From positions 22,371 through 86,370 of the forward strand of contig NZ_LN831788.1 in NCBI RefSeq assembly GCF_001013905.1: 64,000 nucleotides of DNA. The letters run 5' to 3'. This DNA is from Streptomyces leeuwenhoekii (GTDB lineage Bacteria; Actinomycetota; Actinomycetes; Streptomycetales; Streptomycetaceae). A program made the translations under genes and the position numbers. How positions within the stretch are numbered: the first letter of the stretch is position 1; each line of letters starts with the position of its first letter. The notes beneath the pieces are model-generated. The model made no database searches, had not been told where the DNA came from, and saw nothing but the letters and a program-made list of their open reading frames with translations. Shown piece after piece: positions 1 through 64,000 of the stretch.

Positions 1-738
1 ACGGAGATCCGGCACCTGCCGCGTGTGTGGTGCGGAGCGTGCAAGAACTCCCGCGGTCAGGGTTGCCAGAAGCACCGCATGAGCAAGTGCGGGAAGTGCG
101 GGCAGCGGATGCCGGAGGGCGGGCACATCGACCTGGCGTACGTCGGGCATGCGGAGGCGACGAACCGGCTGCTGAACGTGGACCCGTTCTGGGACTGGGA
201 GCCTTTGACGGTCGACGAGCGGGGCCTGCCGCAGTTGGACGGCTACCGCGGTCTGTGGATCCGGCTGACGGTATGCGGGATGACTCGGCTCGGGTACGGG
301 CATGCCGGCGATAAGACGGGCGGTGACTCCGTCAAGGAGATCATCGGTGACGCGATCCGCAACGCCGGCATGCGGTTCGGCATGGCGCTGGACCTGTGGA
401 CCACTTCTGATCTGGAGATCATCGAGTCCGGCGGTGACTCTCTCGAGCAGGACGCCGTCGGTGAGCAGGAGGACAGGAAGCGTCAGGAGACGGCCCCGGC
501 GCCGGCCGGTCAGGGTGTCGACCACCTCGCGCGGCTGCGGTCGCAGGTTTCTGAGTGCTGGGACAACTCGCTGGCTTTGGCGCAGATCGTCTTGGACGCG
601 GAGAAGTGCCGGGTTGCCGACCAGGAGGTGCCGCTGAAGACGGGTGGGACCGCGACGCTCCGGGACTTGTTGAACGCCCGCATCACCGAACTCGGCCAGG
701 CCGCGCAGGGCGGCAGCACGGAGAGGAGCGCCGCCTGA
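1..738 (+). CDS. Rad52/ERF-like single-strand annealing protein (5' end outside window)
   Basis: The frame is open from base 1, so the start codon probably lies upstream; GTG at 25 would be the first internal start. An N-terminal segment with several Cys and His (CGAC, CGKCG) suggests a metal-binding knuckle. It is followed by a region ending in KEIIGDAIRNAGMRFGMAL, which resembles the conserved KEA-TDA-KRA-FG-AL signature of Rad52-superfamily annealing proteins. Such proteins pair complementary single strands during phage recombination. The stop overlaps the methyltransferase start (ATGA), so the two are co-translated. The Rad52 link is inferred from a short motif only. Confidence 0.55.
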   Translation, partial: TEIRHLPRVWCGACKNSRGQGCQKHRMSKCGKCGQRMPEGGHIDLAYVGHAEATNRLLNVDPFWDWEPLTVDERGLPQLDGYRGLWIRLTVCGMTRLGYGHAGDKTGGDSVKEIIGDAIRNAGMRFGMALDLWTTSDLEIIESGGDSLEQDAVGEQEDRKRQETAPAPAGQGVDHLARLRSQVSECWDNSLALAQIVLDAEKCRVADQEVPLKTGGTATLRDLLNARITELGQAAQGGSTERSAA

Positions 739-2024
739 TGGCCGATCCCACCGAGATCGTCGACCTGTTCCGAGGGCCTGGCGGCTGGTCGGAGGGCCTG
801 CGCATGCTGGGGCTCGCCGACATCGGCCTGGAGTGGGACTCGGCTGCCGCCCGGACCGCCCACGCTGCCGGCCATCTGGGCATCCAGTGCGATGTGGCCC
901 AGTACCCCACCCGGCCGTTCGCTGGCCGCATCAAGGGCAAGATCTCGTCGCCCCCCTGCCAGCCCTGGTCCCGCGCCGGAAAGCGTGCCGGACTCGTCGA
1001 CCAGGCCCTCGTGCAGCAGGCTGTTCATGACCTCGCCCACGGCCGCGACACCCGCACCGAACTGCGGGCCGCCTGCAAGGACGACAAGTCGCTGCTCGCT
1101 GCCGAACCTATGCGCTGGATTTGCGACCTACGCCCCGAATGGATCTGTATGGAGCAGGTCCCCGACGTGCTGCCGCTGTGGAAGCAGTACACCCTGTACC
1201 TCCAGCAGTGGGGTTACAGCACGTGGGCGGGGATTCTGAACGCCGCTGACTATGGGGTGCCGCAGACCCGCAAGCGCGCCATCCTCATCGCTTCCCGCGT
1301 CCGGTCGGTCACCGCCCCGGCGCCGACCCACGCGAAGGCGCCCGAGCTCGACCTGTTCGGCGAGTGCCTTCAGCCGTGGGTGTCCATGGCCGAGGCGCTC
1401 GGCTGGACGGCGGGGCTCACGGTGAACACCCGCGGCGAGCGCAAGACCCCGGGGGGCAACGAATTCCCCGCCGACCAGCCGTCATGGGCGCTCACCGAGA
1501 AGACCCGCTCATGGGTGCTGCACACCAACCGTGACCAGCGTGCGGACGGCAGCAGGCAGACCGCCGACCCCTACGCCGGCCCGGCCCCGACCTTCACCGT
1601 TAAGTCCGGCGGCCAGTGGGTGCTGCGCAACGGAAACCAGCCGAACGCGGCGATACGGACCGTTGACGAGCCGGCGCGAACCATGGCGTTCGGTAACAAC
1701 TCGGCCCGCATCGAATGGGTCCAGCAGCGCCCGGCAACCACGGTCTGCGCCACCGACCGCATCTCCCCGCCCGGCCACCGCAACCGCGACGCGGGCGGCG
1801 AATCCCAGTTCGCCAGCCCCGACACCGTCCGCATCACCGTCGCCGAAGCCGCGGTCCTCCAGTCGTTCCGGCCGGACTACCCGTTCCAGGGCACGAAGAC
1901 GGCGAAATTTACCCAAATTGGGAACGCCGTTCCGCCCCTTCTTGCGGCAGCAGTGGTCGGGGCGGCGACCGGCTTGGACTGGCAGGCCGCCGTTCAGGGT
2001 GAGGAGGAGCGCCGTGTCGCTTGA
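738..2024 (+). CDS. DNA cytosine-5 methyltransferase
   Basis: A 428-residue C5 cytosine methyltransferase of the Dcm/HhaI type. Visible motifs in order: motif I (DLFRGPGGWSEG, SAM binding, residues 9-20), motif IV SPPCQPW with the catalytic Cys at about 74, motif VI as MEQV instead of the usual ENV, motif VIII QTRKRAI, a target-recognition region, and motif X FTQIGNAVPP near the C-terminus. The start is the ATG overlapping the upstream stop. No restriction enzyme is adjacent, so it is probably a solitary phage enzyme that protects the genome from host restriction. Its C-terminal VPPLLAA segment recurs in the next gene. Confidence 0.92.
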   Translation: MADPTEIVDLFRGPGGWSEGLRMLGLADIGLEWDSAAARTAHAAGHLGIQCDVAQYPTRPFAGRIKGKISSPPCQPWSRAGKRAGLVDQALVQQAVHDLAHGRDTRTELRAACKDDKSLLAAEPMRWICDLRPEWICMEQVPDVLPLWKQYTLYLQQWGYSTWAGILNAADYGVPQTRKRAILIASRVRSVTAPAPTHAKAPELDLFGECLQPWVSMAEALGWTAGLTVNTRGERKTPGGNEFPADQPSWALTEKTRSWVLHTNRDQRADGSRQTADPYAGPAPTFTVKSGGQWVLRNGNQPNAAIRTVDEPARTMAFGNNSARIEWVQQRPATTVCATDRISPPGHRNRDAGGESQFASPDTVRITVAEAAVLQSFRPDYPFQGTKTAKFTQIGNAVPPLLAAAVVGAATGLDWQAAVQGEEERRVA

Positions 2025-2553
2025 ATCTCGCTTCTGGGCGAAGGTCGAAAGGCGTGAGGCAGACGCCTGCTGGGAATGGAAGGGCGCGCGTAACGAGCAC
2101 GGCTATGGCGTAATGCGGCCTGAGGGTCAGCGCTCCGGACCGACCGTGAAAGCCCACCGCGTATCCCTGACGCTGGCCAGCATCGATGTGGCCGGCCGCG
2201 TCGTGCTTCACTCCTGCGACAACCCGCCGTGCGTCAACCCCGCGCACCTGAGGGTTGGCACCCAGCGCGACAACGTGGCCGACATGCACGAGAAGGGCCG
2301 CGGCAACTGCGGCTCTGTCAACGGCCAAGCCAAGCTGACCGAAGCCGATGTCGAACTCATCCGCCTGTGGCTGGCCCTTGGCGTGTCCCAGAAGGAGCTG
2401 AGGATCTTCTACGGCATATCCGCCGGAACGATGTCGAGTCTTGCGAACGGCAAGACGTGGCGGCACGTGACCGTGCCGCCGCTGCTGGCCGCGCACGTCG
2501 TGTCCGCCGCGACCGGCATCCCGCTCCAGCAACAGACCCGTCTGGCTGCCTGA
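2014..2553 (+). CDS. HNH homing-type endonuclease with a methyltransferase-like tail
   Basis: A 179-residue protein starting at GTG, overlapping the methyltransferase 3' end in another frame. The N-terminal CWEWKGARNEHGYG and the following VLHSCDNPPCVNPAHL are the hallmark of free-standing HNH_3-type endonucleases. A helix-turn-helix region (VSQKELRIFYGISAGTMSSL) follows. The last residues, from VPPLLAAHVVSAATG (about 2473-2517), closely match the methyltransferase end VPPLLAAAVVGAATG (about 1929-1973), although the DNA differs at many third positions. This suggests the endonuclease invaded a methyltransferase gene and kept the displaced 3' fragment in frame. Confidence 0.85.
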   Translation: MSLESRFWAKVERREADACWEWKGARNEHGYGVMRPEGQRSGPTVKAHRVSLTLASIDVAGRVVLHSCDNPPCVNPAHLRVGTQRDNVADMHEKGRGNCGSVNGQAKLTEADVELIRLWLALGVSQKELRIFYGISAGTMSSLANGKTWRHVTVPPLLAAHVVSAATGIPLQQQTRLAA

Positions 2554-2631
2554 GCGCTGGGGCCGTGAAAGCCCGGCTGTACCGCCGGTTCCTGTTGTTG
2601 TTCCTTCCCCCTTGTTGTGGAGGTGAGCGCT

Positions 2632-2919
2632 GTGGCGCGAGCCATGACGACCGCCGCGGTGCTCACCGCGGCGGTCGCCGTTTATGCCCTCGTGGTGCGC
2701 CGTGAACGGCGGCTGCGCCGGGAGGCGGTGTCGCAGCGGCTGATGGCCGGCTGTGTGCAGAGAGACAACACCGCCCTACGGGACCAGTTGGAGGGGTTCC
2801 GGCGGCGCCTGGCGGTGGAGATGGCCCAGCAGTCGGTGGTGGCTGCGGCGGTGGTGGTGTTGGACGACGCCTTGTCGGGGCGGTCGTCTCGTGATGCGTC
2901 TACGGAAGGAGGCCCGTGA
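2632..2919 (+). CDS. Small membrane-anchored protein
   Basis: About 95 residues from a GTG preceded by GGAGGTGA. One N-terminal hydrophobic segment (TTAAVLTAAVAVYALVV) is followed by a basic stretch and then a mostly helical region, as in a single-pass protein with a cytoplasmic tail. The family is not recognised. An upstream in-frame GTG at 2617 is less likely because it would overlap the ribosome binding site. The end overlaps the WhiB-like gene (TGATG). Confidence 0.5.
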   Translation: MARAMTTAAVLTAAVAVYALVVRRERRLRREAVSQRLMAGCVQRDNTALRDQLEGFRRRLAVEMAQQSVVAAAVVVLDDALSGRSSRDASTEGGP

Positions 2920-3743
2920 TGGATTCGATGGCTCTCAGGCAGGCGTGGGAGGAGCACCCCTACTTCCGGTATCGGGGGTGTGCTCCGGATGTGGATGAGC
3001 CGGGCCGGGCGGCGGGGGATTTGTCGCTGTCGTTGGATGCGTGGCATGGGGAGGACCGGGATGGTCCGGAGGAGCCGCGGGAGCGGGAGGCCCGGCAGGC
3101 TGCGGCGGTCGAGGTGTGCTTGTCGTGTCCGGTGATGGTGCAGTGCGATGCGTATGCGTCGTCGGTGGTGGTGGAGGGTGGTCAGGCGCGTCTGGCGGAG
3201 CCGGCGGGGATCTGGGGTGGCCGTACGGCGTTGGAGCGGCATCGGGTGTTCATCCGGCAGCGGCATGAGGTGGCGGTTCCGGCGCCTGTGCGGTTGATGA
3301 GGACGCGGCAGAAGTTGCGGGTGCTGGAGGCGCTGGCCCGGCATGTGGATGCGGAGGCTGTGGCGGCCGCGGCGGGGATGGACGTGCGGACCGCGAACTG
3401 GCAGCGGTCTCGGCTGGTGACGCAGCTGAGTCTGGACAAGCGGACCGCGACGCGTGCCGAGTTGCTGGAGGCGGCGGTGGAGCGGGGCTTGTTGGACGGG
3501 TCGTTGGTGGTGGCGGATGACGGCTCGGTGCCGGCGGTGCCGCCGCCTGCTGCGCCGCCCCGGGTCGCGTCTTCCCTGGGTGTCGTGGAGGGGTCTGGGG
3601 CTGTGGCTCCGGCCGTGTTGAAGGGCCGTGTCCGTCGGCCTCGCCGGGTGCAGGTGATACCCGGCCAGCTGGTTCTGTTCGGCGAGGGTCTCGCCGGTGT
3701 CGTTTCGTTCCCCGTTTCTGAGCCGTTGGAGGCTGCCGCATGA
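2919..3743 (+). CDS. WhiB-like iron-sulfur regulator with long C-terminal extension
   Basis: 274 residues. Cys21, Cys67, Cys70 and Cys76 give the C-(n)-CxxC-(5)-C pattern of WhiB family [4Fe-4S] proteins, and GIWGG (97-101) is the conserved G[IV]WGG turn. Usual Wbl proteins have about 80-130 residues; here roughly 170 extra residues follow, including a possible HTH near 130-165 and a Pro/Ala-rich tail. Wbl proteins bind the primary sigma factor and redirect transcription, so this could act on host or phage promoters. GGAGG precedes the ATG, which overlaps the previous stop. A second Wbl gene lies at 17.4 kb. Confidence 0.85.
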   Translation: MDSMALRQAWEEHPYFRYRGCAPDVDEPGRAAGDLSLSLDAWHGEDRDGPEEPREREARQAAAVEVCLSCPVMVQCDAYASSVVVEGGQARLAEPAGIWGGRTALERHRVFIRQRHEVAVPAPVRLMRTRQKLRVLEALARHVDAEAVAAAAGMDVRTANWQRSRLVTQLSLDKRTATRAELLEAAVERGLLDGSLVVADDGSVPAVPPPAAPPRVASSLGVVEGSGAVAPAVLKGRVRRPRRVQVIPGQLVLFGEGLAGVVSFPVSEPLEAAA

Positions 3744-4174
3744 ACCGCCCCCCTGCTACTACCCCCGCTGACGGCGCCGAGGACGGGACGGTCGTCGAGG
3801 ACGCAGCTGTCGAGACGATGATGGCGGATGCGGTGCTCACGGGCCGGAACATGGGTGCGGGCGCGTACATCGCCGGGATTCTGACGGGAGCGCAGGCGGC
3901 GACGGCACCGACCCCGCAGGCGTTGCTGAAGGACATGTGGCCGGGCGTGGATCCGGCGGTGGTGCAGGCGATCTATGAGCGGGGGGTGGAGGTGGGGTGG
4001 CGTGGCCATGCCTTGTATCAGGCGCCGCGTCTGTCTGGGGCTGAGTTGGCGGAGGCTCAGGAGCGGTTGCGGGCGGCGGGGTTCGAGGCGATGCGGGGGT
4101 TGGTGGCCCGGTCGCGTGAGCTGGCGGGGCGGCGGCTGCATCCGGCGGATGGGGAGGCGGCGGGCGGCCACTGA
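3740..4174 (+). CDS. Conserved-type hypothetical protein
   Basis: 144 residues, ATG overlapping the end of the WhiB-like gene, so probably co-translated with it. The sequence is Ala/Arg-rich and predicted helical (EAQERLRAAGFEAMRGLVARSRELAGRR). No motif or membrane segment is recognised. It is the last gene of the left block; a gene-poor structured stretch follows. Confidence 0.6.
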   Translation: MNRPPATTPADGAEDGTVVEDAAVETMMADAVLTGRNMGAGAYIAGILTGAQAATAPTPQALLKDMWPGVDPAVVQAIYERGVEVGWRGHALYQAPRLSGAELAEAQERLRAAGFEAMRGLVARSRELAGRRLHPADGEAAGGH

Positions 4175-4179
4175 CGGGT

Positions 4180-4450
4180 GTTGGTGGTGTGACTTGTTGT
4201 ACAGACGACACGATTTGTGTGGGAGGGGACAGGTGACGAGGTCAACCGGTAGGCTGAGCCTTGCGTCAGACGTGCAGTCAGTTGCGAGGCCGCACGGAGG
4301 TCGCTCAGAAAAGTCGGAAGCCCCCGCTGCCACCGTGGTGGCGGTCCCGGTTTGCGAAGCCGGGACGCGAGGGCTGTCGACACTCACCGCGCTAACGAAT
4401 GAAGGTGCCGACGTGGCAAAGCGTACCCGGGGTACTTCCCCTCATGACAG
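4180..4450 (+). other. Gene-free structured leader region
   Basis: No convincing gene. GTGACG at 4233 and TAGGCT at 4250 recur with the same 11-base spacing at 12206/12223. Around 4319-4372 the sequence can fold as an AGCCC/GGGCT outer stem enclosing two hairpins (TGCCACC/GGTGGCG and TCCCGG/CCGGGA), like a three-way junction. GTACCC-G-GGGTAC forms a small inverted repeat near 4425. It may be a regulatory leader or a small RNA; no known riboswitch class is recognised. Confidence 0.35.
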
Positions 4451-4960
4451 GTGGCTCCGAAGTTTCTGCGGATCCGGCGTGAAGATCACACCGCCGACGC
4501 AGCCGGGCCCTGTCCCTTCTACTCCCACAGTCGCGTGACGCGCCGGGCGGCCGCCATCGAGGTGGCCGACTACCACGACGAAGTCGCGCAGTTCGAGCGC
4601 ACGCGCTCTGCCGACTACCACCCCGCGAAGGCCAACGAGCCGCGCCGCGTCCTCACCCTGCGAGGCGGGGTGCTGGCCGGAGCGAACAATGGCGAGGGCC
4701 GCGGCGACTGGGCCCACCGGCCCAACGTCGCCGTCCACACCGCAGTAACCGGATCCGGCTACGCCTACGGCACGTCCGTCGCAGCGTGCAACGGATCCCT
4801 GGAGCTGGGGCACAACGCCGAACTTTCAGCTCTCGTAGTGGTCAGCACCGTGGACGACCGGCTGTTGTGTCAGCGCCCAGCATGCCGCGCCATGCGCGAT
4901 CAAGCTTCTGCGCCTGTTCCGGCGCAGACCCCACCCATTGAGGGAGATCGAGTGACGTAG
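4451..4960 (+). CDS. Hypothetical protein before the replication gene
   Basis: Up to 169 residues. From about 4540 to 4960 this frame shows strong G/C third-position bias, which supports real coding. The start is uncertain: GTG 4451 or GTG 4537. A stretch VADYHDEVAQFERTRSADYHPAKANEPRRVLTLRG is polar and charged. No known domain or membrane segment is recognised. The position just ahead of the replication protein suggests a role in replication control, but that is only context. Confidence 0.4.
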   Translation: MAPKFLRIRREDHTADAAGPCPFYSHSRVTRRAAAIEVADYHDEVAQFERTRSADYHPAKANEPRRVLTLRGGVLAGANNGEGRGDWAHRPNVAVHTAVTGSGYAYGTSVAACNGSLELGHNAELSALVVVSTVDDRLLCQRPACRAMRDQASAPVPAQTPPIEGDRVT

Positions 4961-5389
4961 CGAGTAGCTGAGGCGGGAGGTCCCTGGGCCCCTTGGCGGG
5001 GGCTCATCCTCTACCGCCTGGCCGCTGGTGTTGGCGCACCGTGCGCGGCCTTCGTTCCACGGCCCGGAGTTGGCGCTCCGAGCTAAGGCCCGTCTCTTCC
5101 GGTTGGCAGCCGGCCGAGTCGAGCGAAGTGCTTCTTCCACCGAAGCGAACCACCCACCGAAGCGGGGGCCCTTTTGTGCCTCCGCGTTACCGGAAGCAGG
5201 TTCATAGTGCCTCAGCGCACCCCTTCTTGTCAGCTTGGCAACCCGGTAGCGCCCGAAACGCGAGGAATCTCCCCCCGCGCGGGCGACACCCAGCGCCCCC
5301 AGAACACCCCCGACACGCACACCCCCACCCCCACTTTCGAACACCCGACCGATTACAGTGACAGCCACGGTCGTGGCGGCAGCCTCCCG
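4961..5389. other. Gene-poor stretch before the replication gene with a short direct repeat
   Basis: No well-supported gene. CCACCGAAGCG occurs twice, at 5137-5147 and 5154-5164, 17 bases apart, with a weaker related GAGCGAAG just upstream. Short direct repeats beside a replication gene are typical of iteron-like origins, so this is a candidate origin or control region. Two copies are few for an iteron array. A frame continuous with the replication protein is open from 5174, so part of this stretch could be its N-terminus. Confidence 0.3.
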
Positions 5390-6688
5390 GTGATCGCAGC
5401 TAGCCAGCAATGGCTGCACGCCACGACCGGCCGCATCACCACCTGCCCCCACTCCTGGATGACCGCCGTCCACTGGGTCGACCAGCTCGCGACCAAAGGC
5501 CACTACACGCCCACCCAGAAGCACGGCCCGAAGTGGGGACCCACCACGGTCGCCATCGCGCAGGAGATCGCCGCGCTGAAGGAGTGCCGGCCGTCCGTCG
5601 ACTACCTCGCCCGCAAGCTGAAGGTGTCCGAGCGGACCGTGAAGTACCACCTGGCGATGCTCCGCGAGACCGGGCTGCTGGTGTACCGCACCAAGGGCAC
5701 CCGCCTCCGCGGCGAAGGCAACCGGGCGTCCGTCTTCGAGCGGACCATCCCCGCCGTGTTCGACGAGGACATGGGCATCCGCACGGTCGGGGAGGGTGCA
5801 ACGCGCCGGCCGGTCGGCGCCGCACCGGAGTCCCGCACCTTGCTGGGCAAGCTCGCGAAGAAGGCCGCCCGGAAGGTCCGCCGCACCCGTCGCCGCGCCC
5901 CTGCTTCGCGCGGGCAGCGTTGCACCCTAATGCAGGGGGGTACTACTGGCACTTCTACTGCGGCTGGTACTCACTCTCCCTCTGAGGCAGAGCTCGCAAG
6001 CGGGAAAGCCAAGTCCCCCACCCCGAAGTCGTCCAAGCGCGGCACCCGCACCCTGAACAAGGTCGGTCGCCGTTACCAGCTCGCCCGCCAGCTCATCGCC
6101 CAGGTGCCCTGGCTCCGCGGCGCCTCCGTCGCCCGCATCGCGTGGATCGTCCGCCACGTCGCCGACGCCGGCTGGACCGCCCTCGAAGTCCAGGCCGCCG
6201 CCGAACGCCTCGTCTGCGACAAGGAGCCGCGCCGCCCGTCCGCCGTCCTCGCGTACCGGCTCGCGTCCTGCCACCTGCTGTACACCACCCCCGAGCGGCG
6301 CCGGGTCCTGGTGGAGGACTGGCAGGACTCCCGCCGCGCCCAGCAGACCCGCCACGACGAGCACGCCTTCCAAGACCTCGGCACCGGCCCCCGCAGCGTC
6401 GCCGCCCGCCGCGCCGTGGACGAGGCGTTCGCCGCGATCCAGGCCCGCCTCGCCCCCGCCGTGGAGGAACCCGCCGACCAGGCACCGCTGATGCTCGAGG
6501 ACCTCACCAAGGACGAGATCGTCGCCCTGCGCCTGGACGCCATGCGGGACCCGGCGCTGATCCTGTCCGCGCTCGAGCTGCTCGGCGAACGCGACACCCG
6601 CCGCCTGTACACCAACCGCCTCGTCGACCAGACCCTCGCCCTCGAGACCATCCACGCCCGCCGCGACACCCTCGCCCCCGCCTTCTGA
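5390..6688 (+). CDS. Winged-helix plasmid/phage replication protein (putative)
   Basis: About 432 residues from GTG 5390; earlier in-frame starts (5174, 5210) would add up to 72 residues. An N-terminal winged-helix region includes VDYLARKLKVSERTVKYHLAMLRETGLLVYRTKG, a typical recognition helix and wing. A basic linker (KKAARKVRRTRRRAP) leads to a helical C-terminal half. HTH-first proteins of this build act as replication initiators or controllers on Streptomyces plasmids and phage-plasmids. The DciA-like gene two positions downstream and parAB beyond support a replication role. The initiator function is inferred from context and overall build. Confidence 0.6.
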   Translation: MIAASQQWLHATTGRITTCPHSWMTAVHWVDQLATKGHYTPTQKHGPKWGPTTVAIAQEIAALKECRPSVDYLARKLKVSERTVKYHLAMLRETGLLVYRTKGTRLRGEGNRASVFERTIPAVFDEDMGIRTVGEGATRRPVGAAPESRTLLGKLAKKAARKVRRTRRRAPASRGQRCTLMQGGTTGTSTAAGTHSPSEAELASGKAKSPTPKSSKRGTRTLNKVGRRYQLARQLIAQVPWLRGASVARIAWIVRHVADAGWTALEVQAAAERLVCDKEPRRPSAVLAYRLASCHLLYTTPERRRVLVEDWQDSRRAQQTRHDEHAFQDLGTGPRSVAARRAVDEAFAAIQARLAPAVEEPADQAPLMLEDLTKDEIVALRLDAMRDPALILSALELLGERDTRRLYTNRLVDQTLALETIHARRDTLAPAF

Positions 6689-6698
6689 GGAGACCGCG

Positions 6699-7031
6699 AT
6701 GCCCGAAACCCCCGGCCACGTCGACTTCCAGACCATGCCGCTCGCCAACGGCGGCACCTGGACCCGCCTGTCCCGCCTGACCGACGGCCGCGTCATGTGC
6801 TGCCTCTGCTTCGAGTACGTCACCCGTGACCAGCTCAACCCCGTTGACGGTGGCGTGGAAGACGTCTGCACGACCTGCGCTCGCAAGGAAGCCGCAGTAG
6901 CGAAACTCCCAGCGAGTGTGTGCCGAGTGACGCTGGACCCGGGCTGGGGCGGCGACATACAGGTCTGCACGCGCCCCAGAGGCCATGACGGCTACCACCG
7001 GGACGACCGCGCGATGGGAGAGCCGGCATGA
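6699..7031 (+). CDS. Small zinc-finger-like protein
   Basis: 110 residues, ATG behind GAGGAG. Two Cys pairs (CCLC near the middle and CTTC about 20 residues later) could form a zinc ribbon. A later Cys/His group (CRVTL...CTRPRGHDGYH) resembles small phage treble-clef proteins. It lies between the replication protein and the DciA-like gene, whose start overlaps its stop. Function unknown. Confidence 0.6.
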   Translation: MPETPGHVDFQTMPLANGGTWTRLSRLTDGRVMCCLCFEYVTRDQLNPVDGGVEDVCTTCARKEAAVAKLPASVCRVTLDPGWGGDIQVCTRPRGHDGYHRDDRAMGEPA

Positions 7032-7831
7032 CGGACACCCCGCAACTGTCCGGGAGGGACCTCGCCCGGCAGGCCCTCGCCGCCTACAAGGCCACCGCCC
7101 GCACTCAGCCCAGCACCCCCGCCAAGTCGGTCCGCAAGCGGACCGTCCGCCGCGGCCCCGGCCGCGACCCCGTCACCCTCGCCGACGCCATCACCGCCCT
7201 CGGAGCCGACCTGCCCCTCGACGCGGGCATCGCCGGCGGCAATCTCCTCGACCAGTGGCCCGCCCTCTGCCCCCAGTACGCCGACCGCGTCCATCCCGTC
7301 GCCTACGACGAACAGCGTGGCCGCCTCGACCTCCGCCCCGGCAGCCACGCCTACGCCGCCCAGCTCCAACTCCTCGGCGGACAACTCGCCAAACAGATCA
7401 ACGACAAACTCGGCCGCACCGTCGTCCGCAGCATCCGCGTCCTGCCCGTCGGCAACGTGCCCCAACACGACGCGTATACCGCGGTATACGCCGACCCCTC
7501 CGAGACGACCCAGCCGGAGGCGCCAGTGAAAACCCGGGAGACCGCCTCCGCCGGCTACCGGGCCGCCCTCGCCGCCGCACTCGCCCACAAACCGCCACGC
7601 GAACCGCAGAACCCGTACATCGCCGAAGCGATCCGCGCCCAGGACGCCGCCCTCCGCGCCAAGCGCCTGCCCGAGTCCGAAGACCGCGACGCCTACTGGG
7701 CACAACGAGACGCCGCGGAGAAAACCGGGCCCGAACCCGGCAGCATCGACGCGTCCATCGCCGCAGCGATCGCCCGCAAACGGCAAGAGCAGACCGGCAG
7801 CGAGCCCCGCCGGCTCTTCGGCGCCGCGTAG
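7028..7831 (+). CDS. DciA-like (DUF721) replicative helicase-loading protein
   Basis: 267 residues. The central block LLDQWPALCPQYADRVHPVA, followed by RLDLRPGSHAYAAQLQLLGGQLAKQINDKLG and VVRSIRVL, matches the KH-like fold of DUF721. DciA is the bacterial protein of this family that brings the DnaB helicase to DNA. A copy beside the replication protein suggests the element recruits the host helicase with its own adaptor. The C-terminal third is charged and helical. A perfect 20-bp palindrome (7472-7491) lies inside the gene and encodes AYTAVYA; it is one of four parS-like sites. The start overlaps the preceding stop (ATGA). Confidence 0.75.
   Translation: MTDTPQLSGRDLARQALAAYKATARTQPSTPAKSVRKRTVRRGPGRDPVTLADAITALGADLPLDAGIAGGNLLDQWPALCPQYADRVHPVAYDEQRGRLDLRPGSHAYAAQLQLLGGQLAKQINDKLGRTVVRSIRVLPVGNVPQHDAYTAVYADPSETTQPEAPVKTRETASAGYRAALAAALAHKPPREPQNPYIAEAIRAQDAALRAKRLPESEDRDAYWAQRDAAEKTGPEPGSIDASIAAAIARKRQEQTGSEPRRLFGAA
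7472..7491. promoter_or_regulatory. parS-like palindrome, copy 1 (inside the DciA-like gene)
   Basis: GCGTATACCGCGGTATACGC, a perfect 20-bp palindrome. The 16-bp core GTATACCGCGGTATAC recurs exactly at 10193, 10260 and 11800, near parA and inside parB. Palindromes of 14-16 bp around parAB are the usual ParB-binding centromere sites. This copy lies about 2.9 kb from parA. Confidence 0.75.
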
Positions 7832-7840
7832 GAGTCCGCC

Positions 7841-8272
7841 GTGCACCTCGCCCTCATCGCACTGACCGGTAGCCGTCGCTGGCCGGACGTGCCCCTACTC
7901 GAGGACACGCTGATGCTGGTCTGGCACGACGCCCTCCAGGACGGCTACACCGGCATCGAGCTCATGCACGGCTGCGCCGAAGGTGCCGACACCATCGGCG
8001 GCCAATGGGCCCGCCGCCACGGCATCCCCGTCCGGGAACGACCCGCCGACTGGCAAGGCCCCTGCGGGCCCGAGTGCCAGCCCGGCCACCGGCGCCGCAA
8101 CCGCCGCGGCCTCGACTACTGCCCCCTCGCCGGCCACCGCCGCAACCAGCAGATGGTCGACGAACGGCCAGCCCTGTTTGTGGCCGCCTCGTACCGGAGC
8201 TCCAGTGGCACCGCGGACTGTGTCCGCCGGGCTAAGGCAGCCGGGATCCCCGTGTACCAGATTCCGATCTGA
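7841..8272 (+). CDS. SLOG/YspA-like nucleotide-binding protein (DUF2493 type)
   Basis: 143 residues from GTG with GGAG upstream. The N-terminal LIALTGSRRWPD, the central MHGCAEGADTIGGQWARRHG, then ADW, RNQQM, SSGTADCVRRAKAAGIPVY are the ordered motifs of the SLOG superfamily branch usually labelled DUF2493. These proteins have a Rossmann-like nucleotide-binding fold and are thought to sense or process nucleotide-derived ligands. They are common in actinophages with unknown role. It follows the DciA-like gene by 9 bases. Confidence 0.75.
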   Translation: MHLALIALTGSRRWPDVPLLEDTLMLVWHDALQDGYTGIELMHGCAEGADTIGGQWARRHGIPVRERPADWQGPCGPECQPGHRRRNRRGLDYCPLAGHRRNQQMVDERPALFVAASYRSSSGTADCVRRAKAAGIPVYQIPI

Positions 8273-8280
8273 GAAGGGCC

Positions 8281-8310
8281 TTGACTCCGCATACTCCGAC
8301 TATGCATACT
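8281..8310 (+). promoter_or_regulatory. Promoter of a leaderless ParB-fold gene, with GCATAC/TATGC repeats
   Basis: TTGACT (8281-8286), an 18-base spacer, then CATACT (8305-8310). The next gene's ATG begins seven bases later, where transcription should start, so the message is probably leaderless. Between -35 and ATG the sequence holds two GCATAC...TATGC inverted repeats, a likely operator. Confidence 0.55.
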
Positions 8311-8316
8311 CGGGGT

Positions 8317-8721
8317 ATGCAGACGACGGAGCAGGGCATCATCAACCCGCTGAACCTCCCCCTCATCGACACCACCACCTACTCCCCCCTTCACGAGGTG
8401 CGCGACGAGGAACACCGCGACGCCATCGCCGCCGACATGCGCAAGCGCGGCTGGCACGGCGCCCCGCTGGTCGTACTGCCCGACTACCTGCTGTCCCTGA
8501 CGGGCGTACACCGACGCTCTGCCGCCGAACTGGCCGGGCTGGAGGAGATCCCCGGCGTCTCTCTGGAAGACCTCTTCGAGGCGTGCGGAACAGACCTGTG
8601 GGACGCGATCAACAGCGATGAGGAGTACATGAACGCCTCGTGCTACTACGACTACAGCCGCGTCATCGCCGACCACCTTCCCGAAGAGGTCATCGAGACC
8701 TACGGCCTGGACATGCACTGA
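8317..8721 (+). CDS. ParB N-terminal-fold protein (second, short ParB-like gene)
   Basis: 134 residues. DEEHRDAIAADMRKRGWHGAPLVVLPDYLLSLTGVHRRSAA follows the order of the ParB/Srx N-terminal fold: a helix, a strand of the APLVV type, then G-HR in place of GERR. It lacks the HTH of full ParB, and the C-terminal half is acidic (LEDLFEACGTDLWDAINSDEEY). Such short ParB-like proteins occur in actinophages, where some have nuclease or CTP-binding folds. The ATG at 8317 fits the promoter position; an upstream TTG at 8281 is unlikely. Confidence 0.65.
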   Translation: MQTTEQGIINPLNLPLIDTTTYSPLHEVRDEEHRDAIAADMRKRGWHGAPLVVLPDYLLSLTGVHRRSAAELAGLEEIPGVSLEDLFEACGTDLWDAINSDEEYMNASCYYDYSRVIADHLPEEVIETYGLDMH

Positions 8722-8776
8722 CCGACCCAGACCGCCTCACCCTCGACGACATCATCTGAACCCAAGGGGATCCCCG

Positions 8777-9073
8777 ATGACCACACCCACCACCGGCTAC
8801 GAGGCCGAACCGTCCGACGTTGCCGCCGAGGTCGCCTCCCACCTGGACGACATCACCGACCCGCTGGAGCGCTACCACCGGGCCACCGCCGCGCAGGCCC
8901 ACCACCAGGCGGTCGCCTCCAAGTTGCAGCAGGAGCGGGACAAGGCGCTCGCCCAGCTGAATGCGGACGGCGCCTCCTACGAGAAGCTTACGAGCCTGGT
9001 GCCGGGCATGACCCGCTCCGGGATCCAGAAAGCGGTGGAGCGCGGCCGGCGTCTGTCTCATGACCCCAGCTGA
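8777..9073 (+). CDS. Small coiled-coil/HTH protein
   Basis: 98 residues. A helical segment rich in Gln, Glu and Lys (AVASKLQQERDKALAQLNADGASYEKL) is followed by VPGMTRSGIQKAVERGRRL, which looks like a short helix-turn-helix. The 3' end overlaps the next gene by 14 bases in another frame. Probably a small DNA-binding protein; family unknown. Confidence 0.6.
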   Translation: MTTPTTGYEAEPSDVAAEVASHLDDITDPLERYHRATAAQAHHQAVASKLQQERDKALAQLNADGASYEKLTSLVPGMTRSGIQKAVERGRRLSHDPS

Positions 9074-9698
9074 GCGGGCCGAGACGAAGCAGCTGATTGT
9101 CCACGCTCTCGCCCACGGCTCCCAGGTGCGTCAAGCCGTAGCGGCACAGGGCATCGGCTATCCGACATTCGCCCGGTGGCGGCGCTCCGACCCCGTCTTC
9201 GACGCCCAGGTCAGTGAGGCGCTACGGAACAGCGGGCGCGCCCAACATGCCGTCCGACCAACGTCCCGGTACCTGACGTCGCCGGTCGCCCGGGCAGGTA
9301 AGGCCCGGGTACTGGAGGCGCTGGTCTGGGGGGCGACTATGAACGAGGCAGCCGATGCGGCCGACGTGTCCGAGTCGACGGTCAGGGCCTGGCGGCGCGA
9401 GGACCCGGACTTCGACCGAGCTGTGTTCCGTCTATGGCGGGCTGGCCCTGAGGCAAATCGCCCTCTCCCTCTCGCCCCTGATCCTGCCTGCGCGGCGGAC
9501 GGCTGCTCCGAGACCGATCTGCACGCGCGGGGCCTGTGTGTCCGGCACTACCACCAGCAGCGGCGCACAGGACGGCTACGCCCGGCTGGCTGGGTATACG
9601 GGAGGCAGGACTGCTCGGTCGTGGGGTGCGATGAGCCGCACCGGGCACAGGGGTTTTGCGCCGCGCATTACGAGACGACGTACCGTCGCGCAACTTAA
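9060..9698 (+). CDS. Double-HTH protein with two C-terminal zinc knuckles
   Basis: 212 residues. Two transposase-like HTH units are visible, VRQAVAAQGIGYPTFARWRRSDP and TMNEAADAADVSESTVRAWRREDP, an internal duplication. The C-terminal third has two repeats of C-(4)-C-(n)-GLCVRHYH / GFCAAHYE type, each able to bind zinc like small phage treble-clef or HNH-related knuckles. No complete HNH or transposase active site is visible. Likely a sequence-specific DNA-binding protein or a degenerate nuclease. Confidence 0.6.
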   Translation: MTPAERAETKQLIVHALAHGSQVRQAVAAQGIGYPTFARWRRSDPVFDAQVSEALRNSGRAQHAVRPTSRYLTSPVARAGKARVLEALVWGATMNEAADAADVSESTVRAWRREDPDFDRAVFRLWRAGPEANRPLPLAPDPACAADGCSETDLHARGLCVRHYHQQRRTGRLRPAGWVYGRQDCSVVGCDEPHRAQGFCAAHYETTYRRAT

Positions 9699-9766
9699 GC
9701 CGGGGGAACAGCGGTCCGGATCTGGTGCACCGTGAGAGCGATCACCCCGCACGAACGGAGCCGCCC

Positions 9767-9919
9767 ATGCCCCACACCCCCGACTGGCACGCCCTCGAGG
9801 AAACCAACGAACGCGTCTGGCTCGACCAGTGGGCCCGCGGCGCCATCGACCCCCACAGCCTCCGCCCCCACCGGCCGGCGCCCGCTCCCGAGCCCGCCCT
9901 TACCGGGAGCACCCGATGA
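9767..9919 (+). CDS. Small hypothetical protein
   Basis: 50 residues, ATG with GGAG seven bases upstream. Composition is polar (DWHALEETNERVWLDQWARGAID) with a Pro-rich tail. The stop overlaps the next start (ATGA). No domain recognised; the tight coupling to its neighbour supports it as a gene. Confidence 0.45.
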   Translation: MPHTPDWHALEETNERVWLDQWARGAIDPHSLRPHRPAPAPEPALTGSTR

Positions 9920-10146
9920 CCACCGCCCCTGCTCGACGCATCCCCGGCCAGCCCGTCAACGTCCACGCCCCCGCGCCCGGAGTCGGCCGGGAGACCAGCC
10001 GCGTCCCCTGCCGTCTCCCCGGCCAGGCTCGCCGAGAGTGGCCCCGCCCACCGCTCATCCACGACCACGCCCGGTTGTTCGTCGAGCCCACCTACCTCGA
10101 TGGCCAGCCCTACAGCGCGGACGATAAGGATGACACCGGGGAGTAG
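9916..10146 (+). CDS. Small hypothetical protein upstream of parA
   Basis: 76 residues, basic N-terminal half and acidic tail (SADDKDDTGE). It starts in the stop of the preceding small gene. Nothing recognised. The following 240 bases hold two parS-like palindromes ahead of parA. Confidence 0.45.
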   Translation: MTTAPARRIPGQPVNVHAPAPGVGRETSRVPCRLPGQARREWPRPPLIHDHARLFVEPTYLDGQPYSADDKDDTGE

Positions 10147-10190
10147 CAGGTGACCAGCCTGACGTCTGTCTGAGCCGAATCATGCGGACG

Positions 10191-10210
10191 GCGTATACCG
10201 CGGTATACGC
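10191..10210. promoter_or_regulatory. parS-like palindrome, copy 2 (upstream of parA)
   Basis: GCGTATACCGCGGTATACGC, identical over all 20 bp to copy 1. It lies about 180 bp before the parA start, in non-coding sequence, and could serve both as centromere and as operator for parAB autoregulation. Confidence 0.8.
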
Positions 10211-10259
10211 CGAGGGTCTCACCCCCGCCCCCCGCCGCCGGGAACCAGCGCCGCTGAAG

Positions 10260-10275
10260 GTATACCGCGGTATAC
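10260..10275. promoter_or_regulatory. parS-like palindrome, copy 3 (upstream of parA)
   Basis: GTATACCGCGGTATAC, the exact 16-bp core, 67 bp (centre to centre) from copy 2 and about 115 bp before parA. The flanking GC is kept on the right side only. Confidence 0.8.
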
Positions 10276-10388
10276 GCCCGCTGCGGTGAACCAGCAGCCC
10301 ACTCCCCGACCCCGTGTGGTCGATCTGAGAAGCTATGCCTCGTCCGAGTACCGAGCCCGCCTCGGGAAGCACACGGAAACGGAGCAGC

Positions 10389-11054
10389 ATGCCCTCCTCA
10401 GTTCTGGTCATCTCCATCGACCCACAGGGATCCACCCTCTGGTGGGCCGACCGCATCGGTGACGACCTCCCCTTCGACTTCGCCACCGCCCACGACGACC
10501 CCGACAGCCTCAGCAACCTGATCTCCCTCAAGGAATCGGGCGCGAAGGTCCACGTCGTCGCCAACCAGAAGGGCGGGGTCGGCAAGACGACGATAGTGAT
10601 GAACCTCGCCGCTACCGCCCAGGACGTCCTCAAGGCAGGCAACCAGGTACGGCACGTGTTCATCGACACCCCCGGCTCCATCGAGGACGAACGCCTCCTG
10701 ACCGCAGCCCTCGAAGTCGCCGACGACGTGATCGTGCCCCTCCCCCCGGACCCGCTCGCGTTCGACCCGACCACCCGCACCATCGAGAAGGTCATCAAGC
10801 CCCGCGGCCTCCCCTTCAAGGTCATCATCAACAACTGGGACGCCCGCGACGGCAAGACCGACATGCTCGACACCCGAGCATTCGTCACAGCGCAGGGCTG
10901 GTCCCTCGCAGAGACCGGGATCCGCCGGTACCGCATCCACACCCGCGCCCCCGCCGAAGGGAAGCTCGTCACCCACTACCCCGACAGCGGTACCACCCTC
11001 AGAGCCCGCCAGGACTTCCTCAAGCTCGCCCTCGAGCTGGGCTACGGGGGCTGA
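10389..11054 (+). CDS. parA: ParA-type partition ATPase with swapped N-terminal blocks
   Basis: 221 residues from ATG 10389 (GGAG upstream); an in-frame ATG at 10335 is possible. ParA ATPases drive plasmid segregation with ParB and parS. All expected pieces are present but in an abnormal order: ISIDPQGSTLWWADR at 8-22 precedes VVANQKGGVGKTTIVMNLAA at 57-75, and FIDTPGS follows at 91-97. In ordinary ParA the P-loop (KGGVGKTT) is at the N-terminus and the DPQGS strand comes about 30 residues later. Residues 2-52 and 53-86 therefore look exchanged. The rest (VIVPLPPDPLAF, IINNWDARDG) is normal. It is either a real permutation, possibly inactivating, or an assembly fault. Confidence 0.85.
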   Translation: MPSSVLVISIDPQGSTLWWADRIGDDLPFDFATAHDDPDSLSNLISLKESGAKVHVVANQKGGVGKTTIVMNLAATAQDVLKAGNQVRHVFIDTPGSIEDERLLTAALEVADDVIVPLPPDPLAFDPTTRTIEKVIKPRGLPFKVIINNWDARDGKTDMLDTRAFVTAQGWSLAETGIRRYRIHTRAPAEGKLVTHYPDSGTTLRARQDFLKLALELGYGG

Positions 11055-11056
11055 CC

Positions 11057-12082
11057 GTGGCAGGAAAGCGCGTATCCCTGGCCTCCCTCGCCGGGGCCCC
11101 TGTCGAGACCGTGCCCGGCGCCTCACGCCCCGACCTGATCCACGTCCCCCCGAGCACCGTCGCCCCTACCCCCCTCAACCCGCGGCGCGCCTTCGACGAG
11201 ACCGAGCTGGCCGAACTCGGCGAAGACATGCGAGGAGGACAGCTCCAGCCGTGCGTGGCCGTGAACAAGGCCGCCTACCTGAAGCTGTACCCCGAGCACG
11301 CCGACCAGCTGCCCGCTGGTTGCCGGTACGTCATGGCCGCCGGCGAACGCCGCTGGCGCGCCGCCGTCAAGGTCGGCCTCGAGCACCTCGACCTGCTGCT
11401 GCGGCACGACCTCACCGAATCCCGCGTCCGGTTCCTCGCCGCGGTGTTGTCGGAGAACGTGCAGCGCGCCAACTTCAATCCCATCGAGGAAGCCGACGGC
11501 CTGCGTGCCATGCTCGACCTCCACGACGGCAACCAAGCCGCGGCAGCGCGAGCCATGGGCAAGTCGAAGCAGTGGTTCAACCAGCGCATCGGCCTGCTGC
11601 GGCTGACGGATCAGATGGTGCAGCTGGTCCTCGAAGGGAAACTGACTGCGTTCCGCGAGATGCGCCGGTACGCGGCTATGCCGCCGGAGGAGCAGTATGC
11701 AGCGTGGCAGGCGGACCAAGAGCAGCCGCGTCCGCCCAAGCAGCCATCCGTCGAGTTGAACCCGGGGAAGATTGCTGGCACCGTTCAGCAGCAGCAGGCG
11801 TATACCGCGGTATACCCGCCCGCCGACACAGCCGCCGCAGCCTCACCGGCACCGGTCCCAAGCCAGCCAGAGGCCACAGCAGCAGCGGAACGCATCCCCG
11901 AATCACGGACCGCCATTCAGGCGGACACGCCAGCGGCCCAGCCATCAGCGAGACGATTCCCCTACGACGATGGCCTGTCCGCGGGACAACTCCTGATCCA
12001 TAAGATGCCGCCGGCGGAGCTGGAGAAGGTGACCGACATGCTCATTGCTCACCGGGAGAAGCAGACCGCTGGCGTCAGCTGA
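11057..12082 (+). CDS. parB: ParB/Spo0J-family centromere-binding protein
   Basis: 341 residues, GTG start 2 bases after the parA stop. The N-terminal domain contains LNPRRAFDETELAELGEDM and then AAGERRWRAAV, the GERR motif used for CTP binding in the ParB clamp. LSENVQRANFNPIEEADGLRAML and the HTH NQAAAARAMGKSKQWFNQRIGLL follow. A low-complexity Pro/Ala/Gln linker leads to a short C-terminal segment for dimerisation. A parS-like site sits inside the linker coding sequence at 11800-11815. Works with ParA to segregate the prophage-plasmid. Confidence 0.9.
   Translation: MAGKRVSLASLAGAPVETVPGASRPDLIHVPPSTVAPTPLNPRRAFDETELAELGEDMRGGQLQPCVAVNKAAYLKLYPEHADQLPAGCRYVMAAGERRWRAAVKVGLEHLDLLLRHDLTESRVRFLAAVLSENVQRANFNPIEEADGLRAMLDLHDGNQAAAARAMGKSKQWFNQRIGLLRLTDQMVQLVLEGKLTAFREMRRYAAMPPEEQYAAWQADQEQPRPPKQPSVELNPGKIAGTVQQQQAYTAVYPPADTAAAASPAPVPSQPEATAAAERIPESRTAIQADTPAAQPSARRFPYDDGLSAGQLLIHKMPPAELEKVTDMLIAHREKQTAGVS
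11800..11815. promoter_or_regulatory. parS-like palindrome, copy 4 (inside parB)
   Basis: GTATACCGCGGTATAC within the linker-coding part of parB, encoding AYTAVY in the same frame phase as copy 1. An exact 16-bp palindrome inside a coding region is typical of parS sites. Confidence 0.75.
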
Positions 12083-12095
12083 ACCTGCCGCGTCT

Positions 12096-12129
12096 GGCCC
12101 CGCCGTCGTTGTCTGACGATGGCGGGGCC
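12096..12129 (+). terminator. Terminator after parB
   Basis: GGCCCCGCC pairs with GGCGGGGCC across an inner TCGT/ACGA stem, followed by CCTTCG. It lies 14 bases after the parB stop. There is no long U tract, as is common in high-GC actinobacteria. Confidence 0.75.
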
Positions 12130-12205
12130 CCTTCGTGCGTGAGGCACTGTCGCGGTGCCCAGCAGCGGCCCCCGCGCCTGACCGAACGCAACACGGCTCT
12201 ACCCC

Positions 12206-12470
12206 GTGACGAGATCCACGGATAGACTCGCGTCATCTGACGGGCATGCGCTCGTGAGGTCTCAAGCCCCCACACCAGGGAACCGGGCGTTGTCGGCAAC
12301 ACCGCCCCACTCCTGATGCTGGGGGCGTCCGCATTTCCAGGGCACACACCACCGCTAGACACCAGTGAGTAACGGATCGCGCCATCTCCGTCACGGAATC
12401 AGTCACGGGCTGGTGAAAAGTCGACCCGACGTTACCCACCCAAGGAAAACGATGCCACAGTAGGCATCCC
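12206..12470 (+). other. Gene-free structured region after parAB
   Basis: No supported gene between parB and 12.7 kb. GTGACG (12206) and TAGACT (12223) repeat the element seen at 4233/4250. About 12266-12326 folds as GCCCCC/GGGGGC and CAGG/CCTG outer stems around GGGCGTTG/CAACACCGCCC. The shared element plus following structure at two places suggests two related regulatory leaders or small RNAs. Confidence 0.35.
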
Positions 12471-12705
12471 CTCAATGTGGACTGGCAGCCACCCAGGGGG
12501 CGCAGGCCCGTCACCCGACCACTGGCGGGCAGGCGGACCTTCCCACATCTGCCGGAGGAGCGGAGACGCCCCCATGCCCGCAGCGGAGCCGGCCGACCCC
12601 ACACCGCCCACGAACCCCCTCAACGCGATCGAGGGCGCGGCCGTGATCCCCATCCATGCGCGCCGCACGGGACGCGGCGCCCCCAATCACAGGGGGTGGA
12701 ACCCC

Positions 12706-12978
12706 ATGGACACTCCCACCACCCCGGACCCGTCCGACAGGTCCGGCAGCCGGTACGACGACGCCCTGGCCCTGGTCGCCGACGACATGGAAAAAGCGTT
12801 CAACGCCATCGGCCGCAGCCTCACCAACGACGAGACCGCGGCCGTGTACGCGCGCACCCTGGCCCTCGTGGCGCACACACTGCGCGGCGCCGCCGCCACC
12901 GGCATCGTCACCGAGCAGCAGCGGGAGGCGCTCGCCGAGCTGATCGACGGCATGGCGCAGGCGCCCCGGTTTGTGTAA
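12706..12978 (+). CDS. Small hypothetical protein
   Basis: 90 residues, ATG 12706 behind GGGGGTGG. Polar and helical (DDMEKAFNAIGRSLTNDETAAVYARTLALVAHTL). In-frame starts upstream (12475, 12574) lack good ribosome binding sites. No domain recognised. Confidence 0.55.
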   Translation: MDTPTTPDPSDRSGSRYDDALALVADDMEKAFNAIGRSLTNDETAAVYARTLALVAHTLRGAAATGIVTEQQREALAELIDGMAQAPRFV

Positions 12979-13041
12979 CCGCCGCGCCCCCAGGGGAGTT
13001 TGCGCATATGCCGGGGATTCGTGCCATTCGCCCGGCAGGGC

Positions 13042-13070
13042 TTGACACAGGTCCGCAACAGAGCGTTGAT
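13042..13070 (+). promoter_or_regulatory. Possible sigma-70 type promoter
   Basis: A consensus -35 TTGACA (13042-13047) with GTTGAT 17 bases downstream as a weak -10. It would serve the gene at 13224. Only the -35 match is strong. Confidence 0.3.
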
Positions 13071-13223
13071 CCTTTCTGACGAAGCGTTCACCGATAGGCG
13101 CGCACATGCCATCATGAGGCGTCCGGAACACCCGGAGTAACAACTTCGGCCTCCGGCGCGCGCCCCTGCACTTTGCTGTACGGACGTCCCGCGCCCCTGG
13201 AGGCCGCACAGGGGACGGGGACA

Positions 13224-13784
13224 ATGCCCATGACAGATGGGGACAACACGAACACCACGCAGGACACCGCAGCCAAGAGGCTGCGCGATCTGCACGACTA
13301 CTACCTGAAGCACCCCGTCACCGGCCCCACGGCAAGACGCGCCCCCACCACCAGCGCCTCCGCGCCGCTCAGTCTCGCCACCCTGGACCACATCCAGTCC
13401 TCCGTCCGTGAAGTCGCGGAGCAGACTCTCGCCGCCAACCCTGACGCCGGCCGCGCTCCGTCCCGCGCGGACGCCGTCTACGACTGGTGCCGCCAGCAGA
13501 CCGAGCACGCCGACGAGATCGCCCAGCAGCGACTGGAGAGCATCGAGTACCGGCACTACCTCGAGCACGCCATCCGAGCCGGCGACACGAAAGTTGTCCG
13601 CAGGCACCGCTGCCCGAGCTGCGGGACCGCCGGCTTGCTGTGGCAGCAGGCCATGGGTCGCGCCACCTGCGTCAACCTGCACTGCGCCCGCCGCAACGGC
13701 GGACTGTCCAGGTCCTGGACGCTGGCCTACCTCGCCTACGAGCACGTCGCAGCGAACGCGTCTTTGAAGGAGTGCGCAACCTGA
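13224..13784 (+). CDS. Hypothetical protein with C-terminal zinc ribbon
   Basis: 186 residues. The N-terminal two thirds is helical and polar (EVAEQTLAANPDAGRAPSRADAVYDWCRQQTEHADEIAQQRLE). Near the C-terminus RHRCPSCGTAGLLWQQAMGRATCVNLHC is a CxxC-(n)-C-(4)-C zinc ribbon. The start could be ATG 13224 or ATG 13230. Similar small zinc-ribbon proteins are frequent in Streptomyces phages; role unknown. Confidence 0.6.
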   Translation: MPMTDGDNTNTTQDTAAKRLRDLHDYYLKHPVTGPTARRAPTTSASAPLSLATLDHIQSSVREVAEQTLAANPDAGRAPSRADAVYDWCRQQTEHADEIAQQRLESIEYRHYLEHAIRAGDTKVVRRHRCPSCGTAGLLWQQAMGRATCVNLHCARRNGGLSRSWTLAYLAYEHVAANASLKECAT

Positions 13785-13920
13785 ACCGGGGTACGGGAGT
13801 CGTACTCAGCGCCACGGACAACTCAACACCGTTTCACCACAACCGGATTGGCACAGTCCACCCCCGTTTGTCGACCGCCGGAGCTGCGAACGATGGTCGA
13901 GTCGATCAATGGGAGGCCCC

Positions 13921-14184
13921 ATGGCCATCACCACCCTCGCCCCAGCCGACTACAGCCCCGCACCCATCGCTGACCCCGTCACGTACAAGGAAGCAGCCTT
14001 GCTGTTCATGGAAACCGGATACCCGGAGTTCCAGAGCAACCTGAAGACGGTGGTGCGCAAGCTGACGCGGTGGGGAACGCAAGACGGGCTGCGTACTGAA
14101 AGACGCGGCGGGGTCGATCACGTCTCCTTCAGTGACCTCCTGGAGGCGCACGCTCGCCGGCACCCTTCACCAGGAAGGCCCTGA
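13921..14184 (+). CDS. Small winged-helix DNA-binding protein
   Basis: 87 residues, ATG with GGGAGG upstream. VTYKEAALLFMETGYPEFQSNLKTVVRKLTRWGTQDGLRTERRGGVDHVSFSDLLEAH has the build of a small winged helix-turn-helix, like excisionase- or Cox-type factors: helices, basic stretch, then a short wing. It precedes a terminator and the first of the shared early promoters, so it could regulate them. Confidence 0.55.
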   Translation: MAITTLAPADYSPAPIADPVTYKEAALLFMETGYPEFQSNLKTVVRKLTRWGTQDGLRTERRGGVDHVSFSDLLEAHARRHPSPGRP

Positions 14185-14219
14185 CCGGCTCACCGCCCGG
14201 TCCCCCGCCTACTCTTCGA

Positions 14220-14251
14220 GGCCCCGCCTCCCTGCACCGGGACGCGGGGCC
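14220..14251 (+). terminator. Terminator before the early promoter
   Basis: GGCCCCG and CGGGGCC pair around an inner TCCC/GGGA stem, followed by TTCGTGTG. It insulates the promoter at 14287. Confidence 0.7.
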
Positions 14252-14279
14252 TTCGTGTGTCCGCTCGAAAACAACCGCG

Positions 14280-14315
14280 CTACGCATTGCGATGCAATGC
14301 ATAGCGCGGTACGGT
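14280..14315 (+). promoter_or_regulatory. Early promoter-operator, copy A (rightward)
   Basis: TTGCGA (14287-14292), a 17-base spacer and TACGGT (14310-14315) form a good sigma-70 type promoter. A 25-bp inverted repeat covers the -35 and spacer: CTACGCATTGC (14280-14290) and GCAATGCATAG (14294-14304). The same layout recurs at 19260, 35951 and 37781. It drives the gene set from 14387 to SSB. Confidence 0.8.
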
Positions 14316-14386
14316 GAGTGTGTTGATAGGGAACCGCCCCACACCAGGGCCAATCCACCCCTAGCCTTCCCCTCCCTGGAGCCACC

Positions 14387-14719
14387 GTGGCCGTGATGAC
14401 GCATGCCCCCGCACGCCCCGAAGCCGACTACCGCGCCCTCCCCGGGCCCGTCCAGGACGCCTTCACCGCGCTCATGGAGCAGGCAGACACGGCTGGCACC
14501 ACCGACCACTTCCTCACCCTCATGGCCCGAGCCGCCAGCCTCATCGGCATGCCGCTCCCGCCCAGCGGTGACATACGGCGCTGCGCCTGCTCCTGCGTCT
14601 GCGGCTGCATCTTCGACGCCGAGGACCCCGGCGCGCACGTCATCGAGCACGGCGAGGGCTACAACCTCGGCCGCGTCCAGTGCCCCACCTGCGCCGACTG
14701 GCACCCCGAAACCGCCTGA
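14387..14719 (+). CDS. Small cysteine-rich protein
   Basis: 110 residues, GTG 14387 with GGAG six bases upstream; first gene after promoter A. The second half contains CACSCVCGC and later CPTCADWH, which may hold zinc. The first half is helical (VQDAFTALMEQADTAGTTDHFLTLMARAASLIG). Function unknown. Confidence 0.6.
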   Translation: MAVMTHAPARPEADYRALPGPVQDAFTALMEQADTAGTTDHFLTLMARAASLIGMPLPPSGDIRRCACSCVCGCIFDAEDPGAHVIEHGEGYNLGRVQCPTCADWHPETA

Positions 14720-14732
14720 AGGGAGTCTCGAC

Positions 14733-14894
14733 ATGAGCCAGCAGACCGACGCTGACACCACCGACCATCGCTTCGTAGTGCGCGAGCTCGGCCCTCGCTG
14801 CTTCGTCGTGGACGACACCATCACCGCGCTCAGCTACGACATGCGCTTCACCCGTGAGGCCGCGCAGCGAGCAGCCGACCGTCGCAACGCCTGA
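14733..14894 (+). CDS. Small hypothetical protein
   Basis: 53 residues, ATG with AGGGAG nearby. The sequence RFVVRELGPRCFVVDDTITALSYDMRFTREAAQRAADRRNA looks like a small beta-alpha unit. In the early operon; no family recognised. Confidence 0.5.
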   Translation: MSQQTDADTTDHRFVVRELGPRCFVVDDTITALSYDMRFTREAAQRAADRRNA

Positions 14895-14966
14895 CCCACC
14901 GCAGACCTCCCGGCGGCGCGTGAAGCCCACACCGCGCCGCCGGGCCACCAACCCCAGGAGGACCAC

Positions 14967-15389
14967 ATGGCCACCACCGCCATGAACCTGCACGTGATGG
15001 CCGCCTACGTGAACCTCTACGGCGTCCACACCGGCGACCAGTTCGCAGCCCCCGACGACCAACTGGACATCTGCGCCATCGCCTACGTCGTCGCCGAAGA
15101 CCGCCCCGCCCCGCCCGAGTTCTACACCGACGAAATCGCCTCGATTCGCCTCATCGAGTCCAGCGCCCGCGCCATGGCCGCCATCCGCGCCATCTCCGAC
15201 ACCCTCGACAGCGACCCCTGCGAAACCGAAATCGCCCCCGGCCACACCATCCCCGACTACATCGAGCACGTCTCCAACTGGGCCGCCACCCCGCCCATCG
15301 GCGCCACCAAGCCGCCGTCCACCAGCGAAGTCATCGGCCGCATCCTCCGCGCCGCCCAGGCCCTCGGCACCCAGACCACCGCCGCCTGA
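14967..15389 (+). CDS. Hypothetical protein
   Basis: 140 residues, ATG behind CAGGAGG. No membrane segment or metal motif. Conserved-looking stretch NLYGVHTGDQFAAPDDQLDICAIAYVVAE. Small acidic protein in the early operon; function unknown. Confidence 0.6.
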   Translation: MATTAMNLHVMAAYVNLYGVHTGDQFAAPDDQLDICAIAYVVAEDRPAPPEFYTDEIASIRLIESSARAMAAIRAISDTLDSDPCETEIAPGHTIPDYIEHVSNWAATPPIGATKPPSTSEVIGRILRAAQALGTQTTAA

Positions 15390-15400
15390 AAGGCCCCGCC

Positions 15401-15598
15401 ATGACCATGAACTCCTACGAGGACGGCTACACCGACGGCGAACTCGCCGCCATCACCCACCTCCCCTCCCGCCGCGTCCACGCCCGCGCCGCCATGGCCG
15501 ACCAGTACGACTTCCTGTACGCGCAGGGCCTCATCGACGGCTACCTCCACGCCATCGCCGTCAACGCCGCCCTCACCGACAAGCAGCGGACCACCTGA
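15401..15598 (+). CDS. Small hypothetical protein
   Basis: 65 residues, 12 bases after the previous stop. Two similar short stretches, SYEDGYTDGELAAI and YAQGLIDGYLHAI, suggest a small helical repeat. No known domain. Confidence 0.5.
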   Translation: MTMNSYEDGYTDGELAAITHLPSRRVHARAAMADQYDFLYAQGLIDGYLHAIAVNAALTDKQRTT

Positions 15599-15673
15599 AT
15601 CCATCACCCCCCCCACGCCGAGCACCGGAGCACCACCCGACCCCAGCACACCCCCGCAGGACGGAGACCCACC

Positions 15674-16129
15674 ATGGCCGCCACCCACCAAACCGCACCC
15701 ACGCCCACAGCGGCCACCCCCACCCACAAACCCCCACTCCCCACCCGACGCCGCAACTTCGTCGGCCCCTACACCCCCGCCGAACAGGCCACCCTCCTCG
15801 CTGTCCTCGCCAGCGCCAAAGCAGCCCTCCCCGTCTCCTTCCGCGCCTGGAACGGCCCCCGAGCCCTCCTCAACGACGGCACCCTCCTCACCCACACCCC
15901 CACCGCAGCCATCACCACCCAGAACCCCACCTTCATCGCCCACATCCCCTGCTCCCACGGCGCCACCCACGCCTACCTCATCCACACCGCCCACGACCTC
16001 GCCGCCGCCCGCGCCACCACCCGCACCTGCACCACCCCCCACCGCCCACAGCAGCCCACCGAGCACGCCACCGCCGGCCCCACCACCCACGCCGACACCG
16101 ACCAGCCGAAGGAGCACCCCCAACCGTGA
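15674..16129 (+). CDS. Threonine/proline-rich hypothetical protein
   Basis: 151 residues; both ends are Thr/Pro/His-rich (THQTAPTPTAATPTHKPP). The middle reads YTPAEQATLLAVLASAKAALPVSFRAWNGPRALL. Very strong C at third positions supports coding. It overlaps the exonuclease start by 4 bases. Function unknown. Confidence 0.5.
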   Translation: MAATHQTAPTPTAATPTHKPPLPTRRRNFVGPYTPAEQATLLAVLASAKAALPVSFRAWNGPRALLNDGTLLTHTPTAAITTQNPTFIAHIPCSHGATHAYLIHTAHDLAAARATTRTCTTPHRPQQPTEHATAGPTTHADTDQPKEHPQP

Positions 16130-16755
16130 CCACCATCGCCTTCGTCGACATCGAGACCACCGGCCTCGACCCCATCCGTCACGAACCCTGGGAAATCGCC
16201 GTCATCCGCCGGGAACCGGACGGAACCGAAACCGAGCACCTGTGGCAACTCCGACCCAGCACCGCCCACCTACAGCACGCTGCCGACCCGGAAGCACTGC
16301 GCATCGGCCGCTACCACGAACGCGCCGCCGTCCCCACCGACGCCACCGCCGCAGACATGCTCGCCCCCAACGGCCCCGCCCCGCTCGCCGTCCTCGACGT
16401 GACCCGGCAGATCTTCCAAGCCCTACGCGGAACGGTCATGGTCGGCTCCAACCCAGCCTTCGACGCTGCCTTCCTGCACCGAATGCTCCAGCTCCCACAG
16501 CCGCCGTGGCACTACCGCGTCATCGACACCGCGACGCTCGCCGCCGGCTTCCGCCTCGGACAGGCCGCCAGCGGCGCCTACGGGGGAGACTTCCTGTTCC
16601 CCAGCGACTTCCCCTCCCTGCCGTTCTCCTCCCGCGCCCTGTCCCGCGCAGTCGGCGTCGAACCGCCCGGCGACGGCGTGGCACACACCGCCCTCGGAGA
16701 CGCCCGCTGGGCCCGCGACTTCTACGACGCCATCACCCACTCCAACCCCGCATGA
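16126..16755 (+). CDS. DEDDh 3'-5' exonuclease (DnaQ/RNase T family)
   Basis: 209 residues, GTG start. FVDIETTGLD gives the first acidic pair (Asp8, Glu10), SNPAFDAAFLHRML carries the second motif, and HTALGDARW (His187, Asp192) is the ExoIII motif of the DEDDh class, as in DNA polymerase III epsilon. The enzyme removes nucleotides from 3' ends. In a phage early operon with RuvC and SSB it probably takes part in replication fidelity or end processing. Confidence 0.85.
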   Translation: MTTIAFVDIETTGLDPIRHEPWEIAVIRREPDGTETEHLWQLRPSTAHLQHAADPEALRIGRYHERAAVPTDATAADMLAPNGPAPLAVLDVTRQIFQALRGTVMVGSNPAFDAAFLHRMLQLPQPPWHYRVIDTATLAAGFRLGQAASGAYGGDFLFPSDFPSLPFSSRALSRAVGVEPPGDGVAHTALGDARWARDFYDAITHSNPA

Positions 16756-16868
16756 ACGCCTACCTCGCCGGCTGCCTCGCCATCCGCCTAGGGCACCAGC
16801 CCGGCTACGCCACCCACCTCCGCACCGGCCGCTACGGCCCCACACCCGTCCAGGAGATCCCAACGTGA
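16752..16868 (+). CDS. Very small protein between exonuclease and resolvase
   Basis: 38 residues (MNAYLAGCLAIRLGHQPGY...), ATGA overlap with the exonuclease stop and a 4-base overlap with the resolvase GTG. Tight coupling at both ends argues that it is translated. Function unknown. Confidence 0.45.
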   Translation: MNAYLAGCLAIRLGHQPGYATHLRTGRYGPTPVQEIPT

Positions 16869-17410
16869 CCCTCACCGCCCCCGACCCTGCACCGCAGGCC
16901 CTCACCCCTCCCGTCGTCATCGGCATCGACCCCAGCCTCACCGGCACCGGCATCGCCAGCAGCGACGGCTGGGTCAACGTCATCGGCTACAAGCGGCCCC
17001 GAGCCAAAGACCCCGGCATCACCCAACTGCCGCACCCCGAACGCATCCGCGCCATGCGCAAGCTCGTCCTCCAGGTCATCGAGGCATTCCACCTCCCCGA
17101 CCTTGTCGTGATGGAACTCCCCGCCGTGTCACGCAGCGGAGGAGGGGCCCACGAACGCGGCTGGTTCTGGTGGCAGCTCTACAGCGAGCTCACCCGCTAC
17201 GGAGTCCCCACTGCCCTCATGGCCCCCAACGCCCGCGCCCTCTACGCCACCGGAAAAGGCAACGCCGCCAAGGGAGCCGTCATCGACGCCGTCACCCTCA
17301 TGGCCGCCGGCCGCGACTGGCTCGGACACCCCATCACCGACCTCCCCAAGACCCACCGGGCCGCCCTCGACAAGGCGACCTGGCCAACCCTTCCCGGAGA
17401 CCCCCGATGA
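16865..17410 (+). CDS. RuvC-like Holliday junction resolvase, possibly shortened
   Basis: 181 residues. VIGIDPSLTGTGIA (Asp22) and DLVVMELPA (Glu84) are the first two acidic sites of the RuvC nuclease fold. Then YATGKGNAAKGAVIDAVTLMAAG follows. RuvC family members usually have some 20 residues between the K-AV stretch and the final D-ADAL motif; here they are almost adjacent, with Asp141 the only acidic candidate. Part of the last catalytic motif may be missing. Resolvases cut recombination junctions and branched replication DNA before packaging. Confidence 0.75.
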   Translation: MTLTAPDPAPQALTPPVVIGIDPSLTGTGIASSDGWVNVIGYKRPRAKDPGITQLPHPERIRAMRKLVLQVIEAFHLPDLVVMELPAVSRSGGGAHERGWFWWQLYSELTRYGVPTALMAPNARALYATGKGNAAKGAVIDAVTLMAAGRDWLGHPITDLPKTHRAALDKATWPTLPGDPR

Positions 17411-17856
17411 GCACCAGCACACGCCGCCCCACAACGATCGCCGCGCCCACCACCTGGATGGAATACGGGAGCTGCCGGGAAACCGACCCCAACCTGTTCT
17501 TTCCCGAAGGTCGCGGTGCCGCAATCACCATCCAGACCGCACAGGCCAAGGCGGTGTGCCGAAACTGCCCCGTCCGCTCCCTGTGCCTGGAGTGGGCGTT
17601 GGACACCGGACAGAGCACCGGCGTGTGGGGTGGCCTGTCCGAGGACGAGCGGCGTGACCTGGCTCGGGTGCCGGAGCCGTCGATGGACCGGTGCCTGAAC
17701 GCGCAGGCGTGGATCGAGGAGCAGCTGGCCGTCGGCCGGGGGCAGAGGGAGATCGCGCGGGAGCTGGGGGTGGACCCGGGCGTGCTGGGCCGGGCCATCA
17801 AGCGGTTCCGTGACGAGCAGGCCCTGGACACGGCCGCGGAGGAGGTGGCGGCATGA
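17407..17856 (+). CDS. WhiB-like iron-sulfur regulator
   Basis: 149 residues, ATGA overlap with the resolvase. Cys23, Cys51, Cys54 and Cys60 plus GVWGG at 72-76 are the complete WhiB signature. After the Wbl core an HTH-like stretch (RGQREIARELGVDPGVLGRAIKRF) extends the protein. Phage Wbl proteins can act as dominant-negative or alternative partners of host WhiB/SigA, affecting development or superinfection. Second Wbl gene of the window. Confidence 0.9.
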   Translation: MSTSTRRPTTIAAPTTWMEYGSCRETDPNLFFPEGRGAAITIQTAQAKAVCRNCPVRSLCLEWALDTGQSTGVWGGLSEDERRDLARVPEPSMDRCLNAQAWIEEQLAVGRGQREIARELGVDPGVLGRAIKRFRDEQALDTAAEEVAA

Positions 17857-18659
17857 GCACCCTGACCCCGAAGCAGCGCGGTGACCTCGCCGAGCAGATG
17901 CTTCCCGTCGCCGCAAACCTGGCCGTCCTCGTACACGGTGACGGCGGCCCCGATGACATCGCTGATGTCCTGGCCGGGCTGGACGAGACGCAGAAGAACG
18001 CGCTGATCGTGGTCCTGGCCGGCCTGGTCGACCCGGAGCAGCCGGTCGGGAAGGCGTTGGGCTGGCTGGACTTCAACGAGCACGGCGCGCTCACCGTCCC
18101 CTCATGGTCCGAGGATCGTTCGGTCCGTGAGCTGGCGCCCGAGCCCGCCGAGGGCCTGGCGGACGACTTCGTGGACCAGGTGGCGATGCACCGGTTCGTG
18201 CAGGGCATGCCGGTGGAGGTCACAGACGCGGAGTTCCTGGCCGCGGTCCAGCAGTGCGTGGGGATGGGGATGTCGCTCGCGGACGTCGACCATCTGCGTC
18301 GCTGGCCGCGGAGGACGACGGAGAACCGGGTGAACCGGCTGCGGAAGCAGTACCAGCGCAGCGGCCGCGAGTTCCCGTCACTGGCCCAGCCGGGGACGCG
18401 GACGTTCACGGAGGCGGAGGTGGTGGCTATCCGGGAGCGTTCAGCGGCCGGCGTGTCTGACCGGGAGATCGCCATGTCGTACGGGACGGCGCGGGAGACG
18501 ATCCGGTCGATTGTGCGTGGGCATCGGTACGCCCAGTACGGCGGCCCGATCCGGGCGCCGCGGGCTGAGAAGCCTGCGAAGGCGTCACGCGAGTACATGT
18601 GCGGCCACGCGGACGAGTCGCTGGCTGCTCGGAGTGTCGAGATGAAGGAGGTTGCTTGA
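17853..18659 (+). CDS. HTH protein
   Basis: 268 residues, overlapping the WhiB gene. The C-terminal third has [42 protein letters not shown], an HTH of the kind seen in homing-endonuclease-associated or resolvase C-terminal domains. The N-terminal part is acidic and helical. Probably a DNA-binding protein; no enzymatic motif is seen. Its stop overlaps the SSB start (TGATG). Confidence 0.6.
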
Positions 18660-19183
18660 TGGCTGGCGAGACGGTGATCACGGTGGTTGGGAACCTTGTG
18701 GACGATCCGGAGTTGCGGTTCACGGCGTCTGGTGCGGCGGTGGCGAAGTTCCGGGTGGCGTCGACGCCGCGGACGTTCAACAAGGCCAGCAACGCGTGGG
18801 AGGACGGCGAGTCGCTGTTCCTGACGTGCTCGGTGTGGCGGCAGGCCGCGGAGAACGTCGCCGAGTCCCTTCAGCGCGGCATGCGGGTCATCGTGCAGGG
18901 CCGGCTGAAGCAGCGGTCGTACGAGGACAAGCAGGGCGTGAAGCGGACGGTGTTCGAGCTGGAGGTCGACGAGATTGGGCCCAGCCTGCGGAACGCGACG
19001 GCGAAGGTGACGAAGGCGGGCGCGAGTGGTGGGGGCCGGGAGGCGTACCAGCAGGCGCGGCAGGCGTCGTCGCGGGAGGGGATGGAGGATCCGTGGACGT
19101 CGGGTACGCCGGCTTCGGGTGGTCAGGGCGCGGGGAGTTGGGGCGCGGGTTCGGGTGGCCATTCGGACGAGCCTCCGTTTTGA
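18659..19183 (+). CDS. ssb: Single-stranded DNA-binding protein
   Basis: 174 residues. The OB-fold begins [20 protein letters not shown], then [13 protein letters not shown] and [20 protein letters not shown], as in bacterial SSB. A Gly/Ser-rich linker leads to the acidic tip DEPPF, the tail by which SSB binds partner proteins. It coats single strands during replication and recombination. Last gene of the operon from promoter A, followed by a terminator. Confidence 0.95.
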
Positions 19184-19202
19184 GCTGAGTGGTGCTGCGG
19201 GA

Positions 19203-19230
19203 GGGGTCTGGTCTTCGGATCGGGCCCCTT
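19203..19230 (+). terminator. Terminator after ssb
   Basis: GGGG-TCT-GGTC / GATC-GGG-CCCC folds around a TTCG loop and is followed by TTTCG, 20 bases after the ssb stop. Confidence 0.65.
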
Positions 19231-19259
19231 TCGCATGCCTGGGGCCAATCCAATCCGCC

Positions 19260-19295
19260 CTATGCATTGCATTGCCATGCATAGGGCGGTACGGT
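19260..19295 (+). promoter_or_regulatory. Early promoter-operator, copy B (rightward)
   Basis: TTGCAT (19267-19272), 17 bases, TACGGT (19290-19295). The operator arms are CTATGCATTGC (19260-19270) and GCCATGCATAG (19274-19284). It lies between the ssb terminator and the next small genes. Confidence 0.8.
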
Positions 19296-19336
19296 GGAGA
19301 CATCCAAGCCCACCCTCCAGCCCACAGAGGCCCCTC

Positions 19337-19453
19337 ATGCCGACCTGCGACTGCGGCGCCACCCCCGAGGAACTGCGCGCCGGTATCCATGGCCAGCCCT
19401 GCACCAGCCGCGACGACGCCCCCGATGACCCCTCCGACCACTACAACCAGTAG
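19337..19453 (+). CDS. Very small cysteine-containing protein
   Basis: 38 residues (MPTCDCGATPEELRAGIHGQPC...), the first start after promoter B. CxCG and a later Cys might bind metal. Ends in an acidic tail. Low information, but position and codon bias fit. Confidence 0.4.
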   Translation: MPTCDCGATPEELRAGIHGQPCTSRDDAPDDPSDHYNQ

Positions 19454-19571
19454 CCCGGTCCTCGGCCCGAGGGAACCGCTCTGCCGCGCGTGCCCTAGCG
19501 CGGTCCGCTGCCCCACCCCCGACTGAGTGGGGCAGCCCTATCTCCACCACCTGGGCATCACGGAGCCAAGC

Positions 19572-19838
19572 ATGCTGAACGTCCCGATCCCACAAGACCT
19601 GTGCCCCGTGCACCGCCAGCACTTCCGGGACTGGCGCGACAACCACTACAACCCACGCAACCCGACAGAGTGGCCGGGCGGAGGGTTTCTCCTCGACAGC
19701 CGGACCAGCCATGAGGAGCGGGAGCGGGACTGGGACCGGAAGAACCTCCAGCAGATGGAGCTGATAGCTGGAATCTGCCGGTCCGGTCGATCTCCGCAGT
19801 GCGACTCTGCGCCCCCGCTGTTGAAGGACACGGCGTGA
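19572..19838 (+). CDS. Small hypothetical protein
   Basis: 88 residues, ATG 19572 with GGAG upstream (GTG 19527 possible). CPVHRQHFRDWRDNHYNPRNP followed by a charged helix. No family recognised. Confidence 0.5.
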   Translation: MLNVPIPQDLCPVHRQHFRDWRDNHYNPRNPTEWPGGGFLLDSRTSHEERERDWDRKNLQQMELIAGICRSGRSPQCDSAPPLLKDTA

Positions 19839-19948
19839 CGCACCACCCCGTGACCACAGGCCGGCCGGACCTTGGCGCCTGGCTGTGTGGCACTGCCGCC
19901 ACCGGCCCCACCCCACCCCCATGCCCGCACACCCACCGAGGAGACCCG

Positions 19949-20248
19949 ATGACCCAGCCCACCATCTACCGCATCGAGTTCGGCAAGGTCGGCGAGACCT
20001 ACCCCGTCCCGTCGATCACGCTCGAGCACACCGACCCGAACCAGTTCGCCCGTGCGGTCGCCGCGCACGCGATCCCGTACCTGACGCCGGTGCTCACCGC
20101 GCTCGGGAGGCCGGAGCTCGCGGACTGCTTCTTCCGCGTCGACCCGAACGACCCGACCTACGGCGACTTCCTGTGGGTCGACCTGATCGGCAACAAGGGC
20201 GCGCAATTCTGCCCCGCCCGGATTACAGCCGTCGCCCCCGCCCCGTGA
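19949..20248 (+). CDS. Hypothetical protein
   Basis: 99 residues, ATG behind GAGGAG. IYRIEFGKVGETYPVPSITLEHTDPNQFARAVAAHAIPYLTPVL suggests an alpha-beta fold. An in-frame GTG at 19835 would add 38 unlikely residues. Followed by a perfect hairpin. Confidence 0.6.
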   Translation: MTQPTIYRIEFGKVGETYPVPSITLEHTDPNQFARAVAAHAIPYLTPVLTALGRPELADCFFRVDPNDPTYGDFLWVDLIGNKGAQFCPARITAVAPAP

Positions 20249-20256
20249 CCACGAGC

Positions 20257-20290
20257 GGCCCGGGGCGTGCCCAGTAACACGCCCCGGGCC
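20257..20290 (+). terminator. Terminator-like perfect hairpin
   Basis: GGCCCGGGGCGTG (20257-20269) pairs perfectly with CACGCCCCGGGCC (20278-20290) around an 8-base loop. It separates the genes at 19949 and 20329. Confidence 0.75.
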
Positions 20291-20328
20291 TGCCCCGACC
20301 CTACCCAGCCCGCCCCCCTGGAGACCCC

Positions 20329-20697
20329 ATGACCATGCACGTCGAAGCCATCCTCAACATCCCCCTCGACAACGGCCGCACCATGCCCACCCGCATGGGC
20401 ATCGCCGCCGAACCCACCACCACCGATGGCCTCGTCGTTTTCCCGAAGCTGCTCGACCTCTTCGACTACGACGACAGCGTCTGGCACGTCACCCACGCCC
20501 CGACCGGCCGCTACCTGCCCATCGACTTCCCCACCGAAGAGCAGGCCGCCGGTTTCGCCGGCGCTATCGGGGGTCTTGCCGACTGGGCCAGTCTCGCGCC
20601 GGTCGTCGATGTGCCCGCTCTGGTTGCGGTGGCGTCGGAGTATGACGGCGCTGTTCACCAGCGTGTTCTCGACGCTCTCGGCCGCCGTGCCGTCTGA
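20329..20697 (+). CDS. Hypothetical protein
   Basis: 122 residues, ATG after TGGAG. MHVEAILNIPLDNGRTMPTRMGIAAEP opens a probable beta-rich region; the C-terminal half is helical. No known domain. Confidence 0.6.
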   Translation: MTMHVEAILNIPLDNGRTMPTRMGIAAEPTTTDGLVVFPKLLDLFDYDDSVWHVTHAPTGRYLPIDFPTEEQAAGFAGAIGGLADWASLAPVVDVPALVAVASEYDGAVHQRVLDALGRRAV

Positions 20698-20743
20698 CCG
20701 CCTACTCGGCTGCCTTGCCTCGGGTAGCCAGGAAAGGACCACG

Positions 20744-21472
20744 ATGACCGACCAGACCACCGCCGACCTCCTCGTGGCTGACGCCCGCCGCGCCGTTCAC
20801 GAATCGCTGGCCTTCCTCGCCGCTCCCGAAGCCGACCGAGTGCGGTCCCTGATCGCCGACCTGGAGACCGCCGTTGAGGCGCGGACTGCGATCCGCTTCA
20901 GCGACCAGCCGGCCCCGCAGCCGCCCGCCGACCTGGCCGCGCTCCGCGACCGCATCGCCGCCGCTCTCGCTGAGGCCGACGGCTGGGTGTGGATCGACGA
21001 CGAGGCCAAGGGACGCAGCTCGATGTGGCGAAGCTTCCAGCACCGTGCCGATGCGGTGTTGGCCGTGCTGCCCGCGACCACCGACCGGGCCACCGTCCTC
21101 CGCGAAGCCGCCGACCGTATCGACCGCGAGGACCTCCCGCAGGACGACGTCGACATGTTCGACAACGGCGCGCGCTGGGCCACCAAGCTTTTGCGCCGCA
21201 TGGCCGACGAGGCGCAGCCCGCCGGGCACCAGCCGCGCCGTGGTGACCAGTTCGAGACGTGGCTGAAGGCGCAGCGGGACGACTACGCCTCGGACCGCGC
21301 CAACGACCACACGATGTACGACGCTCTCGACGACCTGCTGCTCCTGTACCGGCTGCACGCCGACACCGGCACGCCGCTTGGCGAGCACGTCTGCGAGGGC
21401 CGCGTTGCCGGGGACTGCGAGTGCCTGGAGCAGCCCGCCGCCGGGGCGTGGCAGGACGGGGCGGACCGATGA
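20744..21472 (+). CDS. Hypothetical protein
   Basis: 242 residues, ATG with AGGAAAGGA upstream. It contains TVLREAADRIDREDL, a helix common in uncharacterised Streptomyces phage and plasmid proteins, and a C-terminal Cys cluster (CEGRVAGDCEC). Mostly helical and acidic. The stop overlaps the next ATG. Confidence 0.6.
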   Translation: MTDQTTADLLVADARRAVHESLAFLAAPEADRVRSLIADLETAVEARTAIRFSDQPAPQPPADLAALRDRIAAALAEADGWVWIDDEAKGRSSMWRSFQHRADAVLAVLPATTDRATVLREAADRIDREDLPQDDVDMFDNGARWATKLLRRMADEAQPAGHQPRRGDQFETWLKAQRDDYASDRANDHTMYDALDDLLLLYRLHADTGTPLGEHVCEGRVAGDCECLEQPAAGAWQDGADR

Positions 21473-21693
21473 CCGCCACCCAGATCGGCGTCGAGGTGTC
21501 CTGCGACGGACCCGACGAGCAGACCGACTGCCCCGAGAGCGCCGCAGTCCGCGCCAGCTTCGATTCGAGGACCGCCCGCCAGGTCCGTGCCGACGGCCGC
21601 GCCCAGGGCTGGACCACCCGACGCGCGCCCGGCCGGCTCTGGGACATGTGCCCGCGCTGCACCGCCGAGCGGCAGGACGGGGCGCAGCCGTGA
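21469..21693 (+). CDS. Small cysteine-containing protein
   Basis: 74 residues. SCDGPDEQTDCPESAAVRASFDSRTARQVRADGRAQGWTTRR and a C-terminal CPRC suggest a small zinc-binding fold. ATGA overlap upstream and an overlap with the XRE-LuxR gene downstream. Confidence 0.55.
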   Translation: MTATQIGVEVSCDGPDEQTDCPESAAVRASFDSRTARQVRADGRAQGWTTRRAPGRLWDMCPRCTAERQDGAQP

Positions 21694-22202
21694 CGACCGC
21701 CGCACGACCGGGCCCGACCACCCACACCGGTGGCGGGCCCGCCCCATCCCCCGACTGGGACGACCTGCTCCGCGACATCGGGGACCGTATCCGTGCCGAA
21801 CGCCAAGCACGGCGCTGGTCCCAGGAACAGCTCGCCACCCGCGCCGGTATGGATCGGCACACCGTGCGCAAAATCGAAGACGGCATCGGCAGCCTCCGCG
21901 CCTTCACCCAAGCCTGCTGGGGACTCCAGGTCGACATGGCATACCTGCTGTCCGCCCAGTGGAAGATGCCAGAGCCGCGCCCGCGCCCGTTGACGCCGCG
22001 GCAGGCGGAGGTGCTGCGGGTAGTGGCTGATGGCCGGCCGTTGGCTGTGGCCGCGAAAGCACTGGGGATGACGCCGGAGGGCCTGGCGTCGGTCTTAACG
22101 GGGCTGTATCGGCGTCTCGGGGTGGCGGGGGTACCCCGAGATCGGCGGCGCCGCGAGGCCGTGAGAGTGGCTGCCGCTCACGGCTTGATCGACGCAGCGT
22201 GA
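21690..22202 (+). CDS. XRE-LuxR double-HTH transcription regulator
   Basis: 170 residues, GTG start in the preceding stop. IGDRIRAERQARRWSQEQLATRAGMDRHTVRKIEDG is a classical XRE (Cro/C1) HTH. After a short linker LTPRQAEVLRVVADGRPLAVAAKALGMTPEGLASVLTGLYRRLGV is a LuxR/GerE-type HTH. Each half is complete, so this is a fusion of two DNA-binding domains. It is a candidate immunity or early-gene regulator, possibly for the shared 25-bp operator; that link is untested. Confidence 0.75.
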   Translation: MTTAARPGPTTHTGGGPAPSPDWDDLLRDIGDRIRAERQARRWSQEQLATRAGMDRHTVRKIEDGIGSLRAFTQACWGLQVDMAYLLSAQWKMPEPRPRPLTPRQAEVLRVVADGRPLAVAAKALGMTPEGLASVLTGLYRRLGVAGVPRDRRRREAVRVAAAHGLIDAA

Positions 22203-22220
22203 CCAAGAGTGCTGTGAAGT

Positions 22221-22243
22221 GTCTCGGTTTCCGGGGCCGAGAC
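22221..22243 (+). terminator. Terminator-like hairpin after the regulator
   Basis: GTCTCGG (22221-22227) pairs with CCGAGAC (22237-22243). It lies 18 bases after the XRE-LuxR stop. Confidence 0.55.
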
Positions 22244-22300
22244 CCGTACCCGCAAAAGTAGAACCGCGCGATTCGTAACCCACCGTGACTGGGAGCGTTG

Positions 22301-22543
22301 ATGTCCCGCATACCCTCACTCCTCACCCAGGCCGTCCTGCTCGTCGGCATAGCCTGCGGCACCGCCTGGGCGTGGCTCGCCCTCACCACCAGCCGTGTCC
22401 TGTCCCCGGGCGCGGTCATCGTGTGCACGTGCATCGCCCTCGCGCTCGCACTGGCCGTAGAGGCCGTAGCGGGGCGTGTACGCCGTGGCCGGCGCCGCCG
22501 CCCCCACGCCCGACCCCACGCCACCGGAAAGGCACTCCGATGA
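22301..22543 (+). CDS. Small two-TM membrane protein
   Basis: 80 residues, ATG with GGGAG upstream. Two hydrophobic segments (AVLLVGIACGTAWAWLALT and AVIVCTCIALALALAVEAVA) end in a very basic tail (GRVRRGRRRRPHARPH), the usual shape of small phage membrane proteins. A holin is possible in principle, but the early position argues against it. Overlaps the next membrane gene. Confidence 0.6.
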   Translation: MSRIPSLLTQAVLLVGIACGTAWAWLALTTSRVLSPGAVIVCTCIALALALAVEAVAGRVRRGRRRRPHARPHATGKALR

Positions 22544-22839
22544 GCTTCGCGCTCCTCATCAGCAGCAACTTCATCGTCTGGCCCGCTTTGCTGGCCGCGA
22601 TGTTCGGACGCATCACCAGGACACAGTCCAGCGGCATCGTCGCGATCGGCTGCATCCCTTCCATCGTGGCGTTCGTCCTGGATGGGACGACGAGCAGCGC
22701 GTCTGTCTTTGCCGCGCTGGGCGCTATCAACGCCTGGATCTGGTGGCAGGGCGGTGGCGGTGACGGCACGCGACGTCGGCTGAAGTCGTGGGGACGCCGG
22801 TTCCAGGGCGTCCGCCGTACCGCCCCCTCCCACACCTGA
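22540..22839 (+). CDS. Small membrane protein
   Basis: 99 residues, ATGA overlap with its partner. About three hydrophobic segments (ALLISSNFIVWPALLAAMFG, GIVAIGCIPSIVAFVL, SVFAALGAINAWIWW) followed by a basic tail. The two membrane proteins are translationally coupled and may act together. Confidence 0.6.
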   Translation: MSFALLISSNFIVWPALLAAMFGRITRTQSSGIVAIGCIPSIVAFVLDGTTSSASVFAALGAINAWIWWQGGGGDGTRRRLKSWGRRFQGVRRTAPSHT

Positions 22840-22867
22840 CCCCCGAACGAGACAGAGAGGACCCCGC

Positions 22868-23311
22868 ATGACCGACCGCCCCGCCCTCGAGGACCTGGAC
22901 GCCACACCTGACGACGGCCCGTGGTGCTGCAACGGCAACATGGAGGACTGCGCCCTGTGCACCGACCCGAACCCGCCATACCCGTGGATCTGCCCCGGGC
23001 ATCCGCGGACCGCGGCGAATGAGCGGATCGTGGGGGAAGCGACCCAATCGACTCAAGTTGAGCAGCACAGCTACGCCGCGGACGCTATTGCTGCGGAGTG
23101 GCACCGCCGGAACCAGCGACTCGAAGAACTGACCCAGAGCAACGGGCCGGAGGTGCAGGTGGTTCTCGTGGAGCACCTGCGTGGCGAGCTGATCGGGCTG
23201 CGTGGGGCGCTGGGGCTGGTACTGGGGGGTCAGGTGCAGGACGGCACCGCGGACTTTTTGGGATGGGCCTACTGCCAGGAGTGGAGCCGCCGGCAGGGGG
23301 TGCAGGCGTGA
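22868..23311 (+). CDS. Hypothetical protein with N-terminal Cys cluster
   Basis: 147 residues, ATG after AGAGAGGA. WCCNGNMEDCALC and CPGHP may bind zinc. The remainder is helical, with VLVEHLRGELIGLRGALGLVLGGQ. The stop overlaps the NERD gene. Function unknown. Confidence 0.6.
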   Translation: MTDRPALEDLDATPDDGPWCCNGNMEDCALCTDPNPPYPWICPGHPRTAANERIVGEATQSTQVEQHSYAADAIAAEWHRRNQRLEELTQSNGPEVQVVLVEHLRGELIGLRGALGLVLGGQVQDGTADFLGWAYCQEWSRRQGVQA

Positions 23312-23958
23312 GCGCGGGCGGGTCGGCGGCGCGTGAGGCTGCACGGCTCCGCGCGAGCGCCCGCAGGGGCCTGTGGCGGCGCCTCCTCGCCTGGCTGGGC
23401 CTCGACCGGCAGACCGCCCACCGGGAGGCTGTAGCGGCCCGCTGGGACCTCGGCGCCGCAGCCGAAGCCAACACCGCGCGGATGCTCGCCCCGCTCGAGA
23501 CGGCCGGCTGGCACGTGCTCCACGACCGGGGCTTACCCGGCTCGAGGGCGAACCTCGACCACGTGCTGATCTCCCCCTGCGGTACCGCGGTGGTCGTCCT
23601 GGACACGAAACGCTGGCACGCCCAACGCCCCACCACTCTGATCCGGGGCCGGGTGTGCTGCGGGGTGGAGGACCGGCACGGGCAGATAGAAGCCGTCGCC
23701 CGGTACGCGGCCCGTGTCGCCCAGGTCCTCGGAATGCCGACCGGGTCGGTGTGGCCACTACTCGTGGTGCACGGGTCCCCGATCTCTGGTGGCCGGCTTG
23801 AGGCGCGGGCGCCCGCGTGGCCGGGCCCGGTGTACGTCCTCGGCCCGGACTGGCTGGTGCCGACGCTCGCCCAGGCGCCGGCCGGACAGAACCCGCAGCG
23901 CGCCGCCCAGCTAGCGGCCCGGGTCGCTGCTGCTCTCCCGCCCTACCCCAGCGTCTGA
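23308..23958 (+). CDS. NERD-domain nuclease-related protein
   Basis: 216 residues, GTG start. GAAAEANTARMLAPLETAGWHVLHDRGLPGSRANLDHVLISPCGTAVVVLDTKRW follows the NERD pattern: E-x(n)-L...VLHD...NLDH...G..VVDTK. It resembles the PD-(D/E)xK nuclease core with Asp, Asp and Lys. NERD proteins are linked to DNA processing and are frequent on actinobacterial plasmids. A basic N-terminal region precedes the core. Role here not known. Confidence 0.75.
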   Translation: MSAGGSAAREAARLRASARRGLWRRLLAWLGLDRQTAHREAVAARWDLGAAAEANTARMLAPLETAGWHVLHDRGLPGSRANLDHVLISPCGTAVVVLDTKRWHAQRPTTLIRGRVCCGVEDRHGQIEAVARYAARVAQVLGMPTGSVWPLLVVHGSPISGGRLEARAPAWPGPVYVLGPDWLVPTLAQAPAGQNPQRAAQLAARVAAALPPYPSV

Positions 23959-23984
23959 ACCCGCTTCGAGCCTGGAGGACAACC

Positions 23985-24293
23985 GTGCATCTCAACCCGG
24001 ACAGCGACGACTACCCCACCCCGTTCCGTGAGTGGATCACTGAGCAGGCGCACAAGGCCGGCATGGACGACCCCGCCGGCTTCGCCAGCCACTGGGCGCC
24101 CCACAACCGGTTCGACGGTCTCTCCGACGGTGATGCGGACTCGCTGGCGTGCTTGCTGGGGGTGGGCTTCGAGGAGGTGCGTGCCGCGCACAAGGCGGAC
24201 ATTACTGTGTGGATCCGTGACCGGGAGGTGGCGGAGCATCCTGACCTGGTGGTTTTGGACGCGGTGCTGGACGGGATCGCTCGGGGCGCCTGA
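23985..24293 (+). CDS. Hypothetical protein
   Basis: 102 residues, GTG behind TGGAGGA. Acidic; LACLLGVGFEEVRAAHKADITVWIRDREVAEHPDLVVLDAVLDGI is alpha-beta in character. No family recognised. Confidence 0.55.
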   Translation: MHLNPDSDDYPTPFREWITEQAHKAGMDDPAGFASHWAPHNRFDGLSDGDADSLACLLGVGFEEVRAAHKADITVWIRDREVAEHPDLVVLDAVLDGIARGA

Positions 24294-24365
24294 TCCCGGG
24301 GTGGGTGTGGTGGCAGCCCGTCGTCTGGCTGGAGGGCCAGGTGGCGGGCTGTTTTTCTGTGCCCG

Positions 24366-24371
24366 TAATAT
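24366..24371 (+). promoter_or_regulatory. -10 element of a probable leaderless gene
   Basis: TAATAT seven bases before the ATG at 24379, in an unusually T-rich short stretch. Transcription would begin at or next to the start codon. No clear -35 is visible. Confidence 0.4.
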
Positions 24372-24378
24372 CGAACGT

Positions 24379-24717
24379 ATGTCCGGTCTGCCGCTTGATG
24401 CACGTCTCGCTAAGCTCCGCGCCTTGGAGGAATGGCTGGACTGGCAGCTGAACAACACGCGGCAGAAGATCCGCACCCTTGAAGCGCAGAGGGACCGGGA
24501 ACAGCAGCAGGCGCAGCGGGCGTGGGCGGAGTCCCGGTGGAAGCTGGAGCCGGCCCGGGACCGGCGGACTGTCCTGCACCGGGGCGGGTGCGGGATCTGG
24601 AAGGGCGGGCACGGCTACCTGGATCGGCAGGAAGTCCTGCTCGCGCTGGAGGACGAGACGCTGGCCGTGGAGATGTGCGGGGTGTGCAACCCGGAGCCGG
24701 GGCTGCGGCAGGCCTAG
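24379..24717 (+). CDS. Coiled-coil protein with C-terminal Cys residues
   Basis: 112 residues. LAKLRALEEWLDWQLNNTRQKIRTLEAQRDREQQQAQRAWAE is a strong coiled coil; CGVCNP ends the protein and HRGGCGIWKGG lies before it, perhaps a zinc site. There is no ribosome binding site but a -10 element at the right place. It runs into the convergent Ku gene (4-base overlap). Confidence 0.55.
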   Translation: MSGLPLDARLAKLRALEEWLDWQLNNTRQKIRTLEAQRDREQQQAQRAWAESRWKLEPARDRRTVLHRGGCGIWKGGHGYLDRQEVLLALEDETLAVEMCGVCNPEPGLRQA

Positions 24718-25610
24718 GCGCTGCGCCGCGGTTTCCGGGCCGTATTCTTCGCCGCGGCCTTACGCGCGGGTGCCTTCTTCGCGGTCCGCTTCGGCATCTC
24801 GTGGACCTCGGCCCGCCCGTCGTCACCGCGGGCCTCCCGGGCCTTGGCGACGGACGCGTTAAGTGCGGCCATCAGGTCGACGAGCTGGCCGGTCTCCGCG
24901 GCGGGCTCCGGTACGGCCGGCGGTTCGCGGTTCTCACGCTTCGCTTTGATCATCTCGGCTACGGCTTCCGTGTACGTGTCGCGGAAGTCCGGGCCCGTGA
25001 GCTCCTCCACGGTCATGGTGTCCATGAGGGCCAGGGCGCCTTCGATCTCCTCTTCGGACACGTCGACCGGGGGCGGGGTGAGGGACGCCGGGTCGCGGAT
25101 CTCGTCCGGCCAGCGCATGGCGTGGAGGACGATCGCGTCGTCCCGGACGCGCAGCAGGCCGAGCCGTTCGCGGCCGGACCAGGCGTAGCGGGCGACAGCG
25201 ACACGCTCCGACCGGGCGAGGGCCTGCCGGAGCAGCTTGTACGGCTTGGCGGCGACCTGCCCGTCCGGCTGGAGGTAGTAGCCCTCGGCGATGCGGATGG
25301 GGTCGACGGACTCGAGCGGGATGAACGCGACGATCTCGATGGCTTTCGCGGTCGGCAGCGGCAGGTCGCGGAGTTCCTGGTCGGTGACCGGGACGACGAC
25401 ATCGCGGGCGATCTCGTAGCCCTTGCCGATCTCCGATGGGGAGACTTCGCGGTCTTCGAGCTCGCAGATTTTGCGGGTGCGGACGCGGCCCATGTCGGGC
25501 AGGTGGACGCGGTGGAAGTGGATCGAGTGGTCCTCGGTCGCTGAGACGACGTGAATCGGCACGGTGACCAGGCCGAATGAGATGGCGCCGGACCAGATGG
25601 ATCGGGGCAT
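24714..25610 (-). CDS. ku: Ku-type DNA end-binding protein
   Basis: 298 residues, a typical length for bacterial Ku. It opens IWSGAISFGLVTVPIHVV, then RVRTRKICELEDREV and EKGYEIARD-type sequence, and AMRWPDEIRD, all hallmarks of the Ku core ring. The C-terminus is Lys/Ala/Arg-rich, as in many actinobacterial Ku proteins. Bacterial Ku loads onto DNA ends and recruits LigD for end joining; some mycobacteriophages carry Ku to circularise their genomes. No ligase is seen in the window, so a host ligase would be needed. GTGCAC-17-TAGGCT upstream is a plausible promoter. Confidence 0.93.
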   Translation of the reverse strand: MPRSIWSGAISFGLVTVPIHVVSATEDHSIHFHRVHLPDMGRVRTRKICELEDREVSPSEIGKGYEIARDVVVPVTDQELRDLPLPTAKAIEIVAFIPLESVDPIRIAEGYYLQPDGQVAAKPYKLLRQALARSERVAVARYAWSGRERLGLLRVRDDAIVLHAMRWPDEIRDPASLTPPPVDVSEEEIEGALALMDTMTVEELTGPDFRDTYTEAVAEMIKAKRENREPPAVPEPAAETGQLVDLMAALNASVAKAREARGDDGRAEVHEMPKRTAKKAPARKAAAKNTARKPRRSA

Positions 25611-25677
25611 GGCGAACCTCCGCGTGCGGCCCCGAGCACGTCCAGCCTACGAGCGGGCCGGGTAGTGTGCACGTGAC

Positions 25678-25710
25678 GGTGCCCCGCCTGCTTACCTCAG
25701 GCGGGGCACC
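25678..25710 (-). terminator. Perfect hairpin upstream of ku
   Basis: GGTGCCCCGCCTG (25678-25690) pairs perfectly with CAGGCGGGGCACC (25698-25710). It would stop leftward transcription of the small genes before ku. Confidence 0.7.
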
Positions 25711-25728
25711 GTTCTGTGTCTGATGGCC

Positions 25729-25848
25729 TCATTTCTCGTCGGCGGCGAAGTGGTCTTCGGGGACGCAGCCACCGCCGGGGTGGAAGGGGCAGTAGTCGTC
25801 GGGGACGTCTACGTGCTCGAAGTCCTCGTACTCGTCGTCGTCGCTCAT
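25729..25848 (-). CDS. Very small acidic protein
   Basis: 39 residues, MSDDDEYEDFEHVDVPDDY then CPFHPGGGCVPEDH. A strongly acidic head is followed by a C-H-C-H group that could bind zinc. GAGGA lies upstream of the ATG. Longer frames upstream are unlikely. Confidence 0.5.
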   Translation of the reverse strand: MSDDDEYEDFEHVDVPDDYCPFHPGGGCVPEDHFAADEK

Positions 25849-25859
25849 GGTCGGTGTCC

Positions 25860-26105
25860 TCACTTCTCGGTGGCGTGGTCGGTGGCTTGTGCGGCTCGGA
25901 TCTCGTCGGCGGTGACCGTCTCGAAGTGCCACCACCGTCCGCCCTCCCACTGCTCAACCTTGGCGGACTCGGCGGGGCTGTCGGCGCCCAGGCTGGCGCG
26001 GATGAAGGCGTAGGTCTTCGCCTCGCTGGTGAACGAGGACGTTGTCTCCACCTCAGGACCCGTGACGGTCACGCGCCACGGCTTCGACGGCTTCTTCACG
26101 GACAT
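25860..26105 (-). CDS. Small hypothetical protein
   Basis: 81 residues, ATG with AAAGG upstream. WRVTVTGPEVETTSSFTSEAKTYAFIRASL and VEQWEGGRWWHFETV suggest a small beta-rich fold. No family recognised. Confidence 0.55.
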   Translation of the reverse strand: MSVKKPSKPWRVTVTGPEVETTSSFTSEAKTYAFIRASLGADSPAESAKVEQWEGGRWWHFETVTADEIRAAQATDHATEK

Positions 26106-26165
26106 GGTCGGCATCCTTTCTCCTTGGGACCCCGTCCGGGTGGTCCGGGCGGGGTGTGGAACGGG

Positions 26166-26999
26166 TCAGGCGTTGCCTTGTGCTGTGAACTTCCCGCTCT
26201 CGCTGCGCGGGGCACCATGGCGTCCCTTTCCCGGACGAGCCGAGTGCGCCGCCTGCACCTGGTCGGCCGCGTACAGGCTCTCGCCGCCGCGCCCCGGCGC
26301 CCGGCCCACCGCGTGCAGTCCCCAGCGGGACAGCTGCTTGCGGGCGCTGCCGGTCGCGGACTCTCCCTCGTAGCCGAGGTGTTCGGCGACCCGGCTGATC
26401 GGCCAACGCTCGTAGTCCCGGGTGGCGTAAGCGTCGAGGTCATCGACGTGCCACAGCGGCATCCGGCCGTTGAGGGCATAGTGGCGCGGCTGCGGTGCGT
26501 TGCCGGCTTTCTGGAGGAGGATCCACGCGTCGTTACTGACGACGATGCCGTGCTCTCCCAGGTAGCGCAGGGACTGGTCCCGGGTCAGGCACCGGTCCTC
26601 GCGCGCCGCGTCTGCTGACGGCACCCGCTCGTCGAGGGGTTCCATGCGGCTGCGCGCGCCGGCGATCGGCCAGGCGTCGTGGGGCATCTGGCGGGCGTTG
26701 TACTCCAGCCACTCCTCCGGCGTCGTCTCGGCGTCTCGCGGGAGTGGCTCCAGGTTGGTCATGAAGCGCAGGTCGGGCTCGGCGCCGATCCGGTCGGCTT
26801 CGGGGCCGGTGCCGTACATGTACTGGTGGTTCGGGCGGTCGCCTTTGGTCCGTCCGGTGTCGCACAGTACGCCGAGCGGCTGCTGCCCGAAGGACATGTG
26901 GATGGCCTCTGCCAGTGCGCGGGCCTTCGGAGTGAGAGTGTCGAGATCGACCTCAGCGGGCGCGGACGCCCTGCGGATCTTGAGCTTGACGGTGGTCAT
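26166..26999 (-). CDS. Hypothetical protein with C-terminal HTH-like region
   Basis: 277 residues starting MTTVKLKIRR. It contains YPISRVAEHLGY-type sequence (WPISRVAEHLGYEGESATGSARKQLSRWGL) resembling MerR/AlpA-like winged helices, and an earlier LRYLGEHGIVVSNDAWILLQKAG. It may be a DNA-binding protein with two related HTH units. No catalytic motif is visible. Confidence 0.55.
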   Translation of the reverse strand: MTTVKLKIRRASAPAEVDLDTLTPKARALAEAIHMSFGQQPLGVLCDTGRTKGDRPNHQYMYGTGPEADRIGAEPDLRFMTNLEPLPRDAETTPEEWLEYNARQMPHDAWPIAGARSRMEPLDERVPSADAAREDRCLTRDQSLRYLGEHGIVVSNDAWILLQKAGNAPQPRHYALNGRMPLWHVDDLDAYATRDYERWPISRVAEHLGYEGESATGSARKQLSRWGLHAVGRAPGRGGESLYAADQVQAAHSARPGKGRHGAPRSESGKFTAQGNA

Positions 27000-27028
27000 C
27001 GGCGCGTCCTTGGGTGAGGGCGGGAGGG

Positions 27029-27562
27029 TCACATGTAGCGGGGGTTGAAGTACTCGTTGTCGCGGGCGTCGGCGGCGGCGTCCAGGGCGTCCTCGCGCTC
27101 CCACATCTCTTCGAGAGCCGCGTAGAAGGCGGGGGCCTCGTCGGCGAGGCGCTGGGTGTTGATGTGGTAGACGGCCTGGTCACCGTCGGTGTAGGCGAGT
27201 CCGAGGGTTTCCAGGGTGCGTCCGTAGTCGCCCCAGGTCTCCTGGGTCAGGCCGAGGTAGATCTTGTCTTGGCGGTAGGGGTCGTTGGTGGGGGTGACGG
27301 GGGTGCCGTTCTTGAAGGCGGCTTCGAGGGCGGTTGCCTCTCCGCGGATTCCGAAGGAGCCGTCCTTCATCTGGACGATGGTGCCGGTGGTGGTCATGGC
27401 CTTGGCCTTCCTGGCGCCGATGGCGATGCGGGCGGCGAGGGAGACGCTGTCGATGACCCACCGGCCGGCCTGCTTGGCGGCGGTGATGACTCCGCGGCGG
27501 CACCAGGTGCGGATGGTGGCGACGGTGACGTTGGCCTGGATGGCGGCTGCGGTGGTGTTCAT
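27029..27562 (-). CDS. MerR/excisionase-like HTH protein
   Basis: 177 residues, ATG after GGAGGG. The N-terminus TAAAIQANVTVATIRTWCRRGVITAAKQAGRWVI is a helix-turn-helix with the W-RRG-I-A pattern of MerR/AlpA domains. The C-terminal part is alpha-beta, with an acidic helix. A 29-bp inverted repeat lies just upstream, so autoregulation is likely. Confidence 0.65.
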   Translation of the reverse strand: MNTTAAAIQANVTVATIRTWCRRGVITAAKQAGRWVIDSVSLAARIAIGARKAKAMTTTGTIVQMKDGSFGIRGEATALEAAFKNGTPVTPTNDPYRQDKIYLGLTQETWGDYGRTLETLGLAYTDGDQAVYHINTQRLADEAPAFYAALEEMWEREDALDAAADARDNEYFNPRYM

Positions 27563-27588
27563 CGTGGGTTCCCTCCCTGGCGATGACT

Positions 27589-27617
27589 CCATAATGCCTC
27601 ACGATGAGGCGTTATGG
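27589..27617. promoter_or_regulatory. Operator-like inverted repeat between divergent genes
   Basis: CCATAATGCCTCA (27589-27601), CGA, TGAGGCGTTATGG (27605-27617): 13-base arms with one mismatch pair. It lies between the leftward HTH gene and a rightward small gene and contains AT-rich -10-like ends. The neighbouring HTH protein is the natural ligand candidate. Confidence 0.65.
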
Positions 27618-27682
27618 CAAGGGGGTTTACCCGTCTCTATCCAGAAGATCCGTTTGTCAGTGCCACCAGCGAAGATGCCCCC

Positions 27683-27868
27683 ATGACGATCACCATGCAG
27701 AGCTACGCCTTCACCTGGACCGACCCGGAGGGCACACCCCGCGCGTCGGCTGTCGCCTACGACAAGGCCAGCGCGGACCGGCGGGAAAGGGAACTCGAGG
27801 CCACGGGCGCCACCAGCATCAGACGGGTGCCTGTGGCGCCCGGGGAACTGCCGGAAGTGGAGGGCTGA
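27683..27868 (+). CDS. Small hypothetical protein, divergent
   Basis: 61 residues on the plus strand within a leftward block. MTITMQSYAFTWTDPEGTPRASAVAYDKASADRRERELEATGATSIRRV looks like a small beta-alpha unit. It shares the inverted-repeat control region with the HTH gene. Confidence 0.55.
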   Translation: MTITMQSYAFTWTDPEGTPRASAVAYDKASADRRERELEATGATSIRRVPVAPGELPEVEG

Positions 27869-27873
27869 CGCGC

Positions 27874-27914
27874 GTCCGCCCCGCCACGACGGGGGATGCG
27901 CGGACGGGGCGGAC
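27874..27914. terminator. Bidirectional terminator hairpin
   Basis: GTCCGCCCCG (27874-27883) pairs with CGGGGCGGAC (27905-27914). It sits 6 bases after the divergent small gene and faces the leftward genes beyond. The next 140 bases show nothing recognisable. Confidence 0.55.
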
Positions 27915-28058
27915 GGCTGGACGCTCGCCCGGCTATCAGCCGGCGACCTCCCGGGTGCCACGGTTTCCCGATGGCAGACGAGCGAGCACTACGCCCAGCA
28001 TGGCACGTTGCACTGACAACGGTCCCCAGGGAGTGCGAGAAGCGGTGGCCGGGGCAGG

Positions 28059-28322
28059 TTACGGGCCTTCCTCACGCCGCCGGGCAAGGGCCCACACGGC
28101 CAGCGGCCACGGCACCAGCCCGATCAGGTACACGAGTACGTGGCAGGCCGCGCACCGCAGCGGATACTCCCGCATGAGGGTTGCCATCTCGGGGTCGGTG
28201 CGCGCCACGTTCTGATAGTGCTGGCGGACGCTGCCGAGGGTGATGTCCAGTTCGGCAAGGACGACGATCCCGGTGATGAGGTACAGGCTGGTGAGGACGA
28301 AGACGGTGTCTTGCACGGTCAC
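28059..28322 (-). CDS. Small two-TM membrane protein
   Basis: 87 residues, GTG start. Hydrophobic segments VFVLTSLYLITGIVVLAEL and VLVYLIGLVPWPLAVWAL flank a polar loop with CAAC; a basic tail ends the protein. Coupled to the upstream gene by a 4-base overlap. Function unknown. Confidence 0.6.
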   Translation of the reverse strand: MTVQDTVFVLTSLYLITGIVVLAELDITLGSVRQHYQNVARTDPEMATLMREYPLRCAACHVLVYLIGLVPWPLAVWALARRREEGP

Positions 28323-28537
28323 GGCCTCTCCCAGTCCCCGGTGTCGTTCGCCCCCTCCGCAACGTCGGCCTTGTGCTCGTCGATGGTGCGTTGCGTGTCC
28401 TGGTCGGCCACGATCCGCTGGAAACCGCAGGAGCAGAACACGGCCGTGGCGCCGGTTTGCTCACTGATCACCCAGTTGTTGTCGTCCACGTACTCGGTCG
28501 TGTCGCGCTCCCACGACATCTCATGCTGCACGGTCAC
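28319..28537 (-). CDS. Small hypothetical protein
   Basis: 72 residues, GTG after GAGGTGA. It contains CSCGF and an acidic tail (EHKADVAEGANDTGDW). The CSC motif may bind metal. Overlaps both neighbours by 4 bases. Confidence 0.5.
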   Translation of the reverse strand: MTVQHEMSWERDTTEYVDDNNWVISEQTGATAVFCSCGFQRIVADQDTQRTIDEHKADVAEGANDTGDWERP

Positions 28538-28992
28538 GGGTTCACCTCGTTTTCGATGATGCGGATGGTAGGGCATGGCCAGGGGACGAGGTACTGGTAG
28601 CCGTCGCCGCCGTCCTGGCTGCACGTGCCGCAATGGTTGGAGTCAGGGAAGCCGGAGCCGTCCGGTTGGGGTTTATGCAGGGCCCGGATCTTGCCGATGA
28701 CGTCCAGGAGCTGCTGGCGGGTGGGCTTGCGGTACGGCTCCCACCAGTCCGGCGGGTCGACGAGGAGCGGCGTGGAGCGGCGTTCGATGGCAGCCTTCTC
28801 GCCACGTTCGTCGAGGTGCCGATGCCCGTCCGCGGTGAGGTGGAATGCCTCGTAGTGGATGTGAACGGTTCCGTCAGGGTGCGGGGCGAGGTACAGGTCG
28901 GCGTCGAGGGGGACGTCTTTGGGGCGGATGTTGTTGGCGGTGAGCCACGCGCAGAGTTCCTCGCGGCGGGCCTCGGCCGGGGCGCCGGCCAT
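28534..28992 (-). CDS. Hypothetical protein
   Basis: 152 residues, ATG overlapping the previous stop. LCAWLTANNIRPKDVPLDADLYLAP, then VHIHYEAFHL, and a late NHCGTCSQDGGDGYQYLVPWPCPT. The N-terminal half resembles small Streptomyces phage proteins of unknown role; the C-terminal Cys/His group may be a zinc site. Confidence 0.6.
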   Translation of the reverse strand: MAGAPAEARREELCAWLTANNIRPKDVPLDADLYLAPHPDGTVHIHYEAFHLTADGHRHLDERGEKAAIERRSTPLLVDPPDWWEPYRKPTRQQLLDVIGKIRALHKPQPDGSGFPDSNHCGTCSQDGGDGYQYLVPWPCPTIRIIENEVNP

Positions 28993-29300
28993 CAGGCACC
29001 GTCCTCTGTGGGCTGGAGGGCGACGTGCGGGTAGGCGCGTACGTGGGCCACGTCCTCGTTGGGGACGCTCTTGCCTCCGAGGGGCCTGGCCGGTGTTTCG
29101 GCCCAGCCAGCGTGGACGCTGGGGAAGACGACGAGCTGGGCGCCTGATTCGATGCACAGGTCGTTGGCGCCGATGATGCGAATTCGGCCTTGGCGGAGGC
29201 AGATGGGATCGTGGCTGATGAAGGCTACGGTGTCGCCTTCGGTGAGGGGGCGGCCGCTGTAGTCGACGGCCTGGGGCTGGGGCGTGTCGCTGGTGGGCAT
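28992..29300 (-). CDS. Hypothetical beta-rich protein
   Basis: 102 residues. YSGRPLTEGDTVAFISHDPICLRQGRIRIIGANDLCIESGAQLVVFPSVHAGW resembles an SH3/KOW-like beta barrel (GDTVAFI...GRIRII). First gene of a five-gene overlapping cluster that follows the PKS terminator. Confidence 0.55.
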   Translation of the reverse strand: MPTSDTPQPQAVDYSGRPLTEGDTVAFISHDPICLRQGRIRIIGANDLCIESGAQLVVFPSVHAGWAETPARPLGGKSVPNEDVAHVRAYPHVALQPTEDGA

Positions 29301-29353
29301 GACTCTACGGTCCCGCGAATTCACGGGCGTCGTTCCCCTGGTTCTGTGCGCGG

Positions 29354-29384
29354 CCCGGCAGCGTGGGGGGGGAGGGCTGCCGGG
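29354..29384 (-). terminator. Terminator of the polyketide synthase gene
   Basis: CCCGGCAGC (29354-29362) pairs with GCTGCCGGG (29376-29384) just after the PKS stop, separating it from the downstream leftward genes. Confidence 0.7.
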
Positions 29385-29390
29385 TCCGGG

Positions 29391-30440
29391 TCAGCTGGCC
29401 CAGGTGCCGTGCAGCGCCGACGTGGTGAAGCCGGGCCCGTACGCCACCATCAGCACACCGGCGCCATCAGCCGGGGCCTGGTCGTGAGTGCGCTCCAGTA
29501 CCCGCAGCACAGCGGGCCCGCCAAGATTGCCTTCCTCCGCGAGCGTGTCCAGGGAGTGCCGGGCGTCGTCCTCGGTCAGGCCGAGAGCGGTCGCGGTGTC
29601 GAGGATGATCGGGCGGGACCCGGGGTGGATGACGGGGACGGTGACGGGCCGGCCGCCGAGCCAGTCGACGACGGCGGGCATCGCAGCACGGGCGCCGCCC
29701 GAGGATTTCTTCGTGGAGTCGAAGTGGAGGCCGTCGGGGTCGATGCGGCCCCAGTAGTAGTCGAGGGAGTCGGGGAGGACGTACTCGTAGAGGTCGCCGG
29801 GGCCGTGGATGGTGAGGCCGGGTCCGGTGGGGTGGGTGGACACGATGGTGGCGGCCGCGGAGTCCCCGAAGAGGGCTTTGTAGATCATGTGCTCGATGCC
29901 TGTATCGCCGTGCTGGTAGCTGGTGGAGAGGACTTCGGCGGCGACGACGAGGATGCGGCCTCCGGGGCGGAGGAGGGCTTGTTCGGTGGCGCGGATGAGG
30001 GCGTGGGCGCCGCCTGCGCAGGCTGCGGAGGTGAGGGCGGTGCGGTGGACGGCGGGGTTGAGGCCGAGCCGGCCCACGAGGTGCACGTCCAAGTTGGGAA
30101 CGGACCAGCCGGTGGCGTGGGTGGTGACGATGCCGGTGATGTCCGCGGGTGTCAGGCCGTGCTGGGTGAGGGCGGTGCGTGCGGCTTCCTCGGCCAGGTT
30201 CAGGGCGTCGTTGAACGCTTGTTGGGTGCGGGCGTGGACGTCGGCGGTGCCGGTGATGGTGTCCGCGGTGAGGGGCTGCGTGAAGTACCGGGACTGGACG
30301 CCGCAGTTGTTGATGACGCGGAGGATCGCGCCGAGCCGCGGGTGGTCGGGGTGGTGGGCGGCGATGTCGTCGGCTATCTCGCTGGTTGTGATCTTGTGCG
30401 GGGCGAGGACGGTGACGGGGCGGGCGACATGGACGGGCAC
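29391..30440 (-). CDS. Type III polyketide synthase (chalcone synthase superfamily)
   Basis: 349 residues from GTG 30440, which has AGGGGGAAG three bases upstream. The thiolase fold carries the complete catalytic triad: Cys141 in TSAACAGGAHAL, His272 in VIHPGSRPIIL and Asn305 in AEEGNLGGPAVL. The C-terminal AYGPGFTT equals the G[FY]GPG loop of the family, and GDSAAATIV and RVINNCGVQSRYF are also typical. These enzymes condense malonyl-CoA onto an acyl starter and cyclise the chain to pyrones, resorcinols or naphthols. The product cannot be predicted by eye. Its own terminator and the adjacent MmyB-like regulator make it look like a self-contained cargo unit. Codon use matches the element. Confidence 0.92.
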   Translation of the reverse strand: MPVHVARPVTVLAPHKITTSEIADDIAAHHPDHPRLGAILRVINNCGVQSRYFTQPLTADTITGTADVHARTQQAFNDALNLAEEAARTALTQHGLTPADITGIVTTHATGWSVPNLDVHLVGRLGLNPAVHRTALTSAACAGGAHALIRATEQALLRPGGRILVVAAEVLSTSYQHGDTGIEHMIYKALFGDSAAATIVSTHPTGPGLTIHGPGDLYEYVLPDSLDYYWGRIDPDGLHFDSTKKSSGGARAAMPAVVDWLGGRPVTVPVIHPGSRPIILDTATALGLTEDDARHSLDTLAEEGNLGGPAVLRVLERTHDQAPADGAGVLMVAYGPGFTTSALHGTWAS

Positions 30441-30574
30441 GGGCTTCCCCCTGGGGTGTGCTGACCTGGTAGGGGCCAAGGTACGGCGCAGTTGGCGTGA
30501 TTGTTTCCCCTGCCGTTCGGTTTCTGCTCGCGCAGCGACCGAAATGCCGGGACAAACCCAGACCCAAGGGGTGT

Positions 30575-31399
30575 CTACTGGGCTTGGAGCATGGTTCGGC
30601 GTGTGGTGGTGCGGCGGGGGCCCGGCCGAAAAATGAGGATCATGAATCGTGATCCGGGGGCGGCCATGGGCTGCGCCACGCACATCGTGACCCAGCCGTC
30701 CCCTTCGGTGGCGTGCCGGATGGGCCGCTCGTCGCCGTCGGGGTGAATGCTCGCGCCGCCGGCTTCGTACAGGGGCCGGGATATGGGGTCGGCGAGGACG
30801 TCGTGCTCGATGTCGCGGAGGACGGTGTCGTCGGGGCGCTGTGCGAGGGCGGCGCGGAGCTGGGGCATGACGAACGGTGCCCAGGCGGTCGCCCAGTCGG
30901 TGAGCTGGTTCCGTCCGTCGAGGAGCATCCACCGCATGGTGTTGGCGGGTGCGCGGCCGCCGTGGAACAGGGTGTGGAACTGCGGGTTGCAGGCGAGGAC
31001 GTTCCAGGAGGCGTCGGTGACGTACGCCATGTGGGTCATGCCGTTGACGGCGTCCTGCCAGGCGCCGGGTACCTGGTCGCCGGAGGTGTCGTACAGGGGG
31101 CCGGGCGGGTCTTCGCCGCGGGCGTACCGGCACAGGGCCATCCATTCCTGTTCGTTGAACTGGAGCAGGGTCGCGATGTCGCGGAGGAGGTCGGCCGGCG
31201 GGTTGGGGTAGGTGCCTGATTCGAGGCGGTGGCAGGTGCCGCGGGCCCGGTTGATGAGCTCGTCGACCTGGTGCTGGGACAGGCCGGGGGCGCGGCGTCC
31301 TTGCCGGTTGGGCCGGGTGAGGCCGTGTGCTTCGGGGGCTATGCGGGCGCGGGCGTCTTTGAGGAGCTTTTTCAGTGCGGGCTTGTCTGGTTTGTTCAC
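30575..31399 (-). CDS. XRE-family regulator with MmyB-like ligand-binding domain
   Basis: 274 residues from GTG 31399. An N-terminal HTH (LSQHQVDELINRARGTCHRLESG) is followed by a PAS-like domain with YVTDASWNVLACNPQFHTLF, MRWMLLDGRNQLTDWATAWAPFVMPQLRAAL and DVLADPISRPLYE. That order matches the MmyB-like regulator ligand-binding domain common in Streptomyces. These regulators are thought to sense fatty-acid-like or other small ligands. Its gene is immediately upstream of the PKS in the same direction, so it probably controls PKS expression. Confidence 0.82.
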   Translation of the reverse strand: MNKPDKPALKKLLKDARARIAPEAHGLTRPNRQGRRAPGLSQHQVDELINRARGTCHRLESGTYPNPPADLLRDIATLLQFNEQEWMALCRYARGEDPPGPLYDTSGDQVPGAWQDAVNGMTHMAYVTDASWNVLACNPQFHTLFHGGRAPANTMRWMLLDGRNQLTDWATAWAPFVMPQLRAALAQRPDDTVLRDIEHDVLADPISRPLYEAGGASIHPDGDERPIRHATEGDGWVTMCVAQPMAAPGSRFMILIFRPGPRRTTTRRTMLQAQ

Positions 31400-31815
31400 T
31401 GGTGTGTTCGTCCCCCGGGGTTGCTGACTGCTCGGCAAGTGTAATTAGTGGGATGGTTTTTAATCCAAAAAATCTTCCGTAGAAAAGAGGTGGGTGTGTG
31501 ATGCATGCTCAGTTCTGCGTGGCGCTGGCCTGCCAGGTTGTTGCTGGTGACCGCGTGGATACACTCGCCGGTAACCTTTGGCCAAAGATTGTTGGGCCGG
31601 TTTGTGAAGGGTTGCAGGCGGGTCCCGGGAACTCCCGGTGGCTTTAGGCTGGTTCGGGCGCCGTTTCCCTTCGGGGAATCGCAGCGCGGCACCCGATCCC
31701 GACCACGAAGTCTTCACGGGGTGTTTCCGGACGGTGCCCGGTCACGGCCGGTGCCCTACCGCCCCACTCCAGGGGCCTCGGCACCGGCCGCCGGCACGCC
31801 CAGGGCCTGTCACGA
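31400..31815. promoter_or_regulatory. Long intergenic region with AT-rich promoter island
   Basis: About 415 bases without a supported gene. At 31437-31490 GC drops sharply; read leftward it has TTGGAT followed 19 bases later by TACACT, a plausible promoter for the regulator gene. GGATGG/AATCC repeats, a CTTTGGCCAAAG palindrome near 31578 and GC-rich hairpins near 31735-31800 are also present, the last a likely terminator for flanking genes. Confidence 0.45.
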
Positions 31816-32304
31816 CTAGGACTGCCTAGTTGCGTTGGACGGCTGCACGCCCTTGAGCACAGCCAGCTCCCGCTGCGCCTCGACCAGCCGAGCCAGGTAC
31901 TCCGCGGCCTGCGTCTTCCAGTCCGGTGCCGCGCCAGCCCGAATCCTGCCGGTCATGAACCGGTCCCAGCCCTCCAGCGCGTACTCCAGATCCCGGATAC
32001 GGGCACGGAGCCCGTCGGGATCGCGGCCCTGCCGGAGTTCGGCGACCTCGGCCTCAAGGCGCCGTACGTCGGCGGCTGTGCGGGCCTTCTGCCGTTCCCG
32101 GCCCTTCTCGTAGCCCCGCATGAACGCGGCCTTGCGTTCCTCGCGGGGGCACTCCTCGATCCAGGGCAGGAGAGCAGCGGCCGCGTCCCGGTGTTCCTGG
32201 GCGCGTTCGGGGTTTTCCTGCTCGAGCTCGGCGATGCCCCGGTAGTCATACTCGCGGGATAGCTGGTCGGCGAGGCGCTGCTCGCGGGTGAGGTCTTCAG
32301 GCAC
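31816..32304 (-). CDS. Coiled-coil protein
   Basis: 162 residues, GTG start. Highly charged and helical (ADVRRLEAEVAELRQGRDPDGLRARIRDLEYALEGWDRF, then YLARLVEAQRELAVLKG), predicted coiled coil. No catalytic motif. It overlaps the upstream small gene by 8 bases. Confidence 0.6.
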   Translation of the reverse strand: MPEDLTREQRLADQLSREYDYRGIAELEQENPERAQEHRDAAAALLPWIEECPREERKAAFMRGYEKGRERQKARTAADVRRLEAEVAELRQGRDPDGLRARIRDLEYALEGWDRFMTGRIRAGAAPDWKTQAAEYLARLVEAQRELAVLKGVQPSNATRQS

Positions 32305-32518
32305 GACGGTCCTCAAGGTGTTGGTGGGCGTCGCGGTGCTCGCCGCAGGTCTGCCCGAACAGGTCGGCCCGGCAGTGCAGGCCGGGCCCTTCGAACGTGT
32401 GGTGGCCGATCGTGGCCACGCTGAACGCCGCCTGCTGGCCGGCGAGCGGCGCCGGCGTCGGCTGAGCGAGGAGAGCTTCCACGCGCTCAAGACGGCGAAT
32501 GATCTCCCGTTTCGACAC
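32297..32518 (-). CDS. Small hypothetical protein
   Basis: 73 residues, GTG start with GAGGCGG upstream. VSKREIIRRLERVEALLAQPTPAPLAGQQ starts with a coiled-coil-like helix; the tail is His/Cys-containing (GLHCRADLFGQTCGEHRDAHQH). Sits between tightly packed neighbours. Confidence 0.5.
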   Translation of the reverse strand: MSKREIIRRLERVEALLAQPTPAPLAGQQAAFSVATIGHHTFEGPGLHCRADLFGQTCGEHRDAHQHLEDRRA

Positions 32519-32526
32519 GAACCGCC

Positions 32527-33345
32527 TCACGCGTCCTCCAGGTCTACGCCACCGACGAGTACGCGAAGCCGAGAGTGCCGGGACGGGCGGGCCGCCATCT
32601 CGTCCACCGAGGGCCAGTCGTCCGCGCAGATCCCGTACTTCGGCGGCTGCCATCGGGGCCGGTAGTGCCGGTAGACCTTCTCCCAATCCGCCTTGAAGTA
32701 GCAGGGCAGCAGACCACCCGTGTTCGGGATGGGCTCCGGAGCCTGCTCGTTCTGTGCGCGGACCTGCTCGGCGACGCGGTCGGCGTGATCCTTGTGCCGC
32801 TTGCAGAACCAGCGCGCGGTGATCCACCCGGTCCGGGGGTCCTTCTCGAGGACACGGTGGTGGGATTGGGCACCGCACACGCCGTCTTCGGTGCGCCAGT
32901 CACGGGGCGGGGTATAACCGGGCGTGACGTGCACGAATGTGGGCGGCAGCTTGTGCAGGCGGGTCGGCTCGGGCAGCCCGGCCTGGGCGCGGGGCTTGTA
33001 GGCCCTGGGGCGGTACGGGCGAAGGCGAGGGCCTTCGCAGGAGGGCGCTCCGGACGGGTACCAGTCGCCGGCTTCCCGGGGCGGCTTGTAGCGGGGCGCG
33101 TCGTCGGCGATGAGCCGGTCGTAGCGGGCCTTGCCGTGATCGACACCCAGCTTCCGGCGGGCGACCTTCAACGGGCTGACGCCGTCCTCACGCTTGGCGA
33201 GGTCGACGGCGTAGCCGATGGCGAGGAGGAGTTCCCGGGTCTCGTGGCCGACGCGGGGGTCTTCGTAGACGGCAGCGACGAACTCGGGGAACGTCCGCTT
33301 GGGGCGCTGTTCCTGTGCGGGGGCCGGTACGGAGCGGAGCATCAT
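32527..33345 (-). CDS. Hypothetical protein
   Basis: 272 residues; ATGATG follows AGGAGG and overlaps the upstream stop, so either ATG could be used. The N-terminal part (FPEFVAAVYEDPRVGHETRELLLAIGYAVDLAKREDGVSPLKVARRKLGV) is helical and HTH-like, as in phage replication-associated proteins. The C-terminal part has Pro/Tyr-rich stretches and scattered Cys/His. Possibly DNA-binding; no firm family. Confidence 0.6.
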   Translation of the reverse strand: MMLRSVPAPAQEQRPKRTFPEFVAAVYEDPRVGHETRELLLAIGYAVDLAKREDGVSPLKVARRKLGVDHGKARYDRLIADDAPRYKPPREAGDWYPSGAPSCEGPRLRPYRPRAYKPRAQAGLPEPTRLHKLPPTFVHVTPGYTPPRDWRTEDGVCGAQSHHRVLEKDPRTGWITARWFCKRHKDHADRVAEQVRAQNEQAPEPIPNTGGLLPCYFKADWEKVYRHYRPRWQPPKYGICADDWPSVDEMAARPSRHSRLRVLVGGVDLEDA

Positions 33346-33668
33346 GCCTCCTCGTCGACTCGGTGGTCTGGGACCCGGGGCTCGTTGATGCGGCGGACTG
33401 TGACGGCGGGGCTGCGGGGCGGGGGCGGGTCGTTGCGGTGCTTCCACGCGTCCCAGTCCTGCCGCGGGTGGGCGAGGCACCAGGCCAGGTTCTCGGCGGC
33501 CAGCACGGCCCAGATCGCCCACCAGCGGGCACGGTGGCGGCGGATGGACTGGTCGTACTTCGCCCAGTTCGCCCAGTCGGAGACGCGCCGTGCGGGCCTG
33601 TAACGGCCGAGGGCGTAGCCGGCGGTGACCAGGCCCAGGGCCGCGGCCGCGGCGGCCAGAGGGGTCAC
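33342..33668 (-). CDS. Small membrane-anchored protein
   Basis: 108 residues, GTG start. An N-terminal hydrophobic segment (LAAAAAALGLVTAGYALG) is followed by a Trp/Arg-rich stretch with a second hydrophobic portion (WWAIWAVLAAENLAWCLA), then a basic, Pro-rich tail. Overlaps both neighbours by 4 bases. Confidence 0.55.
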   Translation of the reverse strand: MTPLAAAAAALGLVTAGYALGRYRPARRVSDWANWAKYDQSIRRHRARWWAIWAVLAAENLAWCLAHPRQDWDAWKHRNDPPPPRSPAVTVRRINEPRVPDHRVDEEA

Positions 33669-34093
33669 GACACCGTCTCCAAGCTGATCTGCCGCTGGAC
33701 GGCGGCGAGGACGCTTTCGGGGACGGTCCACAGGCCGAGCTGCCCGCGGACTCCGAGAACGGGTTCTGGCAGCAGACGGACGCTTCCGATCTCCCAATGC
33801 CACGAGTCAGGGAATCCCCATGGGCGGCAGCAGCCGGTGTCCTCGTGGCAGCCGACCACGTCGAAGACGGCGATGATCGCCTTGCGGTAGAGGGGCCAGT
33901 CGGTCATGCCGTCGGTCAGTGCGCGCGGTACTTGGCTGCTGGGGCGCGGGGTGCGGTCGTCGGCGGCGCCGGCGTGGAGGCAGAGGGTGGTTCCGAGCTG
34001 GTTGGCGGGGATGCGGCGGGGACGGTTCTCGATGCGCTTCGGGCCGTGGGCGATGGCGGCGGCCCACGGCTGTCGGACGGTCAGGGCTCTCAC
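33665..34093 (-). CDS. ASCH-domain protein
   Basis: 142 residues, GTG behind GAGAGGA. VRALTVRQPWAAAIAHGPKRIENRPRRIP is the ASCH/PUA-like start (L-V-QPWA-I..G-K-IENR), followed by LCLHAGA. ASCH domains bind RNA or modified nucleobases; small ones can hydrolyse modified cytidines. In phages they may act on RNA. The role here is unknown. Confidence 0.75.
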   Translation of the reverse strand: MRALTVRQPWAAAIAHGPKRIENRPRRIPANQLGTTLCLHAGAADDRTPRPSSQVPRALTDGMTDWPLYRKAIIAVFDVVGCHEDTGCCRPWGFPDSWHWEIGSVRLLPEPVLGVRGQLGLWTVPESVLAAVQRQISLETVS

Positions 34094-34662
34094 GGGCTGG
34101 TCCTCTCGCAGGTGGGATGTTGGTGGGCAGCCGTACCCATGGCGTGCGGGTAGTCGTAGGCGCCGGGGATCGGCTGCCACGTCTCCCCATGGGCCCCGCA
34201 GGTCTTGCACCGCCATCGTTCACCGCCGTCGACCTGCTCCAGGCCGAACCGGGCATAGAAGGCGTCCAGCTCCGTCTTGCGTTCCTGGTAGATGGTGGTG
34301 CGCCGCTTGTAGTCCCTGTAGACGTTGCCCCGGTAGCGGGGGTCGTCGATCGTCTCGTTCCAGCCCGGCTGGTAGTCGGGGTGGTCGCGGAAGAGGCGGG
34401 CGAGGCCGCACATGGTGGTGCAGGGGACGCCGGCGGTGGCGGTGCAGGTGACGCAGGCTGCGGCGGAGCGGCCGCGGGCGTCGATCCAGATGTTGTGCTG
34501 GTTGGCGATGAGGTAGAGGGAGTCGATGCGGTTCAGTTCGGTGTCGCGGGTCTCGCCTGGCGGGAGCTGTTCGGCAGTCTGCTGGGCTTCGGCGAGGCGG
34601 GCGTACACGAAGTCCTCGCAGCGGAACTCCCACCGCCACGCCGGATCGTCTGGGCCGGTCAC
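34090..34662 (-). CDS. DUF6221-like hypothetical protein
   Basis: 190 residues, GTG start. WEFRCEDFVYARLAEAQQTAEQL, a central CVTCTATAGVPCTTMCGLARLFRDHPDYQPGW and late CKTCGAHGETW give two Cys groups and a pattern seen in Streptomyces proteins of the DUF6221 kind. Probably zinc-binding. Overlaps neighbours by 4 bases. Confidence 0.55.
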   Translation of the reverse strand: MTGPDDPAWRWEFRCEDFVYARLAEAQQTAEQLPPGETRDTELNRIDSLYLIANQHNIWIDARGRSAAACVTCTATAGVPCTTMCGLARLFRDHPDYQPGWNETIDDPRYRGNVYRDYKRRTTIYQERKTELDAFYARFGLEQVDGGERWRCKTCGAHGETWQPIPGAYDYPHAMGTAAHQHPTCERTSP

Positions 34663-35051
34663 TGAGTGTCCCCTTCGGGGTCGTCTGCGCAGCCACAGCG
34701 GACTCCGCCGCTATGCCGGGGCGGGTCCGCAGGGACAGCGCGAAGGTTCGGGCAGCCGTCCGGGAAGGTGGGGCAGCGCTCGATGGTGGCGACGGCCGGG
34801 TATAGGTCGGGGAAGGCGAAGCAGGCGTTGACGATGTCGGCGAGGATGGCGGCGTTCAGCGGGATCTGTTCGCCTTGCGGGTGCATGCTGCCGCGGACGT
34901 AGCCCATAACGGCGGCGTCCTGGAAGAGTGCGCGTTCGCGGTCAGTGAGGCTGTTGAGGAAGGCGTGGACTCTGTCGGCTCGGGCTGCCTGCCGCTTGGC
35001 GAAGTACTCGTTCAAGGCGGCGTCTACCTGGCTCTCGCGGTAGTCGGTCAC
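34659..35051 (-). CDS. Hypothetical protein
   Basis: 130 residues, GTG with AGAGGA upstream. QVDAALNEYFAKRQAARADRVHAFLNSLTDRERALFQDAAVMGYVRG is helical; the C-terminus has CPNLRAVPADPPRHSGGVRCGC, a possible metal site. No family recognised. Confidence 0.55.
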   Translation of the reverse strand: MTDYRESQVDAALNEYFAKRQAARADRVHAFLNSLTDRERALFQDAAVMGYVRGSMHPQGEQIPLNAAILADIVNACFAFPDLYPAVATIERCPTFPDGCPNLRAVPADPPRHSGGVRCGCADDPEGDTQ

Positions 35052-35401
35052 AGGCGGGTCCTCTCGGAGGTGTCGGTGGCGGCGAGGATGGCCTTGCAGG
35101 TGTTCAGGTCTTCGTCGGCTTGGGTGAGCAGCTCTCCGCCACCGGCCCAGATCCGGGTGCGCGGCTCGTTTTCCGCGAAGACGACGAGGCCGTGTTCGAC
35201 GTGGAAGGTGCGGCCGTTGACGCGGCAGGTCTCGGCTTCGCTCCAGTCGCGGGTGCACAGCCATACGCCGTGGGCGGTCCAGTACTCGGGGCAGGGCGTT
35301 GTCCAGATGGGTTCGCCGTTGTCGAAGGTGGCGGTGTAGAGGAAGACGGGGCGGATCTGTTGGCAATGCTGGCAGCGACCGACCCTGGGAAGCGGGTCCA
35401 T
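35048..35401 (-). CDS. Zinc-ribbon hypothetical protein
   Basis: 117 residues, ATG in the preceding stop. It begins with CQHCQQ and later has CTRDW and TCRVNGRTFHVEHGLVVF, so a small treble-clef is likely. Coupled to the deoxyribosyltransferase-like gene upstream. Confidence 0.55.
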   Translation of the reverse strand: MDPLPRVGRCQHCQQIRPVFLYTATFDNGEPIWTTPCPEYWTAHGVWLCTRDWSEAETCRVNGRTFHVEHGLVVFAENEPRTRIWAGGGELLTQADEDLNTCKAILAATDTSERTRL

Positions 35402-35820
35402 CACGCCTCCAGGGCAGCCGGGTCGCCGTCGGGCTCGCCGGGGTCGACTTCGGGGTGGGTAAAGCGGACCGGCTTGCCCAGGGAGCGGGCGTAGGCGATC
35501 TCCGCGCGGGTGGAGTCGCCGATGTAATCGCCGACGACCAGGACTTCGTCCGCGAGGCGGATCTTCGCGCGGTGCAGGTCGTCCAGGCGGGCCTTGAGAA
35601 CTTCGGCGTCGGCGGGGTCGGCCCACAGGGGGTGGGGCTCCTTCATGTTGCAGCCGGGCTTTACGACGATGTGGCCGTTGGCGGTCTCGATGCGGTCGAT
35701 TTCGGCCATGAGGTTCATGAAGCGGGTGGAGCCGCAGATGGCGACGATGCGGGGGATGCCGAGGCGGTTCTTGGCGTCGGCGAGTTGCTCTTCGGGGGTG
35801 AGGAGCTGGGGGTAGGTCAC
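35401..35820 (-). CDS. Nucleoside 2-deoxyribosyltransferase-like protein
   Basis: 139 residues from GTG 35820 with AGGAG upstream. IVAICGSTRFMNLMAEIDRIE, then DLHRAKIRLADEVLVVGDYIGDSTRAEIAYARSLGKPV matches the Rossmann-like fold of the nucleoside 2-deoxyribosyltransferase-like group (GSTRF; D-VLV; S-GT-E---A---GK-V). Such enzymes exchange or cleave nucleobases; phage copies may salvage or clear nucleotides. First gene behind the leftward early promoter at 35951. Confidence 0.7.
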   Translation of the reverse strand: MTYPQLLTPEEQLADAKNRLGIPRIVAICGSTRFMNLMAEIDRIETANGHIVVKPGCNMKEPHPLWADPADAEVLKARLDDLHRAKIRLADEVLVVGDYIGDSTRAEIAYARSLGKPVRFTHPEVDPGEPDGDPAALEA

Positions 35821-35950
35821 GGGTTCTCCTGGTCGAGGTGACGGGGGTTGGCCGTGGGGCGCTTCCCGGAGATTGCCTGTGGTAGACCAGCCTGCCGCTG
35901 TTTGGGCAGGGGGTTCCCTGTGGCGGTGGGGAGGAGGGTTCAACCAGGCC

Positions 35951-35986
35951 ACTGTACCGCGCTATGCATGGCACAGCAATGCGTAG
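35951..35986 (-). promoter_or_regulatory. Early promoter-operator, copy C (leftward)
   Basis: On the minus strand TTGCTG (35979-35974), 17 bases, TACAGT (35956-35951). Operator arms on the plus strand are CTATGCATGGC (35962-35972) and GCAATGCGTAG (35976-35986). It drives the leftward genes from 35820. Confidence 0.8.
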
Positions 35987-36140
35987 TGGGTGGGGTTGTT
36001 CAGGCGGCGCCGACCTCACCCCGCCACAAGACGCCCCGTGAGACGCATGACCGCAGATGAGGCGCCCTGCCAGCCAACAGCGCCCGTGCGCCCCCCAAGC
36101 CCTCTGCCCCACCGGCCAGGCGCCGCGCACCGTCGAAACC

Positions 36141-36368
36141 ATGGGCGCTACGAGGCAAGCACTGTGCGCGGGACGCGGGGACGGCAGCGACTGCCCGAAC
36201 GGGGAAGTCCTGACGGTCGAGGACGGAGCTGCGGAGGTCCGGTGCGAGGAGTGCCGGCACTACTGGGAGCTGGACGAGACGGAGCCGGGCCGCCGCCCAG
36301 TCGTGGATGACGGGCTGACCCGGCCACTGGGGGATCCACGCGAAGCCGGCCACGGGACCGCGGCATAG
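36141..36368 (+). CDS. Small zinc-ribbon protein, divergent
   Basis: 75 residues on the plus strand among leftward genes. CAGRGDGSDCPNGEVLTVEDGAAEVRCEECRHYWEL has four Cys in zinc-ribbon spacing. Codon bias supports it; the ribosome binding site is weak. An in-frame ATG at 36057 would add 28 less convincing residues. Confidence 0.5.
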   Translation: MGATRQALCAGRGDGSDCPNGEVLTVEDGAAEVRCEECRHYWELDETEPGRRPVVDDGLTRPLGDPREAGHGTAA

Positions 36369-36438
36369 AACGGTGGCGTGAAGGACAGCACCAGCCCGCC
36401 CCGCCGTGGACGCCCGCCGACTAGCGCAGGACGGGGTG

Positions 36439-36891
36439 CTACAGCACGGCGGCGAGGACGCCGGCCAGGGCGAGCGCGGTGATCCCGGCGCGGGTGCAGT
36501 CCACCGCGGCCCGGACCCGGCTGTACTTGCGGCGGGCCAGGGCGGCGAGAGCGCGTACCTCGTCCGGTCCCGGGCCGGCCGCCAGAGCGGCGGCCAACTC
36601 GTCGTGGGTCATCTCGGGCCACCGGGGCCAGCCGGGGCCGTGCAGGTTCGGTCGTACGGCGGTGAGGAGGATCAGTGTGGCGGTGAGGAGGAGGGCGGTG
36701 CCTAACCCGCCGGTCACGGTCACGGCGGCGGGGGGTCGGGTGTTGGCGGTGAGGGTGATGATGCCGGCGAGGCTGGTGCCGGTGAGGGCGAGGAGGAGGC
36801 TGGCTTTGGTGTCGCAGCGGGCGATGTGAGCGGTGAGGTCTTTCACGTGGTCGTGGCAGCGGTGGTCGGTTTCGGCCGGGGTGGTGGTCAT
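36439..36891 (-). CDS. PycTM-like (Pycsar effector family) membrane protein
   Basis: 150 residues. HVKDLTAHIARCDTKASLLLALTGTSLAGIITLTA, then a second TM segment (VTVTGGLGTALLLTATLILLTAV), a cytoplasmic helix with ALAALARRKYSRVRAAVDC, and a C-terminal TM (GITALALAGVLAAVL). The D-KA-LLL opening and overall topology match the transmembrane domain of Pycsar effectors (DUF5706 type), which disrupt the membrane when a cyclic pyrimidine nucleotide is sensed. No nucleotide cyclase gene is adjacent, so a defence role is uncertain. Confidence 0.6.
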   Translation of the reverse strand: MTTTPAETDHRCHDHVKDLTAHIARCDTKASLLLALTGTSLAGIITLTANTRPPAAVTVTGGLGTALLLTATLILLTAVRPNLHGPGWPRWPEMTHDELAAALAAGPGPDEVRALAALARRKYSRVRAAVDCTRAGITALALAGVLAAVL

Positions 36892-36928
36892 GAGCTGGTC
36901 CGTTCTATGTCGGGTGCTGGCATGGAAA

Positions 36929-36959
36929 AGCCCGGCCACAGTGGGGTCGCGGCCGGGCT
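36929..36959 (-). terminator. Rho-independent terminator
   Basis: Read leftward, AGCCCGGCC pairs with GGCCGGGCT and is followed by TTTT, a classical intrinsic terminator. It lies 19 bases after the stop of the small gene at 36979. Confidence 0.85.
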
Positions 36960-36978
36960 CTGAGCGCGGAAGGCGTGG

Positions 36979-37158
36979 TCAGTCGCCGTAGTCCTCGGGC
37001 AGGCCATGGCGGCGCAGCCACTCGCCCTCGTAGTCGCTACGGCCGACGGCTTCGAAGGTGGCACGGGCGTCGTTGACCTCGTCGTCGGTCATCTGCGTGG
37101 AGGTCTTGTTCGCCCAGGTCTTGCCGGTGAGGTCGGGCCAGCGGTCGGCGGAGCCCAT
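36979..37158 (-). CDS. Small acidic protein
   Basis: 59 residues, MGSADRWPDLTGKTWANK... ending EGEWLRRHGLPEDYGD. ATG is preceded by AAAGGGG at good spacing, and an intrinsic terminator follows, so this is a well-defined small gene. Charged, probably helical; function unknown. Confidence 0.65.
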   Translation of the reverse strand: MGSADRWPDLTGKTWANKTSTQMTDDEVNDARATFEAVGRSDYEGEWLRRHGLPEDYGD

Positions 37159-37211
37159 AGCGGTGCCCCTTTCGGTTGAGTGCCTGCTGGATGGGGTGTG
37201 GGTCTGGGCGG

Positions 37212-37523
37212 TCAGTCGCCGACCATCGTGCGGTACTCGTCGGTCATGTCCCGGACCACCTCGAGCACGACGGCCGCGCGGAGCAGGAGCCCCTCCCGGG
37301 TGTCGCCCTCGGTGTTGGCGGCCTCGGAGAGGAGCGTGCCCGCGGTCTGGAGGTCGTCGTGGCCGTTGATGCCGGCCTGGTGGAAGTTGTCGACGGCGTA
37401 GTCCAGGTGGTGGAGGAACTCGGTGAGGTTGGTGGCGGGGGTGGGGTTCTCGGCGACGTAGGCGAGGTTGTCGGCGTGCTGGGCGATGAGGCTGTCGACG
37501 GTGACCGTGGCGGTGGCGGTCAT
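37212..37523 (-). CDS. Small helical acidic protein
   Basis: 103 residues, ATG with GAAAGGA upstream. NLAYVAENPTPATNLTEFLHHLDYAVDNFHQAG then helical EVVRDMTDEYRTMV. No motif recognised. Part of the short operon from promoter D. Confidence 0.6.
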   Translation of the reverse strand: MTATATVTVDSLIAQHADNLAYVAENPTPATNLTEFLHHLDYAVDNFHQAGINGHDDLQTAGTLLSEAANTEGDTREGLLLRAAVVLEVVRDMTDEYRTMVGD

Positions 37524-37537
37524 GCGGGTCCTTTCGG

Positions 37538-37672
37538 CTACTTCAGCTGATGGAGGGCGGCGAGGATGCCCAGTGCGGTGAGGACGGCGTTGGCGCCGGC
37601 TGGTTCGAGTACGGCGAAGACGGCGAGGAGGGGCAGGAGGACATAGAAACGGGTCAGATCGTGGCCGGGCAT
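37538..37672 (-). CDS. Very small membrane protein
   Basis: 44 residues from ATG 37672 with GGAG upstream; longer in-frame starts (37804, 37792) overlap the promoter and are unlikely. FYVLLPLLAVFAVLEP and NAVLTALGILAAL are hydrophobic. First gene after promoter D. Confidence 0.45.
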   Translation of the reverse strand: MPGHDLTRFYVLLPLLAVFAVLEPAGANAVLTALGILAALHQLK

Positions 37673-37780
37673 GGGCTGTTGGGCTCCGTTCGGGTCGGGG
37701 ATGATAGGCCGGCCCGGCCACGGTTGGGTGTGAGGGGGCACCGGTCGTTCTGGGTGTTCGGGCGGTGCCCCCGGGACATC

Positions 37781-37816
37781 AACGTACCCCATTAGACATG
37801 GCACTGCAATGCATAG
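37781..37816 (-). promoter_or_regulatory. Early promoter-operator, copy D (leftward)
   Basis: On the minus strand TTGCAG (37809-37804), 17 bases, TACGTT (37786-37781). Operator arms on the plus strand are TTAGACATGGC (37792-37802) and GCAATGCATAG (37806-37816). It is the least perfect of the four copies. Confidence 0.75.
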
Positions 37817-37918
37817 GCGGGGATTGGTGGCGCCCCCATGCCGACCGTTCCCCGCGGCGCCCCCAGGCCCGAGAAGCCAGAGGCGCCGCGCGACAGGATG
37901 GGCGCAGCAAGCGACGTG

Positions 37919-38713
37919 TCAGAGATCCTCGTGAGGCGGAAGATCCCTGGCTGGCTTGAGACCATCCGGCATCGGCTTCGGCAGCAGCGTCCACAAGGCT
38001 CGACCTCGTTTCCCCCACTGCATGTCTGCCATCCCAGTCTTCTGGAGTGCGCCGAGGCCCTTGGTCACTGAGGTCTTCGGCAATCGAGACCGTGCAGACA
38101 GGTCATCCCCGTGGAACGGAACGTGCAGTCCGAACAACTCGATCCCCAGTCCGTAGACTGCGCCACAAGACCGCGCAGCCTCCCCCGCGGGAGAGGACCG
38201 GTCCAGGACAAGCCAGTGGGGGCTTGCATGTGTAAGGACTCGTGGTTCGACCTTCCACAGGGCGCTAGTGACTGCGGACCGTGAGAGGCCGTAGCGGCTC
38301 GCCAGGTGATGCGCTGAGGGAAGTGCTGTCGCAGGCGGGAAGACTCCAGCTTCGATGTCATCCCTGACCATCCGTAGCGCCTCCGCCACGTACGCCTGGT
38401 CCTGGGTGCGGCGATCCTCGTTATCGATCTTGTTCTTGGGATTGCTGCGGTCGTACCGAGGGCCCTCTGTCTCGATGGCATGCAATTCCGCGATGCCGGC
38501 TTCGGTGCGGTTCGCGAACCAAGTCACTTCCTTCCTGGCTACTTCGTGCCACCACGGCTTTTCGCCTGCGTGGCTTCGCCAGCGTGACTTCGGGTCGCTC
38601 GTGATGCCGACGTACAGCAGCTCGCCAGCAGCGCCGTAGAAGCGGTACACCGCGGTGCAACCGGGAGCAGGCTGGCTTGGAAGGGGTCCTGTCGCTTCAG
38701 TCTCCTCGTTCAC
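37919..38713 (-). CDS. GIY-YIG nuclease-HTH fusion
   Basis: 264 residues. TAVYRFYGAAGELLYVGITSDPKSRWRSHAGEKPWW is a GIY-YIG nuclease core with the Arg and following helix, and AELHAIETEGPRYDRSNPKNK completes it with Glu and Asn. The middle (ALPSAHHLASRYGLSRSAVTSALWKVE) is a GntR-like winged HTH, and a second HTH-like stretch (LPKTSVTKGLGALQKTGMADM) follows. It may cut DNA at sites chosen by its HTH or act as a regulator. Overlaps the upstream gene by 4 bases. Confidence 0.72.
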   Translation of the reverse strand: MNEETEATGPLPSQPAPGCTAVYRFYGAAGELLYVGITSDPKSRWRSHAGEKPWWHEVARKEVTWFANRTEAGIAELHAIETEGPRYDRSNPKNKIDNEDRRTQDQAYVAEALRMVRDDIEAGVFPPATALPSAHHLASRYGLSRSAVTSALWKVEPRVLTHASPHWLVLDRSSPAGEAARSCGAVYGLGIELFGLHVPFHGDDLSARSRLPKTSVTKGLGALQKTGMADMQWGKRGRALWTLLPKPMPDGLKPARDLPPHEDL

Positions 38714-39705
38714 GCGGTTACGTCCTCTCGGCAGTCAATGCACAGGGCGTCCTCGGTGGAGTTTCGCAGCGGCCTGTGACACTCCGGGCACTTCGCCTTC
38801 TGCCGTCGAGGAGCGGCCTGCTCGGCCGTACGCGGACTTGGCAGCAGTGGAGCATCAGGAAGGTTGTCCGGGTCCAGGCGATGCCGGTAGACGGCAGCCA
38901 GGGACTTCGCAGAGTCCGTCTCCTCGGTCAGCTGCACTCGCAGCTTGTTCTCGGTCCAGCCTGCCGCCAGAGCCTCACCAACTCGCTGAATGAGGTGGTT
39001 CCTCTGCCGAGGGCCGGGAAGCCGCCCCCGATACGGAAGGCTGTCCACGAAGGCGACCGCCGCGGGGTTCTGCTCTTCCTTCTGCTGCGGAGCATCCCCA
39101 CCCCCTCCTCCCTCCTCATGGCCCTTGCTCGAAACCGGGACAGCAGCTTCTTCGCGCGCGGGGGAGGAGGAGGTACTTCCCCCTGGTTCTTTAACCCCGT
39201 AGGGGTTAACTCCCGCCTCACCGGCAGCCGGTCCACCGGGACCCGGTCGGCCGAAGTCCGGTCCACCGAAGTCCGGCGGAGCGGGATTCGGTCCGACCTG
39301 CGAAAACTCCGATTCGGTTGAGGTGGCCGGTACGACAGCAAGACGCGTACGGTTGACCGCCTTCGCCTTGCTCCATGGCTTGGGCAGGGTGGCTGGCAGT
39401 GACGCAGGATCCTGCGGTTCCTCGTAGATCGTCGTCTTGGTGACGAACCGCCCCCGGTCGCCCTGGATGCGTGTCCGTACGAGGTACCGCTCTTTCTCCA
39501 ACTCGTTCATGTAGCCGGCGATGGCGCTCCGGCCTTCGGGGTTGTCAGCGGCCAGAGATCGAATGTCGACCTTTGCGCCAGGCGGCAGGCTGAGCAGGTA
39601 CTCAGCCAGCCCGCGGGCGCCGAAAGAGAGCCGGTTGTTTTGAGCGAGGGCGTTGTCGATGATGACGAAGCCGCGCTGCTTCTTTGGACCACGCTCGATG
39701 TTCAC
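38710..39705 (-). CDS. Replication-type winged-helix protein with zinc ribbon
   Basis: 331 residues. GFVIIDNALAQNNRLSFGARGLAEYLLSLPPGAKVDIRSLAADNPEGRSAIAGYMNELEKERYLVRTR is a winged-helix domain like those of phage and plasmid replication initiators. A long Pro/Gly/Ser-rich linker follows, then a helical region, and a C-terminal CPECHRPLRNSTEDALCIDC zinc ribbon. It may be a second replication protein or a transfer-linked initiator. The linker is low complexity (EEGGGGGD). Confidence 0.65.
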   Translation of the reverse strand: MNIERGPKKQRGFVIIDNALAQNNRLSFGARGLAEYLLSLPPGAKVDIRSLAADNPEGRSAIAGYMNELEKERYLVRTRIQGDRGRFVTKTTIYEEPQDPASLPATLPKPWSKAKAVNRTRLAVVPATSTESEFSQVGPNPAPPDFGGPDFGRPGPGGPAAGEAGVNPYGVKEPGGSTSSSPAREEAAVPVSSKGHEEGGGGGDAPQQKEEQNPAAVAFVDSLPYRGRLPGPRQRNHLIQRVGEALAAGWTENKLRVQLTEETDSAKSLAAVYRHRLDPDNLPDAPLLPSPRTAEQAAPRRQKAKCPECHRPLRNSTEDALCIDCREDVTA

Positions 39706-39781
39706 GCCGCCACCTCCGCGGTGCGGAGGAGCTTGCGGGGGCTACTTGCCGTGGTGCGGCTTGGTGCGGGTACCCTCACTT

Positions 39782-39955
39782 GTGGAGGCCCTTCTTATCG
39801 GGTGGGACTCGAAGATCCAGCGGGTTGCAGCCCGCTGGTTGCGCTCGAACGGCCGGCCTGAGGTAGCTGCGAACCTCCTCTGGGCTGGCCGTTCTGCGTA
39901 TCCGGGTGCTGGGGCTGCGATCCCAGTACCGGTAAAGCGGTGCTCACTGGGCTGA
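39782..39955 (+). CDS. Small divergent protein, probably leaderless
   Basis: 57 residues on the plus strand: VEALLIGWDSKIQRVAARWL... TTGCCG (39746) and TACCCT (39771) stand 19 bases apart, and the GTG begins 6 bases after the -10, so it may be leaderless. It ends 12 bases into the 3' end of the leftward gene at 39944. Possibly a small regulator; moderate support only. Confidence 0.4.
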   Translation: MEALLIGWDSKIQRVAARWLRSNGRPEVAANLLWAGRSAYPGAGAAIPVPVKRCSLG

Positions 39956-40249
39956 CGCGGGGTCGCGCGGTCGTCTAGCCGGGCCTCGCCCAGTGGGCGG
40001 GTACTTCTCGAGGTAGTCGAGCAGCACCTTCGTGCGCATCATGCGGGTCTTCCCGGCGATCAGATATGGCTCCTGGTCGGGGCCATCGCCGAACGGCCAC
40101 CGCTGTTCTGCGGGCACCTTCTTGTTGCTTCTGGCGATGGCCATGTGTCGAAGACCGCGGGGCGTCATGCTTCCGGCGATGCCGCGGTTGACGATCAGCG
40201 CGGCGGCATCGGCGAACGAAATGTAATCGGGTGCTTGACGCTCAGTCAT
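39944..40249 (-). CDS. Small HTH-like protein
   Basis: 101 residues, ATG start. YISFADAAALIVNRGIAGSMTPRGLRHMAIARSNKKVPAEQRWPFGDG and YLIAGKTRMMRTKVLLDYLEKY resemble the small HTH (excisionase- or KorA-like) proteins beside Streptomyces replication genes. It sits between the replication-type protein and the GntR regulator. Confidence 0.6.
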   Translation of the reverse strand: MTERQAPDYISFADAAALIVNRGIAGSMTPRGLRHMAIARSNKKVPAEQRWPFGDGPDQEPYLIAGKTRMMRTKVLLDYLEKYPPTGRGPARRPRDPASAQ

Positions 40250-40259
40250 CGACGCACCC

Positions 40260-40398
40260 CATAGCGACTACTTCCGCTGAACGGCAGTAGAGTCTTCATT
40301 GGATCTCCTAGCGGGGATTCCCCACCGACGAAGATTTCGCAGGTCAGCGTCGTGTGGGGCGGCCGGCCGTGCCACTGGTGCGGTCGGCCGTACTACGT
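40260..40398. other. Intergenic region with GC-rich hairpin
   Basis: 140 bases between the small HTH gene and the GntR gene end. GGCCGGCCGTGC and GTGCGGTCGGCC form an imperfect hairpin near 40361-40390, a likely terminator for the leftward GntR gene. Confidence 0.4.
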
Positions 40399-40399
40399 T

Positions 40400-41131
40400 T
40401 TACTCCTGAGGCCGGAGTGAAGTGGTCCAACGAAGGATCGTGGAACCCTCAGCGACCTTGACAGCCACCTCGACAACGCGGCCATCCTCCAGCGTCACAG
40501 TACGGACTACCTGTGTCACGACGACCTCGCTGGCGGTCAGCCCCAGCGCTTCCTTCTCGGTCGTCGTGGCGAGCCGGCTCGTCACCTCCTCCAGCACCTG
40601 GTCCTGGGCAAGGCCCAGCCGTGAAGCCGCGAGCTCCCGCGAAGCGCCGGTAGACACCGGCTCCGTCAGCTCGGGAGTCACCGCGATGACGTAGGCCGGG
40701 TAGTAGCTGCTGCTCAGGTGGATCGGGAGCCCATTCCGGCTGACTACCCTGCGGCGCACCTGAACGGGCGTCCCAGGGGGAACGTCAAGCCGCGACGCCA
40801 CCAGCTCGTCGGCACCGGTCGTGCCGACTTCCAAGATGCGCGAGCTCTCACCGCTATCGAGCGCGCTACCAGTCGCGCCGTGCAGCGCGACTCGTGTGGC
40901 GATGTTGTTGCTGACGGGACCGGCGACGACTGTCGTCTTTCCGGGGCGCGTGAGCGTCAAGCCCTCCATCTTCAGCATCCGGAAGGCGCGGTGTGCAGTC
41001 GTGTGCGCCACGCCAAACTGCTCGCTGACTGCCTTGTAGCTTGGCATGTCGTCGCCGGGCCTCAGCGTCCCGTCGCGAATCTGCCGCCGGAAGTGCTCAG
41101 CGATCTCCGTGTATCCGGTGGTCTCGGGCAT
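40400..41131 (-). CDS. GntR-family (UTRA-type) transfer regulator
   Basis: 243 residues, ATG after GAGGAGG. The N-terminal EIAEHFRRQIRDGTLRPGDDMPSYKAVSEQFGVAHTTAHRAFRMLKMEGL is a GntR winged helix. The C-terminal half (ADELVASRLDVPPGTPVQVRRRVVSRNGLPIHLSSSYYPAYVI) is a UTRA ligand-binding domain of the HutC class. GntR proteins of this type (TraR/KorSA) repress transfer genes on Streptomyces plasmids. It is divergent from the transfer operon and faces palindromic sites at 41218-41249, so it probably represses that operon. Confidence 0.88.
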   Translation of the reverse strand: MPETTGYTEIAEHFRRQIRDGTLRPGDDMPSYKAVSEQFGVAHTTAHRAFRMLKMEGLTLTRPGKTTVVAGPVSNNIATRVALHGATGSALDSGESSRILEVGTTGADELVASRLDVPPGTPVQVRRRVVSRNGLPIHLSSSYYPAYVIAVTPELTEPVSTGASRELAASRLGLAQDQVLEEVTSRLATTTEKEALGLTASEVVVTQVVRTVTLEDGRVVEVAVKVAEGSTILRWTTSLRPQE

Positions 41132-41217
41132 GGTCGACCTCCTCTCTCTGTCATTTGGCTGCACCCCTCATCGCGTGCAGCGGTACACCCCTGAGGGTAA
41201 TCCAAGAAAACATGTTG

Positions 41218-41249
41218 CGCTACTAGTAGCGAAGCGAGTCGAAACTAGT
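41218..41249. promoter_or_regulatory. Operator of the GntR regulator
   Basis: CGCTACTAGTAGCG (41218-41231) is a perfect 14-bp palindrome, and its core ACTAGT is repeated at 41244-41249, 22 bp (two helical turns) away. The site lies between the GntR gene and the transfer operon. Confidence 0.65.
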
Positions 41250-41296
41250 CTATGTTGGGGTTGTCGGGAACGACGGCGGCCCCAGAAACGCCGAAC

Positions 41297-41322
41297 GGCC
41301 CGGGTGTGTCACCACCCGGGCC
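41297..41322 (+). terminator. Leader hairpin of the transfer operon
   Basis: GGCCCGGGTG (41297-41306) pairs perfectly with CACCCGGGCC (41313-41322), between the operator and the first gene. It could attenuate transcription of the operon. Confidence 0.55.
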
Positions 41323-41382
41323 GCTCAGGGGCCCCGAAGGACCCGACAGATCGCTACCCGCCTTAACCAGGAGCGAACTGCC

Positions 41383-41817
41383 ATGCGAAACCGTATCGGA
41401 CTCGCGCCCAGCACCACGCCAGCAACAAGCAGTGTCGTCGCACACAGCACCGGCACCATCGCCACCCCGGCGTCCGGCCCCGTCATCCCGATGCCCGGCC
41501 GGCTCACCGTCTCCTACTACGACCTGACCCTCCACACGGGGGCCGACCCGGCGCTCGACGAGGTCCCCGACGGGTCCGTCGTCTACGCGATCGGCACGAT
41601 CACCGCTGTCTCTCAGTTCGACGGTGGCCGCATCATGATGGCCATCGCCGACGAGGACGGGCACAGCGCGTACGTCCTTCTCACCCCGGGTGTTTTCCGC
41701 GCGGCCAGGATGGCGCTCTACTCCGGGGTCAGGGTGATCGTCCGCGGGTCCGTGTTCCGTACGGGTAGCGGGCCGGCCATGATTCACGGCCACGGCGTGC
41801 ATGTGAGGGCCGCGTGA
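41383..41817 (+). CDS. OB-fold-like protein, first gene of the transfer operon
   Basis: 144 residues, ATG behind CAGGAG. VVYAIGTITAVSQFDGGRIMMAIADEDGHSAYVLLTPGVFRAARMALYSGVRVIVRGSVFRTGSG has the strand pattern of an OB fold like that of DnaE. It may bind single-stranded nucleic acid. The Ala/Thr-rich N-terminus looks disordered. Confidence 0.6.
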   Translation: MRNRIGLAPSTTPATSSVVAHSTGTIATPASGPVIPMPGRLTVSYYDLTLHTGADPALDEVPDGSVVYAIGTITAVSQFDGGRIMMAIADEDGHSAYVLLTPGVFRAARMALYSGVRVIVRGSVFRTGSGPAMIHGHGVHVRAA

Positions 41818-42068
41818 TGGCGACCTATCTTTCCCAGTCTGACGAGGCCCTGCGCCGTGTCACGGCAAAGCCCGCCCTGAACGTTTCGCGGGCCGCTGCC
41901 CGGTACCGGATCACCTCGGCGCTGATCGCGGACATGGCGAGGGTCATGAGCACGCGGGACCTCACCGACGTCGAGCGGGCCGACCTGGAGCACGTGCAGG
42001 CCGTGAACTGCGAGTCCCGGGCCGTCCTCACCGCCGCTGGCCGGCTTGACCTGATCGGCGGTGCGTGA
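41817..42068 (+). CDS. Small helical protein
   Basis: 83 residues, ATG overlapping the previous stop. ALRRVTAKPALNVSRAAARYRITSALIADMARVMSTRDLTDVERADLEHVQAVN is helical and basic then acidic. Typical small accessory gene; function unknown. Confidence 0.5.
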   Translation: MATYLSQSDEALRRVTAKPALNVSRAAARYRITSALIADMARVMSTRDLTDVERADLEHVQAVNCESRAVLTAAGRLDLIGGA

Positions 42069-42481
42069 TGGACGACCGGGACCGTGCCATCGAGCACCTC
42101 GCCGAAGCCATCTACCTCTTCGCCTGCATCCGCGACACCGGCGACACCCCGACCGTGCCCGTGCAGATCGGTGAGCACCAGATCACCGTCACGCCGAAGA
42201 CCGCCGAGGCCCTCGCCGACATCGTCGACTCGACGATCACCCGGTCGGCCGTGGGCCAGCCCGCCACGGCGGCGCCGGTACGGGAGCAGTGCGGCACGGG
42301 GGAGTGGTCCGCCGCGGCGGTCGCCCAGAACGACCCCGCCCTGTACGCCGACATCACCGACCTGTTCGACGAGATCAGCCCCGAGACCTACTTGGACGAC
42401 GTGTTCGGCTCCCCGGACCCGGAAAAGGCCCTCGCCGCGTACGAGCAGATGGTCACCGGCGAGTGGGACGGCGAACTCTGA
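42068..42481 (+). CDS. Hypothetical acidic protein
   Basis: 137 residues, ATG in the previous stop. An N-terminal helix (RAIEHLAEAIYLFACIRD), a TPTVPVQIGEHQITVTPKTAEALADIVD segment and an acidic C-terminus (ISPETYLDDVFGSPDPEKAL). No family recognised. Confidence 0.55.
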   Translation: MDDRDRAIEHLAEAIYLFACIRDTGDTPTVPVQIGEHQITVTPKTAEALADIVDSTITRSAVGQPATAAPVREQCGTGEWSAAAVAQNDPALYADITDLFDEISPETYLDDVFGSPDPEKALAAYEQMVTGEWDGEL

Positions 42482-42879
42482 TGGCCGGCCCGTTCCCCAG
42501 CACCGACGGCAACGCCGTGCCCGCCCTGGACGACACCGAACTCGGCGGCCTCCTCGACGACCTGGACGGCATCCACGCCGGGATCGACCTCATCCGCGAC
42601 GGAATCCGCCTCATCGCCCTGGAACGCCTCACCCCCGAGCAGACCCAGCTCCTCACGGTCACCCTCGCCGGTTCCCCCGACGGAACCGACGTCCTCGGCC
42701 TCATCGCCCAGGCGGTCGCCCGCCTCACCGACCCCGACACCAACCCCGCACTTCGGACGCTGCCCTTCGACCGGCAGAAGACCTGCCAGCAGGCCGGCGA
42801 GCACCTCGTCTTTGACCTGGCCGACCCCAATCTCCGCGACCACGCCTCCCGTGCGTCCGCGGCCATCCACACCGACTGA
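42481..42879 (+). CDS. Hypothetical protein
   Basis: 132 residues, ATG immediately at the upstream stop. Leu/Asp-rich helical sequence (LGGLLDDLDGIHAGIDLIRDGIRLIALERLTPEQTQLLTVTL). Translationally coupled to its neighbour; function unknown. Confidence 0.55.
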   Translation: MAGPFPSTDGNAVPALDDTELGGLLDDLDGIHAGIDLIRDGIRLIALERLTPEQTQLLTVTLAGSPDGTDVLGLIAQAVARLTDPDTNPALRTLPFDRQKTCQQAGEHLVFDLADPNLRDHASRASAAIHTD

Positions 42880-42893
42880 AAGGACCCACCACC

Positions 42894-43103
42894 ATGGCCC
42901 GCTTCCAGATCGTCACCACCGACGACCAGGCCCACACCGAAGGCGAGCCCAGCTTCGCCTTCCAGAGCCTCGGCCACGACTCCGTCCGCCTCACCACCTA
43001 CGACCACGACGGCGACTACGTCGTCCTCCGCTACGAGCACGGCCTGGAGCTGAGCATCCCGGAGCACCGCATCAAGCACATCGCCACCACCCCCGCCGCC
43101 TGA
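42894..43103 (+). CDS. Small hypothetical protein
   Basis: 69 residues. FQIVTTDDQAHTEGEPSFAFQSLGHDSVRLTTYDHDGDYVVLRYEHGLELSIPEHRI reads as a small all-beta fold. ATG with AAAGGA upstream. Function unknown. Confidence 0.55.
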   Translation: MARFQIVTTDDQAHTEGEPSFAFQSLGHDSVRLTTYDHDGDYVVLRYEHGLELSIPEHRIKHIATTPAA

Positions 43104-43175
43104 CCACCCCCGACCAGGGCCCGGCCACCGATCCCCCGCGGGGGCCGGGCCCCACACCCCTCCGGTCCTGCCGGA

Positions 43176-43209
43176 GGCCGCACCACCACCGCCCCCGGGT
43201 GGTGCGGCC
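43176..43209 (+). terminator. Perfect GC hairpin
   Basis: GGCCGCACCACC (43176-43187) pairs perfectly with GGTGGTGCGGCC (43198-43209), after a smaller CTCCGG/CCGGAG hairpin. It lies between two small transfer-operon genes; terminator or RNA-stabilising element. Confidence 0.6.
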
Positions 43210-43256
43210 CCCAGCACGACCAGCCGCCAACTGACCAAACATCGAAAGGCACCGTC

Positions 43257-43559
43257 ATGACCACCCAGACCACCGCTTGGCCCGAGGGCGTCATCATCCG
43301 CTACCTGACCGTCGCCGGGTCCGCGCTCGGGCGCGACGACCTCACCGTCGACATCCGCCACGACACCCTCTACCTCTCCGACACCAGGCCGAACGTCACC
43401 GTCGCCCGGTGCGCGGGATGCGACAACTACCGCACCGAGGAGTGGAAGCAGCACGCCCACCGCGTCAGCAACGGCAGCAGCGAGGCCGACGACGAGGCCC
43501 GCGAGTGGGCCCAGGCCCATGCGGAGACGTGCCGCGCCATCCCTCGCTCCACCGCCTGA
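43257..43559 (+). CDS. Hypothetical protein with CxxC
   Basis: 100 residues, ATG with GAAAGG upstream. LTVDIRHDTLYLSDTRPNVTVARCAGCDNYRTEEWKQHAHRV resembles the small CAGC proteins that recur on Streptomyces plasmids and phages; the CxxC and a later Cys may bind zinc. Role unknown. Confidence 0.6.
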   Translation: MTTQTTAWPEGVIIRYLTVAGSALGRDDLTVDIRHDTLYLSDTRPNVTVARCAGCDNYRTEEWKQHAHRVSNGSSEADDEAREWAQAHAETCRAIPRSTA

Positions 43560-43619
43560 CCACTCATCCCAATCCCACTGACCCTAGAGGTCCACCCCAA
43601 GCCTCGCGAGAGGACCACC

Positions 43620-43883
43620 GTGAACAAGCAGCGCATCAAGACCAACACCATTAAGACCGCCGCCAGCGTCACCTACTACGGCGGCACCCTCGGCGCCGGC
43701 GTCGCCTTCTACGAGCTGATGAACCAGCCCAGCGCCCTCGGCATCGTGACCGTCCTCGTCGTCACCCTCACCGTCGAAGGCATCCTGCGGACCCTCATCG
43801 ACGAGATCCTCGACGCCCTCACGCCCTCCCAGCCCACCACCGCGGCCAGCACCCTCGCCAAGACCGAGGGGAGCGCCCGATGA
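43620..43883 (+). CDS. Small membrane protein, Spd-like
   Basis: 87 residues, GTG start. ASVTYYGGTLGAGVAFYELM and ALGIVTVLVVTLTVEGILRTLI are two hydrophobic stretches. Small membrane proteins of this size occur among Streptomyces plasmid spread genes, but the call rests on context. Confidence 0.5.
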   Translation: MNKQRIKTNTIKTAASVTYYGGTLGAGVAFYELMNQPSALGIVTVLVVTLTVEGILRTLIDEILDALTPSQPTTAASTLAKTEGSAR

Positions 43884-44008
43884 CCGGCATCGAGTTCCGC
43901 GAGGCCCACGGCGACCCCGCCAACTGGGACGACGACGAGTACGAGGCGTACTTCGCCATCACCGCCGACCAGACCCCCACCCCCGACAGCCATCACCTCG
44001 CCGCCTAA
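43880..44008 (+). CDS. Very small acidic protein
   Basis: 42 residues, MTGIEFREAHGDPANWDDD and onwards, ATGA overlap with the previous gene. Acidic with aromatic residues. Coupling and codon bias support it. Confidence 0.45.
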   Translation: MTGIEFREAHGDPANWDDDEYEAYFAITADQTPTPDSHHLAA

Positions 44009-44039
44009 CCCCCAGCCACCACCGCACAGGAGGACACGG

Positions 44040-44498
44040 ATGAGTACCGCCATCATCGCCGTACTGGGAACCCTCGCAGGGTCCCTCCTGACCGGCACGC
44101 TCCAGCACTACAGCCAGCGCGCCGTCCTCCGTGCCGAAGCCGCAAGCACCCGCAAGCGGGAAAGCCTGGCCGCTGTCGCGGACCTGGTCGCCGCACTCGC
44201 TGACCACCGCCGCGCCATGTGGGTCCGTGAAGACCTGCGCCTGAAGGGCGCCGACTGGTCGGAGGCCCGGGCCGAGAGCCACCGCACCCGCTCCGCCCTC
44301 ACCGCCCCACTCCTCCGCGTCCAGCTTCTCCTGCCCGAGGTTGCTGCCGAAGCACGGGCCGCCGCGAGCGCCACTTACGCACTGCGCGGCGCCTCGGAAT
44401 CGGGCGAGACCGGACTCGCAGCCCGCAGGGACCACGCCATCCACGCCACCGACGAACTCGTCACCGCCGCCGGCCGCCACCTGGCCACCGCCGCCTGA
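44040..44498 (+). CDS. Membrane-anchored coiled-coil protein of the transfer operon
   Basis: 152 residues, ATG behind AGGAGG. AIIAVLGTLAGSLLTGTL anchors the protein; the rest is a charged helix (RKRESLAAVADLVAALADHRRAMWV...). This build is common among small proteins of Streptomyces conjugative plasmids. Function unknown. Confidence 0.6.
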   Translation: MSTAIIAVLGTLAGSLLTGTLQHYSQRAVLRAEAASTRKRESLAAVADLVAALADHRRAMWVREDLRLKGADWSEARAESHRTRSALTAPLLRVQLLLPEVAAEARAAASATYALRGASESGETGLAARRDHAIHATDELVTAAGRHLATAA

Positions 44499-44522
44499 CC
44501 ACCAGAAAGGACACCGCCCACC

Positions 44523-45650
44523 GTGACCACCGTTCAGACCCCCACCGAGCAGGCGCCCCCACGCAAACTGTCCGCCGGACAGATCTCGGTCCTCGCGGTG
44601 GCCACCATCATCATGGCCGCCGTCGGCATCGCAGGAGCCATCGGCACCTACGCCAACGCCAACGCCGAACTCAAGCGCTCCGAAACCGCCCTCGGCATCG
44701 TCGCCGCCGGCGAAGGCGCCACCCTCGTCGCCGCCCTCGTCATGATCGGCGTCACCATGCTCGGCCAGGCCGCCCCCTTCATCGCCCGAGCCGCCCTTTG
44801 GGTCCTCCCCGCAGCCGCCGCCGTCATGGGCCTCGCCATCGCCCCCACCCCGCGCGAAGCCGTCATCTACGCCCTCACCCCCCTCGCCATGACCGCCTCC
44901 GCCGAAGGCATCAGCTTCCTCGCCCGCCGCATCGTCGTACACCGCACCGGCACCGACACCGAAGCCCAGCGCCGCAACGCCGAGATCATGCGGCAGATCG
45001 CCTTCCACGCGGCTCAGGCCGAACGCCACCCCGACAAGAAGGTCCGCCAGACGTCGGCTCTCACCGCGTGGAAGCTCATGCGCCGCATCGGAGACGGCGA
45101 CACCCAGCTCGGCTCAGGGCTCATCGCCGTCCAGCGAGAGCGGCTCACCGACGGAGCCAACACGGCTCTCCTGTCCATGCTCACCGGCACCCGTGAGCCC
45201 GCCCCGTCTCACCCCGCCCCCCTCGCCATCGAACCCGCTGAGACGACCCCTGAGCCGACCGGGAGCACTGTGATCCTGAGCCACACCAACGGATCCACCA
45301 GCCCGGCTCACACCCCGAACCTCCCCGACACCCGGCCGATCATCCAGCCCTCTGACCAGTTCATTCGCCGTGAGCCCGTCTTGAGCCCGGCTGAGCCCGC
45401 TTTCTCCAAGACCACCCAGACGGCCACCGAGTCGATCCCTGAGCCGGACACCGACGAGCCGGACGAGAAGGCTCACGAAGCCGACGAGAAGGAGCAGCAG
45501 ATCATCACGCTGGCTCACCGGCTCAAGTCCGGTGAGCGGCTCACCAAGACCACCGCGGCTCAGATCCTCGGAGTGAGCCCGGCTACCGCCGGACGACGGC
45601 TCAAGGATGCACGGGACCGCGTCAACGACGGGACGGGGATGTACCTGTGA
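44523..45650 (+). CDS. Spd-type (DUF2637-like) membrane protein with C-terminal HTH
   Basis: 375 residues. Four hydrophobic segments in the first 140 residues (SVLAVATIIMAAVGIAGAIGTYA, LGIVAAGEGATLVAALVMIGV, APFIARAALWVLPAAAAVMGLAIA, VIYALTPLAMTASAEG) match the DUF2637-type plasmid spread proteins. A long Pro/Glu-rich linker ends in RLTKTTAAQILGVSPATAGRRLKDAR, a helix-turn-helix. Spread proteins help TraB move DNA through septal cross-walls of the mycelium. The combination of membrane domain and HTH suggests DNA tethering to the membrane. Confidence 0.75.
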   Translation: MTTVQTPTEQAPPRKLSAGQISVLAVATIIMAAVGIAGAIGTYANANAELKRSETALGIVAAGEGATLVAALVMIGVTMLGQAAPFIARAALWVLPAAAAVMGLAIAPTPREAVIYALTPLAMTASAEGISFLARRIVVHRTGTDTEAQRRNAEIMRQIAFHAAQAERHPDKKVRQTSALTAWKLMRRIGDGDTQLGSGLIAVQRERLTDGANTALLSMLTGTREPAPSHPAPLAIEPAETTPEPTGSTVILSHTNGSTSPAHTPNLPDTRPIIQPSDQFIRREPVLSPAEPAFSKTTQTATESIPEPDTDEPDEKAHEADEKEQQIITLAHRLKSGERLTKTTAAQILGVSPATAGRRLKDARDRVNDGTGMYL

Positions 45651-46165
45651 GCCGCCACCAGACGATCAGCGAGCCGCGGGTGGCCACCCCGTCCGCGGCG
45701 CCCACCCGCGCGCCTCAGCCCACCACTCGGCGGCCGGCCCCGGACCCCCTCCCGGTACCGCCCGCCGCCCCCGACCGCCCCTCCCGACTCCACCAGCTCA
45801 TCCCCCGCAGCGCCCGCAACCTCATGGCCGCCTGGGGCTGGTGGCAGAACCCCACCCCCCTCCCGCCGTCCGCGCACCTCGACCAGACCCTCGCCGTCCT
45901 CGAACGCTACGGCTGGTGCCGGTCCCTGGACTTCAGCCCGACCGGCCGCATGTGCATCCGTGGCGCCCAGACCTTCCTCGAGTACACCGGCCACGTCACC
46001 CCCCACGCTCGCGCAAGGGCCGTCCACTACATGCAGCACTCCCTCTGGGCCGACGGCATCAACATGCCGTTCTACGCCTGGAACGACCTCCCCACCCGCA
46101 CATTCCCCCAGGTCCAGACCCTCATCACCGTGTCCGCAGCCACCGCCCGAAAGAACGGAGAATAA
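45647..46165 (+). CDS. Hypothetical protein of the transfer operon
   Basis: 172 residues, overlapping the Spd-like gene. A disordered Pro/Thr-rich N-terminus precedes a folded part: LDQTLAVLERYGWCRSLDFSPTGRMCIRGAQTFLEYTGHVTPHARARAVHYMQ. No domain name can be given with confidence. The C-terminal part is well structured and likely functional. Confidence 0.6.
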   Translation: MSRHQTISEPRVATPSAAPTRAPQPTTRRPAPDPLPVPPAAPDRPSRLHQLIPRSARNLMAAWGWWQNPTPLPPSAHLDQTLAVLERYGWCRSLDFSPTGRMCIRGAQTFLEYTGHVTPHARARAVHYMQHSLWADGINMPFYAWNDLPTRTFPQVQTLITVSAATARKNGE

Positions 46166-46169
46166 AGCA

Positions 46170-46772
46170 ATGTCCCCCGATGAATTCGCCAGGGAATTCG
46201 AGCCCGAATTCATTCCCGCCCAGTCCGGTTACATTCCCGCCGCTGGCCCGTACGGACACCCCGTCCAGCCCGTCCAGCCCGGCCTGACCAAGCGCGGAAA
46301 GGCCGCCCTGGCGATCGGTGCGACTGTCATCGTCGGCGGTGGATTCCTTGCCTGGCAGAACCACGCGGAACAGGCCGCAGCGAACGAGATCCGCGCGCAG
46401 GAACTCGCCGTCCGGCAGCAGCAGATCGAACTGGAAAAGATGAAGGAACTCAACAAGGCCAACGTCGTCCAGCAGAAGACGCAGGAAACCCTGGACGCCG
46501 AGCGGCAGAAGCAGATCGACGCCTGCGTCAAGACGAACAAGGACCTGGTCGGCAAGCAGCTCGGCATCACCTACAGCCGCGTCCTGGACGACTGCCAGGC
46601 CCGGTTCGGCACCGTCAACGACGCCACCAGCGCGGGCATGCAGGAGGCCGCGTCCACCTCCGACTCGGGCGACGGCGGGATCTCCCCGACTGTGCTCCTC
46701 GCCATCGCGGCCGGCGGCTCGCTGATCGTCGGAGTAGCCGCGAACCGCGGCCGGAAGACCAACGCAGCGTAA
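46170..46772 (+). CDS. Membrane-spanning coiled-coil protein
   Basis: 200 residues. A first TM near 48-66 (ALAIGATVIVGGGFLAW), a long coiled coil (AANEIRAQELAVRQQQIELEKMKELNKANVVQQKTQETLDAERQKQ), two Cys that could form a disulfide, and a C-terminal TM (TVLLAIAAGGSLIVGVAA). It resembles proteins of Streptomyces conjugative elements that may form a septum-spanning or scaffold component. Confidence 0.6.
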   Translation: MSPDEFAREFEPEFIPAQSGYIPAAGPYGHPVQPVQPGLTKRGKAALAIGATVIVGGGFLAWQNHAEQAAANEIRAQELAVRQQQIELEKMKELNKANVVQQKTQETLDAERQKQIDACVKTNKDLVGKQLGITYSRVLDDCQARFGTVNDATSAGMQEAASTSDSGDGGISPTVLLAIAAGGSLIVGVAANRGRKTNAA

Positions 46773-46781
46773 CCAGCCAGG

Positions 46782-46879
46782 TTCATTCCTCACTCATTCA
46801 CAGCCCCCGGAAGCCACGCTCAGCCCTCACATGAGGCGCCCAGAGCGGGGCTTCCCGGCGGGAGTGAATGAGGAATGAA
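46782..46879. repeat. Long inverted repeat
   Basis: TTCATTCCTCACTCATTCAC (46782-46801) pairs with GTGAATGAGGAATGAA (46864-46879) with a 4-base bulge, and inner CCGGAAGCC/GGCTTCC arms extend the fold. It spans the gap between two transfer genes; attenuator, RNA-processing site or transfer-locus candidate. Confidence 0.6.
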
Positions 46880-46899
46880 GCTACCGAGAGTGAGGATAG

Positions 46900-48684
46900 A
46901 TGGCGACGGATACGGTCCCCGCAGCGGTCCCCGGCCCCCCTGACCCGCCCGGTCACACCGCCGGCACCAACCAGGAAAGCAAGGGATTCCTGGCCGCCAT
47001 GATGGCCCCCGTGGAGCCCGCACGCCCCACCTTCGACCTCGCCCGCGCCGCCGGCGACGCCACCCAGGCCGCCAGCCCGGACGGGCCGGTCGACCGGTCC
47101 GCCCCCGGAGTGTCATCCGCGTCGTTCCGGGACACCGCCGAGCAGGCCACCAAAGGCGCAGACCCCGCCGGAGCCCGCCACAAGCGCAGCGTCTGGAAGG
47201 AAATTTTGCTGGCTGCCGCTACTCGCTTGGCGAAAGGCGGCGGCGCCGCCAATAAGCGGCTCGATCTGGCGAAGGCGCGCGCCCAGGCCCACCAGGTGAA
47301 GGAAACCCGGACCACCACTGTGACGAAGTCCGGTGGAATTCCGGTCCGTAACAGCGGTGGATCCGGTGTGGGCTCGGACAAGGGGACAGGTAAATCGGGC
47401 GGGAACTCCTCGAGGAAGGGGCCCGTCAATTCTTCGGGCAGCCCGTCCAATGGTGCCGGCCGGAGTGGTTCTGGCAGCTCCGGGGGATCCGGTGGCGGCC
47501 GCGGACCCGGTGGGGGATCGGGCAGCAGCGCCTCCGGGGCGAGCGGACGGAGCGGCAAGGACACCGGCTCGTCCGGCAAGGACTCCTCAGGGGCACACCG
47601 TGGCCGCAGTGGCGCCGGTAGCAGTGGCCAGCTCGGCGCCGGCGGGGGCGCCGCCGGCGGCGAGAAGAACAAGAAGACCGTGACCCCGACCACGATCGGC
47701 AAGGACGGAGGTAAGCAGTCCCCTGCCGGATCCGGAGGAGGTGCCGAGAAGCCCGGCGCGGCAGGAAAGCACGGCAAGGACGGCTCCACCCGCACCACCG
47801 GCACAGGAACAGGCGGTACCAACTCGGGCAGCCGACCCGACCTGACCAAGCAACCCAACGACGGCAACGCAAAGAGCAGGGGCGGTGACGGGGACCGGCC
47901 CCGTAGCCAGCACCACGACAAGACCGGCACCAAGCCCACCGGCCAGCAGCAACCCGCGGCAGCCCAGAAGACACCGCTACAGAAATCCCGGGAGATCGGC
48001 CACGGCGACGGCACCAAGGCCCGCCGCATCGTCGACCACGTCAAGGCGTACACCGACGGCACCCGCGACGGCTGGCACGACGAGAAGACGAACAACGCCA
48101 AAGAGCACCAGCGTCTGGACAAGGCGCACACCGCTCACCAGCCGAAGGCGCACCGGCCCACGGCCCGCATCATCACCGAGAAGGGAGACGACGGAGTGAC
48201 CACCGACGTCAAGCCGCTCACCGTCAACACCATCGACGCCAACACCCTGACCCTGGGAACCGAAGGCGCCCGCACCACCGTCGGCCGGCGCGAGCTGAGG
48301 AACTTCAAGCAGTACGAACGCAAGCTCGAAGCGAAGGAAACCGTTCTCCAGAAGATCGCCGAAGCGTGCGCCCGACTGGCGACGGAAGCCGAGGACGAGG
48401 CCAAGGACTGCCAGCAGCTCGTGGAACAGGCCAAGAGCGTCAAGGGCGGCGAGAAGCTCGTCGGCACGCTGACCAAGCTCGCCGAAGCCGCGAAGAACCA
48501 GGCCACCGAAGCCGCCACCCTCGCCCAGCGGGCCCGCAAGGCAGCGGAGATGTGCAAGACCGTCCTCACCAACATCCAGACCCGGTACGCGCCGCTGTAC
48601 AAGGCCGTCGTCGACAGCGACGAGACGAAACCCGCAGAGCTGCGCTTCTACAACGACAAGGGCACCTACGCCCCCGCCGCCTGA
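46900..48684 (+). CDS. Large low-complexity transfer-operon protein
   Basis: 594 residues. An N-terminal region with KEILLAAATRLAKGGGAANKRLDLAKARAQAHQV, then about 250 residues of Gly/Ser/Lys-rich low complexity (SGGSGGGRGPGGGSGSSASG), and a C-terminal coiled coil (YERKLEAKETVLQKIAEACARLATEAEDEAKDCQQLVEQAKS). Such long flexible proteins are seen next to traB on Streptomyces elements. It may be a DNA- or peptidoglycan-associated scaffold; no enzymatic motif is seen. Confidence 0.6.
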   Translation: MATDTVPAAVPGPPDPPGHTAGTNQESKGFLAAMMAPVEPARPTFDLARAAGDATQAASPDGPVDRSAPGVSSASFRDTAEQATKGADPAGARHKRSVWKEILLAAATRLAKGGGAANKRLDLAKARAQAHQVKETRTTTVTKSGGIPVRNSGGSGVGSDKGTGKSGGNSSRKGPVNSSGSPSNGAGRSGSGSSGGSGGGRGPGGGSGSSASGASGRSGKDTGSSGKDSSGAHRGRSGAGSSGQLGAGGGAAGGEKNKKTVTPTTIGKDGGKQSPAGSGGGAEKPGAAGKHGKDGSTRTTGTGTGGTNSGSRPDLTKQPNDGNAKSRGGDGDRPRSQHHDKTGTKPTGQQQPAAAQKTPLQKSREIGHGDGTKARRIVDHVKAYTDGTRDGWHDEKTNNAKEHQRLDKAHTAHQPKAHRPTARIITEKGDDGVTTDVKPLTVNTIDANTLTLGTEGARTTVGRRELRNFKQYERKLEAKETVLQKIAEACARLATEAEDEAKDCQQLVEQAKSVKGGEKLVGTLTKLAEAAKNQATEAATLAQRARKAAEMCKTVLTNIQTRYAPLYKAVVDSDETKPAELRFYNDKGTYAPAA

Positions 48685-48706
48685 CCCACCCCTTACGGAG
48701 ACCCTG

Positions 48707-49090
48707 ATGTCCACAGAGCTGACGTTCAAAGCCCTCGCCCATGCCGTGCAGAGCAAGGAGAAGAAGCTGGCCCGCCACGCGGAAGGCGTGAAGCGCGCCG
48801 CGGACAACATCGCCCAGCACGCTGACGACACCGCCCGTGACGCCGACGCCCTGGGCGCCAAGTCCGTCGATCGGGACTCCATCTCCGAATGCCAGGAACT
48901 CGCCCGCATCATCCGCGGCGTCTCGGATGGCGCCACCGCCTACGCCGCGAAGGCCGCCGACACCGCGAAGACCGCCAAGGCCGCCAGCGACCAGGCCCGC
49001 ACCACCCACGGAGGCTTCCAGGAAGCCTTCGACCGCTCCAACATCACCGACCTCGAGAACGTCTCCCGCGACTGGTTCGAGCAGGAATAA
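48707..49090 (+). CDS. Helical hypothetical protein upstream of traB
   Basis: 127 residues, ATG start. Ala-rich helices with a heptad-like pattern (KKLARHAEGVKRAADNIAQHADDTARDADALG and AAKAADTAKTAKAASDQAR), so a coiled coil. It is related in style to the C-terminal part of the preceding large protein. Probably a partner of TraB. Confidence 0.6.
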   Translation: MSTELTFKALAHAVQSKEKKLARHAEGVKRAADNIAQHADDTARDADALGAKSVDRDSISECQELARIIRGVSDGATAYAAKAADTAKTAKAASDQARTTHGGFQEAFDRSNITDLENVSRDWFEQE

Positions 49091-49155
49091 CCCCACCGCT
49101 GCCCGGTCCCAGTCGCCCGGGCCCGACCTCATCACCCTGAAGGAGCACCGCACCC

Positions 49156-51480
49156 GTGACCACGAACACCCACTCCGCGCCACGCACCGACACGGCGGAA
49201 CGCTTCGCGGCCATCGGCCAATGCGTGCTCCCCGTCGCCACCGGCGCCCTCGCCCCCCTGCTCGACCCCAACGCCACCGCCGCAGCAGGCGCCGCCTACC
49301 TCACCGGCGCGACCTTCATCGGCGCCGCCTACATGGACCGCCTCGGCACCTGGGCGAACGACCTGCCGGGCATGGACATCGTCCGAGCCCACCGCGACAC
49401 CCTCGGCATCTCCACCATCACCACCGGCATGGCCCTCGGCATCGGCGCCTTCGGCGGACCCGCAGCCACCGACGCCCTCATGGCCGGCGCCCTCCAGCCC
49501 ACCACCGTGCCCGGCATCCTCTCCCTCGGCTGGTGGGCCGCCGTCGCTCTCATCCCGCTGAAGCTGCGCCGCGTCCTCGGCCGTAAGCGCCCCACCGCCT
49601 CCATTCCCGGCGCCGCCCCCACCAACCAGACCACGCCCGGCCCGGTCACCCTCGCCGACAAGATCCTCGCCGCGTGGGACGCGCACATCTCCAGCCCCGA
49701 CGGCGGAACCCACCGCCACCAGGTCCTCACTGACGTCACCGTCTACACCGACCGGTGGACGGGACGGATCCTCGCTCCCGCAGGAGCCGGCGTCACCGTC
49801 ACCAAGGAAGCGATCTCCTCCGTCTACAAGGTCAACGCCGGCTGGATCAGCCTCGAGCACGGCGACCACGCCGGAGAAGCCCACGTCACCGTCTCCTACA
49901 ACGCTCCCGCCGAACTCGACCCCAGCACCCTCCAGGGCGCCTGGAAGAAACGCGTCGCCTGCACCGGCGGCACCATGCCCAAAACCCACCTCGAGAACGT
50001 CACAGACGACCCCAACACCGGCGGCCAGGCCGCCTGGGTCGTCGCCGACGACGACATGAAGGGAGCCCTGAAGGCCCCCAACCTGATCGACCTCGCCGGG
50101 GACCTCCGCAAGTCCCCCCTGCTGATCTCCTACGAACCCAACCCCAACAACGTCCGCAAAGCGATCATCCGCGTCATGGACTCCAACCCCCTCGAAACCG
50201 GACACGACTTCCAGGGCCTGGACTCGATGAAGGCGTCCGCAGGCGGATGGTTCCCCATCGGGAAGATCATCTCCGGGCACCCGGCGCGCTTCCAGATGTT
50301 CGACCCCCAACTCGGAGCCCTCCACCTCGTCATCGCAGGCACCACCGGCAGCGGCAAAGGCGGAGCCGTCCAGATCATCTCCCTCGGCTACCACGCCAAC
50401 GGCGCCGCCATCATCTACGCCGACCCCAAAGGCGCCTCCAACCCCGCCATCCCCAAGATGGCCGCCTACTCCGGACTCCAGCGCTACGGCGCCCTCGGCG
50501 CACTCCGCCTCTCCTACCACGTCCTCCAGCACCGCGTAGAAGAGGCCGCCAAGCACGACCTGAAGAACTTCCAGCCCTCCAAGATGCGCCCCTGGTGCCC
50601 CACCATCCTCGACGAAGCCCCCCAGCTCCTCGGCCCCAAAGTTCCCAACCGCGCCGAAGCCGTCCACATCGTCAAGTCCGGAGCCTCCCTGGGCCGATCC
50701 CTCGGCATGCCCCTGGTCCTCGTCACCCAGACCGTCAACCTCGACCAGATGGGCGGCGAACAAGCCATCCGCGCCAACCTCCTCGCCGGCGGCGCCTGGC
50801 TGATCCTCCGCACCGACTCCGACCAGGTCAACCTCGGCGACCTCCCCGCCGGCTTCGAAGGCATCGACCCCTCCCAGATCCCCGCGGTCTGGCCCACCGA
50901 CGACGACTCCCTCATCTACGACCCCGACATCCCCGAGAACGACCCCCGCCGCACCTTCGGCCTGGGCTACCTCGCCGCCCCCGGCGGCCGCGCCGGCATG
51001 ATGCGCATCGACACCCTCGAGGACGCCACCCCCCACATCCGACCCGAACTCGTCGCAGCCCCCGAAGACGTCCCCTGGTGGGGCGACCAAGACGTCATGG
51101 AGGAACTCGCCAACACCCCCCTGCCCGGCTTCGACGAGAAGGGCGACGGCAGCGACGACGATGACCGCGCCAGCGGCCCGGTCATCGCGCCCGGCATCGA
51201 CCTCCAGAAGAAGGAACCCACCGCCGAAGAGAAAATCCTCACTGCACTCCGCGACGAAGCGGACCCCCTCCACCTCGACTACTTGGCCGGCGCCGCCGAC
51301 ATCGACCCCGAAGACTTCGAGACGACCTACGTGGACCGTGCGGCGCTCCTCGCCACGACCGGGCTGAAGGAGGGAACGTTCGCCAACGCCCTCAGCAAGC
51401 TGGAGACAGCCGGGAAGATTCACCGCGTGGCCGAAGGAAGGTCCGTCCGGGTCGGCCTGGGCCCCGACCCGGGGGAGTAG
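49156..51480 (+). CDS. traB: TraB/FtsK-type DNA translocase
   Basis: 774 residues, GTG start. The N-terminal third has hydrophobic segments (TAAAGAAYLTGATFIGAAYM, GILSLGWWAAVALIPLKL) for membrane anchoring. The motor domain has Walker A at 395-402 (GTTGSGKG), Walker B with DE at 486-487 (TILDEAPQLL), and VTQTVNLDQMGG. The C-terminal 80 residues form a winged-helix-like domain (ALLATTGLKEGTFANALSKLETAGKIHRV) comparable to the gamma domain of FtsK and the DNA-recognition end of TraB. In Streptomyces TraB alone moves double-stranded plasmid DNA between cells. It ends just before the late phage operon. Confidence 0.85.
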   Translation: MTTNTHSAPRTDTAERFAAIGQCVLPVATGALAPLLDPNATAAAGAAYLTGATFIGAAYMDRLGTWANDLPGMDIVRAHRDTLGISTITTGMALGIGAFGGPAATDALMAGALQPTTVPGILSLGWWAAVALIPLKLRRVLGRKRPTASIPGAAPTNQTTPGPVTLADKILAAWDAHISSPDGGTHRHQVLTDVTVYTDRWTGRILAPAGAGVTVTKEAISSVYKVNAGWISLEHGDHAGEAHVTVSYNAPAELDPSTLQGAWKKRVACTGGTMPKTHLENVTDDPNTGGQAAWVVADDDMKGALKAPNLIDLAGDLRKSPLLISYEPNPNNVRKAIIRVMDSNPLETGHDFQGLDSMKASAGGWFPIGKIISGHPARFQMFDPQLGALHLVIAGTTGSGKGGAVQIISLGYHANGAAIIYADPKGASNPAIPKMAAYSGLQRYGALGALRLSYHVLQHRVEEAAKHDLKNFQPSKMRPWCPTILDEAPQLLGPKVPNRAEAVHIVKSGASLGRSLGMPLVLVTQTVNLDQMGGEQAIRANLLAGGAWLILRTDSDQVNLGDLPAGFEGIDPSQIPAVWPTDDDSLIYDPDIPENDPRRTFGLGYLAAPGGRAGMMRIDTLEDATPHIRPELVAAPEDVPWWGDQDVMEELANTPLPGFDEKGDGSDDDDRASGPVIAPGIDLQKKEPTAEEKILTALRDEADPLHLDYLAGAADIDPEDFETTYVDRAALLATTGLKEGTFANALSKLETAGKIHRVAEGRSVRVGLGPDPGE

Positions 51481-51711
51481 CCACCAGGGGAAGGCGCCTC
51501 AGACAAACGCCCGAATCTACGGCAGCATCATCCGTGTCGGCTCAGCCCCGGTGTCCCCGCGCCCAACTGGGCCGACACCCCACGCATATATCTCACCCCC
51601 TGGGAAACAGCACCCCCAGACCCGCTCGGCCCCACCAACCCCCAGTGGGGGGACCGAGCACCAGACGGCCCCGCAGCGCCTTCCCCCAGCGCTACGGGGC
51701 CGTCCCCATGC
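51481..51711. other. Intergenic tail of the transfer operon
   Basis: 230 bases without a gene after traB. GGGGCCG and related GC-rich arms near 51640-51710 can form a hairpin, a probable terminator for both traB and the convergent small gene. Confidence 0.35.
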
Positions 51712-51942
51712 TCAGCCGTAATAGTCGTCCGTGTACTCCGGGCCCCCAGGCTCAGACTCACACCCCTCATACCGCTCCGGCGCCCCATGCGTCAGCACCA
51801 GCCCATACGACTGCGGCACAAAGCCACACCCCTTGTCCGTCCACCGGCCAGCCGCCACCGTCCACACAATCAGCAACACCAACACACCAACGATCTTCTG
51901 CGTGCGGGACGGCCTCCACCCACGCCTCTCGGTTTCGCTCAT
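51712..51942 (-). CDS. Small membrane protein, leftward
   Basis: 76 residues. A basic start (MSETERRGWRPSRTQKI), one hydrophobic helix (VGVLVLLIVWTVAAG) and an exported-looking tail with two Cys and an acidic C-terminus. It is the only leftward gene between the transfer and late operons. The start may instead be ATG 51954. Confidence 0.5.
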   Translation of the reverse strand: MSETERRGWRPSRTQKIVGVLVLLIVWTVAAGRWTDKGCGFVPQSYGLVLTHGAPERYEGCESEPGGPEYTDDYYG

Positions 51943-52011
51943 GCCGCGCACCATGACACCCCACGGCCACCAGGGGGAACACAACAGCGAAAATCGGCGA
52001 TCATCCGTAAC

Positions 52012-52026
52012 AAGGCGCGGGGCCTG
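52012..52026 (+). promoter_or_regulatory. Late-operon leader motif, copy 1
   Basis: AAGGCGCGGGGCCTG, 37 bases before the terminase small subunit start. AGGC and GCCT can pair as a short RNA hairpin. The same 14-15 bases precede the portal and the scaffold genes. Confidence 0.6.
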
Positions 52027-52063
52027 ACAACCACACAAACAACCGAGCGGGAGCCCCACCGCC

Positions 52064-52597
52064 ATGGGATGGTCAAAACTCAAGCAGGACGAAGTCGCCG
52101 TCCGCCGCACCGCGCTGCTGAAGCTGCGCCGCGAAGGCGTCCGCTACGACGACCCGCGCATCGAAGCCCTCGGCTACGCCAGCCCCAACGCCGCCCGCCG
52201 CGACCTCACCCGCGCCCTCGAAGCCCACCGCGACGAAGAAGCCGCCGAAGTCAGCATCTACCGCCAGCAGGAGAACGAACGTCTCGACGCCCTCCTCGAA
52301 GCCGCCTGGCCCCGCGCGACACAGCCGTCCCCGGTCTTCGACAAGGAGGGCAACATCGTCGGCGAGGAACTCGACATGCGGGCCATCGACACTGTCCTGC
52401 GGCTCATGGACCGCCGTGCCAAGCTCAACGGCCTCGACATGCCGGCCAAGACCGAAGTCACCGGCGCCAACGGCGGACCCCTCCAGATGAGCCAGGCCGG
52501 TGACGCCGAACTCGAAGCCATCATGAACGCCGGGCCGGACCCCGCCCCGAACCTTGAGGGCGCCCCCGGCGAACAGCCCGGCGACGGCAGTGGCTGA
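52064..52597 (+). CDS. terS: Terminase small subunit (putative)
   Basis: 177 residues, ATG. RRTALLKLRREGVRYDDPRIEALGYASPNAARRDLTRALEAHRDEEAAEVSIYRQQENERLDALLEAAW shows an N-terminal HTH for DNA recognition and a helical oligomerisation segment. DTVLRLMDRRAKLNGLDMP is frequent in phage small terminases. The size and position directly before terL fit; the stop overlaps the terL start. The protein would recognise the packaging site. Confidence 0.8.
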   Translation: MGWSKLKQDEVAVRRTALLKLRREGVRYDDPRIEALGYASPNAARRDLTRALEAHRDEEAAEVSIYRQQENERLDALLEAAWPRATQPSPVFDKEGNIVGEELDMRAIDTVLRLMDRRAKLNGLDMPAKTEVTGANGGPLQMSQAGDAELEAIMNAGPDPAPNLEGAPGEQPGDGSG

Positions 52598-54116
52598 CGG
52601 CATCCTCGCCCGCTACCGGGCCCTACCCGCCGCCGAGCGCCGCAACATCATCCGTCACGCCTCCGACGACCTCCGCGCCCAGCTCGCCACGCTCGAAGCC
52701 GAAATGGCGATGGACCGATCCCCAGGAGCGCTCGCCGCCGTCCTTACTCACGGGAAGGAAATGCAGGCCCGGCACCTGGACATCATCGACCGCATCTACC
52801 AGCGCATCGCCGCCGGGGAACGCATCCGCGCCATGGTCACCATGCCCCCGCGCGCGGGAAAGTCCCGCCGCACCTCCCGCTGGGGCCCCACTTGGTACCT
52901 GCGCCGTCAGCCCGACCACCGGTTCATGCTCGCCTCCTACGCCGCCCACCTAGCCGACGACCACGGCCGGTGGATACGCAACACGATCACCGAGCACGCC
53001 CCCACGCTCGGCATTCGCCTCAAATACGGGTCACAGGCAGCCAACCGGTTCGACATCGACGGCCACGAGGGCGGCATGGTCACCGCAGGTGTTGGAGGCC
53101 CGCTGACCGGTCGCGGCGCGCACGTTGCCTGCGTGGACGACCCATTCAAAGGCTCCGAGGATGCCGGCAGCCCCACACAACGCGAGCGGGTCTGGGACTG
53201 GTGGCAGTCAGTTCTTCTCACCCGGCTCGAACCTCAAGGGTCCGTCCTCCTCGTGAACACCCGCTGGGACGACGACGACCTCTCTGGCCGACTCCTCAGG
53301 GAAGAACCCGACGACTGGATCGTCATCGACCTCCCCGCCATCGCTCTGTCAGCCGACGACCCCCTTGGACGGAAGCCAGGAGAAGCCCTCTGGCCCGAGC
53401 GGTACAACGCAGACGACTACGCGCGCATCCGGAAATCCGTAGGTGAACGTGTCTGGTGGGCTCTCTACCAGCAGCAGCCCAGACCTCTCGAAGGCGGCGT
53501 CTGGCAGTGGGCTTGGATCACAGGAAACCGCATCAGCCCCGCTGCATTCCGCGGTGTCAACCTCACACGGACCCTGATCGCCATTGACCCCTCCGGTGGG
53601 GCGGGCACAGCCAACGACGAAACCGGCATCATGGCGGCAGCCAGAGACGAGGCAGGAGAGCTGTACCTCTTCGCTGATCACTCTGGCCGGCACGGCGCCA
53701 ACAGCTGGGGACGCGAGGCATGCCTGCTGGCACTCGACAGCGATGCAGACGCCTTCGTTGTTGAGACGAACTTCGGTGGCGACATGACCAGGCAAGTACT
53801 CACCCAGGCGTGGCAGGAGCTGCAACGCGCAGGCAGCATCACAAACCAGCCCATGCCACGGATCATCGAAGTGAACGCCAAGCAGGGCAAACGGCTGCGG
53901 GCAGAGCCGATCGCTCAGCTCTATGAGCAGGGCAGAGTCCACCATGTGGGTGAGTTCGACACTCTGGAACGCCAGATGGTCACTTGGGTGCCAGGCATGG
54001 ACTCCCCAGACCGCATGGATGCTGCTGTGCACGCGCTGACAGAGCTGGCAGACCCGACACAGGCCGGCTTGGGCAGCCAGCAGTACACCGACCAGCGCCT
54101 CAGAGGACGACGCTGA
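52590..54116 (+). CDS. terL: Terminase large subunit
   Basis: 508 residues from GTG 52590. The ATPase motor contains MPPRAGKSRR (Walker A, about 85-94), VACVDDPF (Walker B) and VNTRWDDDD (coupling motif). The C-terminal RNase H-like nuclease shows TLIAIDPSGGAG, AFVVETNFGGD and SPDRMDAAVHAL, the three acidic sites. It cuts concatemers and pumps DNA into the procapsid. Third-position GC falls in the second half compared with the flanking genes. Confidence 0.95.
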   Translation: MADGILARYRALPAAERRNIIRHASDDLRAQLATLEAEMAMDRSPGALAAVLTHGKEMQARHLDIIDRIYQRIAAGERIRAMVTMPPRAGKSRRTSRWGPTWYLRRQPDHRFMLASYAAHLADDHGRWIRNTITEHAPTLGIRLKYGSQAANRFDIDGHEGGMVTAGVGGPLTGRGAHVACVDDPFKGSEDAGSPTQRERVWDWWQSVLLTRLEPQGSVLLVNTRWDDDDLSGRLLREEPDDWIVIDLPAIALSADDPLGRKPGEALWPERYNADDYARIRKSVGERVWWALYQQQPRPLEGGVWQWAWITGNRISPAAFRGVNLTRTLIAIDPSGGAGTANDETGIMAAARDEAGELYLFADHSGRHGANSWGREACLLALDSDADAFVVETNFGGDMTRQVLTQAWQELQRAGSITNQPMPRIIEVNAKQGKRLRAEPIAQLYEQGRVHHVGEFDTLERQMVTWVPGMDSPDRMDAAVHALTELADPTQAGLGSQQYTDQRLRGRR

Positions 54117-54320
54117 CCAGCGCTAACGTCTGCTCCAAGATGGCTGTGGTTAGAGACGACAGGCCACTACAACAGCGATCGTAGGTAGCGACAGAGGCTT
54201 CTCTGGGCAGTCCAAAAGACGGGATCGTATGCCTCGTGGATTATTAATCCACGGGGATGGAAGGTACATTGGCAGGCGGCTAGAGCAGTGCGGAAAGTAG
54301 TGCACTGGCCGCACAACGAA

Positions 54321-54360
54321 ACAGGACCGCCCCAACCTGGCTGGTCGGGAACGGCCCTGT
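54321..54360 (+). terminator. Terminator candidate after terL
   Basis: ACAGGACCG (54321-54329) and CGGCCCTGT (54352-54360) pair with one mismatch and are followed by CTCTTC. It would separate terminase from portal transcription. Confidence 0.5.
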
Positions 54361-54808
54361 CTCTTCACAAGTGGGCTGTCGGACCAGGAGCTACGGCTTC
54401 GTCATCCCTGGAGTAGCAGCTCCAGGAGAGCGACGACGAAGCACCAGAAGCTCCAGTCCGGCTGTCCGTTTTCGTCCATTCGTCACCTCATCTGCGGCTC
54501 CTGCGACTTTTGGCCTGGCGAGCCGCACCCTCCGGGCCTAGGCGCCGGAGGGCACATGCAGTGACGGGTCGGTAACGAACACCCGCTGGAAGTCTAAGGC
54601 GTCCCGGGTAGTCCTCCGGACCACCCCCGTGGACAAACCTTCACAACTCCGGCCTATCGGGGGCTAGATGATCACGAAGAGCCACCTTTCGCCACCCCAT
54701 CGGGTGGTCTGACGGTCGAACACACCCCCGCTCACCCCGCCGTTCCGGTGAACCGAACGAGCCCGGCCAGGGGGGAAGCCCCTCCTCCCGCGGCCCTACC
54801 CTGATCAC

Positions 54809-54823
54809 AAGGCGCGGGGCCTG
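54809..54823 (+). promoter_or_regulatory. Late-operon leader motif, copy 2
   Basis: AAGGCGCGGGGCCTG, identical over 15 bases to copy 1, 22 bases before the portal start. Preceded by CCTGATCAC. Confidence 0.6.
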
Positions 54824-54845
54824 GAGCGGAGTGGAGAGGGATGCC

Positions 54846-56738
54846 GTGGGCTGGCTGTCCGGCGCCAAGCAAGTCGTCATCGACGCCTGGTCGTGGCTGA
54901 ACTACAAGCCGATCTACGCCAACGACCGCGGCATCCCCTACCGGCGGGCCTTCCCCGAAGCCAAGGCCACCTGGGTCCCCGCCGCGGACGAGCGGCGCCT
55001 CGCCGCGTACAAGCTCCTCGCCGCCTACGACCACAACCAGGCCGCCGAGCTCGCCGAGGTCCGCGACGGCCCCGAAGCCCGCGAGAGGCGTGAGTTCGGC
55101 GACCCCAGCATGTTCGTCGACACGATCCTCGCCCACGTCCTCGGCCGTGAGCAGCACATCACCGTCCCCGGCGCCGAGAACACCGGCACCACCGGCAGTC
55201 AGGGGGAGTCGGCGGCCGCGATGGCGGAGCGGGTGCAGACCCTGCTGCGGGACTGGGCCGACACCGAGCTGCTGCCCATGCGGATCCAGCAGAGCGAACG
55301 TAAGGCAGTCCTCCTGGGTGACGGCGTGTACCGGCTGGCTTGGGACCCCACCAAGCGCCGCGTCACCGTCCGCTCCGTCGACCCGGGCTTCTACTTCCCC
55401 GTCCTGGAGGAGGACGACGGCGGCGAGTTCCCGAGCCGTGTCCACTTCGCGTGGGAGCTCGCCGAGGACACCCGCCGCGGCCTGAAGGCCCGCATCCGCC
55501 GCATCACCTACGAACTCGCCCCCATCGGCGCCCCCACCTCACCCAGCACCGACACCGACGGCCGGCCCGTGCGCGTGCCGGTCACCGTCGAAGGGCCCGA
55601 AGGCGAGCCGATACCCGTCATCGGCCAGGGCGACACCGTCGACCCGGACACCGGCACGATCACCCGCCTCTACCCGTGGTCCGACACCCCCAGCCCGGTC
55701 ACCTGCTACCTCACCGACGCCACCTGGAACCTCGACGACCTCAAGGGGGACTACGACGTCGACTCCCTGCCGATGGCGAAGGCGTCCTACGCGGTCCGCT
55801 CCGACGGTGAGGTACTGGACCGGCTCGACCTGCTGATCGACTTCCTGCCGGTGATCCACGTCCCGAACACCGTCCCGGACGCCGAGGAGCACTGGGGCCA
55901 GTCCTCCCTGGCGAAGGTGCTGCAAGTCTTCGACGAGCTCGCATCATCGGACACGGACTCCTCCCGCGCCTCCGCCACCACCGGCCTGCCCATGCTCGCC
56001 GTGTCCGGCGTCACCGACTCCCGCTCCCAGATGGCCGTCGAACCCGGCGCCGTGTGGAAGCTCGGCGACACCGGCAAGCTCACCGCGGTCGACACCTCCC
56101 CGGCGCTGCGGGAACTCCGCGAGCACGTCCACGACCTCGCCGACCGCGCGGCGACCGTCGCCCGTCTCCCCGCCGTCGCGCTCGGCACCCTCGACCCGAC
56201 GAAGGCACCCTCCGGATACGCCCTCGAAGTGTCCTTGGGCCCGCTGGACTCCCTCATCGGCAGCATGCGCCTGGCCCGCGACCACAAGTACGCCCTGCTG
56301 CTGAAGATGGTGCAGCGACTCCACCTGGCCGGGCAGCACCCCGACTGGGTCGGCATCACCGTCCAGCCCGCCAAGCTCGTCTTCGGCCCGTACAAGCCGA
56401 CCGACCGCAACGGCATCCTCACCATGGTCACCCTCGGCGTGGAGAAGGGCGTCCTGTCCAAGGAGACCGCCATCCGCATGCTCATCGAGGCCGGCTTCCC
56501 CATCGAGGACGCCGAGGACGAACTCCGCCGGATCGACGCCCGCAGCTTCGATGACGCCCGCGCACTGGCCGACGCGCTCGGCAACGTCGAGGAGGTCGCC
56601 GCGTTCCTCGGCCGGAAAGCCCCCGACGAACCCGAGACGCCTCCTGTGCGACTCCCGCCCACCGAGGACGACGATCCCGAGGACGACGAAGAAGCGCCCG
56701 GACAGGAGCCGCGGGGGAGCAGGGGGAACACGGCGTGA
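54846..56738 (+). CDS. Portal protein
   Basis: 630 residues from GTG 54846, which has GGAGAGGG at good spacing (GTG 54831 is the alternative). It contains an N-terminal helical region, RKAVLLGDGVYRLAWDPTKRRVTVRSVDPGFYFPVLEE (typical of the portal wing), LIDFLPVIHVPN, AVALGTLDPTKAPSGYAL and a C-terminal crown with AIRMLIEAGFPIEDAEDELRRID. The acidic tail (DDDPEDDEE) is usual. Twelve copies form the ring at one capsid vertex through which DNA enters. Confidence 0.88.
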   Translation: MGWLSGAKQVVIDAWSWLNYKPIYANDRGIPYRRAFPEAKATWVPAADERRLAAYKLLAAYDHNQAAELAEVRDGPEARERREFGDPSMFVDTILAHVLGREQHITVPGAENTGTTGSQGESAAAMAERVQTLLRDWADTELLPMRIQQSERKAVLLGDGVYRLAWDPTKRRVTVRSVDPGFYFPVLEEDDGGEFPSRVHFAWELAEDTRRGLKARIRRITYELAPIGAPTSPSTDTDGRPVRVPVTVEGPEGEPIPVIGQGDTVDPDTGTITRLYPWSDTPSPVTCYLTDATWNLDDLKGDYDVDSLPMAKASYAVRSDGEVLDRLDLLIDFLPVIHVPNTVPDAEEHWGQSSLAKVLQVFDELASSDTDSSRASATTGLPMLAVSGVTDSRSQMAVEPGAVWKLGDTGKLTAVDTSPALRELREHVHDLADRAATVARLPAVALGTLDPTKAPSGYALEVSLGPLDSLIGSMRLARDHKYALLLKMVQRLHLAGQHPDWVGITVQPAKLVFGPYKPTDRNGILTMVTLGVEKGVLSKETAIRMLIEAGFPIEDAEDELRRIDARSFDDARALADALGNVEEVAAFLGRKAPDEPETPPVRLPPTEDDDPEDDEEAPGQEPRGSRGNTA

Positions 56739-56760
56739 GAAATGTGCTGCACTTGGATCT

Positions 56761-56774
56761 AGGCGCGGGGCCTG
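56761..56774 (+). promoter_or_regulatory. Late-operon leader motif, copy 3
   Basis: AGGCGCGGGGCCTG, 14 bases identical to copies 1 and 2, 26 bases before the scaffold start, in the gap after the portal gene. Confidence 0.6.
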
Positions 56775-56800
56775 AACTGTCCATGGGAGGACTGTCTGTA

Positions 56801-57574
56801 ATGCGTGCCCCCGCGCAGCACCGCCGCCCCGGTCTCAACGCCGCCCACGGCTGGGCCCATCCCTACACGGGCATCGAGGCCCTGGCCACGTTCTACAACG
56901 ACGGCGGCGACCCGCCCACCCCCGCGGACATCCCCCCGAAGCGCACCACCACCACCGCGGGAGACCCGGACACGGTCGTCATGCCGCAGGAGAAGTTCAC
57001 GCAGAACATGACCGAACAGAGGCGCCGCGGCCGGCACGCCGCCTACCGGGAGATAGCCGAAGCCGCCGGCATCGACTTCGACGTCGACACCTTCGACCCG
57101 AAGGCGTTCGCCGCGCAGTTCAAGGAAGCGCAGGCCGCACGGCAGGCCCTTCTCACCGAAGAGCAGCGCCGCGCCGAGGAGCTCGCGCAGAAGGAGCAGG
57201 CTCTCGCCGCGCGGGAGCAGGCAGCCGCCCAGCGCGAAGCCGAAGCCGCCCGCCTCGCCCGCGACGTGAAGATCCGTGCCGCTCTCGTCCGGCTCGGCGC
57301 CACCGGCGACGACCTCGACGACGCCGCCGCCCTCATGCGCATCGGTGACGACGCCGACGACGACGCCATCACCCAGGCCGCCGAAGCTCTCAAGGCCCGC
57401 CGCGGCGAACTCTTCGGCGCCACCCCCGCGCCGGCCCCGTCGCCGCTTCCCCCCGCGCCCGGCGGCGCCCCCGCGGGCGGCGGCACCCCCCGCCCGGCCC
57501 CCAGCAAGGACGACGCCAAGGCCAGGGCCCGCGAGCTGGCCGTGAAGATGGGCTACGCCAAGCCCGCCGCCTGA
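56801..57574 (+). CDS. Capsid scaffolding protein (putative)
   Basis: 257 residues. The central part is a long charged coiled coil (AQFKEAQAARQALLTEEQRRAEELAQKEQALAAREQAAAQREAEAARLA), flanked by acidic and Pro-rich segments and ending with a basic helix (KARARELAVKMGYAKP), the usual capsid-binding end. Between portal and decoration protein this is the normal position of the scaffold that guides procapsid assembly. Start ATG 56801 is favoured by GGGAGG; ATG 56783 is possible. Confidence 0.78.
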   Translation: MRAPAQHRRPGLNAAHGWAHPYTGIEALATFYNDGGDPPTPADIPPKRTTTTAGDPDTVVMPQEKFTQNMTEQRRRGRHAAYREIAEAAGIDFDVDTFDPKAFAAQFKEAQAARQALLTEEQRRAEELAQKEQALAAREQAAAQREAEAARLARDVKIRAALVRLGATGDDLDDAAALMRIGDDADDDAITQAAEALKARRGELFGATPAPAPSPLPPAPGGAPAGGGTPRPAPSKDDAKARARELAVKMGYAKPAA

Positions 57575-57606
57575 CCACAGGCGACCGAAGACCGAGGGAC
57601 CACGCC

Positions 57607-57677
57607 TCTCCTCCCGTGGACGACACCCACCCGGTGTCCGCCCCCCCAGTAGTACATCCTCATTCCACGGGAGGAGA
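57607..57677 (+). promoter_or_regulatory. Hairpin masking the ribosome binding site of the decoration gene
   Basis: TCTCCTCCCGTGG (57607-57619) is perfectly complementary to CCACGGGAGGAGA (57665-57677), and the right arm contains the ribosome binding site 6 bases before the ATG at 57683. An inner GGTGTCC pairing tightens the fold. It would limit translation until opened. Confidence 0.65.
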
Positions 57678-57682
57678 CCGGC

Positions 57683-58102
57683 ATGGACATCCAGCCGCTC
57701 ACCACGCAGGAAACCGTCACCGCGGACCGTCGCTGGCTGATGTCGACGTTCGGCACCGAGACCAACAAGACCATCACCCTCGACACCAGCACCTTCACCG
57801 AGCACACCCACTGGCTGCCGACCAACCGGCACGTCAACCAGCGCGTCCTGAAGTCCGGCCTGCCCCTCGGCCGGATCACCGCCTCCGGGCTGTACGGCAT
57901 CTACGACTCCGCCGCCACCGACGGCCGCGAGGTCTTCGCCGGCCTCCTCGAGACGGAGACCGCCTACAACCCCACCTCGACGAAGGTCGGCGCCGCGCTC
58001 CGCATCATCGGCGACATCGACGCCTCCAAGCTCCCCGTCGCGTTCACGCCGCCCGCCGCCGCGAACCGCACCGACTCCCTCCACTTCTCCAACCTGGCCT
58101 GA
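57683..58102 (+). CDS. Head decoration protein (lambda gpD-like)
   Basis: 139 residues. The N-terminal strand-rich part (TITLDTSTFTEHTHWLP...RVLKSGLPLGRITASGLYGIYDSAATDGREVFAGLLET) matches the bacteriophage lambda head decoration family, with G-PLG-IT near the centre. The protein binds the expanded capsid lattice as trimers and stabilises it. Located directly before the major capsid gene, as in lambda-type heads. Confidence 0.85.
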   Translation: MDIQPLTTQETVTADRRWLMSTFGTETNKTITLDTSTFTEHTHWLPTNRHVNQRVLKSGLPLGRITASGLYGIYDSAATDGREVFAGLLETETAYNPTSTKVGAALRIIGDIDASKLPVAFTPPAAANRTDSLHFSNLA

Positions 58103-58119
58103 GAAGGGACTGACAGACC

Positions 58120-59172
58120 ATGATGCTCGAGGCCCTGCTCAGGGACATCACCCCGACCGAGATCATCGCGTTCGCCCGCGCCGTGCAGACGCCCGCGGAC
58201 TACGCCCTCACCCTGAACGTCATGCCGGAACGGCAGATCCAGGGCGTGAAGTTCCGCACCCGCCGCACGTCCCGCCGGGTCAACGCCGCGAAGTACCGCG
58301 CGTACGACGCGCAGACCCCCGTCGCGTCCCGCGAGGTCAAGCGCATCGAGACCGAGGGCATGCTGCCCCCGCTCGGCCAGAAGTACCTCGTCGGCGAACT
58401 CGAGACGATCCTCCTCGCGGCCCGCCGCGGCGCCGACGCCTCCGAACTCGTCGAGGCGCTCTACGACGACGTGGCCGCCCACGTCCTGTCCATCCGGTCC
58501 CGCCTGGAGCTGGCCGCCGGCGACCTCCTGACCGACGGCAAGTTCACCCTGGCCAACGAGAACGGCCTCACCGTCGAGTACGACGCCCAGGTCCCCGCGG
58601 CCAACATGCCGACCGCCGCCGTGCCGTGGACGGACCCGACCGCGGACGCCATCGCCGACGAACTCGCCTGGCTGGAGACGCTGCGCGCCTCCGGTGCACC
58701 GATGCCGGAGAAGGTCGTCACCTCCTACAAGGCCCGCGCGCTCCTCGCCGCGAACAACGCCTACCGCGCCGCCTACTACGGGTCGGTGAACCCCTCCAAC
58801 ACGCCGACCGCCACGCTGGCCCCCAACGAGGTCGACACCGTCCGCGCCCGCTACAACCTGCCGCCCATCGAAATCTACGACGTGCAGATCCCCAAGGACG
58901 ACGGCACCATGGCCCGCCCGATCCCCGAGGACCGGTGGGTGATGGTCCCGCCGAACCGGCAGCAGTGGGGCGAAACCCAGTTCGGCATCACCGCCGAATC
59001 CATCGAGCTGACGACCGGCGACAACCCGGCCATCGAGCTCGCGGAAGCGCCCGGGATCATCGTCACCCACGGCTGGAAGGACGACCCGGTCCAGGTCTAC
59101 ACCAAGGGCTCGGCCGTGGCGATGCCGGTCCTGTACGTGCCGGACATCCACATCACCGCGAAGGTGTTCTGA
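58120..59172 (+). CDS. Major capsid protein (gpE-like)
   Basis: 350 residues. TPADYALTLNVMPERQIQGVKFRTRRTSRRVNAAKYRAYDAQTPVASREVKRIETEGMLPPLGQKYLVGELE is the E-loop and N-terminal region of the phage major capsid protein E family, and the C-terminal half has the P and A domains of the HK97 fold (MPVLYVPDIHITAKVF at the end). It pairs with a gpD-like decoration protein. Forms the icosahedral shell. Confidence 0.92.
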   Translation: MMLEALLRDITPTEIIAFARAVQTPADYALTLNVMPERQIQGVKFRTRRTSRRVNAAKYRAYDAQTPVASREVKRIETEGMLPPLGQKYLVGELETILLAARRGADASELVEALYDDVAAHVLSIRSRLELAAGDLLTDGKFTLANENGLTVEYDAQVPAANMPTAAVPWTDPTADAIADELAWLETLRASGAPMPEKVVTSYKARALLAANNAYRAAYYGSVNPSNTPTATLAPNEVDTVRARYNLPPIEIYDVQIPKDDGTMARPIPEDRWVMVPPNRQQWGETQFGITAESIELTTGDNPAIELAEAPGIIVTHGWKDDPVQVYTKGSAVAMPVLYVPDIHITAKVF

Positions 59173-59174
59173 TC

Positions 59175-59462
59175 ATGGCCAAGCTCGCAGCCACCGTCCA
59201 CGTGAAGGACCCGCGCACGCACCAGATGGTGCAGCTCGACGCCGGCACCGAACCGGAGCCCGAGCTGGCCGCGCTGGTCACCAACCCCGACGCCTGGGAA
59301 GGCGGCAAGGTCCCCGCCACGGCCAAGAAGACCGCCGACACCACCTCCACGTCCACCGACGACGGAGACGACGGCGGCGACAAGCCGGCCGCGCGTAAGA
59401 CCGCGGCCCGTAAGCCGGCTCGGGGCCGGAACGCCGCTGACGAGGGCACCAGCGGCGACTAG
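59175..59462 (+). CDS. Small head-associated protein
   Basis: 95 residues, ATG 2 bases after the capsid stop. A folded N-terminal part (KLAATVHVKDPRTHQMVQLDAGTEPEPELAALVTNPDAWEGG) and a disordered Lys/Arg/Thr-rich tail. Similar small genes follow the major capsid in many actinophages; perhaps a head-tail or capsid accessory protein. Confidence 0.6.
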   Translation: MAKLAATVHVKDPRTHQMVQLDAGTEPEPELAALVTNPDAWEGGKVPATAKKTADTTSTSTDDGDDGGDKPAARKTAARKPARGRNAADEGTSGD

Positions 59463-59561
59463 CGGAGTGCGGGCCCGCCCCACGTGGTGGGGGCGCCACC
59501 CCGGCGGGCCCGCACCCGCATCCCCTGCCCTCACCAACCCAGCCCTGAGAGGACACCCGCC

Positions 59562-59903
59562 ATGGCACTCACCCCCGCGGTCCAGGCATGGCTCCTCTCC
59601 GTGCTCGGCACCAACACCAACATCACCGACCTCGAAACCCGCTACACCCGCCTCGGCTCCGCCCGCGCCGTCGCCCTGGAAGTCCTCCGCCAACGCCTCG
59701 CCGACCTGCGCGCACAGCCCTCCACCATCAACGTCTCCACCGTCGTCGGCATCTCCTACGTGGAGAACATCAAGTCCTACGAGCGGCAGATCGAAGCGCT
59801 CGAGAACGGCGAGAACCCGGCCCCCGACGACCCCACCAGCCCGGATGGCGACAGCCTGGGCGGCATTGGCCTGCTCTACCTGAGGGAAAGGCCCCGCCGA
59901 TGA
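59562..59903 (+). CDS. Head-to-tail connector protein (putative)
   Basis: 113 residues, ATG with GAGAGGA upstream. VQAWLLSVLGTNTNITDLETRYTRLGSARAVALEVLRQRLADLRAQP is helical, as in adaptor proteins. The 100 bases before it have a GGGGCGCCACC stretch but no gene. Position right after capsid suggests a connector. Confidence 0.6.
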   Translation: MALTPAVQAWLLSVLGTNTNITDLETRYTRLGSARAVALEVLRQRLADLRAQPSTINVSTVVGISYVENIKSYERQIEALENGENPAPDDPTSPDGDSLGGIGLLYLRERPRR

Positions 59904-60745
59904 CCACCCCCGTCCGGCGCCGCGCCCGCACCCTCCGCCAGCGCATCCTCGGCTACATAACCGGCGCCGTCGACCGGCTCCGAGCAGCGTGGAGCATCCT
60001 CGCCACCGCCCAGACCCGGCTCCTCAACGCCCTCACCGACATCCGGCCGGGCCGCTCCGCCGGTACCGGTACCCGGCTGCGCGCCGCGCTCGCCGCGTTC
60101 AACACCAGCCTCGGTGCCTTCGCCCGGACCGCCGGTGCGTTTGCTGAACGCTGGGCCAGCAGCGACCTGCCCCTGATCTACCGGGAAGGCGCCTGGACGA
60201 TGCTCGACAACGCCGCCCGGCCCAACCGCCTGTTCCAGTGGACCGACCGCCACCGCGGCGCCGTCACCAGCTTGTCCGCGCAGTACTACGCCGACCTCAC
60301 CGCCCGCATCACCGAGGCCCTGCGCCGGGCCCGTGCCTTTCTTCGCGCCGTACAAGACGCCGCCCGCGATGCCCTTTCCGTCCGCATCGACGCCGCTGCG
60401 CTGCGCCGCGACCACCCGCTGGACACCGTCATCTACGCCAACAACGCCCGGCACCCCGTCGAAGCGTGGGCCCGCGCCGCCATTACCTGGCAGGCCGTCA
60501 CCACCGCCAACACCGCCGCCGCCCGCACCGCGCTGGACGAGCTGGGCACCGATTGGGTGGAGGTCCGAGACGGGCCTGACTGCGGTTGGACCAGCCACGA
60601 CGACCCTGACCGCGCCAACCGGACGCTGCGCACCGTGCAGGACGCCCTCGCCTACCCCTCAGCACACCCCCACTGCATCCGGGAGTTCCTGCCCCGCCTC
60701 GACCTGATCGGCCGAGCTGAAATCCGCTCTGGAGCGCTGCTGTGA
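59900..60745 (+). CDS. Minor head morphogenesis protein
   Basis: 281 residues. Helical N-terminal part with basic residues, then a region with NRLFQWTDRHRGAVTSLSAQYYADLTARI and a C-terminal DCGWTSHDDPDRANRTLRTVQDALAYPSAHPHCIREFLPRLD, a His-Cys motif reminiscent of the Mu gpF-like minor head proteins. Such proteins join capsid and portal and may be injected. The family assignment is by motif only. Confidence 0.6.
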   Translation: MTTPVRRRARTLRQRILGYITGAVDRLRAAWSILATAQTRLLNALTDIRPGRSAGTGTRLRAALAAFNTSLGAFARTAGAFAERWASSDLPLIYREGAWTMLDNAARPNRLFQWTDRHRGAVTSLSAQYYADLTARITEALRRARAFLRAVQDAARDALSVRIDAAALRRDHPLDTVIYANNARHPVEAWARAAITWQAVTTANTAAARTALDELGTDWVEVRDGPDCGWTSHDDPDRANRTLRTVQDALAYPSAHPHCIREFLPRLDLIGRAEIRSGALL

Positions 60746-61125
60746 CCGAGACCCCAGCCGAGCCGCAGGCGCACGGCGTCCGCATCGACGCCCAGCCCGG
60801 CCATGCCACCATCACCATCGACGGCACCCCCCTGCCTGTCGGCACCGTCACCGGGTACACGCTCCAGCACGACATCGTCGGGGGTCTCCCCCTCGTCGTC
60901 CTGCACACCCGACAGTCCGAGGCAGTGGCCTTCGAGGGGCTCGCGCGGGTCGCCGTGGGTATCGCTGAAGGCCCCGCCGACATCGTGGCCGGCTTCCTCG
61001 CCCAGATCGACCCGGCCGAGCTGGAGAACGCCGCTCTGAACCGGGACGACCTCGGCACCGACAAATACGACCTGACCCGGGCCATGCTCCGGCAGCTCAC
61101 CGACTGGGCGCGAGGGCAGCAGTAA
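60742..61125 (+). CDS. Hypothetical structural protein
   Basis: 127 residues, GTG with 4-base overlap upstream. GVRIDAQPGHATITIDGTPLPVGTVTGYTLQHDIVGGLPLVVLHTRQSEAVAFEGLARVAVG is beta-rich, followed by helices. It lies among head-tail connector genes. No known family. Confidence 0.55.
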   Translation: MTETPAEPQAHGVRIDAQPGHATITIDGTPLPVGTVTGYTLQHDIVGGLPLVVLHTRQSEAVAFEGLARVAVGIAEGPADIVAGFLAQIDPAELENAALNRDDLGTDKYDLTRAMLRQLTDWARGQQ

Positions 61126-61583
61126 TGGCCGGCCTTGACAACGCGCTCGCCGGAGTCGTCACCTGGATCCAGGCCAACCTCATGGTGGACACCGTCCGTA
61201 TCGTCCGCCCCGCAACCGGCGACCCAGTCCTCAACCCAGACACGGGCCGGCTCGAGTACCCCGAGCCCGCACTGGTCTACGAGGGGATCGGCGCCGTCAT
61301 CGCTGCCGGTGCGCCAGGCGGAATCAGCTCCCTGCCGTCCGCCATCCTCCCCTGGGCGGAGGAGACGATGTCCCCTGCCCGCCTGCTCACCCCCCTCACG
61401 GCGCCGATCCCGGCCCGGGACGATCTGGTGACCGTCGTCGCTGTCCACAACCCCGCCAATGCGGCACTCATCGGACGGTCCTGGTTCTGCCAGGACCCCG
61501 GCCGGGCCTCCACCGTGGAAGTCGTCCGCATCACCCCCATGGACATGAAGCAGGCGCCCCGCACCCAGGGGAGTACACCGTGA
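61125..61583 (+). CDS. Head-tail stopper-type protein (DUF6093-like)
   Basis: 152 residues, ATG at the previous stop. MVDTVRIVRPATGDPVLNPDTGRLEYPEPALVYEGIGAVIAAG resembles actinobacterial DUF6093 proteins, which sit at this position and have the stopper fold (beta barrel closing the portal channel). Function is inferred from position and pattern. Confidence 0.65.
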   Translation: MAGLDNALAGVVTWIQANLMVDTVRIVRPATGDPVLNPDTGRLEYPEPALVYEGIGAVIAAGAPGGISSLPSAILPWAEETMSPARLLTPLTAPIPARDDLVTVVAVHNPANAALIGRSWFCQDPGRASTVEVVRITPMDMKQAPRTQGSTP

Positions 61584-61969
61584 ACCTGGACGACCTCGCC
61601 GGCCGACTCGAGCGCGCCGCCGACCAGATCGGCCCGGTCACGGAGCGCCGGATCCGGGCCGTGGGCGCCGCCGGCGTCGCCCGGATCCGGCAGAACGCGT
61701 CCGGCCGGCCCGGGCCGAACGTCATCACCGGCCAGTACCGCGCCTCGTGGCGAGCCGTTGCTGAGCGGATCCCTCACGGCGCCGAGTGCACCATCGGCAC
61801 GAACGCGCCGCAGGGACGGCGCCTCGAGTTCGGCTTCTGGGACATGACCGACAGCATCGGCCGGCACTTCTTCCAGCCTCCCTTCCCGCACGTCCAGCCA
61901 GCCCTCGGCTTCATCGAGGACACGCTGCACGAGCAGATGCGCGCCGCCGTGAGGGAGCTGTTCGAATGA
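61580..61969 (+). CDS. HK97 gp10-like tail-completion protein
   Basis: 129 residues, GTG start. LDDLAGRLERAADQIGPVTERRIRAVGAAGVARIRQNA followed by VITGQYRASW and a late FFQPPFPHVQPALGFIEDTLHEQMRAAVREL is the usual pattern of HK97 gp10-type tail-completion proteins. It links head and tail. Confidence 0.72.
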   Translation: MNLDDLAGRLERAADQIGPVTERRIRAVGAAGVARIRQNASGRPGPNVITGQYRASWRAVAERIPHGAECTIGTNAPQGRRLEFGFWDMTDSIGRHFFQPPFPHVQPALGFIEDTLHEQMRAAVRELFE

Positions 61970-62430
61970 TCCAGAAACGACTGGTCACGAACTGGGTGAA
62001 GGCCACCCTCAGCGCCGCCTCCGGCATGCCGGTGGGGGAAAGCCGCGCGCCCACGTCGGGAGCCGCGCCGCCCTACTACCTGCTGTACTCCGTCGACACG
62101 CGAGTGTCCGGCGCTCCTTTTTCCGACCTCAGCGAGGACGGCTCGTTCGTCTACCAGATCACGTCCGTGTCCGGCCCGGACCCGAACGTGCCACAGTCCA
62201 CCGCCGACCTCGACCAACTCGAGTGGATGGCTGACAAAGCGCGTTCCACGTTCCTCGGCCGGGACCGGGCTACTGGCCTGTGGCTGCACCCGCTCACCGT
62301 GCCTGGGCTGTTCTGCATGACCCGGTCCTTGGACGTGGAGTGGGGCGCCCAGCCGGGGGGAACGTCGGAGCAGGAAGCCGCGATAATGACCTATGTGCAG
62401 CGGTTCAGGTTCAACCTGACCCCTGCCTGA
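61966..62430 (+). CDS. Tail terminator protein (putative)
   Basis: 154 residues, ATG overlap. PPYYLLYSVDTRVSGAPFSDLSEDGSFVYQITSVSGPDPN has the strand order of tail terminator (lambda gpU-like) proteins, and the position between gp10-like and tail tube fits. The C-terminus forms VMTYVQRFRFNL-type strands. Caps the tail tube at the head-proximal end. Confidence 0.68.
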   Translation: MIQKRLVTNWVKATLSAASGMPVGESRAPTSGAAPPYYLLYSVDTRVSGAPFSDLSEDGSFVYQITSVSGPDPNVPQSTADLDQLEWMADKARSTFLGRDRATGLWLHPLTVPGLFCMTRSLDVEWGAQPGGTSEQEAAIMTYVQRFRFNLTPA

Positions 62431-62552
62431 GCCCCTGAGGGCTCGTGCACAACCGCACCGCGGCGGGCCCCGCGGACGCCACCACCAGGTGGCCGCCACA
62501 CCAAGCCGTGTAGCAGGGGCCCCCTCTTGGCCCCTATCCGCGAGGGGCCACC
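62431..62552 (+). promoter_or_regulatory. Intergenic leader of the tail tube gene
   Basis: 122 bases between terminator-type gene and tail tube. GGGGCC and GGCCCC arms at 62516-62533 form a hairpin close to the ribosome binding region. Possibly a terminator-antiterminator or a translational control. Confidence 0.4.
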
Positions 62553-63023
62553 ATGAGGTTCAACCGCAAGGGCACCACCCGTATCTACTACGTCCCGACG
62601 ATCGCCGCGACCACACTGATCCCCACCACAGCGGAGATCGACGCCGGTACGGACTACACCGCGCAGATCAACGCGATCGACGGCTGGTCGCTGGAGAACA
62701 CCCCGATCGAAACCCCGGACATGGCGTCCACCTTCGTGAGCAAGATCGGCGGTGACGACTCCGCAGCCGACTCCAGCCTCACCTTCTACGAGGACTCCAC
62801 CACCGACACCATCGAGACGGACCTCGCCAAGGGCACGTCCGGCTACATCGTCATCTTCTCCAAGGGGAAGACGCCCGGCGCGAAGGGCATGGACGTCTAT
62901 CCGGTCACCGTGGTCAGCAACAGCAAGGCGTACACCACGGACAACGAGGCCGCGAAGATCACCGTCCAGTTCACGATCACGCAGCGGCCCGTCTTCAACC
63001 AGACCGTGCCCACCGCCGCCTAA
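62553..63023 (+). CDS. Major tail tube protein
   Basis: 156 residues, ATG with GAGGGG upstream. IPTTAEIDAGTDYTAQINAIDGWSLENTPIETPDMASTFVSKIGGDDSAADSSLTFYEDSTTDTIETDL is the beta-sandwich of siphovirus tail tube proteins, and VVSNSKAYTTDNEAAKITVQFTITQRP ends it. Stacks in hexamers to form the tail. Terminal gene before the chaperones, as in lambda and mycobacteriophages. Confidence 0.85.
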   Translation: MRFNRKGTTRIYYVPTIAATTLIPTTAEIDAGTDYTAQINAIDGWSLENTPIETPDMASTFVSKIGGDDSAADSSLTFYEDSTTDTIETDLAKGTSGYIVIFSKGKTPGAKGMDVYPVTVVSNSKAYTTDNEAAKITVQFTITQRPVFNQTVPTAA

Positions 63024-63119
63024 CCCCGGCCGCCACCCCACCAGCCCCCGGCCGGGCCCGTGACGTACACGGGAAGGGCGCCACGGCGCCCGGCCGGGCC
63101 TTCCCGAAGGACACCCGCC

Positions 63120-63641
63120 ATGACCACCTGGGACGCCCTCGCCAAGCGCCTCGACCGCGTGAAGAAGCCGGTCCGCACCTTCGCGCTGTGCGACGACCCC
63201 GACATCCGCGACCGATACGTCACCGCCAAGCGCGAAGCCGAAAGGGCCGACACCTACCTGCAATCCCTCTCCCCGGACGCCGACCCCCAGGCCCGCGCCC
63301 TGGTCGAAAAGCAGGCCAAGGATGCCCACGCGGAACTCGCCGAGGCGAAGGAGGCGTACGAGGCCCACACCGTCACCCTGCGCTTCCAGGCCCTGGAACA
63401 GCAGCAACTCGAGACCCTTCTCGCCGAGCACCCGCCGACCGAGCAGGACGAAGCCGACGGCGCCGAGTTCAACAGCGCCACCTTCATGCCCGCGCTGATC
63501 GCCGCCGCGTCCCTGGACGGCATGCCCGTCGAGGCCGCCGACCGCTACCTGAAGACCTGGACACCGGCTGACGCACGCGCCCTGTGGCACGCGGCCTGGT
63601 CCGTGCAGCACACCCAGCGGACCGACCTGGGAAAAGGCTGA
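63120..63641 (+). CDS. Tail assembly chaperone, short form (gpG-like)
   Basis: 173 residues, ATG after AAGGACACC. Helical and acidic: DALAKRLDRVKKPVRTFALCDDPDIRDRYVTAKREAERADTYL then EADGAEFNSATFMPALIAAASLDGMPVEAADRYLKTWTPADARALWHAAW. This is the expected first chaperone of siphoviruses. It ends with GKG followed by TGA right after a slippery site, so a fraction of ribosomes should shift into the next frame to make the longer product. Confidence 0.82.
   Translation: MTTWDALAKRLDRVKKPVRTFALCDDPDIRDRYVTAKREAERADTYLQSLSPDADPQARALVEKQAKDAHAELAEAKEAYEAHTVTLRFQALEQQQLETLLAEHPPTEQDEADGAEFNSATFMPALIAAASLDGMPVEAADRYLKTWTPADARALWHAAWSVQHTQRTDLGKG
63629..63635 (+). promoter_or_regulatory. Programmed -1 frameshift site GGGAAAA
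   Basis: GGGAAAA reads G GGA AAA in the frame of the short chaperone, a canonical X XXY YYZ slippery heptamer three codons before its stop. The -1 frame continues without a stop to 64000. Confidence 0.85.
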
Positions 63642-64000
63642 TCGACGATGCCGTCTTCCGCGCCGAGATGGAGCTGTGCCACAAGTGGGGCATCCCCCAC
63701 TCGCAGTTCCGCGGGCACGGCGACGGCACCTGGACCAGCCTCGACCGTCGCAAAGCCCTCGCCTACGCCCACTACCTCAAGCAGGTCTGCCCCTCGTGCG
63801 GCACCCGCGCCGAGGAATGGGACGAGGCACTCGGGGGCGACGAGGACGCCTACCGGGCCGTCACCCACCGCTGCATCGGATGCCAGCTCATCGCCGACAA
63901 GCAGAAGACCGTCCCCGACGGCGACGAAGGGCACGGCGTGAAAGTCCTGCTGATCCCGGCCAGCGTGCACGCCGCGCTGCAATTCCAGCACACCCATTGA
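63630..64000 (+). CDS. Tail assembly chaperone, frameshift extension (gpT-like)
   Basis: After the slip the frame reads GKRLIDDAVFRAEMELCHKWGIPHSQFRGHGDGTW and continues with CPSCGTRAEEWDEALGGDEDAYRAVTHRCIGCQ, giving two Cys pairs that probably bind zinc. It has no good independent start (GTG 63584 lacks a ribosome binding site), which supports synthesis only as a fusion to the short chaperone. Zinc-ribbon extensions of this kind are usual in actinophage tail chaperones. The stop falls exactly on the last base of the window; the tape measure gene would follow. Confidence 0.75.

Follow-up and report, generated by a model that had tools for sequence, protein, structure and literature searches.

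What use a phage might make of secondary metabolism is the question raised by a type III polyketide synthase (PKS) gene of Streptomyces leeuwenhoekii, which lies next to a regulator gene on an 86,370-bp replicon taken as pSLE1. The window analysed here is a stretch of 64,000 nucleotides (bases 22371-86370 of the replicon), and the host genome consists of three contigs with 8,122,491 bases. In the accessible text of its description, pSLE1 is circular, its type III PKS is already pointed out as 59% identical to pZL12-100, and the neighbours of the gene are said to give no sign of a natural product cluster (PMC4487206). Type III PKSs on actinobacterial plasmid prophages have also been noted previously (PMC10023795).

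The replicon and the gene pair

pSLE1 combines phage genes for a terminase, a portal and a major head protein with plasmid genes for ParA, ParB and a replication initiator, in agreement with the phage-plasmid location proposed by an earlier, sequence-only reading. These genes, on a circular replicon of the ~85-95-kb class, mark pSLE1 as a ZL12-type Streptomyces phage-plasmid by gene content. In window coordinates, the markers are:

10389-12082, plus strand: ParA and ParB partition genes (phrog_164, phrog_4715)
52590-54116, plus strand: terminase large subunit (phrog_38, 336.8 bits)
54846-56738, plus strand: portal protein (phrog_64, 64.9 bits)
58120-59172, plus strand: major head protein, used as the marker for related phage-plasmids (phrog_29, 195.8 bits)

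Several other genes of the replicon were observed. A Ku-like DNA end-binding protein is encoded at window 24714-25610 on the minus strand (phrog_4873, 219 bits), and ATP-dependent DNA ligases are annotated on the related plasmids pCQ4 and that of NBC_01664, possibly a phage-borne end-joining set. Given an FtsK/SpoIIIE-like protein (window 49156-51480, plus strand, a weak phrog_1358 match) and the traA/traB genes annotated on pCQ4, phage-plasmids like these two may also conjugate. Two further open reading frames (ORFs) were recognised by eye from their translations, one like a ThyX-type thymidylate synthase (pSLE1 L008:12986-13885, minus strand) and one with collagen-like Gly-X-Y repeats (pSLE1 L008:12197-12964, plus strand).

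The PKS, its regulator and the elements around them are arranged as follows:

29391-30440, minus strand: type III PKS, VioA-type, predicted alpha-pyrone synthase (349 aa; catalytic C141/H272/N305)
30474-30516, minus strand: conserved block in the regulator-synthase gap, a putative synthase promoter (seen by eye in an alignment of 13 group-A loci)
30575-31399, minus strand: MmyB-like (MLTR) regulator, VioB-type, with a helix-turn-helix (HTH) and a PAS-like ligand-binding domain (274 aa, GTG start)
31438-31447, minus strand: TAATTACACT, a conserved -10-like element of the presumed regulator promoter (alignment)
31457-31486, minus strand: 30-bp conserved element upstream of the regulator, a putative operator (alignment and matrix scan)

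The synthase ORF runs from a GTG start to a TGA stop and encodes the complete chalcone-synthase-type enzyme that had been recognised from the letters. It matches Pfam Chal_sti_synt_N at 83.3 bits (cutoff 27) and Chal_sti_synt_C at 21.9, under its cutoff of 27. The triad C141, H272 and N305 and the GPG at 335-337 are invariant across 38 aligned relatives, and the AlphaFold2 model has a mean pLDDT of 93.1. The regulator belongs to the MmyB-like family, as had also been proposed, with both MLTR_LBD (49.0 bits, cutoff 26.3) and HTH_31 (31.0 bits, cutoff 27) above their curated cutoffs.

The earlier description of the pair as a self-contained unit holds in part. The two-gene arrangement is there, and so is the AT-rich regulator promoter, with a GC content of 0.48 at 31400-31499 against 0.69 for the window. 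The terminator claimed to close the unit was not recovered: a scan that gave three hits (1.0 +/- 0.9 expected) put no minus-strand terminator between 29200 and 29390, the stretch that follows the synthase, and its sole minus-strand hit (30655-30637) falls inside the end of the regulator.

The product can be predicted from a characterised pair. On a circular plasmid of ~85 kb, vioB-vioA of S. somaliensis SCSIO ZH66 makes violapyrone alpha-pyrones; deletion of vioA abolished violapyrone B and deletion of vioB raised it ~8-fold, genetic evidence for VioB as a negative regulator of violapyrone production (PMC4924298). The same paper gives 95% identity both for pCQ3.110c to VioA and for pCQ4.19c to VioB (PMC4924298). 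Gauged through these two proteins, which stand for VioA and VioB, the kinship is close: the pSLE1 synthase is 63.4% identical to pCQ3.110c over 350 aa and the regulator 65.9% to pCQ4.19c. With a regulator directly upstream, on the same strand, of a type III PKS that has the C-H-N triad and a Chal_sti_synt domain, the pSLE1 pair is by sequence the orthologue of vioB-vioA, a vioBA-type cassette on a ZL12-type phage-plasmid whose product and repression are predicted.

By this orthology, the synthase alone would condense a beta-ketoacyl thioester from fatty-acid metabolism with (methyl)malonyl-CoA and release 4-hydroxy-3-methyl-6-alkyl-alpha-pyrones of the violapyrone type. At 63% identity its choice of starter or extender can differ from that of VioA, and the repressor role of VioB may not carry over to the pSLE1 regulator. 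Residue 109 is alanine in the pSLE1 synthase and serine in the pCQ3 protein. Following database names, the enzyme would instead be a resorcinol, phloroglucinol (PhlD) or tetrahydroxynaphthalene synthase (THNS), which is very unlikely given that its near orthologue VioA is a genetically proven pyrone synthase (PMC4924298). The model for dihydroxyphenylacetyl-CoA synthase (DpgA) reaches only 85.7 bits on the pSLE1 enzyme against an NCBIfam equivalog cutoff of 425. Ala109 and Tyr187 align with two THNS cysteines, whose presumed role makes these residues count against THNS identity. The names 'PhlD' and 'tetrahydroxynaphthalene synthase' in databases would then mislabel the vioA-type family, as these comparisons suggest.

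Distribution and exchange of the cassette

A search of 72,556 plasmid records with the pSLE1 major head protein gave 41 matches, the first 33 at no less than 46% identity; 32 of these 33 plasmids measure 84-95 kb and one 152 kb. PKS and regulator occur together on 25 of them, neither occurs on eight (absence judged at E <= 0.001), and one alone on none. The 25 comprise 24 plasmids from the best 40 listed PKS matches and the Kitasatospora plasmid CP108485. In all 25 the regulator lies upstream of the PKS on the same strand, positions being compared by eye; the PKS match of CP042280 is in five pieces, and this gene may be broken or badly assembled. Phage ZL12 carries the pair too. The sequence-only reading had proposed such a search and had named, as evidence of an accidental capture, a gene that clusters with a recent host chromosomal copy in one strain or that has no related copy on other phage-plasmids; the pair is instead common on the related plasmids, and no close host-chromosomal copy accompanies it. 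Over the 25 plasmids, identity to the pSLE1 proteins is correlated between PKS and regulator at rho 0.88 and between PKS and capsid at 0.24 (n=25), which indicates a jointly moving cassette in replicons that are otherwise mosaic.

Two candidates and one family marker were discarded along the way. ParA proved too mobile to define the plasmid family, with matches in 125 plasmid records including Rhodococcus and others. A third cassette gene was sought by clustering ORFs of at least 80 aa across 58 loci; in the 25 widest clusters, none of the families other than the two genes themselves reaches more than 19 loci, and the wide families follow chromosomal synteny. A replacement module at the cassette site was suspected in the two pair-less plasmids inspected, pSAM1 and that of NBC_01723, both with a putative zinc metallopeptidase at the corresponding spot (NZ_CP109172 41055-41834; NZ_CP012383 26142-26909), near a DUF6233 gene. 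The candidate was dropped because the metallopeptidase family is also present on plasmids that have the PKS; relatives are found on 13 Streptomyces plasmid records in all. Separately, two 'Staphylococcus phage' records (OR849884, OR844991) contain a synthase-like match with 25% identity and 88% query coverage, which may be host DNA included in a phage record.

The cassette is not confined to phage-plasmids. Scanning the genomes of GTDB species yielded 49 loci, of which three remote matches were set aside and 46 relatives kept (L030-L075), all from Streptomyces except one from Streptacidiphilus. The regulator lies directly upstream in 42 of the 46, the exceptions being L039 (at a contig edge), L070, L072 and L073. 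A match to the pSLE1 capsid exists in nine of the 46 genomes, each of which carries the pair, and is absent from 37; at 33 of the 46 loci the pair occurs in a genome without a related capsid. Recognisable pSLE1 genes number 0 in the 10-kb flanks of loci taken as chromosomal and 1-19 in those of plasmid and viral loci, all but L088. At L067 and L068, a second, divergent MLTR regulator (~11146-11928, minus strand), 46% identical to that of pSLE1, lies on the other side of the synthase.

Large replicons with a capsid gene behave differently from the plasmids. Among 295 Streptomyces genomes, that of the window included, the PKS was found in 30 (E <= 1e-70) and the capsid in 37 (E <= 1e-60). For 16 of these 37, the capsid gene is located more than 200 kb into its contig and hence on a large replicon; none of the 16 has a PKS nearby at E <= 1e-70; in three (G305, G326, G330) the PKS is on another contig or megabases away. 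The comparison of 0/16 large replicons with 25/33 plasmids gives a Fisher p = 2.2e-7, a value that takes no account of relatedness or of weaker PKS relatives that may exist.

A tree of 74 synthases, drawn from the best 120 of 406 matches after exclusion of two short proteins and of 51 rows whose contigs had other sizes, shows how the two kinds of locus are interleaved. Its labels are contig sizes (plasmid-size, 84-95 kb plus plasmid records of 102 and 108 kb; big, more than 110 kb), and single draft contigs may carry the wrong plasmid or chromosome label. On these labels there are nine changes between plasmid-size and the rest, at least eight of them forced by supported branches, against a shuffled mean of 24.7. 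The pSLE1 enzyme falls in a set of four that is all plasmid-size (98% SH-aLRT), within a 23-row set that holds 12 large-contig rows. These changes make repeated exchange of the cassette between chromosomes and phage-plasmids probable. The earlier idea of a phage-specific pathway does not survive, since the same pair is common in Streptomyces loci without nearby phage genes. In ten locus pairs dN/dS of both genes ranges from 0.05 to 0.48, with pSLE1-clade pairs at the upper end (0.28-0.48), which indicates purifying selection on both genes in all ten.

Relatives of ~75% identity on long Streptomyces contigs could also suggest that one plasmid recently picked up a chromosomal gene of its host by accident. 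This origin has been rejected and is scarcely credible: the other three type III PKSs of the host are only 28-29% identical to the pSLE1 synthase (one reaches 75% identity to the THNS chain of 1u0m), the nearest tree relatives among the matches listed are plasmid-size contigs, and the pair sits on three quarters of the related plasmids (25/33).

Larger Streptomyces plasmids carry distant synthase relatives (43-47%; L091, S. anulatus NZ_CP109342, and L092-L094). Next to them lies an ScbR-type autoregulator receptor, or else FabG, an MBL-fold hydrolase and an XRE regulator are found in the vicinity; these loci look like richer signalling-type clusters.

Regulation, sensing and role

Ahead of the regulator gene, both the 30-bp element and the -10-like sequence are conserved across 27 aligned loci, on plasmids and chromosomes, of the 56 loci with the pair. 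A matrix of the element finds a single site in all 86,370 bp of pSLE1, at 46.9 bits, itself part of the matrix; the next, unrelated site scores -0.4, and the scan finds no copy in the synthase gap. With this single site, the circuit of the regulator appears to be local, and a direct part in the lysis-lysogeny decision is less likely on that account, although a matrix built from the regulator's own promoters could miss weaker or different sites. The lysogeny signal suggested earlier as a product thus finds no direct support, while the suggested pyrone agrees with orthology to VioA.

Two further ideas on control were given up. Generic palindrome counts upstream of 35 regulators are not above those of shuffles (mean 5.46 versus 5.21 of 8), and an exact 16-bp palindrome occurs only in L043 and L086; the element is therefore retained as conserved and not as a proven dyad. 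Control by bldA was dismissed, as TTA codons occur in 2/56 regulators and 2/56 synthases (the two synthases being one record fetched twice) and in neither gene of pSLE1.

What the regulator senses is approached through co-divergence. Across 53 loci, divergence of the PKS is correlated with that of the ligand-binding domain at rho 0.85 and with that of the HTH at 0.60, a gap of 0.25 (bootstrap 0.15-0.38) between distances that are phylogenetically non-independent and with an HTH that may be shaped by its own operator. The rho of the ligand domain stays near 0.81, and the gap persists, after the number and conservation of sites are matched. Nor does the gap track gene proximity: splitting the ligand domain in two gives similar values for each part, and the more distant half of the synthase gives a higher correlation than the adjacent one. 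Within groups, the gap is 0.11 (bootstrap 0.03-0.34) in 15 plasmid and viral loci, with the Kitasatospora plasmid locus L021 counted among them, and 0.10 (0.04-0.18) in the other 38, so much of it lies between groups.

In the family, the MltR crystal holds myristic acid, with a polar head and an alkyl tail, and for the founder MmyB, activation by furan signals has been described (PMC3406030). Taken together, the fatty acid of MltR and the furan response of MmyB point to a regulator that reads the pyrone or its acyl precursor. The co-divergence at most suggests the same, and product sensing is plausible. From family structure and co-divergence, the PAS-like pocket would most likely sense one of these two ligands, and the regulator would repress the synthase, as genetic evidence indicates for VioB in S. 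somaliensis.

We consider it quite probable that these strands belong together: an orthologue of vioBA with a pyrone product, a repressor that senses product or precursor, and a mobile cassette that is a moron rather than a lysis switch. The cassette would pass in one piece between chromosomes and ZL12-type Streptomyces phage-plasmids and be kept there by purifying selection. As cargo, it would probably alter the chemical interactions of the lysogen, as a weak antibacterial, a cell-to-cell cue or both, and it would not run the lysis switch of the phage.

Two other roles compete with the moron reading. The pyrone may be a weapon or shield only, an antibacterial for lysogens whose regulator answers unrelated cues such as fatty acids. 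Violapyrones inhibit MRSA with a best MIC of 25 ug/mL (PMC4924298), one PKS by itself suffices for the product, and a fatty acid is bound in the family crystal structure (PMC3406030); this role is a real possibility but a doubtful one, as the antibacterial activity is weak and the co-divergence exceeds what a constant fatty-acid cue predicts. A less likely role, which we regard as improbable, makes the pyrone an autoinducer of phage-plasmid carriers and the regulator its receptor, an analogue of arbitrium that couples lysogen density to the behaviour of phage or host. It draws on the sender-receptor layout of the pair, the co-divergence of ligand domain and synthase, the alkyl alpha-pyrones that act as Photorhabdus signals (photopyrone/PluR, PMC4578411), the furan activation described for MmyB (PMC3406030), and the gene neighbourhoods of the distant PKS relatives (an adjacent ScbR-type receptor, or FabG, an MBL-fold hydrolase and an XRE regulator close by). 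It is weakened by the promoter element, which is present once per replicon so that no other phage gene is an evident target, by the eight of 33 related plasmids that do without the pair, and by the 33 of 46 genome loci that have it in genomes lacking the capsid.

A broader form of signalling, somewhat less likely again, would be a non-peptide communication system in which each ZL12-type phage-plasmid has its own alkyl-alpha-pyrone and a co-evolving MLTR receptor and recognises kin by the side chain. If true, carriers of kin phage-plasmids would adjust host antagonism, development or phage release.

Comparison with known systems

The closest known system is vioA-vioB itself, likewise a two-gene unit of a type III PKS and an XRE-family regulator on a circular plasmid of ~85 kb. 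It differs from the pSLE1 pair by about 35% sequence divergence and in that its product is established and its repressor role has genetic evidence. The accessible text of the vio paper makes no mention of phage (PMC4924298), and pCQ4 carries terminase, portal and capsid genes. In ZL12 (GQ919031), pZL12-99/100 repeat the order of regulator then type III PKS, with 59% PKS identity, on a circular phage-plasmid of ~90 kb. Unlike pSLE1, ZL12 has a strong terminator-like hairpin after the regulator (shuffle z-score -3.8), a longer regulator-synthase gap and a capsid from another branch (54% major head protein).

Cpz6, the presulficidin synthase of the caprazamycin cluster, is 53% identical to VioA and yields the same pyrone (presulficidin A / violapyrone B); as described there, its gene context is unlike that of the vio pair (PMC4924298). 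The germicidin synthase Gcs (PDB 3v7i), a chromosomal enzyme of S. coelicolor (sco7221; PMC4573997), is 27% identical to the pSLE1 synthase over the printed parts of its chain. The regulator shares with the MmyB/MltR family (PDB 3pxp) an Xre-type HTH and a PAS-like MLTR ligand-binding domain (PMC3406030). Its sequence matches no solved chain at E <= 0.001, one chance hit appearing at 0.69. The myristic acid of MltR has the general shape of an alkylpyrone. The two regulators differ in sign, VioB being a negative regulator and MmyB being described as an activator of its genes (PMC3406030, PMC4924298).

A search of mostly non-subscription literature, with queries other than 'violapyrone' itself, found no paper joining violapyrones with phage-plasmids. 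A characterised metabolite pair, published with no phage in the accessible text, is a common cargo of ZL12-type phage-plasmids (25/33 plasmids). The use of secondary metabolism to a phage becomes tractable here, as the compounds have been described, one such pair has already been knocked out and the ligand of the regulator is open to direct assay. The kind of system was already known; its distribution and the co-divergence of regulator and synthase are new.
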